In this document: positions 1 through 46,381 of the stretch, piece by piece
How positions within the stretch are numbered: position 1 is the stretch's first letter
Layout: each line of letters starts with the position of its first letter
NCBI GenBank assembly: GCA_944385995.1
Contig: CALWZL010000001.1
Location: 1 to 46,381, forward strand
DNA length: 46,381 bases
Reading direction: 5' to 3'
Origin: an uncultured Faecalibacterium sp.
GTDB taxonomy: Bacteria > Bacillota > Clostridia > Oscillospirales > Ruminococcaceae
Position numbers and translations under genes: made by a program
Notes under the pieces: generated by a model
Told to the model about the DNA's origin: nothing
The model's input: only the letters and a program-made list of their open reading frames with translations
Database searches by the model: none

Positions 1-35
1 GGAGAGCACAGATTTTGTGGGTTCATGATGAAATG

Positions 36-64
36 AGTGTACCGGTTTTGACAGGGAAAGTCAA
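36..64 (-). promoter_or_regulatory. Leftward sigma-A promoter (proximal)
   Basis: Read on the minus strand, TTGACT (59-64) is separated by exactly 17 bases from TACACT (36-41). Transcription would start near base 28 and leave the window, so a leftward gene must lie just outside. No coding part of that gene can be recognised inside the window. Confidence 0.65.
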
Positions 65-79
65 TCCTTGCATCTCCTT

Positions 80-109
80 ATTATACCGGACCGAAGCCAG
101 GTTCTGCAA
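80..109 (-). promoter_or_regulatory. Leftward sigma-A promoter (distal)
   Basis: On the minus strand a perfect TATAAT (80-85) lies 18 bases downstream of TTGCAG (104-109). Together with the promoter at 36-64 it forms a tandem pair serving the gene left of the window. The -10 is followed by AAGGAG, a purine-rich start region that recurs elsewhere in this window. Confidence 0.5.
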
Positions 110-220
110 GCCTGCCCCAGCAAAAACCAGGTGAAACAAAATATGCAGCCGGTTCAACCGACGGCCTTTCGCCCCAAACATCTAAAAAAGGACGTAACGA
201 ATGAAAATTATGGTGTTTGA

Positions 221-249
221 TTGACACCAGATGCCCCCTGTGATAGAAT
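221..249 (+). promoter_or_regulatory. Sigma-A promoter of the Tat lipoprotein gene
   Basis: TTGACA (221-226), a 17-base spacer and TAGAAT (244-249) form a near-consensus promoter. The expected start near 256 lies downstream of an upstream in-frame ATG at 231, which supports translation from 339 instead. The rest of 1-220 shows only the leftward promoters. Confidence 0.75.
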
Positions 250-338
250 CAGACCATAACCAGACGTATGCCGCGGCAGCTCTTGGGAGGCTGCAGGGCC
301 GGTGTATCATCAAAAAGAAATGTGAAGGAGGACATCCT

Positions 339-1031
339 ATGTCTTGCAAAATCTCCCGCAGAAACTTTATGAGGTGTGCCGGCATAGGCGCCCTGGCCGT
401 GGCTTCCAGCAGCCTTTTGGGAGGCTGCACCAAGTTTGATGCCGAGTATGGCCTGGGCCAGATTGTCACCTGGACCGACAAAGAGGGCGGCAGCGTCACC
501 ATGAAGATTGCCGAGGCCTGGGAAGTGACGGCTGACAGCCACGCCGACGTGGCGAAGAATTTCCAGCTGAAGGTTGCCGACGGCCAGCGGTACGTCTACC
601 TGCGGATGGACCTGACCAACACTTCCTCCGAAGAGATTGAGCTGTACAACAAGCGCTTCAGCTTTGACTGGTTTGAGACCAAGTACACCGATGAGAAAGT
701 GCGGGATTACTTCTATCAGTGGGAGAAGGACGCCGAGGACACCAGCGGCACCCCCACCTATCCCAACGCCAACCGGATGGTGAAGGCCCCCGCCGTCATC
801 TGGGCCTACAACAACGGCATGTACCTGAACGACGGCAAGTTTGGCGCCGTCTGCTACACCGGCACCGCCGGCCAGCCCCGCAAGGAAAATACATACGCCA
901 ATATTCCCCGGGGAACCTCTTACATTGACTGCATCGGCCAGGTCACCGAGAATCTCCAGACCCTCCGCATTGTCTACCGTCTGGCCAACAAAGAGGTCAA
1001 CTTTGTGATTTATCCCTCCCAGCTGGGCTGA
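339..1031 (+). CDS. Tat-exported lipoprotein with Ig-like (DUF4352-type) domain
   Basis: A 230-residue predicted lipoprotein of unknown function. The N-terminus carries a twin-arginine motif (SRRNFM, residues 6-11), a hydrophobic stretch and a lipobox ending LGGC with the lipidated Cys at 30, so it looks like a Tat-exported, membrane-anchored surface protein. The remainder is beta-rich, and a segment around residues 75-110 resembles the DUF4352/immunoglobulin-like fold of Firmicute lipoproteins; that assignment is tentative. The start at 339 follows a GAAGGAGG site and lies downstream of the promoter at 221-249; an in-frame ATG at 231 precedes the predicted transcription start. It is monocistronic and ends in a terminator shared with the convergent gene. 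Confidence 0.8.
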   Translation: MSCKISRRNFMRCAGIGALAVASSSLLGGCTKFDAEYGLGQIVTWTDKEGGSVTMKIAEAWEVTADSHADVAKNFQLKVADGQRYVYLRMDLTNTSSEEIELYNKRFSFDWFETKYTDEKVRDYFYQWEKDAEDTSGTPTYPNANRMVKAPAVIWAYNNGMYLNDGKFGAVCYTGTAGQPRKENTYANIPRGTSYIDCIGQVTENLQTLRIVYRLANKEVNFVIYPSQLG

Positions 1032-1060
1032 TAGCGCCCAAACCGATTCGGACAACCAAA

Positions 1061-1090
1061 AAGCTGCCGCAAGTCATTGCGGCAGCTTTT
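1061..1090. terminator. Bidirectional intrinsic terminator
   Basis: A perfect 10-bp stem, AAGCTGCCGC (1061-1070) with GCGGCAGCTT (1079-1088), has an 8-base loop, a T-rich 3' side and an A-rich 5' side. It separates two convergent genes and can serve both. Confidence 0.85.
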
Positions 1091-1100
1091 CTTGTTGGGG

Positions 1101-2174
1101 TTACGATTTGGATTGGTCGTCGTTTTTCCGGTGCAGACGCTCCCGCAGCGCATCCAGAGAGAGGCTGCGGCGTCCGTGGCGCATCCGGGGGAAGGCGTTG
1201 ACCAGACGGCCGGTTCCAAAGAAGGCGGTCCGCCGCATCTGGTCCCGCATCTGGGCCTGGATTTCCTCCGAGCGGGCTTCCAGTTCGGCCTGAATCCGCT
1301 CCAGCTGAAGCAGTTCGGAAGCCCGGTCGGTGGCCCGTTCCATGGTGCCGGCTGCCGCCAGGCGGGCCGCTTCGGCGGCCTCGGCAGCGTTCAGACGGGC
1401 CAGTTCACCGGCCCGGCGGGCAGCGTCGACGGCTTCATCGGCCTTGGCCCGGGCGGCCCGGGTGGCCTGCTGCATATCCCGGCGGGACAGCTTTTCCCCG
1501 GCGGTGCGCAGTTCGGCGCCGGCCAGTTTCAGCTGGAGACGGCTCTCATCCAGTTTCTGGTCGGCATCCATGGCGGTGGAACCGATCAGGCCGGTCATGG
1601 CATCGCTGACATCGTGGATGCCGTCGGCAATCCGTTCCAGGGTGTCCAGCTCGTCGGCCAGCCCTGCCGCCGTGATGGTGGTCACCACCAGGTCCACGGC
1701 ATAGACCAGATAGAGCAGACCGATCAAGATCCAGCCGATGGTGGTGGGAATCATCTCCACCACCAGAGCGATGGTGGGGTGGACCAGCTTCATCATAAAG
1801 ACCGATCCCAGCCCCCAGTACAGACAGAACTCCAGGCAGATGTAGCCGCCCAGGTTGAAGGGCTTGTCGGTGTAGTCCCACCAGCGGGTGTGGTAGATCT
1901 TGTAGAGAATCCAGCCGCCGGCCAGCTCGATGGCGCTGGGAATGATGACTCCTCCGATGAACAACAGAATGTTATTGTCCAGCAGGGGGGTCAGGAAAAA
2001 CAACAGGGTCAGCATCCCAAAGCCGTAGATGGGGCAGACCGGGCCGTTCAGAAAGCCGCGGTTGACCAGCTTGCCGGTGGTGACGGCGGCATAAGCCACC
2101 TCCACGCACCAGCCCAGACAGGAATAAATCAAAAAGTAAGCTGCAATTTGATACAACGTGAATCCAAACAGCAT
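1101..2174 (-). CDS. CmpB-like multi-pass membrane protein with C-terminal coiled coil
   Basis: A 357-residue membrane protein of the family annotated as putative ABC transporter permease (ABC_trans_CmpB, PF06541). Residues about 1-170 hold around five hydrophobic helices, including the family-like YFLIYSCLGWCVEVAY and VNRGFLNGPVCPIYGFG segments. Residues about 175-350 are soluble, rich in Ala, Glu and Arg, and look like a long coiled coil. No ABC ATPase lies nearby, so the permease label is unproven. The start follows GGAGGGAGTTCC. It is the last gene of the leftward alaX-trmB operon, 24 bases after trmB. Confidence 0.75.
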   Translation of the reverse strand: MLFGFTLYQIAAYFLIYSCLGWCVEVAYAAVTTGKLVNRGFLNGPVCPIYGFGMLTLLFFLTPLLDNNILLFIGGVIIPSAIELAGGWILYKIYHTRWWDYTDKPFNLGGYICLEFCLYWGLGSVFMMKLVHPTIALVVEMIPTTIGWILIGLLYLVYAVDLVVTTITAAGLADELDTLERIADGIHDVSDAMTGLIGSTAMDADQKLDESRLQLKLAGAELRTAGEKLSRRDMQQATRAARAKADEAVDAARRAGELARLNAAEAAEAARLAAAGTMERATDRASELLQLERIQAELEARSEEIQAQMRDQMRRTAFFGTGRLVNAFPRMRHGRRSLSLDALRERLHRKNDDQSKS

Positions 2175-2198
2175 GGAACTCCCTCCGCAGACGCCGTT

Positions 2199-2951
2199 TT
2201 ATGCGTTGGTGTCAGAGACGGCCCCGGCGTCTTCTTCTTCCTGGCCGCCCCGGCGCTTGGGCTCCACCCAGGTGACGCTCTCGTCGCCGGGGATTTTGCG
2301 GGCGATCAGGGCTTTGATGTCGATTCCCATCTCGGTGAACATCCCCTCGTGTTCGGTGCGGATGTTCCAGGCCGGCTCATTCTGGTGAAGGTTGAAGGTC
2401 TGCCAGGTGATTTCGTACCCCGCCGCGGGGAAGTAGCCCAGGCTGTCCCGGAACAGGTCATCGTCGTCGGTCTTGAAATAGATTTCCCCGCCGTCCACCA
2501 AAAAATCCCGGTACTGGATCAGCTGCCGGGGATGGGTCAGCCGGTGCTTGTTGGAGGAGGCGTTTTTGCTCCAGGGATTGCAGAAGTTGATGTAGATGCG
2601 GCTGACGGTATCCTCGGGGGTGAACAGGTTGCGAATCCGCTCGATGTCGGCGCTCATGATGCGGACATTGTCGATGGGACGATTGGCGGCGGCGTAGGCC
2701 GCCTCGATTTTCCGCTTGGCCAGAATCAGGACCTTGTCGGTGATGTCGATGCCCAGATAGTTGTTTTCGGGGTGGGCGGCGGCCAGCTGGGAAATAAACC
2801 CACCCTTGCCGCAGCCCAGCTCCAGCACCAGGGGCTGTTCGGGACGGGCAAACTGCTGATGCCACTGTCCCTGGAGATGGAAGGGGTCGTGGATGTGGAA
2901 GTCGGCGGCGAGCAGCTCGGCCCGCGCGTAGGGCTTGAAACGCATGCGCAT
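2199..2951 (-). CDS. trmB: tRNA (guanine-N7-)-methyltransferase TrmB
   Basis: A class I SAM-dependent methyltransferase that forms m7G46 in the variable loop of tRNA. The SAM motif LELGCGKGGF sits at about residues 43-52, followed by an acidic motif II (LGIDI). Further in are the family segments around INFCNPWSK and RLTHPRQL. The length of 250 residues fits, with a slightly extended, acidic C-terminus. AAGGAG precedes the chosen start; a second Met two codons later is also possible. It lies between the alaX-like gene and the CmpB-like gene with gaps of 34 and 24 bases, suggesting one leftward operon with an RNA-quality theme. Confidence 0.92.
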   Translation of the reverse strand: MRMRFKPYARAELLAADFHIHDPFHLQGQWHQQFARPEQPLVLELGCGKGGFISQLAAAHPENNYLGIDITDKVLILAKRKIEAAYAAANRPIDNVRIMSADIERIRNLFTPEDTVSRIYINFCNPWSKNASSNKHRLTHPRQLIQYRDFLVDGGEIYFKTDDDDLFRDSLGYFPAAGYEITWQTFNLHQNEPAWNIRTEHEGMFTEMGIDIKALIARKIPGDESVTWVEPKRRGGQEEEDAGAVSDTNA

Positions 2952-2985
2952 AGGGATATACTCCTTGTTGTGTCAATCACGGATT

Positions 2986-4173
2986 TTACGAATGGGCGGC
3001 TTCCCGGAGAAAGGCCTCCACCGCCTCGGGGGCCGCGGAACAGCTTCCCTGGCAGATGCCGGGCTTGCCGCCGCCCCGTCCGCCGCAGGCGGCGTTGAGG
3101 GCCTTGGTCAGAGGCCGGACATCTCCCTCCCGGCGGGCCAGACAGTAGCCGCAGCCCTTGTCGGTGGGGGTCAGGGCGGCGCACAGGCCGTCGGTGGCCT
3201 CGGTCAGACGGACCGCCAGACGGTGGAGCCCGTCGGGGTCCAGACCGGGTACGGTGCGGATGGCGTCCTCGTGGGGGGATACCACCCCCGCCAGGGCGTC
3301 AAAGAGCTGGCCGCAGAGGCCGTACTGGGCAAACTTGAGGGCGGTGAGTTCGGCGTGCACCCGGCGGACGGCGTTGGCAGTCTCGACGGGCTTGGCGCTC
3401 AGCTCGGCCACAATGGCGCTCTGGCGGTCCTGCATGGCCTGGACTTCGGCCAGGGCCCGGCCGCCGCAGACCACCGAAAGCCGCATTCCGCCCTTGTAGT
3501 GCTCGGCGGACAGGATCTTGATGAGGCCCACCTGACCGGTGGAAGCGGTGTGGGTGCCGCAGCAGGCACAGGCATCCGCCCCCGGAATGGTGACGATCCG
3601 CACCTGGCCCTCGATCTCCTTTTTGCTGCGGTAGGTCATGTGGGCCAGCTCTTCCCGGCTGGGATAGCTGATCTGGACCGGCAGGTCCCGCCAGACAAAG
3701 CGGTTGGCCTCGGTCTCGGCCTGGCGCAGCCCCTCGGGGCTGATGGGGACGCTGGTGTCCATCCGCACCGCCTCGCTGCCGATGTGAAAGCCCACATTTT
3801 CCGCCCCAAACAGCCGGTGCAGGGTTCCCGATAAGATATGCTCTCCGGTGTGCTGCTGCATCTTGTCAAACCGCCATTCCCAGTCGATGCGCTGATCGAC
3901 GGGGGTGCCGGGCCTGGCGGCAGGGGACAGAGCCGGGACGGTGTGCCAGATGACCCCGTCCTTTTCGTGGACATCGGTGACCTGCAGGACTGTCCCGTCG
4001 GGCAGGGTCAGGGTGCCCCGGTCGGAAGGCTGACCGCCTCCCTCGGGGTAAAAGACGGTGCCGGTCATGGCAATCCGGCCCCCGCCACCGTCCAGGGGCT
4101 CAGCGGCCAGAATGAGGGCCGACGCCTCGGTGCGGTAGGCGTCGGCTTGGTAAAAATGTTCGGTTGGGTGCAT
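2986..4173 (-). CDS. AlaX-like alanyl-tRNA editing hydrolase with DHHA1 tail
   Basis: A 395-residue trans-editing protein related to the editing and C-Ala parts of alanyl-tRNA synthetase, expected to deacylate mischarged Ser- or Gly-tRNA(Ala). The zinc ligands are visible: HTGEH (His108 and His112) and CCGTH (Cys204 and His208). The N-terminus has the expected VFYPEGGGQPSDRG motif, and the C-terminus carries a glycine-rich GGRGGGKP motif of the DHHA1 domain. I chose the ATG at 4173 because AGAGAGGG lies 8 bases upstream; an in-frame ATG at 4206 has no ribosome site. It is the first gene of the leftward trmB operon, with a promoter and a dyad at 4261-4282. Confidence 0.88.
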   Translation of the reverse strand: MHPTEHFYQADAYRTEASALILAAEPLDGGGGRIAMTGTVFYPEGGGQPSDRGTLTLPDGTVLQVTDVHEKDGVIWHTVPALSPAARPGTPVDQRIDWEWRFDKMQQHTGEHILSGTLHRLFGAENVGFHIGSEAVRMDTSVPISPEGLRQAETEANRFVWRDLPVQISYPSREELAHMTYRSKKEIEGQVRIVTIPGADACACCGTHTASTGQVGLIKILSAEHYKGGMRLSVVCGGRALAEVQAMQDRQSAIVAELSAKPVETANAVRRVHAELTALKFAQYGLCGQLFDALAGVVSPHEDAIRTVPGLDPDGLHRLAVRLTEATDGLCAALTPTDKGCGYCLARREGDVRPLTKALNAACGGRGGGKPGICQGSCSAAPEAVEAFLREAAHS

Positions 4174-4260
4174 GTTGAATTCCCTCTCTTTCGACTTGGC
4201 CTGCATCCGGCAGGACAGACGAAAACCATCTCAGCGCGAAGCGCTTGCATTTGGGTCAAA

Positions 4261-4277
4261 TAGCCTGTTTGAGGCTA
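4261..4277. promoter_or_regulatory. Palindrome at the alaX-operon transcription start
   Basis: A perfect dyad TAGCCT-GTTTG-AGGCTA overlaps the edge of a minus-strand TATAAT (4277-4282) and covers the predicted start site. It could be a repressor operator or a 5' hairpin of the mRNA. No -35 of good quality is seen; TTTTCC lies 17 bases upstream of the -10. Confidence 0.5.
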
Positions 4278-4386
4278 TTATACCACGATTTTTGCCTGTG
4301 GAAAATAGTCAGCGGTTGTGATATCATAAAATAGACAGGGCCGCGCACGAAAAGGCGGTACGTTTGAAAAAAGAGAGGAACGGAAC

Positions 4387-5952
4387 ATGCGTGAAAGTGG
4401 AATTTTGATGCCGGTATCCAGTCTGCCCGGACCCTACGGGATTGGCTGCTTCGGCGCAGAGGCTGTGAAATTTGTGGACTTCCTCGCGGCAGCGGGCCAG
4501 AGCATCTGGCAGATTTTGCCCCTCAGCCCCACCGGTTACGGTGACAGCCCCTACCAGAGCTGTTCGGCCTTTGCAGGCAACCCCTATTTCATCGATCTGG
4601 AGACGCTGCGGGATGAGGGCCTCCTGACCAAGGCCCAGCTGGAGGACGCAGACTGGGGCGAGGACCCCTGCGTGGTGGATTACGGCGCCCTGTACAACAG
4701 CCGTTATGAGCTTCTGCGGGCCGCCTATGCGGCATGGCGGGCCGGCTGTGTGGGCCTCCATGGCTGCAAGATCTACTATCCCGACGACTACTATGCTTTC
4801 ACCCTCGCCAACGAGGACTGGCTGGATGATTACGCCCTGTATATGGCCCTCAAGGCAGATCAGAAGATGAAGCCCTGGACCGAATGGCCCCGGGAATACC
4901 GTCTGCGGGACGCCGAAGCCCTGCGGCAGTACACCGCTGCGCATGGGGAGGAAATCGGCTTCTGGAAGTTCCTGCAATACATGTTCAGCAAGCAGTGGAG
5001 CAAGCTGAAAGCTTACGCCAACGCCAAGGGCATTCAGATTCTGGGGGATATGCCCATTTATGTTTCGGCCGACTCGGTGGACGCATGGGTGGGCGGCCGC
5101 CTGTTTGAACTGGACAGCGAGGGCCGGTTTGCCCGGGTGGCGGGCTGCCCGCCGGATTACTTTGCCGCTGACGGCCAGCTCTGGGGCAATCCTCTCTACG
5201 ACTGGAACTATCACCGCCAGACCGGCTTTGCCTGGTGGATCAAGCGGGTCCGGTACGCCACCTCGATTTATGACCTGGTGCGGATTGACCACTTCCGCGG
5301 CTTTGATACCTATTGGGCCATCCCGGCCACAAGCACCACCGCCAAGACCGGCAAGTGGGAGCAGGGCCCCGGCATGGAGCTGTTCCACGCCCTGGAACAT
5401 GCCCTGGGCAAGCTGCCCATCATTGCGGAGGACCTGGGCGACCTGACCGACAGCGTCCGCCAGCTGCTGGCCGACAGCGGTTTCCCCGGCATGAAGGTGC
5501 TGCAATTCGCCTTTACCGGCGGGGACAACGAGTATCTCCCCTATAATCACATCAAAAACTGCGTGGTCTACCCGGGCACCCACGACAACACCACCCTCAC
5601 CGACTGGTGGGAGAATACGGCCACCAAAAAAGAGAAGCAGAACGCCGCGGCTTATCTGCACATGACGGCCCACCTGAAGCCCACCGCGGCCCAGGCCGAG
5701 GCGGTCAAGCCGGCCGAGGCCCGTCAGGCCCTGATCCGGGCGGCACTGAGCTCCCCGGCGGACCGGGCCATCATTCCGCTGTACGACTGGCTGGGGCTGG
5801 GCGCCGAGGCACATCTGAACACCCCGGGCCGTCTGGGCGGCAACTGGGCCTGGCGCGCCAAAAAAGGGTTCGACACCGCTGTGCTGGCAGAGCGGATCCG
5901 CCAGGAATGTGAGGTAAGCTGCCGCACCCGGGAGAATCTTTTGGCAGAATGA
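4387..5952 (+). CDS. malQ: 4-alpha-glucanotransferase (amylomaltase)
   Basis: A GH77 disproportionating enzyme that transfers maltodextrin segments between alpha-1,4-glucans, in the cytoplasm. Length (521 residues) matches the family. Visible landmarks are ILPLSPTGYGDSPYQ (42-56) and WGNPLYDW (266-273). The catalytic triad is Asp301 in VRIDHFRGF (nucleophile), Glu348 in IAEDLG (acid/base) and Asp400 in PGTHDNTT. The start follows AGAGAGGAACGGAAC. It stands alone between the divergent alaX operon and the GGDEF gene. No other maltose gene is in the window. Confidence 0.96.
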   Translation: MRESGILMPVSSLPGPYGIGCFGAEAVKFVDFLAAAGQSIWQILPLSPTGYGDSPYQSCSAFAGNPYFIDLETLRDEGLLTKAQLEDADWGEDPCVVDYGALYNSRYELLRAAYAAWRAGCVGLHGCKIYYPDDYYAFTLANEDWLDDYALYMALKADQKMKPWTEWPREYRLRDAEALRQYTAAHGEEIGFWKFLQYMFSKQWSKLKAYANAKGIQILGDMPIYVSADSVDAWVGGRLFELDSEGRFARVAGCPPDYFAADGQLWGNPLYDWNYHRQTGFAWWIKRVRYATSIYDLVRIDHFRGFDTYWAIPATSTTAKTGKWEQGPGMELFHALEHALGKLPIIAEDLGDLTDSVRQLLADSGFPGMKVLQFAFTGGDNEYLPYNHIKNCVVYPGTHDNTTLTDWWENTATKKEKQNAAAYLHMTAHLKPTAAQAEAVKPAEARQALIRAALSSPADRAIIPLYDWLGLGAEAHLNTPGRLGGNWAWRAKKGFDTAVLAERIRQECEVSCRTRENLLAE

Positions 5953-5992
5953 CAAAAATTCCCCACTTATAGGGAAAAGTTGCGCCCGCAGC

Positions 5993-6021
5993 TGGAAAAT
6001 TCATATCGTCCGTGTTATAAT
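5993..6021 (+). promoter_or_regulatory. Extended -10 promoter of the GGDEF-like gene
   Basis: TGGAAA (5993-5998), a 17-base spacer and TATAAT (6016-6021) preceded by TG at 6013-6014, giving an extended -10. The transcript would have a leader of about 115 bases before the start at 6144. Confidence 0.65.
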
Positions 6022-6143
6022 TTACATATGCTGGTTATTTAGACAAGCTGGCGGGCAGACGGCCCGTCCGAGGGAATATGCGGCCGCCTTGGGGCGGCTT
6101 CGGAAGGCCCGGTGCGCAGAGGGGCCTTTGGAGGCTGCCTGTA

Positions 6144-6989
6144 ATGAAGAAGGTCCGGCGCACAGCGGGGGAAACAACAATGAAAAAAGGATGTACGGTG
6201 CAAGACCTGCAAAAGTTGGCCGAAGCGCTGCAGGCGGTCTTTGACGATGTCAGCGTGGTAGAGCTGCCGCCCGAATGCGAGGACCACTGGCAGGACGATG
6301 CCATGCAGGTGAGCTATGAGCAGGGAGGCGGCCAGGTGAGTTGTGTGCTCCGACGCCGCGTCCAGACAGACCGGGGCAGTTATGGCATTCAGATGAGTGC
6401 CCCCCTGGCGGGCAACACCCTGCCCGAGGACCGGATGACCGAGCGGGAGCGGGAACTGGTGCGGGAGGATCTCAACCGGGATTTCCTGACAGGCGCCTAC
6501 AACCGCCGGTACATTGAGACGGTGTTCCGTCAGAAACTGGACAAGATTCTCAGCGAGGGCGGCCAGGCCGCCGCGGCCCTGGTTTCGCTGGACGAAGCCG
6601 ACCGGCTGCGCTACACCCACGGCCAGCCGGCGCTGGATCAGATCGTCTGTACCATCGTCAACCAGTGGAAAAAGCACTACGACCTTCCCTGCAGCCGGGT
6701 GGTCTGCCGTCTCCACGGCGGGATCCTCCTGATTGTCTGCGAGGGAATGACGGTGGAGCAGCTGGGAGCGGAAATTCGCCAGTATTATGAGGAAATGCCC
6801 TGTGACTGCATTGCGGGCACCGGGATGATGAGCCGGGTGGCCTTCACCCTGTCCATCGGGGTGGCCGGCACCGCCGAGCTCCCGGAGGGTCAGCGCAGCT
6901 GGGAGGGCCTGTATCACCTGTGCGACAAGCGCCTGTGTGCCGCAGTGGCCGACGGCGGCGACTGCATCCGCACCGCGGACGAAGTTTGA
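6144..6989 (+). CDS. Degenerate GGDEF-domain protein
   Basis: A 281-residue cytoplasmic protein whose second half is a GGDEF fold. The family start motif DFLTGAYNRR is intact (113-122). The active-site loop that should read GGDEF is HGGIL (191-195), and the Asp of the inhibitory RxxD site is also missing. It is therefore unlikely to make cyclic di-GMP and may act as a binding or regulatory module. The N-terminal 100 residues are not recognised. GGAGG lies 9 bases before the ATG at 6144; a second in-frame ATG at 6180 has a weaker site. The frame is undamaged, so this is not a recent pseudogene. Confidence 0.8.
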   Translation: MKKVRRTAGETTMKKGCTVQDLQKLAEALQAVFDDVSVVELPPECEDHWQDDAMQVSYEQGGGQVSCVLRRRVQTDRGSYGIQMSAPLAGNTLPEDRMTERERELVREDLNRDFLTGAYNRRYIETVFRQKLDKILSEGGQAAAALVSLDEADRLRYTHGQPALDQIVCTIVNQWKKHYDLPCSRVVCRLHGGILLIVCEGMTVEQLGAEIRQYYEEMPCDCIAGTGMMSRVAFTLSIGVAGTAELPEGQRSWEGLYHLCDKRLCAAVADGGDCIRTADEV

Positions 6990-7027
6990 AGAATGTTCCA
7001 TCAGCCCGGTCTGGACAGATGTCCCGG

Positions 7028-7047
7028 CCGGGCGTTTTTCCGCCCGG
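7028..7047. repeat. GC hairpin after the GGDEF-like gene
   Basis: A perfect 7-bp stem CCGGGCG / CGCCCGG with a TTTTTC loop. It has no downstream T-tract, so it is not a classical terminator. It could be an mRNA end-protecting hairpin or part of the next leader. Confidence 0.4.
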
Positions 7048-7057
7048 AAGGCGGTAT

Positions 7058-7137
7058 AAAAGCCCCCTTTTGGTACACACTAGGATGCAAAGTCCCCCCA
7101 GCGGGGACCTTCCCTAGACCCAAAAGGAGGCTTTTTT
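7058..7137 (+). promoter_or_regulatory. Structured leader: nested hairpin burying the ribosome site
   Basis: The 16-base arms 7058-7073 (AAAAGCCCCCTTTTGG) and 7120-7135 (CCAAAAGGAGGCTTTT) pair with one C-A mismatch. Between them lie an inner pair CTAGG/CCTAG (7080-7084, 7113-7117) and a third, GTCCCC/GGGGAC. The 3' arm contains the AAGGAGG ribosome site of the gene at 7140 and ends in a T-tract (7132-7137). The structure could act as a terminator, a translation switch or both. No promoter is evident just upstream. Confidence 0.6.
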
Positions 7138-7139
7138 CG

Positions 7140-7580
7140 ATGGAACACCAGAAAAATGACAACCTGAACATGTTGGAAGCCGTGATCCAGAATACCGAGA
7201 TGGGCAAGAACACCCTGGCCCAGATTCTGCCCATGACCAACGATGCCCGGTTCCGGGCCGAGCTGATTCGGGAGCGGAACGGCTACCAGGAACTGAGCCA
7301 GGAGGCCCACACCGGCATGGAGGCCTGCGGCGGCGAGGCGCAGGGCCAGTCGGCCTTTGCCAAGATGAACACCAAGATGGGCATCAGCATGAAGACCCTC
7401 ACCGACAAATCCACCCGGAATCTGGCCGAGATGCTGTCGGAAGGCAGCAGCCAGGGGGTGATGGACTGCATCAAGTGCCAGAAGGACTATCCCAACGCCG
7501 CCCCCGGCACCAAGCGGCTGATGCAGCGGCTGCAGGACTTTGAGGAGGACAACCGAATCAAGCTGGAACAATTCCTGTAA
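7140..7580 (+). CDS. Small helical protein of unknown function
   Basis: A 146-residue soluble protein, nearly all predicted helix, rich in Met, Gln, Glu and Lys. The spacing of hydrophobic residues is compatible with a four-helix bundle. There is no signal peptide or membrane segment, and I do not recognise a named family. Two Cys (Cys-x-x-Cys, in IKCQKD) near residues 111-114 are notable. The start at 7140 follows a perfect AAGGAGG that is locked in the hairpin at 7058-7135; the longer open frame upstream runs through that structure and is rejected. It ends at a strong terminator. Confidence 0.75.
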   Translation: MEHQKNDNLNMLEAVIQNTEMGKNTLAQILPMTNDARFRAELIRERNGYQELSQEAHTGMEACGGEAQGQSAFAKMNTKMGISMKTLTDKSTRNLAEMLSEGSSQGVMDCIKCQKDYPNAAPGTKRLMQRLQDFEEDNRIKLEQFL

Positions 7581-7587
7581 AACCGAA

Positions 7588-7622
7588 AAAGCGCCGCCTC
7601 CCGGCCGGGGAGGCGGCGCTTT
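7588..7622. terminator. Strong bidirectional terminator
   Basis: A 15-bp perfect stem, AAAGCGCCGCCTCCC (7588-7602) with GGGAGGCGGCGCTTT (7608-7622), between the convergent helical-protein gene and mtnN. T or A runs flank both sides. Confidence 0.85.
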
Positions 7623-7634
7623 GTGCTCTGCATT

Positions 7635-8318
7635 TTACAGCCGCTGGATCATGGAAGCCACAATGCGGGTGGCAGTGGCTACATATTCGGCGATGCTGAA
7701 CTTTTTGACCACCAGAATTTCGTGGCCGTCCTCGTCGGCGTTGTCGCTCATGGCCCGGAGAATTACACAGGGAACGCCGTTCTTGGCCGCAATCTGGCTG
7801 ACAGCGGCGCCCTCCATCTCCACACAGTCGGGGTCACACTTGGCGGCGATGGCCTCCTTGGAGGCGCTGTCCCCGATGAACAGGTCGCCGGTGGCAATCT
7901 TGCCGGTGATGTACCGGACGCCGGCTTCCTGGCAGGCGGCCTCGGCGGCCGCAATCAGGACCGGGTCCCCGTGGTATTCCTTCAGATAGGGGGGATTCTG
8001 GCAGATCATGTCCAACTGGGCGTCGTGATACAGCACCGTCCCGCCGATGACCACATCGCCGATGCCAATCTTGCTGGTCATGTTCCCGGCGATGCCCGAG
8101 AAGATGATCCGGTCGGCGCCGTATTTGGTAATCAAAACCTGGGTGGTGGCGGCGGCATTGGCCTTGCCCATGCCGGCACAGCAGACCACCACCTGCCGCC
8201 CTGCCAGGCTGCCGCAGTGGTAGCTGACCCCGCCGTATTCCTCCACCTTCACATCGGACAGGCGGGCACAGAGCTGGTCCACTTCGTCGGGCATGGCGCC
8301 CATGATGCCGATGACCAT
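7635..8318 (-). CDS. mtnN: 5'-methylthioadenosine/S-adenosylhomocysteine nucleosidase
   Basis: Cleaves the glycosidic bond of MTA and SAH in methyl-cycle salvage. The N-terminal GIMGAMPDEV places the catalytic Glu at 12. CVEMEGAA (165-172, with Glu169) and RAMSDNAD (188-195, with Asp192) match the substrate-binding Glu and catalytic Asp of E. coli MtnN. I chose the ATG at 8318 (227 residues) because it gives the canonical N-terminus and follows AAGGGGG; an in-frame ATG at 8339 would overlap the end of ychF. It is co-transcribed with ychF, 13 bases downstream of its stop. Confidence 0.95.
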   Translation of the reverse strand: MVIGIMGAMPDEVDQLCARLSDVKVEEYGGVSYHCGSLAGRQVVVCCAGMGKANAAATTQVLITKYGADRIIFSGIAGNMTSKIGIGDVVIGGTVLYHDAQLDMICQNPPYLKEYHGDPVLIAAAEAACQEAGVRYITGKIATGDLFIGDSASKEAIAAKCDPDCVEMEGAAVSQIAAKNGVPCVILRAMSDNADEDGHEILVVKKFSIAEYVATATRIVASMIQRL

Positions 8319-8331
8319 GGCCTCCACCCCC

Positions 8332-9465
8332 TTACACATTGAACAGGAACTCGATCACGTCCCCGTCCTGCACCAGGTATTCCTTGCCCTCGGTGTGCTG
8401 GAGGCCCTTGGCCTTCACCGCGGCATAGTCGAAGTTGTTGGCTTCCAGGTCGGGATAGTGAATCACGCTGGCCCGGATGAAGCCCCGCTCAAAGTCGCTG
8501 TGAATCTTGCCGGCCGCCTGGGGCGCCTTGGTGCCCTTGCGGATGGTCCAGGCGCGGCACTCCTTTTTGCCGTCGGTCAGGAAGGAGATCAGGCCCAGCA
8601 GGTCATAACTGGCCGTGATGAGGTTGTCGAGGCCGCTGGACTGGATGCCCATCTCGGCCAGGAAGGCCTTTTTCTCTTCGGGGCTGTAGTCGGCGATGTC
8701 CTCCTCGGTGCGGGCACAGATGGGAATTACCTTGGCGCCCTCCTCGGCGGCCCGCTTGGCCACCAGGGGGACGTACTTGTTGTTCTCGATGCCCTCCATC
8801 AGGTCGTCTTCGCCCACATTGCAGGCATACAGCACCGGCTTTGCACTCAGCAGGCCCATCTCTTTCAGGACAACCTTCTGGTCCTCGTCGTTCTCGTCCC
8901 AGTCAAAGCTGCGGGCCGGCTTGCCTTCGGCCAGATGGGCGGCCAGCTGTTCCAGCCATGCGGCTTCGGCGGCGGCTCCCTTGTTGTTGCCGCTCTTGGC
9001 GGCCTTGGCCATCCGGCCGGCCCGGTTCTGGACCACTTCCAGGTCGGACAGAATCAATTCGTAGTCGATGACATCGATATCAGAAATCGGGTCCACCGCC
9101 TCGGCCTTGGTGACATCCTCCACCACATGGATGATGTTGTCATCGTCAAAGCAGCGCACCACGTGGACCAGGGCGTCGCATTCCCGGATGTGCCCCAGGA
9201 ACTTGTTGCCCAGGCCGGCGCCCTGGGAAGCGCCCTTCACCAGGCCGGCGATGTCCACGAACTCCACAATGGCGGGGGTCTTTTTGTTGGTCTGCCAGAT
9301 TTCGGCCAGCTTGTCCAACCGGCTGTCCGGCACCGCCACGATGCCGCTGTTGGGCTCGATGGTGCAGAAGGGATAATTGGCCGCCTCGGCGTTCCGGGTC
9401 GAGGTGATGGCGTTGAAAAGGGTGGACTTGCCCACGTTGGGCAGGCCGACGATGCCTAATTTCAT
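8332..9465 (-). CDS. ychF: Ribosome-associated P-loop ATPase YchF/OLA1
   Basis: An Obg-family protein that binds ATP rather than GTP and associates with ribosomes and stress responses. Visible are the P-loop GLPNVGKST (7-15), the switch II DIAGLVKGASQGAGLGN and the C-terminal TGS domain ending in GKEYLVQDGDVIEFLFNV. The length of 377 residues is slightly above the usual 363-366. AAAGGAG lies upstream of the ATG. It is the first gene of a leftward pair with mtnN, with a promoter at 9537-9565. Confidence 0.96.
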   Translation of the reverse strand: MKLGIVGLPNVGKSTLFNAITSTRNAEAANYPFCTIEPNSGIVAVPDSRLDKLAEIWQTNKKTPAIVEFVDIAGLVKGASQGAGLGNKFLGHIRECDALVHVVRCFDDDNIIHVVEDVTKAEAVDPISDIDVIDYELILSDLEVVQNRAGRMAKAAKSGNNKGAAAEAAWLEQLAAHLAEGKPARSFDWDENDEDQKVVLKEMGLLSAKPVLYACNVGEDDLMEGIENNKYVPLVAKRAAEEGAKVIPICARTEEDIADYSPEEKKAFLAEMGIQSSGLDNLITASYDLLGLISFLTDGKKECRAWTIRKGTKAPQAAGKIHSDFERGFIRASVIHYPDLEANNFDYAAVKAKGLQHTEGKEYLVQDGDVIEFLFNV

Positions 9466-9536
9466 AGTGCTGTGCTCCTTTATTCCTGCGGCCCGCGCGG
9501 CTGGGCGGCGCGGTGCCGGATCATGCGTTCGCTCCT

Positions 9537-9565
9537 ATTATACCCGCCCCGCGGCCTGAGCGCAA
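9537..9565 (-). promoter_or_regulatory. ychF promoter
   Basis: On the minus strand TTGCGC (9560-9565), a 17-base spacer and a perfect TATAAT (9537-9542), followed by AGGAG at the start region. Confidence 0.65.
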
Positions 9566-9604
9566 GGTTTTACTGGCGCCATCGGCCATGGACGCCGGCC
9601 GGCG

Positions 9605-9622
9605 GACACTCCTTATTATATA
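9605..9622. promoter_or_regulatory. Imperfect dyad containing a minus-strand TATAAT
   Basis: CTCCT...AGGAG arms surround TATTATAT; on the minus strand this reads TATATAATAAGGAG, like the -10 plus start region of ychF and of the promoter at 80-85. It may be an upstream ychF promoter or operator. No clear -35 is visible. Confidence 0.35.
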
Positions 9623-9990
9623 GGAGCGCCCTCTCCGCCTGACCGGCCCGGCGGGCGGGGTGGAGGGGGCGGCGGCTTTGCCGGCGCCGGAGCGGCCGGA
9701 ACAGCGCTTTCTTTGAACGGCTTGATTTTTCTACTGTACAAGTGGGTTTTATGACGGCTCGGATGATGAAAAAGAACGTCGGTTCTCAAAATATTTTATT
9801 TTATGCACCATCACAGGATTTCCACAAAAAATACACGAAATCACTGCAATAACCGCAGTTTTCGCATGTTGAAAGATGGTTTTGCAATGAATAAATATAC
9901 AATAAATATGATTAAAATCAGAACCCATACAGGACCAGAATTTACCGCAGTAGACAAAAGAAACCATTTGTGAGAAAAATTTGAAATTGA
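9623..9990. other. Gene-free stretch with a sharp GC-to-AT switch
   Basis: Bases to about 9715 are GC-rich; from about 9720 to 10025 the sequence is strongly AT-rich, unlike the rest of the window. A short minus-strand open frame (9749-10000) has no ribosome site or recognisable protein. The AT-rich part directly precedes the strong lipoprotein promoter and may be an upstream activating or curved-DNA region. I see no other feature. Confidence 0.45.
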
Positions 9991-9993
9991 GGG

Positions 9994-10022
9994 TTGACAC
10001 TGGAAAAAGGGTGTGATATTAT
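9994..10022 (+). promoter_or_regulatory. Strong promoter of the abundant lipoprotein gene
   Basis: TTGACA (9994-9999), a 17-base spacer and TATTAT (10017-10022); an overlapping perfect TATAAT lies at 10020-10025. It sits at the end of an AT-rich stretch. The start would fall at or just before the first leader hairpin. Confidence 0.8.
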
Positions 10023-10029
10023 AATCACA

Positions 10030-10074
10030 CAAAGGGATGACCTCCCTTTGGACAAAGGGATGGACCTCCCTTTG
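10030..10074 (+). repeat. Two tandem near-identical hairpins in the 5' leader
   Basis: CAAAGGGA-TGACC-TCCCTTTG (10030-10050) and CAAAGGGA-TGGACC-TCCCTTTG (10053-10074) are direct repeats of a perfect 8-bp hairpin differing by one loop base. They fall at the very 5' end of the predicted mRNA and may protect it from decay or bind a regulator. The CCTCCCTT arms partly complement the AAGGAGG ribosome site downstream. Confidence 0.7.
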
Positions 10075-10127
10075 GAACCTGTTTTGGGTCTCTATCTTTT
10101 ATACACCATAAGGAGGAAAAATTCATT

Positions 10128-10886
10128 ATGAAACTCAAGAAGATTGTTTCTCTGGCTCTGGCTGGCGTTATGGCTGTCAGCATGCTGGCTGGCTGCAACG
10201 GCAATACCACTCCCAATACCCCGACCGATCCTGTCGAGCCCGGTGTTGCTGGTGTTTCCGCTGAGGTCAAGACTCTGGTTGAGACTGAGCTGGACAAGAA
10301 GCTGCCCGCTTACGTTTCTTTCGCTGACAGCGCTGAGCTGAACAGCGACCTGCAGAGCTCTGTTGAGTTCGCTGGCGTTATGGATGTTCTGCCTGATTAT
10401 GTTTACGCAGATCAGCTGACTTCTGTTGCAGGTGATATCGAGAACCGTCTGTACACTGCTGTTGGCGCAACTGGCGTTGATGTCAACGAGATCGGTGATA
10501 GCGATGTTCTGGAGGCTGCTGAGAATGTCAGCAGCTACCAGATTGATGATGCTGTTGCATTTGAGGTTTATGCTGTTTCCAGCGCTATCGGCGAGAATGC
10601 TCTGAAGCAGATGATCGCTGAGGAGATCGCTAGCAACTACGGCGTTCAGGATTACAAGTACAGCATTGAGAACACCAATGGTGGCAACTACAACCACGAG
10701 TACACTGTTTCCGTCAGCACCTACACCAAGGCTGTGAACAGCACTGGCGTGAGCGGTGTTGTTGGTGACATCCACAGCGGCTGGACTGGCACTCATGGCA
10801 GCATCGTTGGCGGTGGCGTCAGCGCAGCTAATCCTTCTGTGACCTTCGTGGCTGTTCAGGTCGTCCGTACCTCTACCCATCAGTAA
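10128..10886 (+). CDS. Putative abundant lipoprotein of unknown function
   Basis: A 252-residue lipoprotein: basic N-terminus, hydrophobic stretch and lipobox LAGC with Cys23, then a Thr/Pro-rich linker and an acidic, Ala/Val/Ser-rich domain. I do not recognise the domain. Codon use differs from all neighbours, favouring GCT, GTT and TCT over GCC, GTG and TCC. Combined with the strong promoter, tandem 5' hairpins and perfect AAGGAGG site, this points to very high expression; recent transfer is the alternative. The Gly/Ser-rich C-terminal 50 residues may be beta-rich. It is followed by a long structured region and a strong terminator. Confidence 0.82.
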   Translation: MKLKKIVSLALAGVMAVSMLAGCNGNTTPNTPTDPVEPGVAGVSAEVKTLVETELDKKLPAYVSFADSAELNSDLQSSVEFAGVMDVLPDYVYADQLTSVAGDIENRLYTAVGATGVDVNEIGDSDVLEAAENVSSYQIDDAVAFEVYAVSSAIGENALKQMIAEEIASNYGVQDYKYSIENTNGGNYNHEYTVSVSTYTKAVNSTGVSGVVGDIHSGWTGTHGSIVGGGVSAANPSVTFVAVQVVRTSTHQ

Positions 10887-10904
10887 GCTTTACCTCTAAA
10901 TTAC

Positions 10905-11125
10905 TTATAACACTTCCGGCTGAAGCCGGGTGATATAAGGAGTCTGCAGGCACGAGACCGCTTGCAGATTCGGCGAAATGCCCATCCGATGTGGCGACAA
11001 AGGGGAATGTCTAATCCATATTCCTTCTGTTGTTGATCGCACCAAAACAAAAGAACTTTTGCGTCACGAAAGATAGGGTCCCTCTGCGGAGGCCGGTCGA
11101 AAGACTGGCCTCCGCATTGTTTTTG
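10905..11125 (+). ncRNA. Candidate structured RNA or 3' UTR
   Basis: A non-coding stretch dense in hairpins. CCGGC-TGAA-GCCGG lies at 10916-10929, flanked by CAC/GTG. TCTGCA/TGCAGA pair at 10933-10938 and 10953-10958. A longer interrupted stem joins 10991-11008 to 11020-11042 (GTGgCGA with TCGCAC, CAA with TTG, GGAAT with ATTCC). CAAAA-GAAC-TTTTG lies at 11048-11061, and the terminator at 11085-11125 closes the region. No separate promoter is clear, so it may be processed from the lipoprotein mRNA. It does not match 6S, SRP, RNase P or tmRNA landmarks. Confidence 0.45.
11085..11125 (+). terminator. Strong rightward intrinsic terminator
   Basis: A 14-bp stem TGCGGAGGCCGGTC / GACTGGCCTCCGCA with a GAAA tetraloop and one G-T wobble, followed by TTGTTTTTG. 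Orientation is rightward only, as there is no T-run on the other strand. Confidence 0.88.
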
Positions 11126-11253
11126 TCTCCAGACAGTCCCGGACAGAGGGCGGACGTTCACCGGATGGCCCGCCGCGGGGCCTTTGGCCGGAAAGAAAGG
11201 CCGGGAGGGCAGAATTTTTCTCAGGGGAAGAGCAGAAAAGATGCCGGCCGTAC

Positions 11254-11282
11254 TTTATTTAGCCATATCTTTGCCGTATAAT
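11254..11282 (+). promoter_or_regulatory. Promoter of the two-component system
   Basis: TTTATT (11254-11259), 17 bases, TATAAT (11277-11282). The intervening 11126-11253 shows no gene. Confidence 0.6.
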
Positions 11283-11363
11283 AGAGCTGTATCGCAAAAA
11301 GAAACGCAGGGGGAGCCGCCCATGGCGCACCCGCTGCGATGGGAATGGCTGGAGGAAACTACC

Positions 11364-12062
11364 ATGGCAAATGAAAAGATCCTCGTCGTGGACGACGACC
11401 AGAACATCTGCGAGCTGCTGCGGCTCTACCTGACCAAGGAAGGATTTCAGGTGACCCTCGCCTCAGACGGCGAGGATGCCCTGGAAAAATATGCCCAGAT
11501 CAAGCCGGACATGGTCTTGCTGGATGTCATGATGCCCCGGCTGGATGGCTGGGAGGTCTGCCGGCGGATTCGCAAGCAGGGCGACACCCCGGTGATTATG
11601 CTGACCGCCAAGGGAGAGACCTTCGACAAGGTTCTGGGCCTGGAGCTGGGCGCCGACGACTATATTGTCAAACCCTTTGACAGCAAAGAGGTGGTGGCCC
11701 GCATCAAGGCGGTGCTGCGGCGCTGTGCCGGCGGTGCTACGGCCGAAAAGCCCACCGAAGGGGTGGTGGAGTTTGACAACCTCCGCCTGGACATGAACAG
11801 CTACGAGCTGAAAGTCAAGGGAAAGGTGGTGGAGGCGCCCCCCAAAGAGTTGGAACTGCTCTACTGTCTGGCATCTCATCCCAACCGGGTTTACACCCGG
11901 GACCAGCTGTTGGATGAGGTGTGGGGCTTCGAGTATTACGGAGATTCCCGGACCATCGATGTCCACGTCAAGCGTCTGCGGGAAAAACTGGCCGGCGCTT
12001 CCGACAAATGGGAGCTCAAAACGGTCTGGGGCGTGGGCTATAAATTCGAGGTGCGTCAGTAA
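11364..12062 (+). CDS. OmpR-family response regulator
   Basis: A 232-residue transcriptional regulator. The receiver has the acidic pocket Asp10-Asp12, the phosphoacceptor Asp54 in VLLDVMMP, Thr81 and Lys103 in VKPFD. The C-terminal winged helix has the family segments PPKELELLYCLASHPNRV and SRTIDVHVKRLREKL. The ATG at 11364 follows TGGAGG and gives the canonical N-terminus; upstream in-frame starts would lie in the promoter region. The stop overlaps the kinase start by one base (TAATG), so the two are translationally coupled. The signal cannot be read from the sequence. Confidence 0.93.
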   Translation: MANEKILVVDDDQNICELLRLYLTKEGFQVTLASDGEDALEKYAQIKPDMVLLDVMMPRLDGWEVCRRIRKQGDTPVIMLTAKGETFDKVLGLELGADDYIVKPFDSKEVVARIKAVLRRCAGGATAEKPTEGVVEFDNLRLDMNSYELKVKGKVVEAPPKELELLYCLASHPNRVYTRDQLLDEVWGFEYYGDSRTIDVHVKRLREKLAGASDKWELKTVWGVGYKFEVRQ

Positions 12063-13558
12063 TGCGCAAAAGCATATCGGTGGCCTTCTTTTCGACGGTC
12101 GCCACCCTGATGATTTTGGGCGTCGCGGTGATGGGTCTGTCCCAGCTGGTTTTGTTCAGCCGGTACTTTGCCCGGGAGCGCTTTGATACCCTGGACGATG
12201 TGGGGGATTTGGCCGGCCGGACGGTGGGGTATTTCTGGGATGACCTGACCGAAAGCGAAAAGATGGATAGTGTCCTGGGCCAGGTGGACCTGATCGGCGA
12301 AAGCGCCAACGTCTATATCTTCTTCACCGACAACAGCGGCAAGGTGATTCTTGCTTCCAACAGCGACCACCTCATACAGGAAAAAATTCCCGCCGAGGTG
12401 CTGGACAAGGTGGCCGGCGCCGAGGATGGGGTATACCATGAGCTGGGCCGGATGAAGGAGTCCTTTGACGAAGAATTTTATGTCTCTGCCCGGCCGATTC
12501 TGCGGGATGACGCCGCGGCGGGCTATATCTTTGTATGCGCATCCGGGCAGATGCTGGACGATTTTGTGGGGCGGTTCGCCTCCAATTTCCTGTTGTCCGC
12601 CTGCCTGATGCTGATTTGTGCCAGCGTTTTGACCATGTTTTTGATGCGCAGCCTCACCGAACCCCTGCACCGGATCAGCGAGGCGGCCCAGAAATTCGGC
12701 GGCGGTGACTTTTCGGTCCGGGTGGAGGACGTGGAGGGGGACGGCGAAATTGCCGACCTGGCCCGCACCTTCAACACCATGGCCGCCAACTTGCAGCAGA
12801 TTGACTCCTCCCGGGGCCAGTTTATGGGCAATATTGCCCACGAACTCCGCACCCCCATGACCACCATCAAGGGCTTTATTGACGGCATCTTGGACGGGAC
12901 CATTCCGCCCGAGCTCCACAACCACTATTTGCAGCTGGTGTCCCAGGAGACCGGCCGTCTGGCCCGTCTGGTGCAGAATATGCTGGATTTGTCCAAACTG
13001 GAGTCGGGGGAATACCGGGTCAATGCCCGGATGTTCAACATCTGGGAGACCCTGACGGGGGTGGCCCTGTCGGCGGAACAGCGGATCAACGACGGCCAGA
13101 TTGACCTGGAAGGGCTGACCATGGATGAGCGGGTGCTGGTCTATGCCGACCCCGACCTGATTCATCAGGTGGTGTATAACCTGCTGGACAACGCCATCAA
13201 GTTCACGCCCCCGGGTGGAATCATCCGGTTTAACGTGGAAAAACTGGGCCCCGAGGCGGAAATTTCGGTCTGGAACAGCGGACAGGGCATTTCGGAAGAA
13301 GCGCTGCCCTTCGTCTTTGAACGATTCTATAAGGAGGACCAGTCCCGCGGACTCCATGCCCGGGGCGCCGGCCTGGGGCTGCATATCTGCAAGGTGCTGG
13401 TGAATTTGTCCGGCGGTCAGATTCGGGTGGAGAGCAAACAGGGGGAATGGTGCCGGTTTGTGTTCACCCTGCCGGTGGAGGTGCCGGGCCGCGGCGACCT
13501 GCTGAAATTGTCAGATGATACCACTGAAACCAGTTCCCGGGAAGCTCCGCAGGGGTGA
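12062..13558 (+). CDS. Membrane sensor histidine kinase
   Basis: A 498-residue kinase partnered with the upstream regulator. Transmembrane segments lie at about 8-32 and 174-196, with an extracellular sensor of about 140 residues between them. A HAMP linker (198-250) follows. The HisKA box with His260 in GNIAHELRTP comes next. The ATPase domain has an N-box (VVYNLLDNAIKFT) and G-boxes (GAGLGLHICK). The domain order resembles the PhoR/ResE/BaeS-type class. It is followed by a promoter for rpe and by no clear terminator. Confidence 0.93.
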   Translation: MRKSISVAFFSTVATLMILGVAVMGLSQLVLFSRYFARERFDTLDDVGDLAGRTVGYFWDDLTESEKMDSVLGQVDLIGESANVYIFFTDNSGKVILASNSDHLIQEKIPAEVLDKVAGAEDGVYHELGRMKESFDEEFYVSARPILRDDAAAGYIFVCASGQMLDDFVGRFASNFLLSACLMLICASVLTMFLMRSLTEPLHRISEAAQKFGGGDFSVRVEDVEGDGEIADLARTFNTMAANLQQIDSSRGQFMGNIAHELRTPMTTIKGFIDGILDGTIPPELHNHYLQLVSQETGRLARLVQNMLDLSKLESGEYRVNARMFNIWETLTGVALSAEQRINDGQIDLEGLTMDERVLVYADPDLIHQVVYNLLDNAIKFTPPGGIIRFNVEKLGPEAEISVWNSGQGISEEALPFVFERFYKEDQSRGLHARGAGLGLHICKVLVNLSGGQIRVESKQGEWCRFVFTLPVEVPGRGDLLKLSDDTTETSSREAPQG

Positions 13559-13593
13559 TTTACGTCATTTCCGTGAAAAAGACAGCCGCGGGT

Positions 13594-13622
13594 TTGATTT
13601 TTGGGCCGTTTTCGTGTACACT
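13594..13622 (+). promoter_or_regulatory. rpe promoter
   Basis: TTGATT (13594-13599), 17-base spacer, TACACT (13617-13622). It lies between the kinase stop and the rpe start and may also drive the downstream Rnf-like genes. Confidence 0.6.
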
Positions 13623-13699
13623 AAAATGTGAGCTGTGCCCCTGTGCAGCTCGAACGAAACGGAATAGAAAAAACTGATACAACGGAGAGTAAAGATACC

Positions 13700-14350
13700 A
13701 TGGCCATCATCAGTCCATCGATTTTATCTGCCGACTTCTGCCGTCTGGGGGACGAGTGCCGGATGGCGCTGGAAGCCGGAGCCGAAATGCTCCACTTTGA
13801 CGTAATGGACGGGCACTTTGTGCCCAACATCAGCTTTGGGGTGCCGGTGCTGGCCAGCCTGCACCGTGGGATTCCCAGCGCTTTTTTTGATGTGCACCTG
13901 ATGATTAGCCACCCGCTGTCCTATGTGGACGCCTTTGCCAGGGCGGGGGCCGGCCTCATCAACTTCCATCTGGAAGCGGAGGACGACCCGGCCGCGGTGC
14001 TGGCCGCCATCCGGGCGGCGGGCTGCAAGACGGGAATGACCATCAGCCCCAAAACCCCGGCCGAAAAGCTGTTCCCCTGGCTGGACCAGTTGGATCTGGT
14101 CCTGGTGATGGGGGTGGAGCCGGGCTTTGGCGGACAGAAGTTCATGCCGTCGGCCCTGGATAAGCTGTCTGCCCTCAGGGCGGAGCGCCAGAACCGGGGA
14201 TTGCAGTTCCTGCTGGAGGTGGACGGCGGCGTCAATGCCGAGACGGCTCCTCTGTGCACCCGGGCCGGCGCGGATGTGTTGGTGGCGGGCAGCGCTGTCT
14301 TTGCGGCGTCTGACCCGGCTGCTGTCATCCATGCTTTGGCGGCGGTATAA
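13700..14350 (+). CDS. rpe: Ribulose-phosphate 3-epimerase
   Basis: Interconverts ribulose 5-phosphate and xylulose 5-phosphate in the pentose phosphate pathway. The (beta/alpha)8 landmarks are present: ISPSILSADF at the start, HFDVMDGHFVPNISFG, VMGVEPGFGGQKF and LEVDGGVN. The length of 216 residues is normal when translation starts at the ATG at 13700, which follows CGGAGAG; the open frame extends upstream but into the promoter. The RnfD-like gene begins 22 bases downstream, so the two probably share a transcript, though no functional link is obvious. Confidence 0.95.
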   Translation: MAIISPSILSADFCRLGDECRMALEAGAEMLHFDVMDGHFVPNISFGVPVLASLHRGIPSAFFDVHLMISHPLSYVDAFARAGAGLINFHLEAEDDPAAVLAAIRAAGCKTGMTISPKTPAEKLFPWLDQLDLVLVMGVEPGFGGQKFMPSALDKLSALRAERQNRGLQFLLEVDGGVNAETAPLCTRAGADVLVAGSAVFAASDPAAVIHALAAV

Positions 14351-14372
14351 CTCCGTTCAGCGAGGATGACCA

Positions 14373-15392
14373 ATGGAAGAAACAACAAGAAAAGAACAGG
14401 AGACGGAGCTGGCCCGGACGGGCCGGTATTATAAGCATATCTGCTGGATGGCCCTGCCCCTTGTCTGTATGTCGGCCTATCTGTACGGGCCGCGGCCGAT
14501 CCTGCTCTGCCTGGTGGCTCTGCTGACCGGCAACCTCTGCGACCGCCTGGTGGCGGTTCTGCGGCGGCGGGTTTACCGCGCGGCCGACTGGTCCAACGAG
14601 AGCTTTGCCCTTGTCATCGCCCTGCTGATGCCGGCCACGGTCAGCTGGTATGTGCTGGTGGTGGCAGTGATGGCCGGCGTTCTGCTGGGCAAAGAGGCCT
14701 TCGGCGGGTACGGGAGTTATCCCTTCCACCCGGCCGCCGTGGGCTATGTGGTGGTGGCGGTGTCCTGGCCCGAGCAGGTCTTTCTGTATCCCCAGCCCTA
14801 CGCCGACATTCCCCTGTGGAATACCGAGGGGGTCAGCCTGGTCAGCGGGATGAGCAGTACCCTCCGCAACGGCGGATTGCCCACCGTCAGCTCCTGGTCT
14901 TTGATCCTGGGCGAATTTGCCGCCCCGCTGGGAACCGGCGCCGTCCTGATTCTGCTGGCCTGCGCCCTCTTTCTCTGCACCCAAAAAGACATTCAGCTGC
15001 CGGCAGCCCTCAGCTTTTTGGTGGCCTGCGGGCTGATTGTGTTCTTTTTCCCGCGGCAGGCCGATCTGGTTCAGACTGCTTTCTGGGAGAGCGCCCTCCA
15101 GCGCCTCAACCTGGTGCGGTATGAACTGGTCAGCGGCGCAACCCTCTACAGCGCGATTTTCCTGGTCAGCGAGCCCTATACCTGTCCCCGCCGCAAACTG
15201 GGCCAGGTGCTGTATGGGGCTTTGCTGGGCTGCCTGAGCATGGTGTTCCGGTATATCGGCGTCTACGAAACCGCCGTCTGCTTTGCGATTCTGATGATGA
15301 ACGGCCTGTCGGGCTGGCTGGATCGGGTGGTGGACCGGCTGTACAGCCTGCCTGAGACCCGGCGCGCCGGCGGGAAGGAGGCTGCCTTATGA
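14373..15392 (+). CDS. RnfD/NqrB-like membrane protein with altered flavin site
   Basis: A 339-residue multi-pass membrane protein homologous to RnfD of the Rnf complex. Matching segments include KEAFGGYGSYPFHPAAVGYVVV (about 107-128) and LVSGATLYSAIFLVSEPYT near residue 255. Rnf subunit D normally carries FMN on a Thr within a D-G-x-S-x-A-T-type motif. Here the aligned residues 152-158 read EGVSLVS, so Thr is replaced by Ser and Asp by Glu. A Ser-linked flavin cannot be excluded. It opens a three-gene block whose junctions overlap (E-like start at 15389). RnfB, C and G are absent from the neighbourhood. Confidence 0.85.
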   Translation: MEETTRKEQETELARTGRYYKHICWMALPLVCMSAYLYGPRPILLCLVALLTGNLCDRLVAVLRRRVYRAADWSNESFALVIALLMPATVSWYVLVVAVMAGVLLGKEAFGGYGSYPFHPAAVGYVVVAVSWPEQVFLYPQPYADIPLWNTEGVSLVSGMSSTLRNGGLPTVSSWSLILGEFAAPLGTGAVLILLACALFLCTQKDIQLPAALSFLVACGLIVFFFPRQADLVQTAFWESALQRLNLVRYELVSGATLYSAIFLVSEPYTCPRRKLGQVLYGALLGCLSMVFRYIGVYETAVCFAILMMNGLSGWLDRVVDRLYSLPETRRAGGKEAAL

Positions 15393-16114
15393 AACAGAGC
15401 AAAGCGGAAGTCATTCTGCGGGACCCGGGCAAATATGCCCATCACGACCGGATTTTCCTGAATAACCCGGTCATCATGCAGGGCATGGGCCTGGCGCCGG
15501 TGGTGGTGCTGGCCACCAGCGGCCGGAATGCCCTGATGCTGGCGGCGGCGGTGGCCCTGCTGCTGACCCCGTCCCGGGTGCTGAGCTACCTGCTGAGCAA
15601 GCTGGTGCCCCTGGAGGAGCATGCCAGCGAAGAAGAACTGCGCGCCAAACTGCTGCCCCGGGGCCTGATTTATTCCGGTACGGCGGCGGTGGTGTATTTC
15701 CTGGTCTATCCGCTGCTGCGGAATCTGTTCGGAACGGAACTGCTGACCCTGGGCATCTATCTGCCCATGCTGGTGCTGGAACCCCTCATCATCTACCGCT
15801 ATGGACGGGTCCAGGAGACCCTCCCCAAGGCCATCTCCAAGGGCCTGCGGGTGACGGTGGGCTATGTGGTGGTTTTGCTGGTGGTGGGCTGCATCCGGGA
15901 ATGGCTGGCCACCGGCACCGTCTTTGGCTTTGCGGTGACAGCCAATACCGCCCTGCTGCCCCTGGCTTCGATGCCGGCGGGAGGGTTTATCCTGCTGGGG
16001 GTGGTGAGCGCCGTATGGCGTGCCCTGGCCGCCTGGTACAGGACATTCCTGGCCACGGAGGCCCGCAATCAGGTCATTGTCAACCATCAGAAGGAGGCGA
16101 GGGGCAAACTGTGA
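15389..16114 (+). CDS. RnfE/NqrD-like membrane protein lacking the Fe-S cysteines
   Basis: A 241-residue membrane protein aligning with RnfE along its length: NNPVIMQGMGLAP matches NN..LVQ.LGLCP, LGIYLPMLV matches GIFIPLIV, GCIREWLATGTVFG matches G.LREI.G.GTLFG, and MPAGGFILLG matches PPGAFIGLG. The two Cys that help ligate the intramembrane [2Fe-2S] cluster are replaced by Ala36 and Pro132. An insert of charged residues lies around 75-90. Its ATG overlaps the RnfD-like stop by 4 bases and its stop overlaps the next start, so the trio is tightly coupled. Confidence 0.85.
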   Translation: MKQSKAEVILRDPGKYAHHDRIFLNNPVIMQGMGLAPVVVLATSGRNALMLAAAVALLLTPSRVLSYLLSKLVPLEEHASEEELRAKLLPRGLIYSGTAAVVYFLVYPLLRNLFGTELLTLGIYLPMLVLEPLIIYRYGRVQETLPKAISKGLRVTVGYVVVLLVVGCIREWLATGTVFGFAVTANTALLPLASMPAGGFILLGVVSAVWRALAAWYRTFLATEARNQVIVNHQKEARGKL

Positions 16115-16743
16115 ATACTGCGATTTATACCCAGGCCGGCTCCCTGTCTGAGGCATTGACCATCTTTTTCGGCTATGCAGTGATGGCCGTCCTGGCCCAG
16201 AATGCGGTCTTTACCCGGGCCTTGGGCGTCTCCCGGCTGGTCCAGCTGGTGGGCGACGAGCGGACCAACAGCCTGTTGTTCGGGGTGCTGCAGTGCATTA
16301 CCCAGTTCCTGCTGGCCCCGGTGGCCTGGTATGTGGGCGGTGCTGCCGCTGCCCTGGGATTGGGAGCCCGCTCCCGGCCTCTGGTCTATCTGGCCTGCAT
16401 TGCGGTGGTCAGCGTGGCCGAAATGGCGTTTCTGTACTTTGTCAAACTGCCCTGGCAGCGGCAGCTGCTGCGGATTTTGCCGCTGGCCTGTTTGAATACC
16501 TGTGTGCTGGGCACCCTGCTGCTGGGCCGGACCCAGAGTTTCAGCCTGCTCCAGTCCATGGGCTTTGGCCTGGGCAGCGGCGTGGGCTATCTGCTGGCGG
16601 TCCTTCTGGTGATCGAGGCCCAAAACCGGCTGCGCAGCCAGTCGATTCCGTCGGCATTCCGCGGGATGCCCATTACCTTGATTTACATCGGCGTGCTGGC
16701 CCTGGCCATCTACGGCCTGACGGGACACACGGTGATCCTGTGA
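16111..16743 (+). CDS. RnfA/NqrE-like membrane protein with displaced cluster cysteines
   Basis: A 210-residue membrane protein aligning with RnfA: QNAVFTRALGVS corresponds to NNFVL.KFLGLC, LPLACLNTCVLG to LPLITTNCAVLG, and IPSAFRGMPITLIYIGVLALAIYGLTG to the RnfA C-terminus. The first cluster Cys is Ser41; at the second position there is Thr130, with a Cys one residue later. The start is a GTG at 16111 that overlaps the preceding stop as GTGA; GAGGGG precedes it. About six membrane helices are predicted. With RnfD- and RnfE-like partners it probably forms a membrane core without the usual redox carriers. Confidence 0.83.
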   Translation: MNTAIYTQAGSLSEALTIFFGYAVMAVLAQNAVFTRALGVSRLVQLVGDERTNSLLFGVLQCITQFLLAPVAWYVGGAAAALGLGARSRPLVYLACIAVVSVAEMAFLYFVKLPWQRQLLRILPLACLNTCVLGTLLLGRTQSFSLLQSMGFGLGSGVGYLLAVLLVIEAQNRLRSQSIPSAFRGMPITLIYIGVLALAIYGLTGHTVIL

Positions 16744-16828
16744 CGAAATCCGGGCGATGCCCAGATGGGTTGATGAATGATGCGTGGCAGGAAATTGTTT
16801 CCCGCCGTAAGGGAAAGGTGAAGGAACC

Positions 16829-17956
16829 ATGCCGAAAAGAAAGAAAGTCAAGCGGTATCACCGCAGCTTTTACAGCCGGGGAATGAAGGTCAAGAAAGCC
16901 CTGGGCATTGTACTGCTGGCGGTGGTGGTGTTGGGGGCGGCCTGGCTGGCCGCGCCCTATGTGCTGGACTGGGCCACCCATACCTGGTACACGGTGGTGC
17001 GGGACCGGGATCTGCCCGATTCCTCCGAAGCGGGTTCGTCGGAGGCGTCCTCTGCGGCCTCTTCGGAAGCGGCGTCCTCGTCCTCCCGGCCGGCCTCCTC
17101 GGCGGCTTCGTCGGAGGCTGCCTCCTCCCGGCCGGCGCCGGTGGCTGGCACCGTGATTCGGGAGGGCAGCTGGTCCAGCGTCAGCCTGTCGGCGCTGGGC
17201 GATGAGGTGGCCATCCGGGCCACCGCCCAGAACCTGGCGCAGCAGGGGGTGACCTATGCCATGATTCCCCTGAAGGACACCAGCGGCTATATCTATTACG
17301 CCTCGGCGGTGCCGGCGGCCTCGGACAGCGTGGCGGCCAGCGTGGTGGACCCGGCCCTCATCGCCTCGATTTTCAAGGAAGAAGGCCTGGTGCCGGTGGC
17401 AGAAGTGGCTGCTTTCCAGGACCCGGTGGCCTGCTATGCCGACCGCAGCATGGCGATTCAGTATGCGGGCGGCAATGGCTATCTGTGGCTGGATGCCGCC
17501 AATGCGGCGGCCGGCGGAAAAGCCTGGCTCAATCCCTACGCCTCGTCGGCCGTCCAGTTTGTGGGGGACCTGGTGGAAGAACTGTATAACTGCGGCTTTG
17601 AACAGGTCTGCCTGTCGGCGGTACAGTTCCCCCACTCCACCTCCTCCAACCAGAATTTCGGCGAGACGGGCGGCGTCGGCCGGGATGGTCAGCTTGCGGC
17701 TGACATCGCCGCGTGGGATGCCCGGTTTGCGGGGCGGGTGACGCTCTGGTATGAGTACCCCCTGTCCAGCTGTACCAGCGTCAGCACCACTTTGGGGGCT
17801 CTGCCGGCCCAACTGGGCGTCAAGAACCTGGTGGTGAGCCTGCCGGCCGGGGAGACCCGGGATGAGGCGCAGCTGACCCAGACAGCCGCCCAGATGAAAG
17901 AGATGGGCGCCGCCTACGTTGTCGTGCGGGACAGCGAAGCCGGAAACTTTTATTGA
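16829..17956 (+). CDS. Membrane-anchored DUF4015-like TIM-barrel protein, active site altered
   Basis: A 375-residue protein: basic N-terminus, one membrane segment (about 24-44), a Ser/Ala/Pro low-complexity linker (about 65-105), then an extracellular domain of about 270 residues. The domain resembles the putative glycoside hydrolase family DUF4015: WLNPYASSAVQFVGDLVEELYNCGFEQV is followed by SAVQFP where the family has a DYIRFP-like motif. The missing Asp suggests loss of hydrolase activity, perhaps leaving a wall-binding role. GTGAAGGAACC precedes the ATG. It lies 85 bases after the RnfA-like gene and just before the DUF1015 gene, in the same direction. Confidence 0.7.
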   Translation: MPKRKKVKRYHRSFYSRGMKVKKALGIVLLAVVVLGAAWLAAPYVLDWATHTWYTVVRDRDLPDSSEAGSSEASSAASSEAASSSSRPASSAASSEAASSRPAPVAGTVIREGSWSSVSLSALGDEVAIRATAQNLAQQGVTYAMIPLKDTSGYIYYASAVPAASDSVAASVVDPALIASIFKEEGLVPVAEVAAFQDPVACYADRSMAIQYAGGNGYLWLDAANAAAGGKAWLNPYASSAVQFVGDLVEELYNCGFEQVCLSAVQFPHSTSSNQNFGETGGVGRDGQLAADIAAWDARFAGRVTLWYEYPLSSCTSVSTTLGALPAQLGVKNLVVSLPAGETRDEAQLTQTAAQMKEMGAAYVVVRDSEAGNFY

Positions 17957-18001
17957 TGGGACCTGCCGCAAGGGTCTTTTGTGAGAGTGAGGAACCGAAC
18001 G

Positions 18002-19297
18002 ATGGAAAAAACGTCCTGCTTTATGCCGGCCCATATCCTCTTGCCCGACGCATCCGTTCCGCTGGGGCAATGGGGCTGCATTGCCTGCGATCAGTTCACC
18101 AGTGACCGGGATTACTGGGCCCAAGCCGAGGCGGCGGCCGCCGGCGGTCCCAGCACCCTCCGGCTGATTCTGCCGGAAGTCTATCTGGGGGACAACGACC
18201 AGCAGGCCCGCGTGGATCAAATCCACCAGACCATGGAATCCTACGACCGGGAAGTTCTGACCCGGGCAGTGGACGGCTTTGTCTATGTGGAGCGCACCCT
18301 CCAGAGCGGCCGGGTCCGTCAGGGCCTGGTGGGCCGGGTGGACCTGGAGGCCTACAACTATCACCGGGGCAGCCTGTCCCTGGTGCGGCCCAGCGAAAAC
18401 ACGGTGGAGGAGCGGATTCCGCCCCGGATGGCGGTCCGCCGCGGGGCCCGTCTGGAGACGCCCCATGTGATGATGCTGGCCGACGACCCGGACCGGATTC
18501 TGATCGAGCCGGTGGGCCGGCAGAAAGAGAAGCTGCGGCCCCTGTATGACGGGGAATTGATGCTGGGCGGCGGCCATGTGGCCGGCTGGGCGGTGGAAGA
18601 CCCCGCCATGATCGCCCGGATTGAGGAAGCCATGCGGACGCTGGGCAGCCAGGAGACCTTCCTGGCCAAGTATCCCGGCGCCCCCAATACCCGGCCTCTG
18701 GCGCTGGCGGTGGGCGACGGCAACCACTCCCTGGCCACTGCCAAGGCCTATTGGGAGGAGATCAAAAAGACCCTGACGCCGGAACAGCAGAAAGATCATC
18801 CCGCCCGGTGGTGCCTGGCGGAGGTCTGCAACGTCCGGTCGGATGCGGTGGAGATCGAGCCGATTCACCGGGTCCTCTTCAACACCAGCTATGAGACGGT
18901 GCTGTTGAATCTGGTTACATGGAGCGATGAAAATATGGTGGGGGTGCGCTTCGGCGACACCTTCGACCAGAAGCTCCGTTTGGTGGGCCCGCAGGACGCC
19001 TGCGACCTCAGCTTTGAGGCGCCCACGGCCCCCCTGGGGGTAGGTACGGTGGATGAGTTCGTGGAGTACTTCCTCGAAAATCATCCCGAGGCCCGGGTGG
19101 ACTATGTCCACGACGAGGGGGCCGTCCGCTCCTTCTGCACCAAGGAAGGGGCAGTAGGCCTGCTGCTGCCCGCCATGCGGAAGGGCGATCTCTTCCGCGG
19201 CGTGGTGCTGGGGGGCGTGCTGCCCCGCAAGACCTTCAGCCTGGGCCACGCCGAAGAAAAGCGGTACTACATCGAGTGCCGCCGCATTGCAGAATAA
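18002..19297 (+). CDS. DUF1015 family protein
   Basis: A 431-residue cytoplasmic protein of the DUF1015 family, whose biochemical function is unknown to me. Family-like landmarks are FMPAHILLPD and ACDQFTSDRDYW near the N-terminus and VGDGNHSLATAK (about 231-242) in the place of the usual DGHHR motif. I chose the ATG at 18002 because GTGAGGAA lies upstream; an in-frame GTG at 17981 has no comparable site. It is 45 bases downstream of the TIM-barrel gene. An inverted repeat follows before the helicase gene. Confidence 0.85.
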   Translation: MEKTSCFMPAHILLPDASVPLGQWGCIACDQFTSDRDYWAQAEAAAAGGPSTLRLILPEVYLGDNDQQARVDQIHQTMESYDREVLTRAVDGFVYVERTLQSGRVRQGLVGRVDLEAYNYHRGSLSLVRPSENTVEERIPPRMAVRRGARLETPHVMMLADDPDRILIEPVGRQKEKLRPLYDGELMLGGGHVAGWAVEDPAMIARIEEAMRTLGSQETFLAKYPGAPNTRPLALAVGDGNHSLATAKAYWEEIKKTLTPEQQKDHPARWCLAEVCNVRSDAVEIEPIHRVLFNTSYETVLLNLVTWSDENMVGVRFGDTFDQKLRLVGPQDACDLSFEAPTAPLGVGTVDEFVEYFLENHPEARVDYVHDEGAVRSFCTKEGAVGLLLPAMRKGDLFRGVVLGGVLPRKTFSLGHAEEKRYYIECRRIAE

Positions 19298-19343
19298 AAG
19301 ATCCGCTGCGCCGGGCTCTGTCCGGCGACGGACCTTCCTGTGT

Positions 19344-19377
19344 GTCATGCCCGTACGCTCTGCCGTCCGGGCATGAC
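19344..19377 (+). terminator. Inverted repeat upstream of the helicase gene
   Basis: A perfect 10-bp stem GTCATGCCCG / CGGGCATGAC with a 14-base loop, followed by GGATTTTCACCCGTTTT. It is either a weak terminator for the DUF1015 gene or a leader hairpin of the helicase mRNA. Confidence 0.5.
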
Positions 19378-19417
19378 GGATTTTCACCCGTTTTCCCACA
19401 AGCAACCAAGGAGAAGA

Positions 19418-21325
19418 ATGACATTTCAAGAACTGAATTTATCCAAACCCATCCTGCGGGCGGTGGCTCAGGCGGGCTATCAGAAGCCGTCTCCGATTCA
19501 GGCGGGGGCCATCCCGCCGGTCTTGAAGGGGCAGGATCTGATGGGCTGCGCCCAGACCGGCACCGGCAAGACCGCCGCCTTTGCCCTGCCCATGCTGGAT
19601 TTGTTGTCGGCCCGTCCTGCCGCCAGGCCGGGGGCCATCCGGGCTTTGATTTTGACCCCCACCCGGGAGCTGGCGCTCCAGATTGATGCCAGCTTTGCCC
19701 AGTACGGGAAGTACCTGTCCCTCCGCCATGCCGTCATCTTCGGCGGTGTGGGCCAGGCGCCCCAGGTGGAACAGCTCCAGAAAGGGGTGGATATTCTGGT
19801 GGCCTGCCCCGGCCGGCTCAACGACCTGATCGGTCAGGGGTATGTAGACCTGTCCGGGGTGGAGATATTCGTCCTGGACGAGGCCGACCGGATGCTGGAC
19901 ATGGGATTTGTCCACGATGTCAAAAAGGTCATCGCCAAGCTGCCGGTGCGGCGGCAGACCCTGCTGTTCAGCGCCACCATGCCCGCCGAAATCGAGCGTC
20001 TGGCGGCCAAGATTCTCCGGGACCCCGCCTTTGTCAAGGTGGACCCGGTTTCCAGCACGGTGGACCGCATCCAGCAGAGCCTGTATTTTGTGTCCAGGGC
20101 GGACAAGCGCCGTCTGCTGCCCTGGCTGATCCAGCATCTGGACCCGCCGGTCCGCAATGCGCTGGTGTTCAGCCGCACCAAACACGGGGCCGACCGGATT
20201 GCCCGGGACCTGACCAAACAGGGCATCACGGCGGCCGCCATCCACGGCAACAAGAGCCAGAGCGCCCGGGTGGCGGCCCTGGAGGGCTTCAAGGCCGGCC
20301 GGACCAGGGTCTTGGTGGCCACCGACATTGCAGCCCGTGGAATCGATATCAATGAGCTGTCCCATGTCTTCAACTATGACCTGCCCGAAGTGCCGGAGAC
20401 CTATGTCCACCGGATCGGGCGTACGGCCCGGGCGGGCGCGGACGGCACGGCCATCAGCTTTTGCGCGCCCGAGGAACAGGAATATCTGGCGGGGATTGAA
20501 AAGCTGAACCGGAAAAAGATCCCGGTGGTGAGCGGACATCCCTGGGACACAGCCCAGCCGGAACAACCCAAAAAGGAAACCAAGGCGGTGCAGTCTGCCC
20601 AGCCGGTCAAGGTGCGGCAGGTGCAGCCTCCCATCATACAGAAAGAGGAGACCATCATGGATGAAACCAAAAAGACCGCTCCCCGCGCCAGCGAAGGCGG
20701 GGAGAAGCGTTCCCGCTCGAGGCGCAGCCGCCGGGAGGGCAGCCGGTCCAGACAGCCCGCCCAGGGCAGCCAGAGCCAGCCGCAGCAGCCGAAATTTGAC
20801 CCTCATTTTCTGACCGGGGCCGAGACGGCCGTTCTGCCGGCCAAGACGGTAGCAGCTGGGGGGGACAAGCCCCGGACCGCCGCCCAGAACCAGAATCCCA
20901 ACCCCCGCCCGGCCAAGGGCGGCACCCAGAACGCCCGGCCCCAGCGGAGCCAGCAGGCCGAGGGGAAGAAGGAGGAGAAGGAGGGCCGCAGCCCCCGGAC
21001 CGCCCCCAAGACCGCCCAGGAGCCGCGTCCGGCCCGGGGCGAAAAGAATCCCGCTCCCCAGCAGAAGGCCGCTTCCAGAGGCGCCCAGGCCGAGCACAGC
21101 GCAGCCCGGAGCCAGAGCGGCCGCGGAACCGCCGGCCGGACCCAGGCTGCCAGCCAGCCCAGAGGGCGGGGCCGTTCGGGCAGCCATGAGAACCGCGGGG
21201 ACGATCCCGGGCTGGTCCTCATCAGCCGCCGGCCGCCCCAGCAGAAGTTCTCCAACTTCGAGGAGTATATGGAGGCCCACGGCGGCGCCACCGCTCCCAT
21301 CGAGGACCACAGCGAGGACTATTGA
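19418..21325 (+). CDS. DEAD-box RNA helicase with long basic tail
   Basis: An ATP-dependent RNA helicase of the RhlE/DeaD group, 635 residues. In order: Q-motif (SPIQ), motif I AQTGTGKT (45-52), [17 protein letters not shown] in place of [24 protein letters not shown] and [10 protein letters not shown]. From about residue 385 the tail is disordered and rich in Arg, Gln, Pro, Ser and Ala with scattered RG and RS pairs, suited to RNA binding and condensate formation. A short conserved-looking end ([20 protein letters not shown]) closes it. AAGGAG precedes the ATG at 19418 with short spacing. Upstream in-frame starts run through the inverted repeat and were rejected. Confidence 0.93.
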
Positions 21326-21334
21326 ATCCAGTGA

Positions 21335-21383
21335 CAAAAAATCCGGCATCCCAGGGGCAAAACGCCCGGGATGCCGGTTTTTT
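21335..21383. terminator. Bidirectional terminator after the helicase
   Basis: CCGGCATCCC (21343-21352) pairs perfectly with GGGATGCCGG (21368-21377), followed by six T and preceded by six A. It separates the convergent helicase and AraC-type genes. Confidence 0.88.
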
Positions 21384-21407
21384 GATGCCGCAGCGCCAAC
21401 AGCGAGG

Positions 21408-21809
21408 TTATTTTTTGTCCGAAAAGGCCCGGCTCAGCCGGTTCATCCGGTATTCCCGGGGGCTCTGGCCGTAATGGGCCCGGAACAGCCGGTAAAAATA
21501 GCTGGTGTTTTCATAGCCCACCTGGGCAATAATCTGCTGAATGGTCATATCGCTGCGGCGGAGCAGGCGGGCCGCCGTCTCCAGGCGGTGCTTCTGCAGC
21601 AGCTCCTTGTAGGTCTTGCCGGTCTCGGCCCGGACACATTCGCTCACATATGCCAGCGATACCTGGTAGGCTTGCGCCACATTCGAGAGGTTGGCCTCCC
21701 GGTAGTTGTTGGCGATTTCGTCCAGGGCGGCGCGGACCAGCGCCTCTTTGTTGACTGTGCCGCTTCGGCCGGAGCCGTTGCGCAGGTCCTTCGCTTGCAG
21801 TTCTGTCAT
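21408..21809 (-). CDS. Stand-alone AraC-type DNA-binding protein
   Basis: A 133-residue transcription factor consisting of little more than the AraC/XylS double helix-turn-helix domain (about 32-128), with landmarks LSNVAQAYQVSLAYVSECVRAETGKTYKELL and IAQVGYENTSYFYRLFRAHYGQSPREYR. No ligand-binding or receiver domain is present; the first 30 residues are polar. GGAGG lies 5 bases before the ATG at 21809, which is why the longer upstream frame is not used. It is alone between two terminators, so its targets cannot be inferred from context. Confidence 0.85.
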   Translation of the reverse strand: MTELQAKDLRNGSGRSGTVNKEALVRAALDEIANNYREANLSNVAQAYQVSLAYVSECVRAETGKTYKELLQKHRLETAARLLRRSDMTIQQIIAQVGYENTSYFYRLFRAHYGQSPREYRMNRLSRAFSDKK

Positions 21810-21955
21810 AGTTTCCTCCGATCGATGTAGAGCCGTTTTGCTCTTTCGTTCACATGAAATACGAAATAAGGACAAATTTTATTGCAAATTCGGACCGGTG
21901 GAAGAACTTTTACATCTTGGCAACAGGAAGGAAACAGATTGCTCACAAAAAATAC

Positions 21956-22002
21956 AAAAATCGTGCGGCCTGCCGTGAAACCGACAGACTGCACGATTTT
22001 TT
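21956..22002. terminator. phoU/pst operon terminator
   Basis: AAAAATCGTGC (21956-21966) pairs with GCACGATTTTTT (21991-22002) around an inner CTG/CAG stem. It ends the leftward pst operon; in the other direction it faces away from any gene. Bases 21810-21955 hold only AT-rich DNA with the presumed AraC promoter, not resolved. Confidence 0.8.
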
Positions 22003-22032
22003 GGAATACAGGTCCCTCTTGTCAGGGAACGA

Positions 22033-22701
22033 TTAGAACAGGTTTTCGTTTTTGTACAGGCCGGTGCGGGTGAACTGAACCCACTCGGCCACGTTGACGG
22101 CATGATCGGCGATCCGCTCCAGGTACTTGATGACCATCAGCAGGTCCAGAGCGGCGTCCACCTGGCCGGGGTTGGCGGCGATCTCTTCGGCCAGGGTCCG
22201 CTTGACGGCGTTGAAGTCGTAGTCCACCTCGTCGTCGGCGGCAATCACCTTCTGGGCGGCGGCCATGTCCTCTTTCTGGAAGGCGTCCATGGCGTCCACC
22301 ACCATCTTGTGGGCCTTCTGACCCATTCGAATGGCGTCGCTGACGGCGTGGTCGCCGGCCTTGCGGGAGGCGAACAGGTGGGGCATGATTTCGGCGATGT
22401 CGGCGGCGTGGTCGCCGATCCGCTCCAGATCGGTGATGACCTTCTGAGCGGCCGAGATCCGGCGCAGGTCGCTGGCCACCGGCTGCTGGCGGAGCAGGAG
22501 CACCATGCAGCGGTGCTCGATGTCGTGCTCCATATCGTTGATCTGGGTGTCGTCGTGGATGATCTGGGCGGCGGCGTCTGCATCGGTGGAGGCCAGAGCT
22601 TCCATGGCGTTTTCGACGGCGTCTGCACAGGCCTGACCCATCTCGGTCAGGGCCTTGTTCAGATCGGCCAGCGCCTCATCATACTGCTTGCGAATGCTCA
22701 T
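22033..22701 (-). CDS. phoU: Phosphate signalling protein PhoU
   Basis: A 222-residue all-helical metal-binding protein that links Pst transporter state to the phosphate sensor kinase. Two PhoU repeats are visible, each with an acidic metal-binding helix: DLERIGDHAADIAE (about 91-104) and KYLERIADHAVNVAEW near the C-terminus. GAGAGGAG precedes the ATG. It is the last gene of the pst operon, 27 bases after pstB, and is followed by a terminator. No PhoR/PhoP pair adjoins it. Confidence 0.97.
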   Translation of the reverse strand: MSIRKQYDEALADLNKALTEMGQACADAVENAMEALASTDADAAAQIIHDDTQINDMEHDIEHRCMVLLLRQQPVASDLRRISAAQKVITDLERIGDHAADIAEIMPHLFASRKAGDHAVSDAIRMGQKAHKMVVDAMDAFQKEDMAAAQKVIAADDEVDYDFNAVKRTLAEEIAANPGQVDAALDLLMVIKYLERIADHAVNVAEWVQFTRTGLYKNENLF

Positions 22702-22728
22702 AGGTTTTCTCCTCTCTCATCAACCGCA

Positions 22729-23499
22729 TTAGCCGAACCGGCCAGAGATATAATCTTCGGTCCGCTTGTCCGAAGGAGTGCTGAAGATCTCGCCGGTGGG
22801 GCCCACCTCCACCAGCTCGCCCAGCAGGAAGAAGGCGGTGCGGTCGCTGATACGGGCCGCCTGCTGCATGTTGTGGGTGACGATGACCACGGTGTAGTTC
22901 TTTTTCAGCTCGCTCATCAGCTCTTCCACCTTCATGGTGGAGCCGGGGTCCAGGGCGCTGGTGGGCTCATCCATCAGCAGAACTTCGGGCTTGACGGCCA
23001 GGGCCCGGGCAATGCACAGGCGCTGCTGCTGGCCGCCCGACAGGCCCAGGGCGCTCTTTTTCAGGCGGTCCTTGACCTCGTCCCACAGGGCGGCGCCCCG
23101 GAGACTGCTCTCCACGATCTCGTCCAGCTCTTCCTTTTTGCGCACGCCGTGGAGCTTGGGACCGTAGGTGATGTTGTCGTAGATGCTCATGGGGAAGGGG
23201 TTGGCCTTCTGAAAGACCATACCCACCCGGCGGCGAAGGGTGGTCAGGACCATGTTGGGTCCAAAGATGTCCTCACCCTTCAGGGTGACATCGCCCTCGA
23301 TGCGAATGCCCGGCACAAGGTCGTTCATCCGGTTGAGGGTTTTCAGGAAGGTGGACTTGCCGCAGCCCGAAGGGCCGATCAGGGCGGTGATCTCCCGCTC
23401 GCCCACGTCCAGGGAAATGGACTTGAGGGCCTTGAAATCACCGTACCACAGGTTCAGATTCTTCGCCGAGATGACAGGCGTGGTGTTTTGCGTTTCCAT
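22729..23499 (-). CDS. pstB: Phosphate ABC transporter ATP-binding protein
   Basis: The 256-residue ATPase of the high-affinity phosphate importer. Walker A is GPSGCGKST, the Q-loop is [16 protein letters not shown], the signature is LSGGQQQR and Walker B is [12 protein letters not shown], followed by the [12 protein letters not shown] switch. All are canonical for PstB. GAGG precedes the ATG at 23499. The gap to pstA is 19 bases. Confidence 0.98.
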
Positions 23500-23518
23500 A
23501 TCGTTTTACCTCACTCAA

Positions 23519-24388
23519 TCAGCCCTTTTGACGGAGATGCTTCTTGGCCAGCCGGGCGGCAATGTTGATAATCAGGACCAGGATCAGCAGGACGGCGCCG
23601 ATGCCCCAGGCGGAGTCGAAATCGCCATTCTCAAAGGCCCGCAGGTAGAGCAGCACCGACAGGGAGGCACCGTTGGAGGTGTAGGCCTCGAAGATGTTGC
23701 TGGCAATCACCTGGGCGGCGCCGGCGGTGAACAGCAGGGCCGCGCTCTCGCCCACGATACGGCCGATGGCCAGGATGCAGCCGGTGACAATGCCGTCGAT
23801 GCTGCAGGGCAGCACGATGGTGCGGATGATGTGCCACTTGCCGGCGCCCAGGCCCATGGCGCCCTCGCGGTAGCCCATGGGGACGGTTTTCAGGGATTCC
23901 TGGGTGGTGCGGATGATGGTGGGCAGGGTCATGATGACCAGGGTCAGGCTGCCCGAGAGAAGGCTGGTCTGGAAGCCCAGGGCCTGGGCAAAGACCAGCA
24001 TGCCCACCAGGCCGTAAATGATGCTGGGGATGCCGGCCAGAGTCTCGTTGGTGAATTCAATCGCCGCGATCAGCTTGCGATTGGTGGCGTACTCGGTCAG
24101 ATAGACGGCGGCGCCCACCCCCAGAGGCAGGACGATAATCAGGGTCAGCAGGATGATGTACAAGGTGTTCAGGATGGCGGGGAGGATGCCGTTGGTGCCC
24201 TTGAGGATGCTGGAGGTGGTGGTCAGGAAGGTCCAGTTGACATGGGGCAGACCCCGGACCAGGACCATGCCGATGATGCCCACCACCAAAATGATGACCA
24301 GGACGGCAGCGACCCAGACCGCCGCGGTAAAGAAGCGGTTCCACAGGCGGCGGGAGGGAGAAAAATCAGCATAGCGATTACTTTTCAC
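23519..24388 (-). CDS. pstA: Phosphate ABC transporter permease PstA
   Basis: The 289-residue inner-membrane permease, with about six membrane helices and the EAA-type loop (GYREGAMGLGAGKWHIIRTIVLP). The start is GTG at 24388, supported by AAGGAGG eight bases upstream; it overlaps the end of pstC by 11 bases, so the two are probably translationally coupled. The family hallmark GxxxxAxGIGRIVGESAAL-like segment (about 215-230) is present. Confidence 0.96.
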   Translation of the reverse strand: MKSNRYADFSPSRRLWNRFFTAAVWVAAVLVIILVVGIIGMVLVRGLPHVNWTFLTTTSSILKGTNGILPAILNTLYIILLTLIIVLPLGVGAAVYLTEYATNRKLIAAIEFTNETLAGIPSIIYGLVGMLVFAQALGFQTSLLSGSLTLVIMTLPTIIRTTQESLKTVPMGYREGAMGLGAGKWHIIRTIVLPCSIDGIVTGCILAIGRIVGESAALLFTAGAAQVIASNIFEAYTSNGASLSVLLYLRAFENGDFDSAWGIGAVLLILVLIINIAARLAKKHLRQKG

Positions 24389-25307
24389 CGTTGCTGCCTC
24401 CTTTCAGGAAGAAGTTGAGGACCATGTTGATAATCATGATGAAGATGAACAGGATCAGGCCGATGCTGAACAGGGCCTGACGCTGGAGGCCGCTGGCATA
24501 GCTCATTTCCTTGGCAATGGCGGTGGTCAGGAAGGTGACGCTCTTGAAGATGCCGGGCATGTTGGGGCTGTTGCCGGCCACCATCATGACGGCCATGGCC
24601 TCGCCCACGGCGCGGCCGATGCCCAGGACGATGCCGGCAGCGATGCCGCTCTTGGCGGCGGGGACGCTGACCTTAAACCAGGTCTCGGCCTCGGTGGCGC
24701 CCAGGGCCAGGCTGCCCTCCTCGTACTCCCGGGGGACGGCGTTGAGGGCCGTCACCGACACCGAGACGATGCTGGGCAGAATCATGATGGACAGAACCAG
24801 GATGGCGGTCAGCAGGCAGGCGCCGGAAGCCCGGCCAAAGACGGCGGCCACAGCGGGCACCAGCAGCTGCATGCCCAGCAGGCCGAAGATGACGCTGGGG
24901 ATACCGGACAGCAGTTCAATGGCGGAAGTGGCGACGGTGCGCAGCTTGGGCGTGGCGGCCTTGGACAGGAAAACCGCTGTCAGCAGGCCGACGGGAATGC
25001 CGATGATGATGGCTCCCAGGGTGCCGTAGATGCTGGACAGGATAAAGGGCAGGATGCCGAACTTGGGCTCGGCGGCGGTGGAAGCCCACTCCTGGCCGAA
25101 CAGGAAATTCACAATGCCGATTTGACCGATGGCCGGCAGGCCCGAGATGACCATGTAGATGGTAATCAGCGCCACGCAGCCGATGGCCAGAATGCCGCAC
25201 AGGAAGAAGATGGCGTTCATAACCAGCTCCAGCCATTCGGCCGCATTGTGGGGCTTATTGAATTTTTTCCGGACGACGGCGCCCGAAGCAGAGTCTTGCT
25301 GTTTCAT
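24378..25307 (-). CDS. pstC: Phosphate ABC transporter permease PstC
   Basis: The partner permease, 309 residues from the ATG at 25307. Visible are the membrane helices and the EAA loop (REYEEGSLALGATEAETWFKVSVP) followed by GIGRAVGEAMAVMMV. I preferred 25307 over an in-frame ATG at 25319 because GGGGG lies just upstream of the former and no site precedes the latter; the choice is not firm. It follows pstS after an attenuator-like hairpin at 25355-25385. Confidence 0.95.
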   Translation of the reverse strand: MKQQDSASGAVVRKKFNKPHNAAEWLELVMNAIFFLCGILAIGCVALITIYMVISGLPAIGQIGIVNFLFGQEWASTAAEPKFGILPFILSSIYGTLGAIIIGIPVGLLTAVFLSKAATPKLRTVATSAIELLSGIPSVIFGLLGMQLLVPAVAAVFGRASGACLLTAILVLSIMILPSIVSVSVTALNAVPREYEEGSLALGATEAETWFKVSVPAAKSGIAAGIVLGIGRAVGEAMAVMMVAGNSPNMPGIFKSVTFLTTAIAKEMSYASGLQRQALFSIGLILFIFIMIINMVLNFFLKGGSNGEK

Positions 25308-25354
25308 AGTAACCCCCATGGTGATTGGATCGAAGCGAACGGGAACCGGTTCCT

Positions 25355-25385
25355 AAAAAATGCCTGGGACCGCAGGATCCCAGGC
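25355..25385 (-). terminator. Attenuator between pstS and pstC
   Basis: On the minus strand GCCTGGGA / TCCCAGGC form an 8-bp stem with an 8-base loop, followed by ATTTTTT. Sitting inside the operon, it should lower transcription of the membrane genes relative to pstS, as is common for binding-protein operons. Confidence 0.8.
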
Positions 25386-25422
25386 GGAACATTTCAGAAT
25401 TTAGGACCCGGGTTCGGTTGGC

Positions 25423-26331
25423 TTAGGCCTCGGTATCCACCAGAGGCACAGCGCCGGCCAGACGGATCAGTTCAGCGGCATCCTCGCTGGTAGCAAAGTC
25501 GATGAAGGCCTTGGCAGCGTCGGACAGCTCCACAGAATCGTTGGTGATGAAGTTGAAGGGACGCTGGACCTCGTAAGTACCATCCAGGACGGTGGCCTCG
25601 CTGCACTCGACGCCGCCGACGGTCAGGGTCTTGACGGTGTCGCCCACAGCGGACAGGGAAGCGTAGCCGATGGCCAGCGGGTTGGAAGCCACAGCCGAGA
25701 TGACAGCGCCGGTGGCGGTCAGCTCCTGATCGTACTGGCACTCGTCCTCAACGCCCACGATGCTCTCGAAGCCGTCGCGGGTACCGGAACCAGCCTCACG
25801 GCCGATGACAACGATCTCGCCGTCCTCGCCGCCGACCTCAGACCAGTTGGTGACCTGCTTGGTGAAGATCTGGGCCAGCTGATCGACGGTCAGGTCTGCA
25901 ACGGTGTTGGCGCTGTTGACCACCATGGCGATGCCGTCCAGGGCGACGGTGGTGGCGGTGACGCCGGTCTCATCGTCGTGCAGGGCACGGGAGGAAAGGC
26001 CGATGTCCAGGGTCTGCTCCACAGCGCCGGTGATGCCGGCGCCCGAACCGGTGGGATCGTAGCTGATGGTCACGTTGGGGGCCACCTCAGCAAAGCCCTC
26101 GGTCAGAGCCTCGATGACGCTGTTCATCGAGGTGGAACCGCCGGTGGAGATGCTGCCGGACAGGCTGCTCAGGTCAGTGCCGGCAGCGGAAGAAGCGGTG
26201 GAAGATGCAGCAGAAGAAGCGGTGGACGAAGCGGCAGTGGAGCTAGAGGAGCTGCCGCAGGCAGTCAGAACGCCGGCCACAGTCGCAGCGCCGCAGACGG
26301 CCAGGAAGGAACGACGACTAATCTTTTTCAT
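25423..26331 (-). CDS. pstS: Phosphate-binding lipoprotein PstS, Tat-type signal
   Basis: The 302-residue extracellular phosphate receptor. The N-terminus carries SRRSFLAV (5-12), a good twin-arginine motif, and the lipobox LTAC with Cys25, then a Ser/Ala/Thr linker (about 26-55). Phosphate-contact motifs are GGSTSM (about 62-67), DPTGSGAG and GREAGSGTRDGF. GGAGG precedes the ATG at 26331; the open frame continues upstream through the regulatory region but lacks a ribosome site. It is the first gene of pstS-C-A-B-phoU. Confidence 0.97.
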   Translation of the reverse strand: MKKISRRSFLAVCGAATVAGVLTACGSSSSSTAASSTASSAASSTASSAAGTDLSSLSGSISTGGSTSMNSVIEALTEGFAEVAPNVTISYDPTGSGAGITGAVEQTLDIGLSSRALHDDETGVTATTVALDGIAMVVNSANTVADLTVDQLAQIFTKQVTNWSEVGGEDGEIVVIGREAGSGTRDGFESIVGVEDECQYDQELTATGAVISAVASNPLAIGYASLSAVGDTVKTLTVGGVECSEATVLDGTYEVQRPFNFITNDSVELSDAAKAFIDFATSEDAAELIRLAGAVPLVDTEA

Positions 26332-26416
26332 AAGAGTTTTCCTCCAAATTACAGGACCAGGATGGTGTTTGCATCCGGGAATCTTTTTCTTTTTGCTTTC
26401 CTCTCGGAACGACCCC

Positions 26417-26422
26417 ATTGTA
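26417..26422 (-). promoter_or_regulatory. Possible pstS -10 element
   Basis: TACAAT on the minus strand about 85 bases before pstS. No good -35 is seen, which fits an activator-dependent (PhoP-type) promoter, but that is inference. Confidence 0.35.
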
Positions 26423-26453
26423 CAACCAAAACGACCTTGCTGCGACCATGACC

Positions 26454-26547
26454 AGGGAAAATCCGCGTAAAGTTTTGCACACGGCTTTCCCTGAAAAGCA
26501 AAGAACATGTAAAATCGGGGCCAAAAGAATGGCCCAGGATTTTACAT
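26454..26547. repeat. Two inverted repeats upstream of pstS
   Basis: Repeat one: ATGTAAAATC (26507-26516) and GATTTTACAT (26538-26547) are perfect 10-base arms around an inner GGGGCCA/TGGCCC stem. Repeat two: AGGGAAA (26454-26460) and TTTCCCT (26486-26492), with inner CCG-CGT/ACG-G pairing. Both lie between the nagA terminator and pstS. TTTACA occurs in repeat one and TTTAC nearby, reminiscent of Gram-positive PhoP boxes. Confidence 0.55.
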
Positions 26548-26624
26548 TTCCCGTGAAAGTGGAGAAAATTGGACCTCCAGCCCCGGCAAAAAGACGAAAC
26601 GCCCCCGCCGGCCCGAAACAAACA

Positions 26625-26653
26625 AAAATCCCGGCGAACCGAAGTTCACCGGG
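26625..26653 (-). terminator. nagA terminator
   Basis: On the minus strand CCCGGTGAAC-TTCG-GTTCGCCGGG, a 10-bp stem with one G-T wobble and a stable UUCG loop, then ATTTTTG. It separates the nagA unit from pstS. Confidence 0.88.
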
Positions 26654-26693
26654 AGAAAGACAGGCGCCGGCACCGGCCCGGCCCTGTGGGGGA

Positions 26694-27821
26694 TCAGAGA
26701 ATCCGCACACCCTTCTGGATGACGGACTGGATGTTGAGGGCCTTGTCGGCCAGGATGATGTTGCCAAAGCGCCCGGGGGCCAGGGAGCCGTAGTCGGCAT
26801 CCAGCCCGATGCTTCTGGCGGGGTTCTCGGAGGCGGCCCGGACGGCGCTCTCCAGGGGTACGCCCATATCCAGGACGGCCCGTTTCATGCAGTCGTACAG
26901 GCAGGTGGCGCTGCCGGCAATGACGCCGGGCTGTTCGGTCAGGGTGGCCCGGGGCCCGGTGACGGTGACGGCCTGGCCGCCTAGGCTGTACTGGCCGTCG
27001 GGGAGGCCGCAGGCCATCATGCTGTCGGCGATCAGGATCACCCGGTCATCCCCAAAGGTGTTGAAGGTGAACCGGACCATGGCGGGGTGAATGTGGACGC
27101 CGTCGGTGATGAGCTCCACCTCGGCGCGCTTTTCCAGGGCCGCAATGATGGGCCCCGGCGCCCGGTGGGTGATGCCGGGCATGGCGTTGTAAAGGTGGGT
27201 CATGTGGCTGGCCCCGGCCTCAAAGGCACGGATGGCGGTATCGTAATCGGTGCAGGTGTGGGCAATCGAAATCCGCACCTCATCCTTGCACTGGGCGATG
27301 AAGTCCAGCGCGCCCTCCACCTCGGGGGCGATGTCCACCAGCTTGATGAGGCCGCCCGCCCGCTTCTGGAGCCGGCGGAACATCTCCACATCGGGGCCGT
27401 GGAGATAGATGGGGTTCTGGGCGCCCAGCTTCTGGGGGCTGATGAAGGGGCCTTCCATGTTGATGCCCACCAGGTCGGCGCCGCGGCCGTTCTTGTGGGC
27501 GGCGGCTGCATCCATGACGCCGTTCAGAATCTCTTCCGAATAGGTCATGGTGGCGGGGCAGATGGCCAGAATGCCGCGGCTGGCCTCGAAATCAGCCAGA
27601 GCCTGGATGGATTCCTCGGTGCCGTCACAGAAATCGTGGCCCACCGCGCCGTGGAAGTGGAGATCCAGCAGGCCGGGCAGGGCGTAGAGCCCGCCGGCGT
27701 CGATGACTTCCTCCCCGGGCTGGGGGGGCAGGTCGGAGACGATCCGTCCGTCCCGGACGGCCAGGTCACCGGGGACAAAGGTGTGCTCGGGGGTGTAGAG
27801 CAGAGCGTTTTTCAGGATCAT
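26694..27821 (-). CDS. nagA: N-acetylglucosamine-6-phosphate deacetylase
   Basis: Removes acetate from GlcNAc-6-P after PTS uptake. An amidohydrolase TIM barrel of 375 residues. Metal and catalytic landmarks are LLDLHFHG (HxH), INMEGPFIS (Glu), SIAHTCTDY and ASHMTHLYNAM (His) and LIADSM (Asp). CAGGAGG precedes the ATG. It follows nagB by 69 bases that contain a GC hairpin, and the two form a catabolic unit feeding glucosamine-6-P deaminase. Confidence 0.97.
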   Translation of the reverse strand: MILKNALLYTPEHTFVPGDLAVRDGRIVSDLPPQPGEEVIDAGGLYALPGLLDLHFHGAVGHDFCDGTEESIQALADFEASRGILAICPATMTYSEEILNGVMDAAAAHKNGRGADLVGINMEGPFISPQKLGAQNPIYLHGPDVEMFRRLQKRAGGLIKLVDIAPEVEGALDFIAQCKDEVRISIAHTCTDYDTAIRAFEAGASHMTHLYNAMPGITHRAPGPIIAALEKRAEVELITDGVHIHPAMVRFTFNTFGDDRVILIADSMMACGLPDGQYSLGGQAVTVTGPRATLTEQPGVIAGSATCLYDCMKRAVLDMGVPLESAVRAASENPARSIGLDADYGSLAPGRFGNIILADKALNIQSVIQKGVRIL

Positions 27822-27890
27822 GGGGAATTACCTCCTGCCGCTCCCGGCTTGTCCGGCGGGAGCGGATCAATCAGTGGCAGGACGGCGGAC

Positions 27891-28619
27891 TCAGACCAGG
27901 CGCAGGGCTTCCTCGTCGCCCACCAGGATGAAATCGGGGTGCATCTGGAGGATGGAGGCGGGCACTTCGGGGGTGACCGGGCCGAAGAAGGCCTTCTTGA
28001 TGATCTCGGCTTTGTTGGCGCCGTTGGCCACCATCAGGACCTTCCGGGCCTGCATGATGGTCTTGATGCCCATGGTGTAGGCCTGGCGGGGCACCAGGGC
28101 CTCGTTGCCGTCAAAGAAACGCTTGTTGGCCTCGATGGTGCTCTCGGTCAGATCCACGCAGTGGGTGCCCAGCTCGAAGGCCTCGCCCGGCTCGTTGAAG
28201 CCGATGTGGCCGTCCACGCCGATGCCCAGCAGCTGCAGGTCGATGCCGCCCACATCGTGGATGATCTGGTCGTATTCCCGGCAGGCGGCCTCGGCGTCGG
28301 GATTGGAGCCGTCCGGCACATGGATGTGGTCGGGCCGGACATTGACATGCTCGAACAGGTTCTTCTGCATGAAATACCAGTAGCTCTGTTCGTGGGTGCG
28401 GGGCAGACCGCGGTATTCGTCCAGATTGACGGTGGTGACCTCGGCGAAGTCCAGATCACCCTTGTTGTACCAGTCGATCAGCTGGGCATAGGTGCCCACC
28501 GGGGTGCCGCCGGTGGCCAGGCCCAGCACACAGTTGGGCTTCATGATGACCTGGGCCGAAATGATGTTGGCGGCTTTGCGGGACATATCCTTGTAGTCCT
28601 TGGCGCGAATGATCTTCAT
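27891..28619 (-). CDS. nagB: Glucosamine-6-phosphate deaminase
   Basis: Converts glucosamine-6-P to fructose-6-P and ammonia. A 242-residue enzyme with LGLATGGTPVGTY near the N-terminus, VNLDEY with the catalytic Asp, and GIGVDGHIGFNEPG with the catalytic His. CGGAGG precedes the ATG. A TATACT element lies about 55 bases upstream on the minus strand without a clear -35. It is separated from the PTS gene by a terminator but shares its pathway. Confidence 0.97.
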   Translation of the reverse strand: MKIIRAKDYKDMSRKAANIISAQVIMKPNCVLGLATGGTPVGTYAQLIDWYNKGDLDFAEVTTVNLDEYRGLPRTHEQSYWYFMQKNLFEHVNVRPDHIHVPDGSNPDAEAACREYDQIIHDVGGIDLQLLGIGVDGHIGFNEPGEAFELGTHCVDLTESTIEANKRFFDGNEALVPRQAYTMGIKTIMQARKVLMVANGANKAEIIKKAFFGPVTPEVPASILQMHPDFILVGDEEALRLV

Positions 28620-28708
28620 GGTGGTAAACCTCCGTTCGGATTGTATTCCTGGTGACGTTGCGGCTTATGAAAGACAGTATAACACATCTGTATGGACAGA
28701 CTGTGACC

Positions 28709-28756
28709 AAAAAGAAGCCGCCGAAAGCAGGGCTGTTCGGCCCGCCCTCGGCGGCT
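28709..28756 (-). terminator. Terminator of the PTS EIICB gene
   Basis: On the minus strand AGCCGCCGA / TCGGCGGCT form a 9-bp stem, followed by TCTTTTT. It lies between the PTS gene and nagB, making them separate transcription units. Confidence 0.82.
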
Positions 28757-28845
28757 ATCGAAAGGGGAGACGGGGCAACCAGTCCCCGCCGGTTTACATT
28801 TACAGCACAGGAATGAGCGTGGTCAGCTCAGGGATCACAAAGGGA

Positions 28846-30315
28846 TCAGAGCATCTTCTTCAGCTCATCGTAGACGAACTGCACCTTGGGTCCGATGATG
28901 ACCTGGCATGCGTTCTTGCTGGGACGGACCACGCCGGCAGCGCCCGCATTCTTGACGGCCTTTTCATCCACGGCGGTGTAGTCCTTGATCTCGAAGCGCA
29001 GACGGGTGGCGCAGTACTCGACGTTCTTGACGTTGCCCTTGCCGCCCACAGCTGCCAGGACACCGGCGGCCACCTGGGTGTAGTTGTTGTTGGCCAGGAC
29101 AACCTTCTTCTCAGCGGCGGTGTTCTCATCCTCGTCCTCACGGCCCGGGGTCTTGAAGTCGAAGGTCTTAATCAGGACGTAGAAGACAGCGAAGAAGAGG
29201 ACGGCAGCCAGCAGACCCAGAGGCAGGATCATCCAGGTCTTTTCAGCAGCAGGCAGGGAAGCGGAGAAGACCAGGTCGGTGGCGCCGGCCGAGAAGGAGA
29301 AGCCTGCACGGAAGCCGCTGAAGTAGGTGATGACGGTCATGATGCCGTACAGCAGGGCGTAGACAACGTACAGGGGGAAGGCCACGAACATGAAAGAGAA
29401 CTCAAAGGGTTCGGTGACGCCGCAGACGAAAGCACAGACGGCGGTGGAGATCAGCAGGCCGGCAGCGGCTTTCTTGTTCTTGGCGGTGGCGATCATGGCG
29501 GCAGCGGCAGCCGGGACACCGAACATCATGCAGGGGAAGAAGCCGGACATGTACATGCCCAGGCTCCAGCCAACGTCGGCGCTGGTCTTGCCTGCCCAGA
29601 AGTTGGTCAGGTCGCCCAGGCCGATGGTTTCAAACCAGAACACGTTGTTCAGGGCGTGGTGCATGCCGATGGGGATCAGCAGGCGGTTCAGGAAGGCGTA
29701 GATGCCGGCGCCCCAGGGGCCCAGACCCACGATGGCATCGCCGACCAAGACCAGAGCACCAAAGACCAGAGGCCAGACGAACAGCAGGATCACCGAGGCC
29801 AGGATGGAGATGACGGCAGCGGCCATGGCGACGAAGCGCTTGCCGCTGAAGAATGCCAGGAAGTCCGGCAGCTGCATGCCCTTGAAGTGGTTGTAGGACC
29901 ACGCACCGATCAGGCCGCAGATGATGCCGATGAAGGGGTTGGAAATTTTGCTGAAAGCGATATACTGGGTGGAGCCTTCGGTGATGCTGGGCATAATGGT
30001 GGTGACAACACCGACGCTCAGCAGCTGCTGGACCATCAGCCAGGAAGCCAGGCCGGCCAGAGCGGGGGTTCCGTCGGGTTCGTCGGCCATGCCGATGGCA
30101 ACGCCGATGACGAACAGGATTTGCATGTTGTCGATCAGGGCGCCGCCGGCCTTGACCAGCAGGAAGCCGATGATCTGTGCCAGGCCCTCGACCGAGCCGC
30201 CCTGCATGGTGGACGGGCACAGCGCGTAGCCAATACCCATCAGCAAGCCGCAGATGGGCAGCACTGCGACGGGCAGCATCAGAGACTTGCCCAGTTTTTG
30301 CAGATACTTCATCAT
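28846..30315 (-). CDS. PTS transporter EIICB, N-acetylglucosamine type
   Basis: A 489-residue PTS permease. Residues about 1-375 are the membrane EIIC domain of the glucose superfamily (PIGMHHALNNVFWFETIG, GVTEPFEFSFMFV). The C-terminal EIIB domain contains the phosphorylated Cys in NVEYCATRLRFEIKDY. No EIIA domain is attached, so EIIA must be supplied in trans. The neighbouring nagB and nagA strongly suggest N-acetylglucosamine as substrate (NagE-like), although sequence alone cannot exclude glucose. AGGGAGG precedes two consecutive ATG codons; the first is used. Its promoter region at 30403-30430 holds overlapping dyads. Confidence 0.9.
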   Translation of the reverse strand: MMKYLQKLGKSLMLPVAVLPICGLLMGIGYALCPSTMQGGSVEGLAQIIGFLLVKAGGALIDNMQILFVIGVAIGMADEPDGTPALAGLASWLMVQQLLSVGVVTTIMPSITEGSTQYIAFSKISNPFIGIICGLIGAWSYNHFKGMQLPDFLAFFSGKRFVAMAAAVISILASVILLFVWPLVFGALVLVGDAIVGLGPWGAGIYAFLNRLLIPIGMHHALNNVFWFETIGLGDLTNFWAGKTSADVGWSLGMYMSGFFPCMMFGVPAAAAAMIATAKNKKAAAGLLISTAVCAFVCGVTEPFEFSFMFVAFPLYVVYALLYGIMTVITYFSGFRAGFSFSAGATDLVFSASLPAAEKTWMILPLGLLAAVLFFAVFYVLIKTFDFKTPGREDEDENTAAEKKVVLANNNYTQVAAGVLAAVGGKGNVKNVEYCATRLRFEIKDYTAVDEKAVKNAGAAGVVRPSKNACQVIIGPKVQFVYDELKKML

Positions 30316-30402
30316 AAGTGTTATCCTCCCTTATGCGTGGGGCGGTGGTTCAGCCGCCCCCTGAATGAAAAAGGGCGTGCAAGCAGGCTGCTGGTTGTCA
30401 GC

Positions 30403-30430
30403 GTGTTCACACTTGTGTAACAATATTGTA
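30403..30430 (-). promoter_or_regulatory. PTS gene promoter with overlapping dyads
   Basis: On the minus strand an extended -10, TGCTACAAT, covers 30425-30433. Just downstream the interlocking dyads GTGTTCACAC (30403-30412) and ACACTTGTGT (30409-30418) cover the expected start, a typical operator position. A TTGACA nearby (30438-30443) is too close to serve as -35. Confidence 0.5.
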
Positions 30431-30439
30431 GCACATTTG

Positions 30440-30600
30440 TCAAACAAAAGCTATAGATTTCCTGGAAAAAGAAAAAATTTTTGGACGAATTCCATAAATA
30501 TTGGAAAAAATACAGCCCGTTTTATTTTTATCAAATAAGTTCGGACGAAGGTATGACTTTTACGGCATTCCGGCCGTATAAAGATGCAGCCGGGAGGTTT
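30440..30600. other. AT-rich divergent intergenic segment
   Basis: Between the leftward PTS gene and rightward prmA the sequence is AT-rich with poly-A stretches. I see no gene or clear site other than the two flanking promoters. Confidence 0.4.
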
Positions 30601-30627
30601 TGGGGGGTGCCGGACAGGACGGGTTTA

Positions 30628-30636
30628 TGGTATAAT
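30628..30636 (+). promoter_or_regulatory. prmA extended -10 promoter
   Basis: TGGTATAAT, an extended -10 with no good -35, followed by AAGGA. The leader to prmA is about 95 bases. Confidence 0.55.
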
Positions 30637-30737
30637 AAGGAACCGGAACAAGCGGCCAACGCCGGACCGATGGAGGTGGGGGCCCTACATTGTATGATGG
30701 AAAGAATCCGAATGATGTTTTACAGGAGGCAGACAGG

Positions 30738-31652
30738 ATGGAATGGACAGACATCCGCCTGACGGTGGCGCAGAAGGACGCCGAGCAGGCCGAAGCGGTG
30801 GCGACCATGATCGCCGAGGGCGGTATTTATATTGAGGACTACAGCGACATCGAAGAACAGGTGGAGCAGATTGCCCATGTAGACCTGATCGAGCCCGAGC
30901 TGTTGGAGAAGCCCCGGGACGTGGTCATCATCCATCTGTATCTGGAGCCGGGCGCCCAGCCCGCCGAGACGCTGGCGGTGGTTCAGGCCCGGATGGAGGC
31001 GGCGGGGATTGCCTACACCGTCGAAACCGAGGGAATCGAACAGGAGGACTGGCAAAACGGCTGGCGGAAATACTACCATCCCCTGGAGATCGGCCGCCGG
31101 CTGGCGGTGGTGCCCTCCTGGCAGGAATACGACACAGACCGGGTCAAGCTGCTGCTGGACCCGGGCCTGGCCTTTGGCACCGGCGGCCACGAGACCACCA
31201 GCCTCTGCCTGGAGGCGCTGGATGAACTGGTCCAGGGCGGGGAGCGAATGCTGGACATCGGCACCGGCAGCGGCATTCTGGCCATTGCAGCCCTGAAACT
31301 GGGGGCAGCGTCCGCCGAAGGGGTGGACATTGACCCGGTGGCGGTTCGCACCGCCGTGGAGAATGCCGCCCTGAATCAGGTGGAGGACCGCTTCAGCGGA
31401 TTGGTGGGGGACCTGTCCGACCAGGCCAGCGGCACCTATCAGATCATCACCGCCAACATTGTGGCCAACGCGATTATTTCCCTGTCCCCGGCGGTGCCGG
31501 GCCTGCTGGCGGAAGGCGGACATTTCATTGCCAGCGGTATCATTGACACCCGGGCCGACGAGGTGGAGGAGGCCCTGCGGGCGGCCGGTCTGGCGGTAGC
31601 GGCCCGGAAGGAAAAACGGGGCTGGGTCTGCTTTGTCTGCACCGCCGCCTGA
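30738..31652 (+). CDS. prmA: Ribosomal protein L11 methyltransferase
   Basis: Trimethylates ribosomal protein L11. A 304-residue protein with a small N-terminal substrate-recognition domain and a class I SAM domain. Landmarks are LLDPGLAFGTGGHETTSLCLEAL, LDIGTGSGILAIAALKLGA (motif I), EGVDIDPVAV and ANIVANAII. AGGAGG lies 10 bases before the ATG at 30738; the open frame extends upstream without support. It forms an operon with rsmE, 30 bases downstream. Confidence 0.95.
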   Translation: MEWTDIRLTVAQKDAEQAEAVATMIAEGGIYIEDYSDIEEQVEQIAHVDLIEPELLEKPRDVVIIHLYLEPGAQPAETLAVVQARMEAAGIAYTVETEGIEQEDWQNGWRKYYHPLEIGRRLAVVPSWQEYDTDRVKLLLDPGLAFGTGGHETTSLCLEALDELVQGGERMLDIGTGSGILAIAALKLGAASAEGVDIDPVAVRTAVENAALNQVEDRFSGLVGDLSDQASGTYQIITANIVANAIISLSPAVPGLLAEGGHFIASGIIDTRADEVEEALRAAGLAVAARKEKRGWVCFVCTAA

Positions 31653-31682
31653 ACACACCGAGAGACAGGAGAGAAAACCGAG

Positions 31683-32432
31683 ATGCCGCACCGTTATTTT
31701 ACCACCGATGTCTGGCCTGCCGAGGGCCGGGCGCTTCTGCGGGGAGCCGATGCCCACCATCTGGCCCGGGTCATGCGGGCCAGGGCCGGGGATCAGGTGA
31801 TTCTCTGCGACGGTAACGCCGTGGAATACACCGCCACCGTCACCGGATTCGGGGAGGACGAGGTGGAGTTTTCGATTCAGGAGGGCTATCCCTCGGCGGC
31901 GGAGCCCTCTGTCGAGGTGACCCTGTTGGCGGGCTATCCCAAACAGGACAAGCTGGAACAGATCATCCGCCACGGCGTGGAACTGGGATGCAGCCATTTT
32001 GTGCCCTTTTTCAGCCGGTACTGCGTGGCCGCCCCCAAAAAAGAGGAGCAAAAGAACGTCCGCTACAACCGGATCGCCTATGAGGCGGCCAAGCAGTGCG
32101 GCCGGGGAATTCTGCCCGACGTGGCCATGCCTCTGCCCAATTTTGGGGCGGTCTGCCGGACTTTGGACCAGTACGACCTGGTCTTGTTCTGCTATGAATG
32201 CGGCGGCGCCCCCCTGCGGCAGCTGCTGGCAGCAGCACCGGTCCCCGAGGGCCGGCCCCTCCGCCTGGCCATTGTCACCGGCGCCGAGGGCGGCTTTGCC
32301 GCAGAGGAAGCGGAGGCAGCCGCAGCCGCCGGCGCCAAAACCGTGGGCCTCGGCCCCCGCATCCTTCGCTGTGAGACGGCCCCCCTGGCCGTCCTGGCCG
32401 CGGTCATGACCCTCACCGGAAATCTGGAGTAA
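31683..32432 (+). CDS. rsmE: 16S rRNA (uracil-1498-N3)-methyltransferase
   Basis: A SPOUT-class enzyme methylating U1498 of 16S rRNA. 249 residues: an N-terminal PUA-like domain (HHLARVMRARAGD) and a C-terminal trefoil-knot SAM domain with AIVTGAEGGFAAEE and VGLGPRILRCETAPLAVLAA. CAGGAG precedes the ATG. Pairing with prmA is a common bacterial arrangement. It is followed by a terminator. Confidence 0.95.
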   Translation: MPHRYFTTDVWPAEGRALLRGADAHHLARVMRARAGDQVILCDGNAVEYTATVTGFGEDEVEFSIQEGYPSAAEPSVEVTLLAGYPKQDKLEQIIRHGVELGCSHFVPFFSRYCVAAPKKEEQKNVRYNRIAYEAAKQCGRGILPDVAMPLPNFGAVCRTLDQYDLVLFCYECGGAPLRQLLAAAPVPEGRPLRLAIVTGAEGGFAAEEAEAAAAAGAKTVGLGPRILRCETAPLAVLAAVMTLTGNLE

Positions 32433-32449
32433 CCCAATAAGCTGACAGC

Positions 32450-32480
32450 CATCCTCGCCCCTTCCGGGCGGGGATGTTTT
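32450..32480 (+). terminator. prmA-rsmE terminator
   Basis: CATCCTCGCCC (32450-32460) pairs with GGGCGGGGATG (32466-32476) with one wobble, followed by TTTT. Confidence 0.8.
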
Positions 32481-32629
32481 GCTGCAAGTGCCCGTCCCGG
32501 CGGGGAAAGCCCTCTCTCCGGGACGGCTCTAAAATGTTACGTCCACGGAATATCTCAAAACTTTGTACAATCTGCCCGTTGCGAAGGGTACAGTAATTGC
32601 CGCATATTTATGTTATACTAAAACAATAA

Positions 32630-32646
32630 ACCGTCCGGGGGACGGT
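32630..32646 (+). repeat. Leader hairpin of the patatin gene
   Basis: A perfect 7-bp stem ACCGTCC-GGG-GGACGGT, 11 bases after a TATACT (32614-32619) that is the likely -10. It would be the first structure of the mRNA. No good -35 is visible. Confidence 0.5.
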
Positions 32647-32676
32647 TGGATGGAATTCCGGGAGGAGGGAAGACAG

Positions 32677-33849
32677 ATGGGCACAACAGCAGAGAAACCC
32701 TGCCGCGGCCTGGTGCTGGCGGGCGGAGGCGCCCGGGGCAGCTATCAGATCGGGGTGTGGCGGGCGCTGAACGAGCTGGGCTGGACCGCCGGTGTGGTCA
32801 CCGGGACCAGTGTGGGCTGTCTGAACGGTGCCCTGTACGTCCTGGATGAATACGAAATGGCCCGGGATATGTGGCTTTCCATCCGCAGCGGGGATGTCAT
32901 GGGCCTGCCCGCCCCCGGCACCGGCCTGGGCGGCCTGGGAGAGGCGGTCCGGCAATTTGTGGCCGAAGGCGGCCTGGATGTCTCGCCGCTGGAAGGAATT
33001 GTCAGCCGGGTGCTGGACGAGGAGGCCCTGCGGGCGTCCCCGATCCGGTTCGGGCTGGTGACGGTGGAAAAGCGGGGTCTGAAACCCCGGGAACTGAGCC
33101 TGGAGGAAATCCCGGTGGGGAAGGTCCACGACTATCTGTTGGCGTCGTCGGCCTGCTTCCCGGCTCTGCGGGCCCGGAACATCGACGGGGTGGAGTATCT
33201 GGACGGCGGATACGCCGACAATATGCCCGCCGGCCTGGCGGCCCGGCTGGGGGCGGAAGAGCTGGTCTGCGTCGACCTGGAAGGGGTGGGCATCACCAAA
33301 CCCAACCGGACCGGTCTGCCCACCACCCTGATTCGGAGCCACTGGGAACTGGGGGACATCTTGAAATTCAACCCCGCTGTGGCCCGCCGGAATATGGAGA
33401 TTGGCTATTATGACACCATGCGGGCTTTTGGGCGGCTGCGGGGAGACGCCTACGCCGTGGCGCTGGCCGGCAGTGCCGGGGCGGCGGCGGAATTCCGGGC
33501 CCGGCTTGACCCACTGCGGGACCTGGTCAAAGAGCGCTGGCCCGCCGCCCATATTCCCGCGGTGCTGACGCTGGCCCTGGCTGACCTGCAGGATCAGCCC
33601 CTGGCCCCGCTGGAGGCCGCCGCTGAAGATGCCGGTGTGGAGCCCACCCGGCTGTACACGGTGGAGTCTCTGGGAGAGGCGTTCCTTGCCGCCTGTGACG
33701 GGGAACGGCTGGCTGCCTTTGATCCGCTGTTTGATGGAACCGGAAACGGTGCGCTGGCTGCCCGGGCCGCCCTGCTTCCGCATTTGTTTTTGCAGGCCCT
33801 TGTCCGCCGGGCGCTGACGGGGCCGTTGGTACCGGAGGTGATCGCATGA
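32677..33849 (+). CDS. Patatin-like phospholipase
   Basis: A 390-residue predicted lipid acyl hydrolase. The oxyanion loop GGGARGSYQ (16-24), the nucleophile elbow GTSVG with Ser45 and the DGGYADNMP motif with Asp176 give the full patatin dyad. A C-terminal region of about 170 residues follows the core; no signal peptide or membrane helix is seen, so it is likely cytoplasmic. GGAGGAGGG precedes the ATG at 32677; an ATG at 32650 in the same frame has a poorer site. Its stop overlaps the start of the Enzyme I-like gene as ATGA. Confidence 0.9.
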   Translation: MGTTAEKPCRGLVLAGGGARGSYQIGVWRALNELGWTAGVVTGTSVGCLNGALYVLDEYEMARDMWLSIRSGDVMGLPAPGTGLGGLGEAVRQFVAEGGLDVSPLEGIVSRVLDEEALRASPIRFGLVTVEKRGLKPRELSLEEIPVGKVHDYLLASSACFPALRARNIDGVEYLDGGYADNMPAGLAARLGAEELVCVDLEGVGITKPNRTGLPTTLIRSHWELGDILKFNPAVARRNMEIGYYDTMRAFGRLRGDAYAVALAGSAGAAAEFRARLDPLRDLVKERWPAAHIPAVLTLALADLQDQPLAPLEAAAEDAGVEPTRLYTVESLGEAFLAACDGERLAAFDPLFDGTGNGALAARAALLPHLFLQALVRRALTGPLVPEVIA

Positions 33850-35501
33850 AAACATATCAGGGTGTATCGGTTTCGTCTGGTTTGGTGTTGGGTCAGGTGA
33901 GCTTAATCAGCAAGAGCAATCGGGACAGAACGTCCATCAACCGCAACCCCCAGAACCCGGAAAAAGAGATGCAGCTGCTGGAAGATGCGATCCGCACCGC
34001 CCAAAATGAGCTGGAATCCATGGCCAACCGGGCCGATGTCAGCGAGCAGGCCATCTTTTTGTTTCAGAGCATGCTGCTGGAGGACGACAGCTTTTTGAAT
34101 GAGGTCCACTCCTACATACAGGCGGGGACCGGCGCCGCCGAGGCCATCAACCGGGTGGGCCAGCGGTACGCCGACAAGCTCCTGGCCATGACCGAAAACA
34201 GTTATCTTCAGCTGCGGAATGTGGATATTCTGGACGCCACCCAGCGGGTCATCAATATCCTCTGCGACCGGCCCCGGATGCGCCTGACCCTGGATCACCC
34301 GGTGATTCTGGCGGCCGATCAGCTGATGCCCAGTGATTTGTTCAGCATTCCGGCGGGAATGATTCTGGGCATCATCACCTCGGAGGGCAGCACCTTCAGC
34401 CATGCGGCCATCATCGCCCGGGCCCGGAAGATCCCCAGCCTGGTGCAGGTGGGCCGGAATTTCCTGGACGACTGCGACGGCCGGATCGTGGTCCTGGACG
34501 CCGACGAGGGAGTCTGCATTCTGGACCCGGACGCCGACACCCGTCAGCAGATGGTGGCCCGCATCTGTGCCGGCCAGCGGGAGGAAGAGGGAGACGTGGA
34601 GACGCCTCTCCAGGACATGCCCTGCTGTACCCGGGACGGGGTGCCCTTTGAACTGCTGGCCAACTGCTTCGGCCCCGAGGACATCGACAGCGCCATCCAG
34701 TCGGGCGCCGCCGGTGTGGGCCTGCTGCGCAGCGACTACCAGATTCTGGCCGGGGATACCTTCGACGAACAGGAACAGTATTTCTATTATACCGCCTGCA
34801 TTGCGGCGGCCGGCGGCAAGCCCATCACCGTCCGCACCTTTGATTTTGGCTCGGACCGCACCCTCTCCAACGTCTATCGGGGGGACCAGTCGGCCCATCT
34901 GGGCATGCGGGGCATCCGCAGCAGTTTGCGCAGTCCCCGCAATTTTGAGGTCCAGATCCGGGCCCTGCTCCGGGCCGGCGCCCGGGGACCCCTGCGGATT
35001 GTGTTCCCCATGGTGACCAACGTGGAGGACTGGGACGAGGCCATGAAACTGGTGGCCCACTGCCGCCAGAACCTGGACGAGCGGGGCGTGCCCTATAAGA
35101 CCGACGTGCCCTTCGGGATTATGCTCAGCATCCCGGCGGCCTGCCTGACGGCCGACGATTTCGTCCGGCACGGGTGCGAATTCTTTGTCATCGGCACCAA
35201 CGACCTGACCCAGTACACCCACGCGGCCGGCCGTGAGGTCACCAGTGCCGAGCGGTACTTCCAGCCCACCAGCAAGGCCATGTACCGGCTGATTCGGATG
35301 ACGGTGGACGCCGCCGAGAGCGGCCATATTCCGGTCACCATCTGCGGCCTGGCCGTGGGCGACCCCTCCAACGCGGTGCAGTACCTCCACATGGGCCTGC
35401 ACAGCTTCTCGATGGGCCCCCAGAACCTTCTGAGCGTCAAGAAGGCCCTGCTGGAATCCGACGCCGTCCCCGACCGGGAAGGCCCGCCCCAGCAGAACTG
35501 A
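33846..35501 (+). CDS. Divergent PTS Enzyme I (PEP-protein phosphotransferase)
   Basis: A 551-residue homologue of Enzyme I, which passes phosphate from PEP to HPr. The phosphorylated His is kept (His186 in FSHAAIIAR), as are Arg in VRTFDFGSDR, IGTNDLTQY (Asp453) and Cys500. The metal ligand Glu of the MVE-x-PAA motif is Ser428 (MLSIPAA), the CGE motif reads CGL, and GGRTSH reads EGSTFSH. It may have weak or altered activity, or be the sole but divergent Enzyme I of the genome; the window cannot tell. GGAGG precedes the ATG, which overlaps the patatin stop. A strong terminator follows. Confidence 0.85.
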   Translation: MKTYQGVSVSSGLVLGQVSLISKSNRDRTSINRNPQNPEKEMQLLEDAIRTAQNELESMANRADVSEQAIFLFQSMLLEDDSFLNEVHSYIQAGTGAAEAINRVGQRYADKLLAMTENSYLQLRNVDILDATQRVINILCDRPRMRLTLDHPVILAADQLMPSDLFSIPAGMILGIITSEGSTFSHAAIIARARKIPSLVQVGRNFLDDCDGRIVVLDADEGVCILDPDADTRQQMVARICAGQREEEGDVETPLQDMPCCTRDGVPFELLANCFGPEDIDSAIQSGAAGVGLLRSDYQILAGDTFDEQEQYFYYTACIAAAGGKPITVRTFDFGSDRTLSNVYRGDQSAHLGMRGIRSSLRSPRNFEVQIRALLRAGARGPLRIVFPMVTNVEDWDEAMKLVAHCRQNLDERGVPYKTDVPFGIMLSIPAACLTADDFVRHGCEFFVIGTNDLTQYTHAAGREVTSAERYFQPTSKAMYRLIRMTVDAAESGHIPVTICGLAVGDPSNAVQYLHMGLHSFSMGPQNLLSVKKALLESDAVPDREGPPQQN

Positions 35502-35512
35502 ACCGAGATGCA

Positions 35513-35542
35513 AAAAAGCGCCCGCGGAAGCGGGCGCTTTTT
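35513..35542. terminator. Enzyme I-like gene terminator
   Basis: GCGCCCGC-GGAA-GCGGGCGC (35518-35537), a perfect 8-bp stem flanked by A6 and T5. Confidence 0.9.
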
Positions 35543-35584
35543 CTGTGGGCTCTGCCGGGGGACCGGAGAGGCGGGAAAACCCTC

Positions 35585-35614
35585 TGTACAAACCCGCCCC
35601 CAATCGTGTATAAT
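35585..35614 (+). promoter_or_regulatory. HAD hydrolase promoter
   Basis: TGTACA (35585-35590), 18 bases, TATAAT (35609-35614). Start near 35621, 27 bases before the gene. Confidence 0.6.
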
Positions 35615-35647
35615 CGGGGAAAACGGCAAGATTGCGGAGGGGAAAAG

Positions 35648-36295
35648 ATGAAATATCCGTACTGGATTTTTGATATGGACGGCACGCTGACCGACAGCAT
35701 GCCCATTTGGTCCGAGGTGCCCTATGAACTGGTCCGGGGCTTCGGCAAGACGCCGGCCCCCGACCTGGGCCGGGTGCTGCTGCCCATGAGCGCCTTTGAG
35801 ACGGCACAGTATCTGATTGCCACCTACGATCTGCCCCTGACCATCGACAGCTACACCCGGGCTGCGGTGGACGCGGTGGACCGGCTGTACAGGACGGTCA
35901 GCCTCAAGCCGGGGGTGGAACAGATGCTGGCCCGGCTGGATGAGGGCGGCGCCAGAATGTGCATTTGTTCGGCCACCTGGCAGTTTATGGTGGAGCGGGT
36001 GCTCCGGCGGCTGGGAATTCTGGACCGGTTCCAGTTTGTCTTGTCGGCCCAGGAGGGCAACACCAAGCATGAGCCCCGGGTGTTTTACCAGGCGCTGGAA
36101 CGGCTGGGCGGGCAGGACCCCGCCCAATGCGTGGTCTGTGAGGATGCCCTCTATGCGGCCCGCACCGCCCACGACGCCGGCTTTCAGGTGATTGGGGTGG
36201 CCGACGCCGCCAGCCAGCCCGACGAAGCCGCCATCCGGGCGGTGAGCAATCAGTTTTTGACCGGCTGGGAAAAGCTGGATTGGAGCCGCCTGTAA
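35648..36295 (+). CDS. HAD-superfamily phosphatase
   Basis: A 215-residue haloacid-dehalogenase-type hydrolase. Motif I is FDMDGTLTDS (Asp9, Asp11), followed by a helical cap of the beta-phosphoglucomutase type, motif II CICSAT (Ser/Thr), a Lys in NTKHEP and motif IV CVVCEDALYAARTAHDAGFQVIGV (Glu-Asp). It is probably a sugar-phosphate phosphatase or mutase, but the substrate cannot be read. GGAGGGG precedes the ATG at 35648. It ends 4 bases from the convergent LytTR gene. Confidence 0.9.
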   Translation: MKYPYWIFDMDGTLTDSMPIWSEVPYELVRGFGKTPAPDLGRVLLPMSAFETAQYLIATYDLPLTIDSYTRAAVDAVDRLYRTVSLKPGVEQMLARLDEGGARMCICSATWQFMVERVLRRLGILDRFQFVLSAQEGNTKHEPRVFYQALERLGGQDPAQCVVCEDALYAARTAHDAGFQVIGVADAASQPDEAAIRAVSNQFLTGWEKLDWSRL

Positions 36296-36299
36296 CGGC

Positions 36300-37043
36300 T
36301 CAGGACTCGGATGTCTTGCAGCGCCAGGCCAGAAGGGCCTGACGGACCCGCTCGGCCCGGCCCTGGGGCATGGGAAGGCGGGCGCCCGAGGCCATCTGAA
36401 CTTCGCCGGGGGTCAGCAGACGGACTTCGGCCAGATTGACCAGGTAGGACCGGTGGGTCTGGACAAACCGCCCGTCGGCCAGCAGCGGGGTGGCCAGCCG
36501 CAGAAAGGGCACCCGCTGGGACAGGGAGGCCACCGCTTCCCCGCTGGTGAGATGAAAATGGACGATGTGCTGGGTACACTCAATGTATTCGATCTGTGCA
36601 AAGGGCAGTACCCGCAGCCCGGCCGCCGTGGGCAGGGTCAGAGCGGGGCCGTATTCCGGCTCCACGGCGCGGTTGAGGAGGGCGGCCACCGCTTCATACC
36701 GGGGCGGGCAGAGAAGGTACTGCATGGCGTCGGCCCGGTAGGCATAATAGGCCCAGGCCGGGGTCCGGGCTGCAAAGGCCAGAGGGGCGCGCCGCCCCCG
36801 CCGGCGCAGTTCCATGGCGGCTTCCAGGCCGGCCGGAAGGGGCCCGCCGGGCTGGCCCCACAGTTCGATCAGATACAGCTGGTAGCGGGCAGATTCTGCA
36901 TCCCGCGCCAGCAGGGCCGCGGGGGTGTCCAGAGGCTCTACAAGACAGCCGTCGGCCCGCCGCGCAAAGTAGTCCTCGCAGTGCCGCTGGAGCGCTGCGC
37001 GCAGAGAGGGATCTTCTGCGCAGACTGCGATATGAAAAATCAT
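36300..37043 (-). CDS. LytTR-family regulator with degenerate receiver
   Basis: A 247-residue regulator: receiver-like fold (1-125) and LytTR DNA-binding domain (about 137-240, with IEYIECTQHIVHFHL and RFVQTHRSYLVNL). The acidic pair Glu10-Asp11 is present, but the phosphoacceptor position is Glu60 (LYLIEL for the usual LDI) and the conserved Lys is Cys112 (YLLCPP). Phosphorylation is therefore unlikely, and Glu may mimic the active state. AGGAGG precedes the ATG at 37043. It is divergent from the glycosyltransferase gene, with only 69 bases between them, and no histidine kinase is adjacent. Confidence 0.85.
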   Translation of the reverse strand: MIFHIAVCAEDPSLRAALQRHCEDYFARRADGCLVEPLDTPAALLARDAESARYQLYLIELWGQPGGPLPAGLEAAMELRRRGRRAPLAFAARTPAWAYYAYRADAMQYLLCPPRYEAVAALLNRAVEPEYGPALTLPTAAGLRVLPFAQIEYIECTQHIVHFHLTSGEAVASLSQRVPFLRLATPLLADGRFVQTHRSYLVNLAEVRLLTPGEVQMASGARLPMPQGRAERVRQALLAWRCKTSES

Positions 37044-37112
37044 CAAATGACCTCCTGACACCCAAACGGTGCAGACACGATACACAAAAAAGAGAAGGGA
37101 AGGTGTGCGCTG

Positions 37113-38138
37113 ATGTCGGATCAACCGCTGGTCAGCATCATTTTGCCGGTTTACAACGCCAAAAACCACATTGCCCGCTGCATTGAGAGCATCCGGGCCC
37201 AGACCTATCAAAACATCCAGATCATCATCCTGAACGACGGGTCCCGGGATATCAGCCTGCCGGTCTGCGAGATGTACCGGAAGGTGGACCGGCGGATTCT
37301 GCTGGTGGACAAGGACAATTCGGGGGTGTCGGACACCCGGAATCTGGGCCTGCGGCTGGCGGAGGGGAAATATATCCAGTTTGTGGACAGCGACGACTAT
37401 ATCGACCCCGACTACACCGAACATCTGGTCACCGCCGCTGAGGAACACAGCGCCGACCTGGTGATTGCGCCCTACAAGATGGTGATCCCCCGGGAGATGT
37501 CCTCGGGCCGGCGCTTGCAGGAAAAGCTGTCCGCCCTGCTGCCGGGGGAGGAGGAAGAACCCCAGGACCTGCCGCAAGAGGAACCCGAAGTCCGGGTCTA
37601 TAACTTCCTGCCCAGGGGCCTTTTGGACACCGAGGGCTTTGCGATGCACCTGATGGACAAGCCTGCCTCCTACTACTACAGCGTTCTCTGGAACAAGCTG
37701 TACCGGCGGGAGATTCTGGACAGCCACGAGATCTTTTTTGCCAGCCAGATCCACTGGTCGGAGGATTTGGTGTTCAACCTCCAGTATATCCAGTACGCCC
37801 GCCGCTTCTACGCCATCGATCAGCCGGGCTACTACTATGTCCAGAACCCCCAGAGCATTGTCCACACCCAGGTGAACCCGGCGGCCATCGTCAAGATGAA
37901 GACCACCGTCTTTCCCTATTACAAGGCCCTGTATGAAAAGCTGGGCCTGTACGAGGAGAACAAGGCGGCCATCCGGCGGTATCTGGTGGATATCTCCGAG
38001 AGCAACCTGCCCAGCGGGCCGCTGGAAGATGTGGTGTCGGGCGCCATGGAAAAGTGGGACACCCTGACCACCGAGGCCGCCAACGCTCTCGGGGCCGCCG
38101 CAGCCCAAAAGCATCCGTCCGGCCCGCCGGAGTCCTGA
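37113..38138 (+). CDS. Family 2 glycosyltransferase
   Basis: A 341-residue GT-A enzyme with VSIILPVYNAKNHIARCIESI at the start, IILNDGS, VSDTRNLGL and the metal-binding FVDSDDYIDPDY (about 90-101). The region 125-180 is an acidic insert. No membrane segment is seen, so it is probably a cytoplasmic transferase for surface glycans; donor and acceptor are unknown. A weak GGAAGG precedes the ATG. It lies back to back with the LytTR regulator, which may control it. A terminator follows. Confidence 0.9.
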   Translation: MSDQPLVSIILPVYNAKNHIARCIESIRAQTYQNIQIIILNDGSRDISLPVCEMYRKVDRRILLVDKDNSGVSDTRNLGLRLAEGKYIQFVDSDDYIDPDYTEHLVTAAEEHSADLVIAPYKMVIPREMSSGRRLQEKLSALLPGEEEEPQDLPQEEPEVRVYNFLPRGLLDTEGFAMHLMDKPASYYYSVLWNKLYRREILDSHEIFFASQIHWSEDLVFNLQYIQYARRFYAIDQPGYYYVQNPQSIVHTQVNPAAIVKMKTTVFPYYKALYEKLGLYEENKAAIRRYLVDISESNLPSGPLEDVVSGAMEKWDTLTTEAANALGAAAAQKHPSGPPES

Positions 38139-38156
38139 CCGCGGTTCTTTGGATGA

Positions 38157-38198
38157 AAAGTGCCTCCCGCCCGGTTCAGCCGGGATGGGAGGCTTTTT
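38157..38198. terminator. Bidirectional terminator
   Basis: GCCTCCC (38162-38168) pairs with GGGAGGC (38187-38193) around an inner CCCGG/CCGGG stem, with A4 before and T5 after. It separates the convergent glycosyltransferase and aminopeptidase genes. Confidence 0.82.
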
Positions 38199-38230
38199 GT
38201 TTGGGTGAATTCAGGAAACCGCGGCGCGGC

Positions 38231-40024
38231 TCAGGCGCCGATGGCGGCACACTTGCGGGCCAGCCAGTCCCGCTCCTCGTCGTTCAGGCGGGGAGCCAGC
38301 AGCTCAAAGACATGGCGGTGATAGCTGTTCAGCCAGTCCAGCTGATCCCGGGTCAAGACGCCGGGAACGATGGGGGAGGTGGCGATGGGCACCCAGGTCA
38401 GGGGCTCGAAGCAGAGGAAATGGCCGTACTGATTGGTGGTCTTGTCGCGGCATTCCAGTTCGTTTTCGATGCGGATGCCCAGCCGGCCGCCCTCGTAGAC
38501 GCCCGGTTCGTCGGTGATGACCATCCCCGGCTCAAAGACCACCTGGTTGCGGCCGTTGAGGCTGTGGGGACCTTCGTGGACGTTGCCCACAAAGCTGACA
38601 CTGTGGCCGGTGCCGCAGCGGTAATTGATGAGGTGCCGCCACAGGGGTTCCCGGGCGATGGTGTCCAGCATCTGGCCGGTGCAGTAGTCCAGCCAGACTG
38701 CCCTGGCGATGTCGATGTGGCTCTGAAGGGTCCAGGTGTAGCACAGCCGCTCCTCCTCGGTCAGGGGGCCCAGGGGATAGGTGCGGGTGATGTCGGTGGT
38801 GCCGTCCATGTAGGTGCCGCCGCAGTCCACCAGCAAAAAGCCCTTCCGCTCCAGGACGGCGTGGTCGGCCTCGGTGGCGTGGTAGTGCATCATGGCCGCA
38901 TTGGCGCCGTAGGCTGCAATGGTGCCGAAGCTCTCCACCAGGAACTTGTCCTGGGCGCTGCGGTACTTGTGGAGGATTTCGTCCACCGTCAGCTCGGTGA
39001 GGGTCTCGCCGGCCTCCAGCCGCTCCTCCAGTTCCTTCTGGAACCGGACCATGGCCACGGCGTCCCGGATGTGGCATTCCCGGGTGTGGGCCAGCTCGGT
39101 CTCGTTCTTGATGCCCTTCATGGGCAGCAGGGGATCGGACAGGGCCTTGACGGTGAAGTTCTGGTTGGCTTCCAGGGTGCTGTAAATGGCATAGTTCACC
39201 GAATCAGGGTCGGCCAGAACGGTTTCGGCCTGGCTGCAGCCGGCCAGGAAGGACAGAACCGCGTCATACCCGGCCAGACAGACGCCGTCGGCTTCCAGGG
39301 CCTGGGCAGCCTCGGGGGCCAGACGGTCGGTGTTGATGAACAGCACCGCCTCGGTCTGGGTCACAAAGCAGTAGGCCATGGCGTAGGGGGTGCAGGCAAT
39401 GTCCATGGCCCGCAGGTTGAGCAGCCAGGCCAGGTTGTCCAGCTTGCCCACCATCTGGGCGGTGCAGCCCAGTTCGGTGAGCTTGGCCCGCAGCCGGGCC
39501 AGCTTTTCGGCGGGGGTGGCGCCTGCGTATTCAGCAGGCAGCAGCCAGGCCGGGGTGGCCGGCAGGGCGGGACGGCCCTCCGTCCACAGCTGGTCCTCCA
39601 GGTTGTAGGTGCGGACCTCCACACCCTTGGGGTCCAGCACCTTTTGCAGGCCCCGGACCAGCTTACAGGAGGCGGTGAGGCCGCACAGGCCCAGCACCTG
39701 GCCCTCGGTCAGGGCGTCGGCACAGTAGGCCTCCACGGTGGGAACCCCCGGCTCTCCCATCCGCATCAGCTGGATTTCGGTGCCGGCCAGCTGCTTTTCG
39801 GCCTGGACAAAGAACCGGCCGTCCACCCAGAGGGCGCTGGCGGTCAGGGTGACCACCAGGGTGGAGTTCTCTCCGGTGAAGCCGGAAAAATATTCCCGGC
39901 TGTTATAATGAGCCGGCAGATACTCGCTGGAATGCGGGTCGCCGGTGGGAATCAGATAAGCCTGGCAGCCTGCCTCCTCCATGGCCTGGCGGAGAGCGGC
40001 AAGCCGTTTGCTGATGGTAGACAT
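38231..40024 (-). CDS. Xaa-Pro aminopeptidase (long, XPNPEP1-like)
   Basis: A 597-residue M24B metallopeptidase that removes N-terminal residues before proline. Three domains are expected: two creatinase-like N-terminal domains and a C-terminal pita-bread domain. Metal-ligand regions are LLVDCGGTYMDGTTDITRT (Asp, Asp), TGHSVSF (His), DEPGVYEGGRLGIRIENEL (Glu) and the last Glu. The length fits the long eukaryote-like class rather than the 440-residue PepP class. AGAAGG precedes the ATG. It is monocistronic with its own promoter at 40102-40130. Confidence 0.94.
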   Translation of the reverse strand: MSTISKRLAALRQAMEEAGCQAYLIPTGDPHSSEYLPAHYNSREYFSGFTGENSTLVVTLTASALWVDGRFFVQAEKQLAGTEIQLMRMGEPGVPTVEAYCADALTEGQVLGLCGLTASCKLVRGLQKVLDPKGVEVRTYNLEDQLWTEGRPALPATPAWLLPAEYAGATPAEKLARLRAKLTELGCTAQMVGKLDNLAWLLNLRAMDIACTPYAMAYCFVTQTEAVLFINTDRLAPEAAQALEADGVCLAGYDAVLSFLAGCSQAETVLADPDSVNYAIYSTLEANQNFTVKALSDPLLPMKGIKNETELAHTRECHIRDAVAMVRFQKELEERLEAGETLTELTVDEILHKYRSAQDKFLVESFGTIAAYGANAAMMHYHATEADHAVLERKGFLLVDCGGTYMDGTTDITRTYPLGPLTEEERLCYTWTLQSHIDIARAVWLDYCTGQMLDTIAREPLWRHLINYRCGTGHSVSFVGNVHEGPHSLNGRNQVVFEPGMVITDEPGVYEGGRLGIRIENELECRDKTTNQYGHFLCFEPLTWVPIATSPIVPGVLTRDQLDWLNSYHRHVFELLAPRLNDEERDWLARKCAAIGA

Positions 40025-40101
40025 AGAAAAAAGCCTTCTTTCTGCAAGGAAAGTCCTGCCGGGAACGGTGCCCGGCGGCGTCGATGTGCGCTTGCCTTCC
40101 T

Positions 40102-40130
40102 ATTGTAGCATCCCGGCGGACAGAATGCAA
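40102..40130 (-). promoter_or_regulatory. Aminopeptidase promoter
   Basis: On the minus strand TTGCAT (40125-40130), 17-base spacer and TACAAT (40102-40107) preceded by TGC, an extended -10. Confidence 0.68.
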
Positions 40131-40198
40131 ACCCTTTGCCCGGTCTCAGAAAATTTACAAAAAATTCCGCAAATCGCCGTTTCGGCCATTGACAGGTT

Positions 40199-40207
40199 TG
40201 TTATAAT
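40199..40207 (+). promoter_or_regulatory. Extended -10 promoter of the metallochaperone genes
   Basis: TGTTATAAT; the best -35 is TTTCGG at 40180-40185 with a 16-base spacer. A TTGACA at 40189 is too close to be its -35. Confidence 0.55.
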
Positions 40208-40213
40208 AAAGGT

Positions 40214-40394
40214 GTATGAAGTTCGCGGAGTCAGGGAATTTCGGACAGGCTGCCGGCGCCGCCGGCCAGGGCGCAAAAAGCCCGCCTGCCGCCGCTGGCA
40301 GAGGGCCGCACAGACTGCGCCCTCCCGGGCAGGACCTGCGCTCCGTTGTCCTGCAAGATTTGTGTGAGAAGAAGAAAACGAGGCAATAAACATC
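40214..40394 (+). other. Long GC-rich leader of the metallochaperone mRNA
   Basis: About 180 untranslated bases with several small hairpins: GCCGGC-GCC-GCCGGC, GGGC/GCCC, CTGCC/GGCAG and CAGGACCTG. A regulatory role (metal or cofactor sensing) is possible but not shown; I could not match a known riboswitch. The ribosome site before 40395 (GAGG, 13 bases away) is weak. Confidence 0.4.
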
Positions 40395-41618
40395 ATGGCA
40401 ACCAAGATTGATATTTTTTCCGGCTTCCTGGGCGCAGGCAAGACGACCCTGATTAAGAAGCTGATTCGTGAGTCCTTCCAGGGCCAGCAGGTGGTGCTGA
40501 TCGAGAATGAGTTCGGCGAGATCGGCATCGACGGCGGCTTTTTGAAGGAGTCGGGCATCAAGATCAACGAGCTGAACGCCGGCTGCATCTGCTGCTCCCT
40601 GGTGGGCGACTTCCGGGAAGCCCTGTGCAAGGTGGTGGACCAGTATCACCCCGACCGCATTGTCATCGAGCCCTCGGGCGTGGGCAAGCTGTCCGACGTG
40701 ACCCGGGCCGTGGAGGCCGTGGCCGAGCACCTGGATGTGGAGCTGTCCAGCTTTGTGACGGTGGCCGATGTCAACAAGGTCAAGCTGTATATGAAGAACT
40801 TCGGCGAGTTCTACAACGACCAGGTCTCCAATGCCAGCTGCATCCTGCTGAGCCGCACCGGCAATGCTGACCCCGACAAGGTGGCCGCCGCGGTGGCCAT
40901 GCTGCGGGAGAAGAACCCCACCGCCACCATCGTCACCACTCCCTGGGAGGACCTGACCGGCGACCAGATTCTGAAGGCCATGAGCGAGAAGGACGACTTT
41001 GTGGCCCAGCTGCTGGCCATGGCTGCCGAGGCCAACGCCGCCCACGCCGGCGAGGATGAGGAGGACGAGCACGAGCACCACCATCATCATTACGATGAGA
41101 ACGGCGTGTGCAGCTGCGGCCATCATCACCACGACGATGACGACGATGAGGATGAACACGAGCATCACCACCACCATGACCACGATCATGAGGATGAGGA
41201 GCACGACCACTGCTGCCATCATGACCATGACCATGAGGAGGGCGAGGAGCACGACCATTGCTGCCACCACGATGACGACCACGACCACGAGGAACACGAT
41301 CACTGCGGCTGCGGCCACCATCACCACCACCACGGCCATGACGCCGACGAGGTGTTCACCAGCTGGGGCGTCGAGACCGCCCGCACCTACAGCCGCGAGG
41401 CCATCGAGAAGGCCCTGGACGAGCTGGAGAGCGGCAAGTACGGCATGATCCTGCGCTCCAAGGGCATCGTCAACGGCGGCGCCGACGGCTGGCTGGAGTT
41501 CGACTTTGTCCCCGGCGAGCGGGAGATCCGCAGCCGCGGGGCCGACGTGGGCGGCAAGCTGGTGGTCATCGGCTCCAAGCTGGACGAGAAGGGGATTGCT
41601 GCCCTGTTCGGCTGCTGA
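40395..41618 (+). CDS. COG0523 metallochaperone GTPase with His-rich insert
   Basis: A 407-residue G3E-family GTPase (CobW/YjiA/ZNG1 type). P-loop GFLGAGKTT (10-18), ENEFGEIGID, and the metal-binding CICC at 64-67. Between the GTPase and the CobW C-terminal domain lies an insert at about 226-315 with roughly 40 His plus many Asp, Glu and Cys, including two copies of EEHDHCCHHD. Such tails bind Zn, Ni or Co; the metal here is unknown. The next gene, 48 bases on, encodes a second G3E GTPase, so the two probably act together. Confidence 0.92.
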   Translation: MATKIDIFSGFLGAGKTTLIKKLIRESFQGQQVVLIENEFGEIGIDGGFLKESGIKINELNAGCICCSLVGDFREALCKVVDQYHPDRIVIEPSGVGKLSDVTRAVEAVAEHLDVELSSFVTVADVNKVKLYMKNFGEFYNDQVSNASCILLSRTGNADPDKVAAAVAMLREKNPTATIVTTPWEDLTGDQILKAMSEKDDFVAQLLAMAAEANAAHAGEDEEDEHEHHHHHYDENGVCSCGHHHHDDDDDEDEHEHHHHHDHDHEDEEHDHCCHHDHDHEEGEEHDHCCHHDDDHDHEEHDHCGCGHHHHHHGHDADEVFTSWGVETARTYSREAIEKALDELESGKYGMILRSKGIVNGGADGWLEFDFVPGEREIRSRGADVGGKLVVIGSKLDEKGIAALFGC

Positions 41619-41666
41619 GCCTGTCCGCTGTTTTGACCGATAACCAGAAGGAGTACCATTCAATCT

Positions 41667-42629
41667 ATGGCAAAGGAAATTCCGGTCTACCTGTTTGTGG
41701 GCTTCCTCGAGAGCGGCAAGACCAAATTCATTCAGGAGACCTTTGAGGACCCCAATTTTGATTCAGGCGACAAGACCCTGCTGCTGGTCTGCGAAGAGGG
41801 CGAAGAGGAATACAAGCCCGAAAAGTTCGCCTTCCCCGGCACCAGTGTCCGCGTCCTGGAGGACAAGGCGGAGCTGAACGCCCAGAACCTGGCCAACCTG
41901 GCCAAAGAGACCGACGCCGGCCGTGTGGTCATCGAGTACAACGGCATGTGGCTGCTCCAGGACCTGGCCGACGCCCTGCCCAATGACTGGCTGATCTACC
42001 AGGTCATTGCCACCGCCGACGGCACCACCGCCCTGATGTATGCCCGGGACAACGCCATGCGGAGCCTGATGCTGGACAAGATCGCCCGCAGTGAGCTGAT
42101 CGTTTTCAACCGGGCCGAGAAGGTCAACACCGACGAGGCCCGCCAGGAGCTCCACCGGCTGGTGCGCCAGGCTTCCCGCCGGTGCGACATCGCCTATGAG
42201 TTCGCCGACGGCAGCGTGGCCTACGACGACATCCCCGACCCGCTGCCCTTCGACATCGACGCCCCTGTCATCGAGATCGGGGACGACGATTTCGGCATCT
42301 GGTATATGGACTGCCAGGAGGACCCCCAGAAATACGCCGGCAAAACGGTGCGGTTCCTGGCCCAGGTCTGCCAGACCAACCGGGCCGGCAAAAACAGCTT
42401 TGTGCCCGGCCGGTTCGCCATGACCTGCTGTGTCCAGGACATCCAGTTTGTGGGCTTCCCCTGCTCCTACGACGGCTACAAGGAGCTGGAACAGCGCAGC
42501 TGGGTCACCGTCACCGCCCGGGTCAGCTACAAATTCCACAACATCTATCGGGGCAAGGGCCCTGTTCTGAGCGCCACCTCGGTGGAGCCGGCCCACAAGC
42601 CCCTGAACGACGTGGTCTCGTTCTCCTGA
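41667..42629 (+). CDS. G3E-like GTPase fused to a YcgQ/TIGR03943-like domain
   Basis: A 320-residue protein. Residues 1-185 are a divergent G3E GTPase: P-loop GFLESGKTKF (12-21), VVIEYNGMW, and VFNRAEKVN as the base-recognition motif; the CxCC metal motif is absent. Residues about 205-320 resemble the C-terminal domain of YcgQ (TIGR03943): DPQKYAGKTVRFLAQV and GRFAMTCCVQDIQFVGF. YcgQ normally pairs with a permease-like YcgR in suspected metal homeostasis. Fusion of the two parts suggests a metal-handling partner for the His-rich protein upstream. AAGGAG precedes the ATG with long spacing. Confidence 0.78.
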   Translation: MAKEIPVYLFVGFLESGKTKFIQETFEDPNFDSGDKTLLLVCEEGEEEYKPEKFAFPGTSVRVLEDKAELNAQNLANLAKETDAGRVVIEYNGMWLLQDLADALPNDWLIYQVIATADGTTALMYARDNAMRSLMLDKIARSELIVFNRAEKVNTDEARQELHRLVRQASRRCDIAYEFADGSVAYDDIPDPLPFDIDAPVIEIGDDDFGIWYMDCQEDPQKYAGKTVRFLAQVCQTNRAGKNSFVPGRFAMTCCVQDIQFVGFPCSYDGYKELEQRSWVTVTARVSYKFHNIYRGKGPVLSATSVEPAHKPLNDVVSFS

Positions 42630-42633
42630 CCAC

Positions 42634-42685
42634 GCTGCCGCACACCCGCGCGTCGGCTGACATGTGCCTGATCCGCTGCGGCAGC
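42634..42685. repeat. Long-loop inverted repeat
   Basis: GCTGCCGCA (42634-42642) and TGCGGCAGC (42677-42685) are perfect 9-base arms with a 34-base loop and no T-tract. It lies after the GTPase fusion gene and may be an mRNA end structure or processing site. Confidence 0.4.
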
Positions 42686-42802
42686 TCATCCCGTACACAC
42701 GTTGGGACCAGTCTGTTTGCCGGCCGCCCGGCCGGTCAACGATACAGGTCGGCGGGGCTCTGTCCCCGGGACCAAATGCCAATGTCATAGGAGGGTTTGC
42801 AG

Positions 42803-43138
42803 ATGAGAGTTTTGCTACAACTGTTGGGCGCGGCGGCTGCTGTGGCCGTTGCGGGGGTAGGCGCCGCCGTTCTGGCCAAGAAGATGGGCAAGAAGTGCCC
42901 CATCCAGGTGACAGTAGACCTGGCGGAGGACGCAGAGACCGACAAGGAAACTGCCGACAAGACCACTGCCGCCTATGAGGCAGGGGTGGCGGCCGGCAAG
43001 GCCCATGCCGAGGCCATCAAGAAGGCCGCCGAGGCGGAAGCCGCTGACGCCGCCGGGGAAGCAGAGAGCGCTGCACCGGAGACGGCCTCCGCACAGACGG
43101 AGGACGGCGAAGAGCCGGAACAGACCCAGGACGTATAA
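42803..43138 (+). CDS. Small membrane-anchored acidic protein
   Basis: A 111-residue protein of unknown function: one N-terminal membrane segment (about 4-25), a short basic patch (KKMGKK), then an acidic Ala/Glu-rich tail of about 75 residues, likely helical or disordered. It resembles the many unnamed anchor proteins with YtxH-like layout, but no family is claimed. TAGGAGGG precedes the ATG at 42803. It has no clear partner and ends in a strong terminator. Confidence 0.72.
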   Translation: MRVLLQLLGAAAAVAVAGVGAAVLAKKMGKKCPIQVTVDLAEDAETDKETADKTTAAYEAGVAAGKAHAEAIKKAAEAEAADAAGEAESAAPETASAQTEDGEEPEQTQDV

Positions 43139-43146
43139 TCACCCAC

Positions 43147-43180
43147 GGGGCGCATCGGGAAACCGGTGCGCCCCTTTTTT
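43147..43180 (+). terminator. Strong intrinsic terminator
   Basis: GGGGCGCATCGG-GAAA-CCGGTGCGCCCC, a 12-bp stem with one wobble and a GAAA loop, followed by T6. It isolates the histidine operon from upstream transcription. Confidence 0.9.
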
Positions 43181-43245
43181 GGTGGGCAGCTGTGCAAAAC
43201 GCCGGGAAATACCCCTGGAAACTGGGCAGAAAGCTGATACATTGC

Positions 43246-43277
43246 TACTTTACAATGCTACCGTGGTAAAGTATAAT
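43246..43277 (+). promoter_or_regulatory. his operon promoter with overlapping dyad
   Basis: TTTACA (43249-43254), 17 bases, TATAAT (43272-43277). A perfect inverted repeat TACTTTAC (43246-43253) / GTAAAGTA (43266-43273) overlaps both hexamers, and a smaller dyad TACCGTGGTA lies inside the spacer. This is a plausible repressor operator. No T-box or His-codon leader peptide was seen. Confidence 0.65.
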
Positions 43278-43325
43278 AGGCGTAGAACAGATGACAGGTA
43301 ATAAGGAAGAAAGGGAACTGCTGCC

Positions 43326-44951
43326 ATGGAATTTGAACTTTCCCTCTTGCAGCCCAAGGAGCGGGCCTCCTTCGGGCTGCGGGCCCTGTACGAAGCGGCT
43401 GGCTGCCGCAAGTACCACATGGGCCAGTTTGAGGAATACGCCCTGTACCAGGAAAACCAGAATTTTCTGGCCTCCCGTCAGGTGATTACCTTCACCGATC
43501 TGGATGGGCGGCTGCTGGCGCTCAAGCCCGATGTGACCCTCTCCATCGCCAAGAGTGCCCAGCCGGGCCCCGGTGAGACCCGGCGGTTTTATTACAGTGA
43601 GAACGTCTACCGGCCCTCAGCCGAGAGCCATACCTTTAAAGAGATCGCCCAGATGGGTCTGGAATATATTGGACAGGTGGGGCAGGCTGAGACCGGGGAG
43701 GCGGTGAGCCTGGCGGTCCGGTCGCTGTCCCTGCTGGCCGATACCATGGGCCCGGCCTGGCAGCTGGAAGTGGGCCACATGGGCTATTTGTCGGGCTTGC
43801 TGGATGCCCTGTCGGTGCCGGAAAGCGCCCGGCAGGGGATTCTGGCCCGGCTCCGGGCCAAAAACAGCCATGAGCTGCGGAATGCCGCCCTGGCCGCCGG
43901 CCTGGGTGAAAAGGGAGCCGGCGCATTGCAGGAGCTGCTGACCCTCTGCGGGCCGGCGTCCGCGGTTTTGGAGCGGGCCGGGGCCGGCTGCCGCAATGCC
44001 GAAATGACCGCCGCCGCCGCCGAGCTGCGGGCCCTGGAGGACCAGCTGGCCGCCGCGGGCCAGGCGGTCCAGATTGATCTGACCCTCTCGGGGGAGATGG
44101 AATACTACAATGGCCTGATTTTCCAGGGCTATCTCCGGGGAGCGCCCCGGCCGGTGCTGAAGGGGGGCCGGTATGACCTGCTGGCCCGGAAATTCACCCC
44201 CGGCGCGGGGGCCATCGGCTTTGCGGTCTATCTGGATGAGCTGGACCGCCTCACCGCGCCGCCCCCTCCGGTCCAGGATACCGGCGCCGTCATGCTGAAT
44301 GTGGCCCTGCCCAAGGGCCGGCTGGGGGATAAGGTCTATAACCTGCTGGCCGAAGGCGGCTGCATCACCCCCGAGGACTACAACGCCTCCCGCAAGCTGG
44401 TGGTGGAGGACAAGGCCGCCGGGGTCCGGTGTTTCCTGGTGAAACCCAGCGACGTGGCCATCTATGTGGAGCACGGCGCCGCCGATGTGGGCATCGTGGG
44501 CAAGGATATCCTGTCCGAGGCCGAAACCGATGTCTATGAGCTGCTGGATACCGGGCTGGGCAAGTGCCGGATGTGCGTGGCCGCCCCGGCGGGGTACAGG
44601 GACGACCCCGGCCGCCCCATCCGGGTGGCCACCAAATTCCCCCGGATCGCCAAGGAATATTATGCGTCCCTGGGCCGGGATATTGAGATCATCAAGCTCA
44701 ACGGTTCCATCGAGCTGGCCCCCATTCTGGGGCTGTCCGACGTGATTGTGGATATTGTGGAGACCGGCACCACCCTGCGGGAAAACGGGCTGGCGGTGGT
44801 GACCGAGTTCATGCCCATTTCGGCCCGGGTGATTGCCAATAAATCCAGCTACCAGTTCAAGCGCCGGCAGACCGACCGGATGCTGGACCAGCTGCGGAGC
44901 GCCCTTGCCCGCCGCCAGAGCCAGAAGAGCCAGAAGGAGGAAATGAGATGA
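43326..44951 (+). CDS. Fused HisZ-HisG ATP phosphoribosyltransferase
   Basis: A 541-residue fusion of both subunits of the short-form ATP phosphoribosyltransferase, the first and feedback-controlled step of histidine synthesis. Residues 1-312 are HisZ, a histidyl-tRNA synthetase paralogue (FTDLDGRLLALKPDVT, FYYSENVYRP, YYNGLIFQGYL, LKGGRYDLL). Residues 321-541 are catalytic HisG-S (NVALPKGRL, ADVGIVGKDIL, DVIVDIVETGTTLRENGL). A proline-rich linker (311-316) joins them with no stop or frameshift. The subunits are normally separate proteins forming a hetero-octamer. The stop overlaps the hisD start as ATGA. Confidence 0.95.
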   Translation: MEFELSLLQPKERASFGLRALYEAAGCRKYHMGQFEEYALYQENQNFLASRQVITFTDLDGRLLALKPDVTLSIAKSAQPGPGETRRFYYSENVYRPSAESHTFKEIAQMGLEYIGQVGQAETGEAVSLAVRSLSLLADTMGPAWQLEVGHMGYLSGLLDALSVPESARQGILARLRAKNSHELRNAALAAGLGEKGAGALQELLTLCGPASAVLERAGAGCRNAEMTAAAAELRALEDQLAAAGQAVQIDLTLSGEMEYYNGLIFQGYLRGAPRPVLKGGRYDLLARKFTPGAGAIGFAVYLDELDRLTAPPPPVQDTGAVMLNVALPKGRLGDKVYNLLAEGGCITPEDYNASRKLVVEDKAAGVRCFLVKPSDVAIYVEHGAADVGIVGKDILSEAETDVYELLDTGLGKCRMCVAAPAGYRDDPGRPIRVATKFPRIAKEYYASLGRDIEIIKLNGSIELAPILGLSDVIVDIVETGTTLRENGLAVVTEFMPISARVIANKSSYQFKRRQTDRMLDQLRSALARRQSQKSQKEEMR

Positions 44952-46243
44952 TTCAGCTTTATCGTCTGGAAGACCTGACCCCCGACCAGGTCCTCAACCG
45001 GGACCTGCGGGCCGAAAAGGATGTGGAAGCGGTGGTGGACGCCATCATCGCCGATGTGCGGGCCCGGGGGGATGCGGCCCTGCGGGACTACGCCAAAAAG
45101 TTTGACGGGGCAGACCTGGACGCCCTGGAAGTCACCCCCGCCGAGATGGAGGAGGCTCTGGCTGGCACCGACCCGGATTTTCTCGAGACGCTGCGGATGG
45201 CGGCGGCCAACATCGAGGCCTTTCACCGCCGCCAGCTCCACGACAATTTCGTGATGACCGAACAGGACGGGATTGTGCTGGGCCAGAAATACACCCCGGT
45301 GGAGCGGGCCGGCGTCTATGTGCCGGGGGGCACCGCCGCCTATCCCTCCACCGTTTTGATGGATGTGATTCCCGCCAAGGTGGCGGGAGTCCCCGAAATT
45401 GTGATGACCACCCCCGCCGGGAAGGACGGCAAGGTCAATCCCGCCATCCTGGCCGCGGCCAGCGTGGCGGGCGTCACCCGGATCTTCAAGACCGGCGGCG
45501 CCCAGGCGGTGGCGGCCCTGGCCTACGGCACCGAGAGCATCCCGGCGGTGGATAAAATCGTGGGCCCCGGCAATATCTATGTGGCCACCGCCAAGCGGAA
45601 AGTCTACGGCAAGGTGGGCATCGACATGATCGCCGGGCCCAGCGAGATTCTGGTGCTGGCCGACGGCGGGTGCAATCCCGCCTGGGTGGCGGCCGACCTG
45701 CTGAGCCAGGCCGAACACGACAAGCTGGCCAGCCCGGTGCTGGTCACCGACAGCGAGGTCCTGGCCAAAGCGGTCCAGGCCGAGCTGGAAGTCCAGATCC
45801 CCCAGCTGCCCCGGGCGGCCATTGCCCGGGCCAGCGTGGACGACAACGGCAAGATCATCGTCTGCCAGGACCTGGCCAAGGCCATTGAAGTCTGCAACAT
45901 CATCGCCCCCGAGCACCTGGAAGTCTGCGTCGAGGACCCCTTTGCGGTGCTGGGCAAGATCAAGAACGCCGGCAGCATCTTCCTGGGCCGGAATGTCCCC
46001 GAGGCGCTGGGCGACTATTTCGCCGGCCCCAACCACACCCTTCCCACCAGCGGCACCGCCCGCTTCTCCAGCCCGCTGGGGGTGGACGACTTTGTCAAGC
46101 GGTCCAGCTTTATCTATTACACCCGGGAGGCCCTGGGGGCCGTCAAGGACCGGATTGCCGGTTTTGCCGAGAAGGAAGGGCTCCACGCCCACGCCCGCAG
46201 CGTGACCATCCGCTATGAGGCAGAAGGGGGCGGAGCAAAGTGA
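44948..46243 (+). CDS. hisD: Histidinol dehydrogenase
   Basis: Performs the last two oxidation steps to histidine using NAD+. 431 residues with GVYVPGGTAAYPSTVLM, IVGPGNIYVA, IDMIAGPSEILVLAD, LLSQAEHDKLASPVLVT and AGPNHTLPTSG, all canonical for the zinc enzyme. AAGGAGG lies 7 bases upstream of the ATG, inside the end of the hisZ-hisG fusion. Its stop overlaps the next start as GTGA, so at least three genes form one coupled operon. Confidence 0.98.
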   Translation: MIQLYRLEDLTPDQVLNRDLRAEKDVEAVVDAIIADVRARGDAALRDYAKKFDGADLDALEVTPAEMEEALAGTDPDFLETLRMAAANIEAFHRRQLHDNFVMTEQDGIVLGQKYTPVERAGVYVPGGTAAYPSTVLMDVIPAKVAGVPEIVMTTPAGKDGKVNPAILAAASVAGVTRIFKTGGAQAVAALAYGTESIPAVDKIVGPGNIYVATAKRKVYGKVGIDMIAGPSEILVLADGGCNPAWVAADLLSQAEHDKLASPVLVTDSEVLAKAVQAELEVQIPQLPRAAIARASVDDNGKIIVCQDLAKAIEVCNIIAPEHLEVCVEDPFAVLGKIKNAGSIFLGRNVPEALGDYFAGPNHTLPTSGTARFSSPLGVDDFVKRSSFIYYTREALGAVKDRIAGFAEKEGLHAHARSVTIRYEAEGGGAK

Positions 46244-46381
46244 GCCGTTATCTCAGTCCCACCCTGGCCCATCTGGAGCCCTACACCCCCGGTGAACAGC
46301 CTCAGGACCGCTCTTATGTCAAACTGAACACCAACGAAAGCCCCTATCCCCCCGCCACTGCGGTGATGGAGGCGATTCAGG
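46240..46381 (+). CDS. hisC: Histidinol-phosphate aminotransferase, 5' part only
   Basis: The first 47 codons of a PLP aminotransferase cut by the window edge. The GTG start at 46240 overlaps the hisD stop. The segment LAHLEPYTPGEQP followed by VKLNTNESPYPP is the classic HisC N-terminus. Gene order hisZG-hisD-hisC agrees with the assignment. Confidence 0.9.
   Translation, partial: MSRYLSPTLAHLEPYTPGEQPQDRSYVKLNTNESPYPPATAVMEAIQ

Follow-up and report, generated by a model that had tools for sequence, protein, structure and literature searches.

A conserved RnfD-E-A-like gene trio of Faecalibacterium that appears to lack the redox cofactors of Rnf

Results

The window, the whole stretch of 46,381 nucleotides of Faecalibacterium DNA that was analysed, carries three adjacent genes related to the membrane subunits RnfD, RnfE and RnfA. 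They are preceded by a kinase gene and rpe and followed by genes for DUF4015 and DUF1015 proteins, all on the same strand.

12062..13558, + strand: HAMP histidine kinase, with a response regulator directly upstream (about 11352-12062)
13628..14350, + strand: rpe, ribulose-phosphate 3-epimerase, start unsure (PF00834, 1e-68)
14373..15392, + strand: D-like gene, RnfD/NqrB homolog, 339 aa (PF03116, 6e-55, 187 bits)
15389..16114, + strand: E-like gene, RnfE homolog, 241 aa (PF02508, 2.5e-24, 87 bits)
16111..16743, + strand: A-like gene, RnfA homolog, 210 aa (PF02508, 3.9e-19, 70 bits)
16829..17956, + strand: DUF4015 protein, 375 aa, possible partner (PF13200, 1e-12)
17981..19297, + strand: DUF1015 protein, next downstream in Faecalibacterium, its link to the trio unproven

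An earlier sequence-only reading had described three intact, overlapping frames homologous to RnfD, RnfE and RnfA, and both statements are borne out. The D/E and E/A junctions are 4-bp overlaps. The A frame starts at a GTG at 16111 within the stop of E (GTGA), and a GGAGG ends 13 bp upstream of it. The Pfam scores of all three proteins lie above the curated cut-offs. In HMMER searches D matches the solved Rnf chains 8ahx_D (4e-14) and 7zc6_D (5e-11), E matches 7zc6_E (8e-12) and A matches 9eri_A (1.7e-11), and the RnfD, RnfE and RnfA alignments cover nearly the full length of the window proteins. Against NCBIfam, all three score far under the subfamily cut-offs, D with 133 vs 207 bits (rnfD), E with 52 vs 213 bits (rnfE) and A with 57 vs 229 bits (rnfA). 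An AlphaFold model of D from an 11-row alignment reached a mean pLDDT of 43.6 and was unusable.

Loss of the cofactor sites

The cofactor positions were carried over to the trio both by HMMER alignment to solved chains and by MAFFT alignments of the family, and ligands were counted against 15 complete Rnf of the same order. The locus L146 was reassigned manually from the Rnf group to the trio group, since its sole RnfB match scores 21 bits and lies on its RnfC-like gene. The aligned sites in the window are as follows.

15494..15496, + strand: codon of E Ala36, first RnfE cluster Cys site, by alignment
15782..15784, + strand: codon of E Pro132, second RnfE cluster Cys site, by alignment
16231..16233, + strand: codon of A Ser41, first RnfA cluster Cys site, by alignment
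16498..16503, + strand: codons of A Thr130-Cys131, Thr130 being the second RnfA cluster Cys site, by alignment
14844..14849, + strand: codons of D Ser158-Gly159, covalent-FMN Thr site of RnfD, by alignment

None of the four [2Fe-2S] cluster cysteines is present in the window trio. All four are found in each of the 15 complete Rnf, whereas the trio proteins have Cys in 0/85 at E36, 0/85 at E132, 0/90 at A41 and 33/90 at A130. Cys131 of A, shifted by one residue from the ligand position, is invariant across the 11 Faecalibacterium. These are the substitutions that the sequence-only reading had named. A misalignment of the ligands, which it had considered as a source of error, finds no support, with HMMER and the family MAFFT alignments agreeing on the cluster positions. 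No replacement set of cysteines for the cluster was found in the three families. In the E-like family Cys stays below 30% in every column; in the A-like family only columns 96 (51%) and 130 (43%) reach that share, and in the D-like family six do, led by 197 (75%) and 303 (58%). The trio may be a complex with new cofactors, as was also proposed earlier.

The flavin site of D is altered too, as suspected from the sequence. The covalent-FMN Thr aligns with Ser158 in the pairwise alignment to 7zc6_D and with Gly159 in the family alignment, and neither is Thr. A Thr occupies this column in 3/85 trio D compared with 15/15 complete Rnf, and the Ala before the FMN site is not conserved in the trio. 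One of the three, from Faecalibacterium (L014), does not lie in the context S/T-G-A-T, which we take to be the flavinylation motif. The missing Thr is compatible with a non-covalently bound flavin. Arg130 of RnfD, an FMN contact according to the relevant part of PMC9588780, is found in 15/15 complete Rnf and in 0/85 trio D.

The soluble redox subunits do not adjoin the trio in the window, as had been claimed. Among the 91 fetched trio loci no RnfG was recognised, and no RnfB except the 21-bit match in L146. General neighbour clustering gave no recurrent cluster resembling the NqrF reductase, NqrC or NqrA.

A reduced RnfC-like gene, here called C', accompanies the trio in 24 loci and lies before D in the loci viewed. 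Its two Fe-S motifs are found by pattern in 18/24. The Gly-rich FMN/NAD loop is found in 0/24 C' but in 16/16 RnfC (14 by pattern and 2 by eye). In the two C' proteins scanned, RnfC_N has no match, and the 51K domain (2/2) and SLBB (1/2) appear only below the Pfam cut-off. RnfC was not recognised in the remaining trio loci, and the 11 Faecalibacterium have no recognised C'. The riboflavin-contact Asn119 of D is present in 23/24 C' loci and the acid in 24/24, kinship being uncontrolled. Over the 85 trio D, Asn occupies position 119 in 46 and His does so in 32; all 11 Faecalibacterium have His.

Members with the RnfC-like subunit may thus still hold riboflavin. This bears on the main rival to a transporter, ahead of a scaffold: a reduced redox complex in which D, with a non-covalent riboflavin that C' would feed in the loci that have it, would carry electrons part-way across the membrane, and of which the Faecalibacterium trio would be a further reduced form. 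The paired [4Fe-4S] motifs of C', and Asn119 at nearly all C' loci against the frequent His among all trio D, speak for it. However, C' has no FMN/NAD loop, there is neither an RnfG nor an FMN anchor nor a cluster to take the electrons onward, and the Faecalibacterium members combine His119 with the lack of a recognised C'. We regard such a complex as rather unlikely.

The proposed ion path in D

15147..15173, + strand: D Tyr259-Glu267, with the gate (259 and 263) and the channel acid (267), by alignment

These residues are the equivalents of F338 and F342 of NqrB and of D248 of C. tetanomorphum RnfD. The ion-path counts were made on 76 trio D rows, nine near-identical rows being omitted. The gate positions are Phe or Tyr in 73/76 and 74/76 (82/85 and 82/85 with all rows), the channel acid is Asp or Glu in 70/76 (79/85), and Lys107 is Lys or Arg in 72/76 (81/85). 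Residue 259 is aromatic as F338 of NqrB is, while most Rnf of the order have Leu or Ile there. The roles of the gate residues are taken from passages of PMC10643135 and PMC12174285. Exchange of the riboflavin-contact Asn/Asp pair for a His/Glu pair was also considered and was rejected by the covariation test, which showed no covariation between pore positions 119 and 267 (rank 2877 of 3828). With its gate and channel acid kept, the trio would fit an ion or small-molecule transporter built on the Rnf core, the other possibility raised by the sequence-only reading.

Neighbouring genes

A search with the D protein found relatives at ten Faecalibacterium loci, 62-90% identical, and relatives of E, A, rpe and the DUF4015 and DUF1015 genes adjoin D in 10/10 of them. 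In the wider set rpe lies upstream of the trio on the same strand in 75/91 loci. Kinase and regulator genes (neighbour clusters c2 and c3) are found upstream of rpe in 22/70 and 20/70 loci.

In 66/91 trio loci the gene next to A downstream, in the same orientation, is the DUF4015 gene, with a median gap of 33 bp (longest frame). By hydropathy the protein has one N-terminal TM segment, and an extracytoplasmic domain is presumed. A DUF4015 match occurs in 22/25 genomes classed as trio-bearing versus 11/36 others (odds ratio 17, p = 8e-6, kinship uncorrected). The link between DUF4015 and the trio is not strict, since DUF4015 occurs in those 11 other genomes and is absent from 25/91 trio loci, some of which are contig-end cuts or lone A genes. 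Nine trio-less loci with DUF4015 were inspected. In five, rpe and the DUF4015 gene are separated by 15-71 bp or share 4 bp; clean absence of the trio is thus possible, and DUF4015 can exist alone. In the other four, with a gap of 612-797 bp, a diverged trio gene between the two was considered, and an opposite-strand mecA was found instead.

Canonical Rnf and the spread of the trio

A complete rnfCDGEAB, sought in the same genome as the earlier reading had suggested, lies on the window contig itself, about 100 kb from the trio. This contig has four PF02508 matches, two in the trio and two strong ones at 119.9-121.1 kb that belong to the complete operon, ordered rnfC-D-G-E-A-B. All four cluster cysteines are present in the A and E of this operon.

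In a family sample of 297 genomes, 272 have PF02508 matches. A hand count gave at least three matches in 192 genomes (canonical and trio type), only two strong matches (canonical) in 52, only weak matches of trio type in 28, and none in 25. Since some of the 192 may carry extra canonical copies, and since five weak-only genomes are small with a single match, the trio is estimated to be present in roughly 200, at most 220, of the 297. These five, of the 28 weak-only genomes, measure 0.7-0.9 Mb, and in the four inspected the match is a lone A-like gene. All 5/5 Faecalibacterium genomes of the sample have four PF02508 matches each. A model of A from Faecalibacterium matches 266/297 at 1e-5, canonical RnfA included.

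The order D-E-A is found in 56/59 fetched family loci. The exceptions are two loci cut by contig ends (L075 and L108) and one split locus (L092, genome G102), in which A comes after rpe and a second contig carries C'-D-E; the trio operon is therefore not always whole. Six further trio loci come from other families of the same order, f5, f23 and f24. The order-wide model A4 scores canonical RnfA at 120-143 bits, and thus A4 alone cannot count trios. Beyond the order, a class sample of 157 genomes was searched at E <= 1e-38, a threshold that would miss diverged trios; apart from the window it gave 11 matches, which score as canonical RnfA does (135-148 bits). The best two of the 11 (L190 and L191) have the canonical Cys motifs.

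Genomes with the trio and no canonical matches were also found. In genus g90, the PF02508 matches of 2/3 sampled genomes (G177 and G237; 97 and 99% complete) are all weak and of trio type, and RnfC has no match above its cut-off; the same is true of 2/3 in genus g77 (G076 and G166; 83-84% complete). There the trio need not borrow canonical subunits. This weighs on two further explanations. One, an extension of a published reading, would make the trio a functional second Rnf supplied with B, C and G by the canonical operon. A 2024 paper (PMC10781979), in its treatment of the rnf operons of F. duncaniae A2-165, has rnfDEA (CG447_09840-830), as a second putative rnf operon, and rnfCDGEAB (CG447_10905-930) encode NADH:ferredoxin oxidoreductase. 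That this rnfDEA is the trio rests on gene order and genus. However, every member examined lacks three of the four cluster ligands, nearly every one lacks the FMN anchor, and the trio occurs where canonical RnfC, A and E are not found. The loss of ligands argues against rnfDEA as a second NADH:ferredoxin oxidoreductase, and we consider a borrowing Rnf very improbable.

The other explanation is a scaffold or regulator without transport, for example one that anchors DUF4015 in the envelope or modulates the canonical Rnf. The recurrent gene order and the TM-anchored partner would suit it, as would the canonical Rnf found in most trio genomes by the hand count (192 against 28 weak-only). A scaffold has, however, no need of a conserved pore gate and acid, and some trio genomes are without canonical Rnf matches. 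This role appears unlikely, slightly more so than the reduced redox complex.

Evolution and selection

The median dN/dS is 0.20 for D, 0.20 for E and 0.21 for A (45 pairs among the window and L005-L013). With values of about 0.2 and conservation over the family, the set is maintained, as had been supposed from its intact frames. The conservation also shows that it is not strain debris, a danger that the sequence-only reading had named: ten other Faecalibacterium loci and roughly 200 of the 297 family genomes carry it. A decaying pseudo-operon would account for the lost ligands and for the clean absence of the trio from some genomes. Intact overlapping frames, the low dN/dS and conservation both within the family and beyond it in the order make it scarcely credible. 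Taken together, the trio is very probably maintained and, to judge from the aligned sites, devoid of both the [2Fe-2S] cluster and covalent FMN.

In a D+E+A tree of 53 rows, a single branch (100/100) divides the 38 trio rows from the 15 Rnf rows; support falls below 95 at several deep nodes, and three of the trio rows are long. The trio rows closest to the Rnf side are L161, L167, L170, L177 and L088, all with C', and among them L168 without it. This distribution of C' near the split would fit a stepwise loss. Descent of the trio from complete Rnf clusters with DUF4015 downstream of rnfB (L173 and L180) is not supported by the tree. These two cluster with each other among the complete Rnf; the long branch of the trio attaches outside that group.

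Discussion

The best reading of the trio is an Rnf paralog that would have lost the redox chain and kept the transport core. With the redox ligands gone and the ion path of D kept under selection, a cofactor-free transporter of ions, or of a solute coupled to ions, is favoured, to which the DUF4015 protein, where encoded, would be an external partner; we assign this a probability of roughly 0.55. For transport as such, the chances seem about even. The basis at sequence level is homology, the operon, the lost anchors, the kept gate and acid, purifying selection, a single clade and the spread in the family. Assembly of the complex, the absence of cofactors in the protein, transport and the role of DUF4015 are what we infer from it.

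In such a transporter a duplicated Rnf would have become a membrane complex without a redox chain. E and A would form a pseudo-symmetric half-helix dimer that is metal-free, and D would be a channel like the ammonium and urea transporters, with an aromatic gate and a channel acid. The TM-anchored DUF4015 protein, with the topology of RnfG, would stand outside as a partner where encoded. In Rnf, conformational changes are driven by electron hops. The driver in the trio would instead be an ion gradient or the binding of a substrate, and so it would work downhill or as a symporter rather than as a pump.

A more specific version is offered only tentatively. In it, a redox pump of respiratory type would have become a cofactor-free, gradient-driven transporter by stepwise loss of the chain, and DUF4015 would have replaced RnfG on the outside. 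The order of loss would be the cluster, the FMNs, B, G and then RnfC, the remainder being retained across a major family of gut bacteria. Flavin, or some other small molecule that was formerly a cofactor on both sides of the gate, would be a possible cargo.

Comparison with known systems

The earlier statement that no such system had been described holds in part. We found no report of a ligand-less trio, in a search mostly outside subscription journals that is not proof of absence, and the section of PMC10781979 on the rnf operons does not mention the missing ligands of rnfDEA. The operon itself, however, is in print there as a second putative rnf. The energy scheme of F. duncaniae that places rnfDEA inside the energy-conserving Rnf would be called into question. 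Likewise, counts of PF02508 and PF03116 matches would overestimate the Rnf copies in gut genomes.

The trio resembles Rnf (RnfABCDGE; 7zc6, 8ahx and 9eri) in its D..E-A gene order, nearly full-length alignment, gate Phe and channel acid. Unlike Rnf, it is without the [2Fe-2S] ligand set, the covalent-FMN Thr and a recognised B or G; its RnfC is absent or cut down, and a DUF4015 protein is often added. With Na+-NQR (NqrBDE core) it shares the aromatic residue at D 259, equivalent to F338 of NqrB. For NQR, PMC4014512 proposes in its account of the origin a duplication of the rnf operon and loss of rnfB. In NQR the core cofactors are preserved and NqrF is added, whereas the trio loses cofactors and has no reductase found adjacent. 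The NQR/RNF-like flavinylated clusters, as set out in part of PMC8238504, also have an NqrB/RnfD-type membrane domain outside a full complex, but theirs comes with an NqrF-type NAD domain and FMN-binding partners, none of which was seen beside the trio.

A 2025 review (PMC12174285) describes, in passing, RnfD and NqrB as related to the ammonium/urea transporter fold. Such a kinship would make a redox-free D a plausible transporter. The same review, where it treats the ion route in Rnf, presents as debated whether it runs through D or through the A-E dimer. The trio would be a natural separation of the Rnf/NQR transport core from its redox chain, and a homolog without redox ligands but with the gate of D makes the debate on the ion route testable.

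The trio site and its variants

In five loci from genomes that lack the trio of RnfD-, RnfE- and RnfA-like genes, its usual upstream neighbour rpe is followed directly by the gene for DUF4015, the membrane-anchored protein often encoded downstream of the A-like gene. The two are separated by 15–71 bp or overlap by 4 bp (loci L183, L185, L186, L187 and L188), and this junction is the position held by the trio elsewhere. In the 1.0-Mb genome G102 the trio is apparently split, with rpe and the A-like gene on one contig and the reduced RnfC-like gene, D and E on the other (L092 and L149).

A solitary A-like gene (63–92 bits in HMM searches) is found in L137, L138, L139 and L140, which belong to the reduced genomes G087, G068, G174 and G160, respectively (0.7–0.9 Mb). 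No Pfam match was obtained for the A-like protein in the three of these loci scanned, and neither D nor E was recognised near the gene within the fetched stretches. The next gene encodes a lipoprotein-like protein of 478–487 aa in L137, L138 and L140, the loci with neighbours listed; that of L137 has no Pfam match.

Related redox proteins and Rnf clusters

The window's own genome contains 12 FMN_bind matches, and half of these (six) lie in open frames 673–712 aa long, which suggests that it has several extracytosolic flavoproteins. Strong RnfC matches lie within 668–714 aa open frames in three genomes of genus g81 (G080, G170 and G235), from which strong RnfA/E matches are absent; these frames may represent a fusion or another complex.

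In Candidatus Avimonas narfia (L015, 2–8 kb), a membrane protein of 339 aa is encoded after a putative ApbE-like gene and the genes for RnfC, RnfD and an FMN_bind protein; it gave no Pfam match and has only weak E-like similarity (17 bits). This cluster is possibly another Rnf with a changed A/E part. Complete or near-complete Rnf clusters are found in two other families of the Oscillospirales (L173 of G372 and L180 of G298). Since a DUF4015 gene lies immediately 3' of rnfB on the same strand in both, the DUF4015 protein may partner Rnf more widely.
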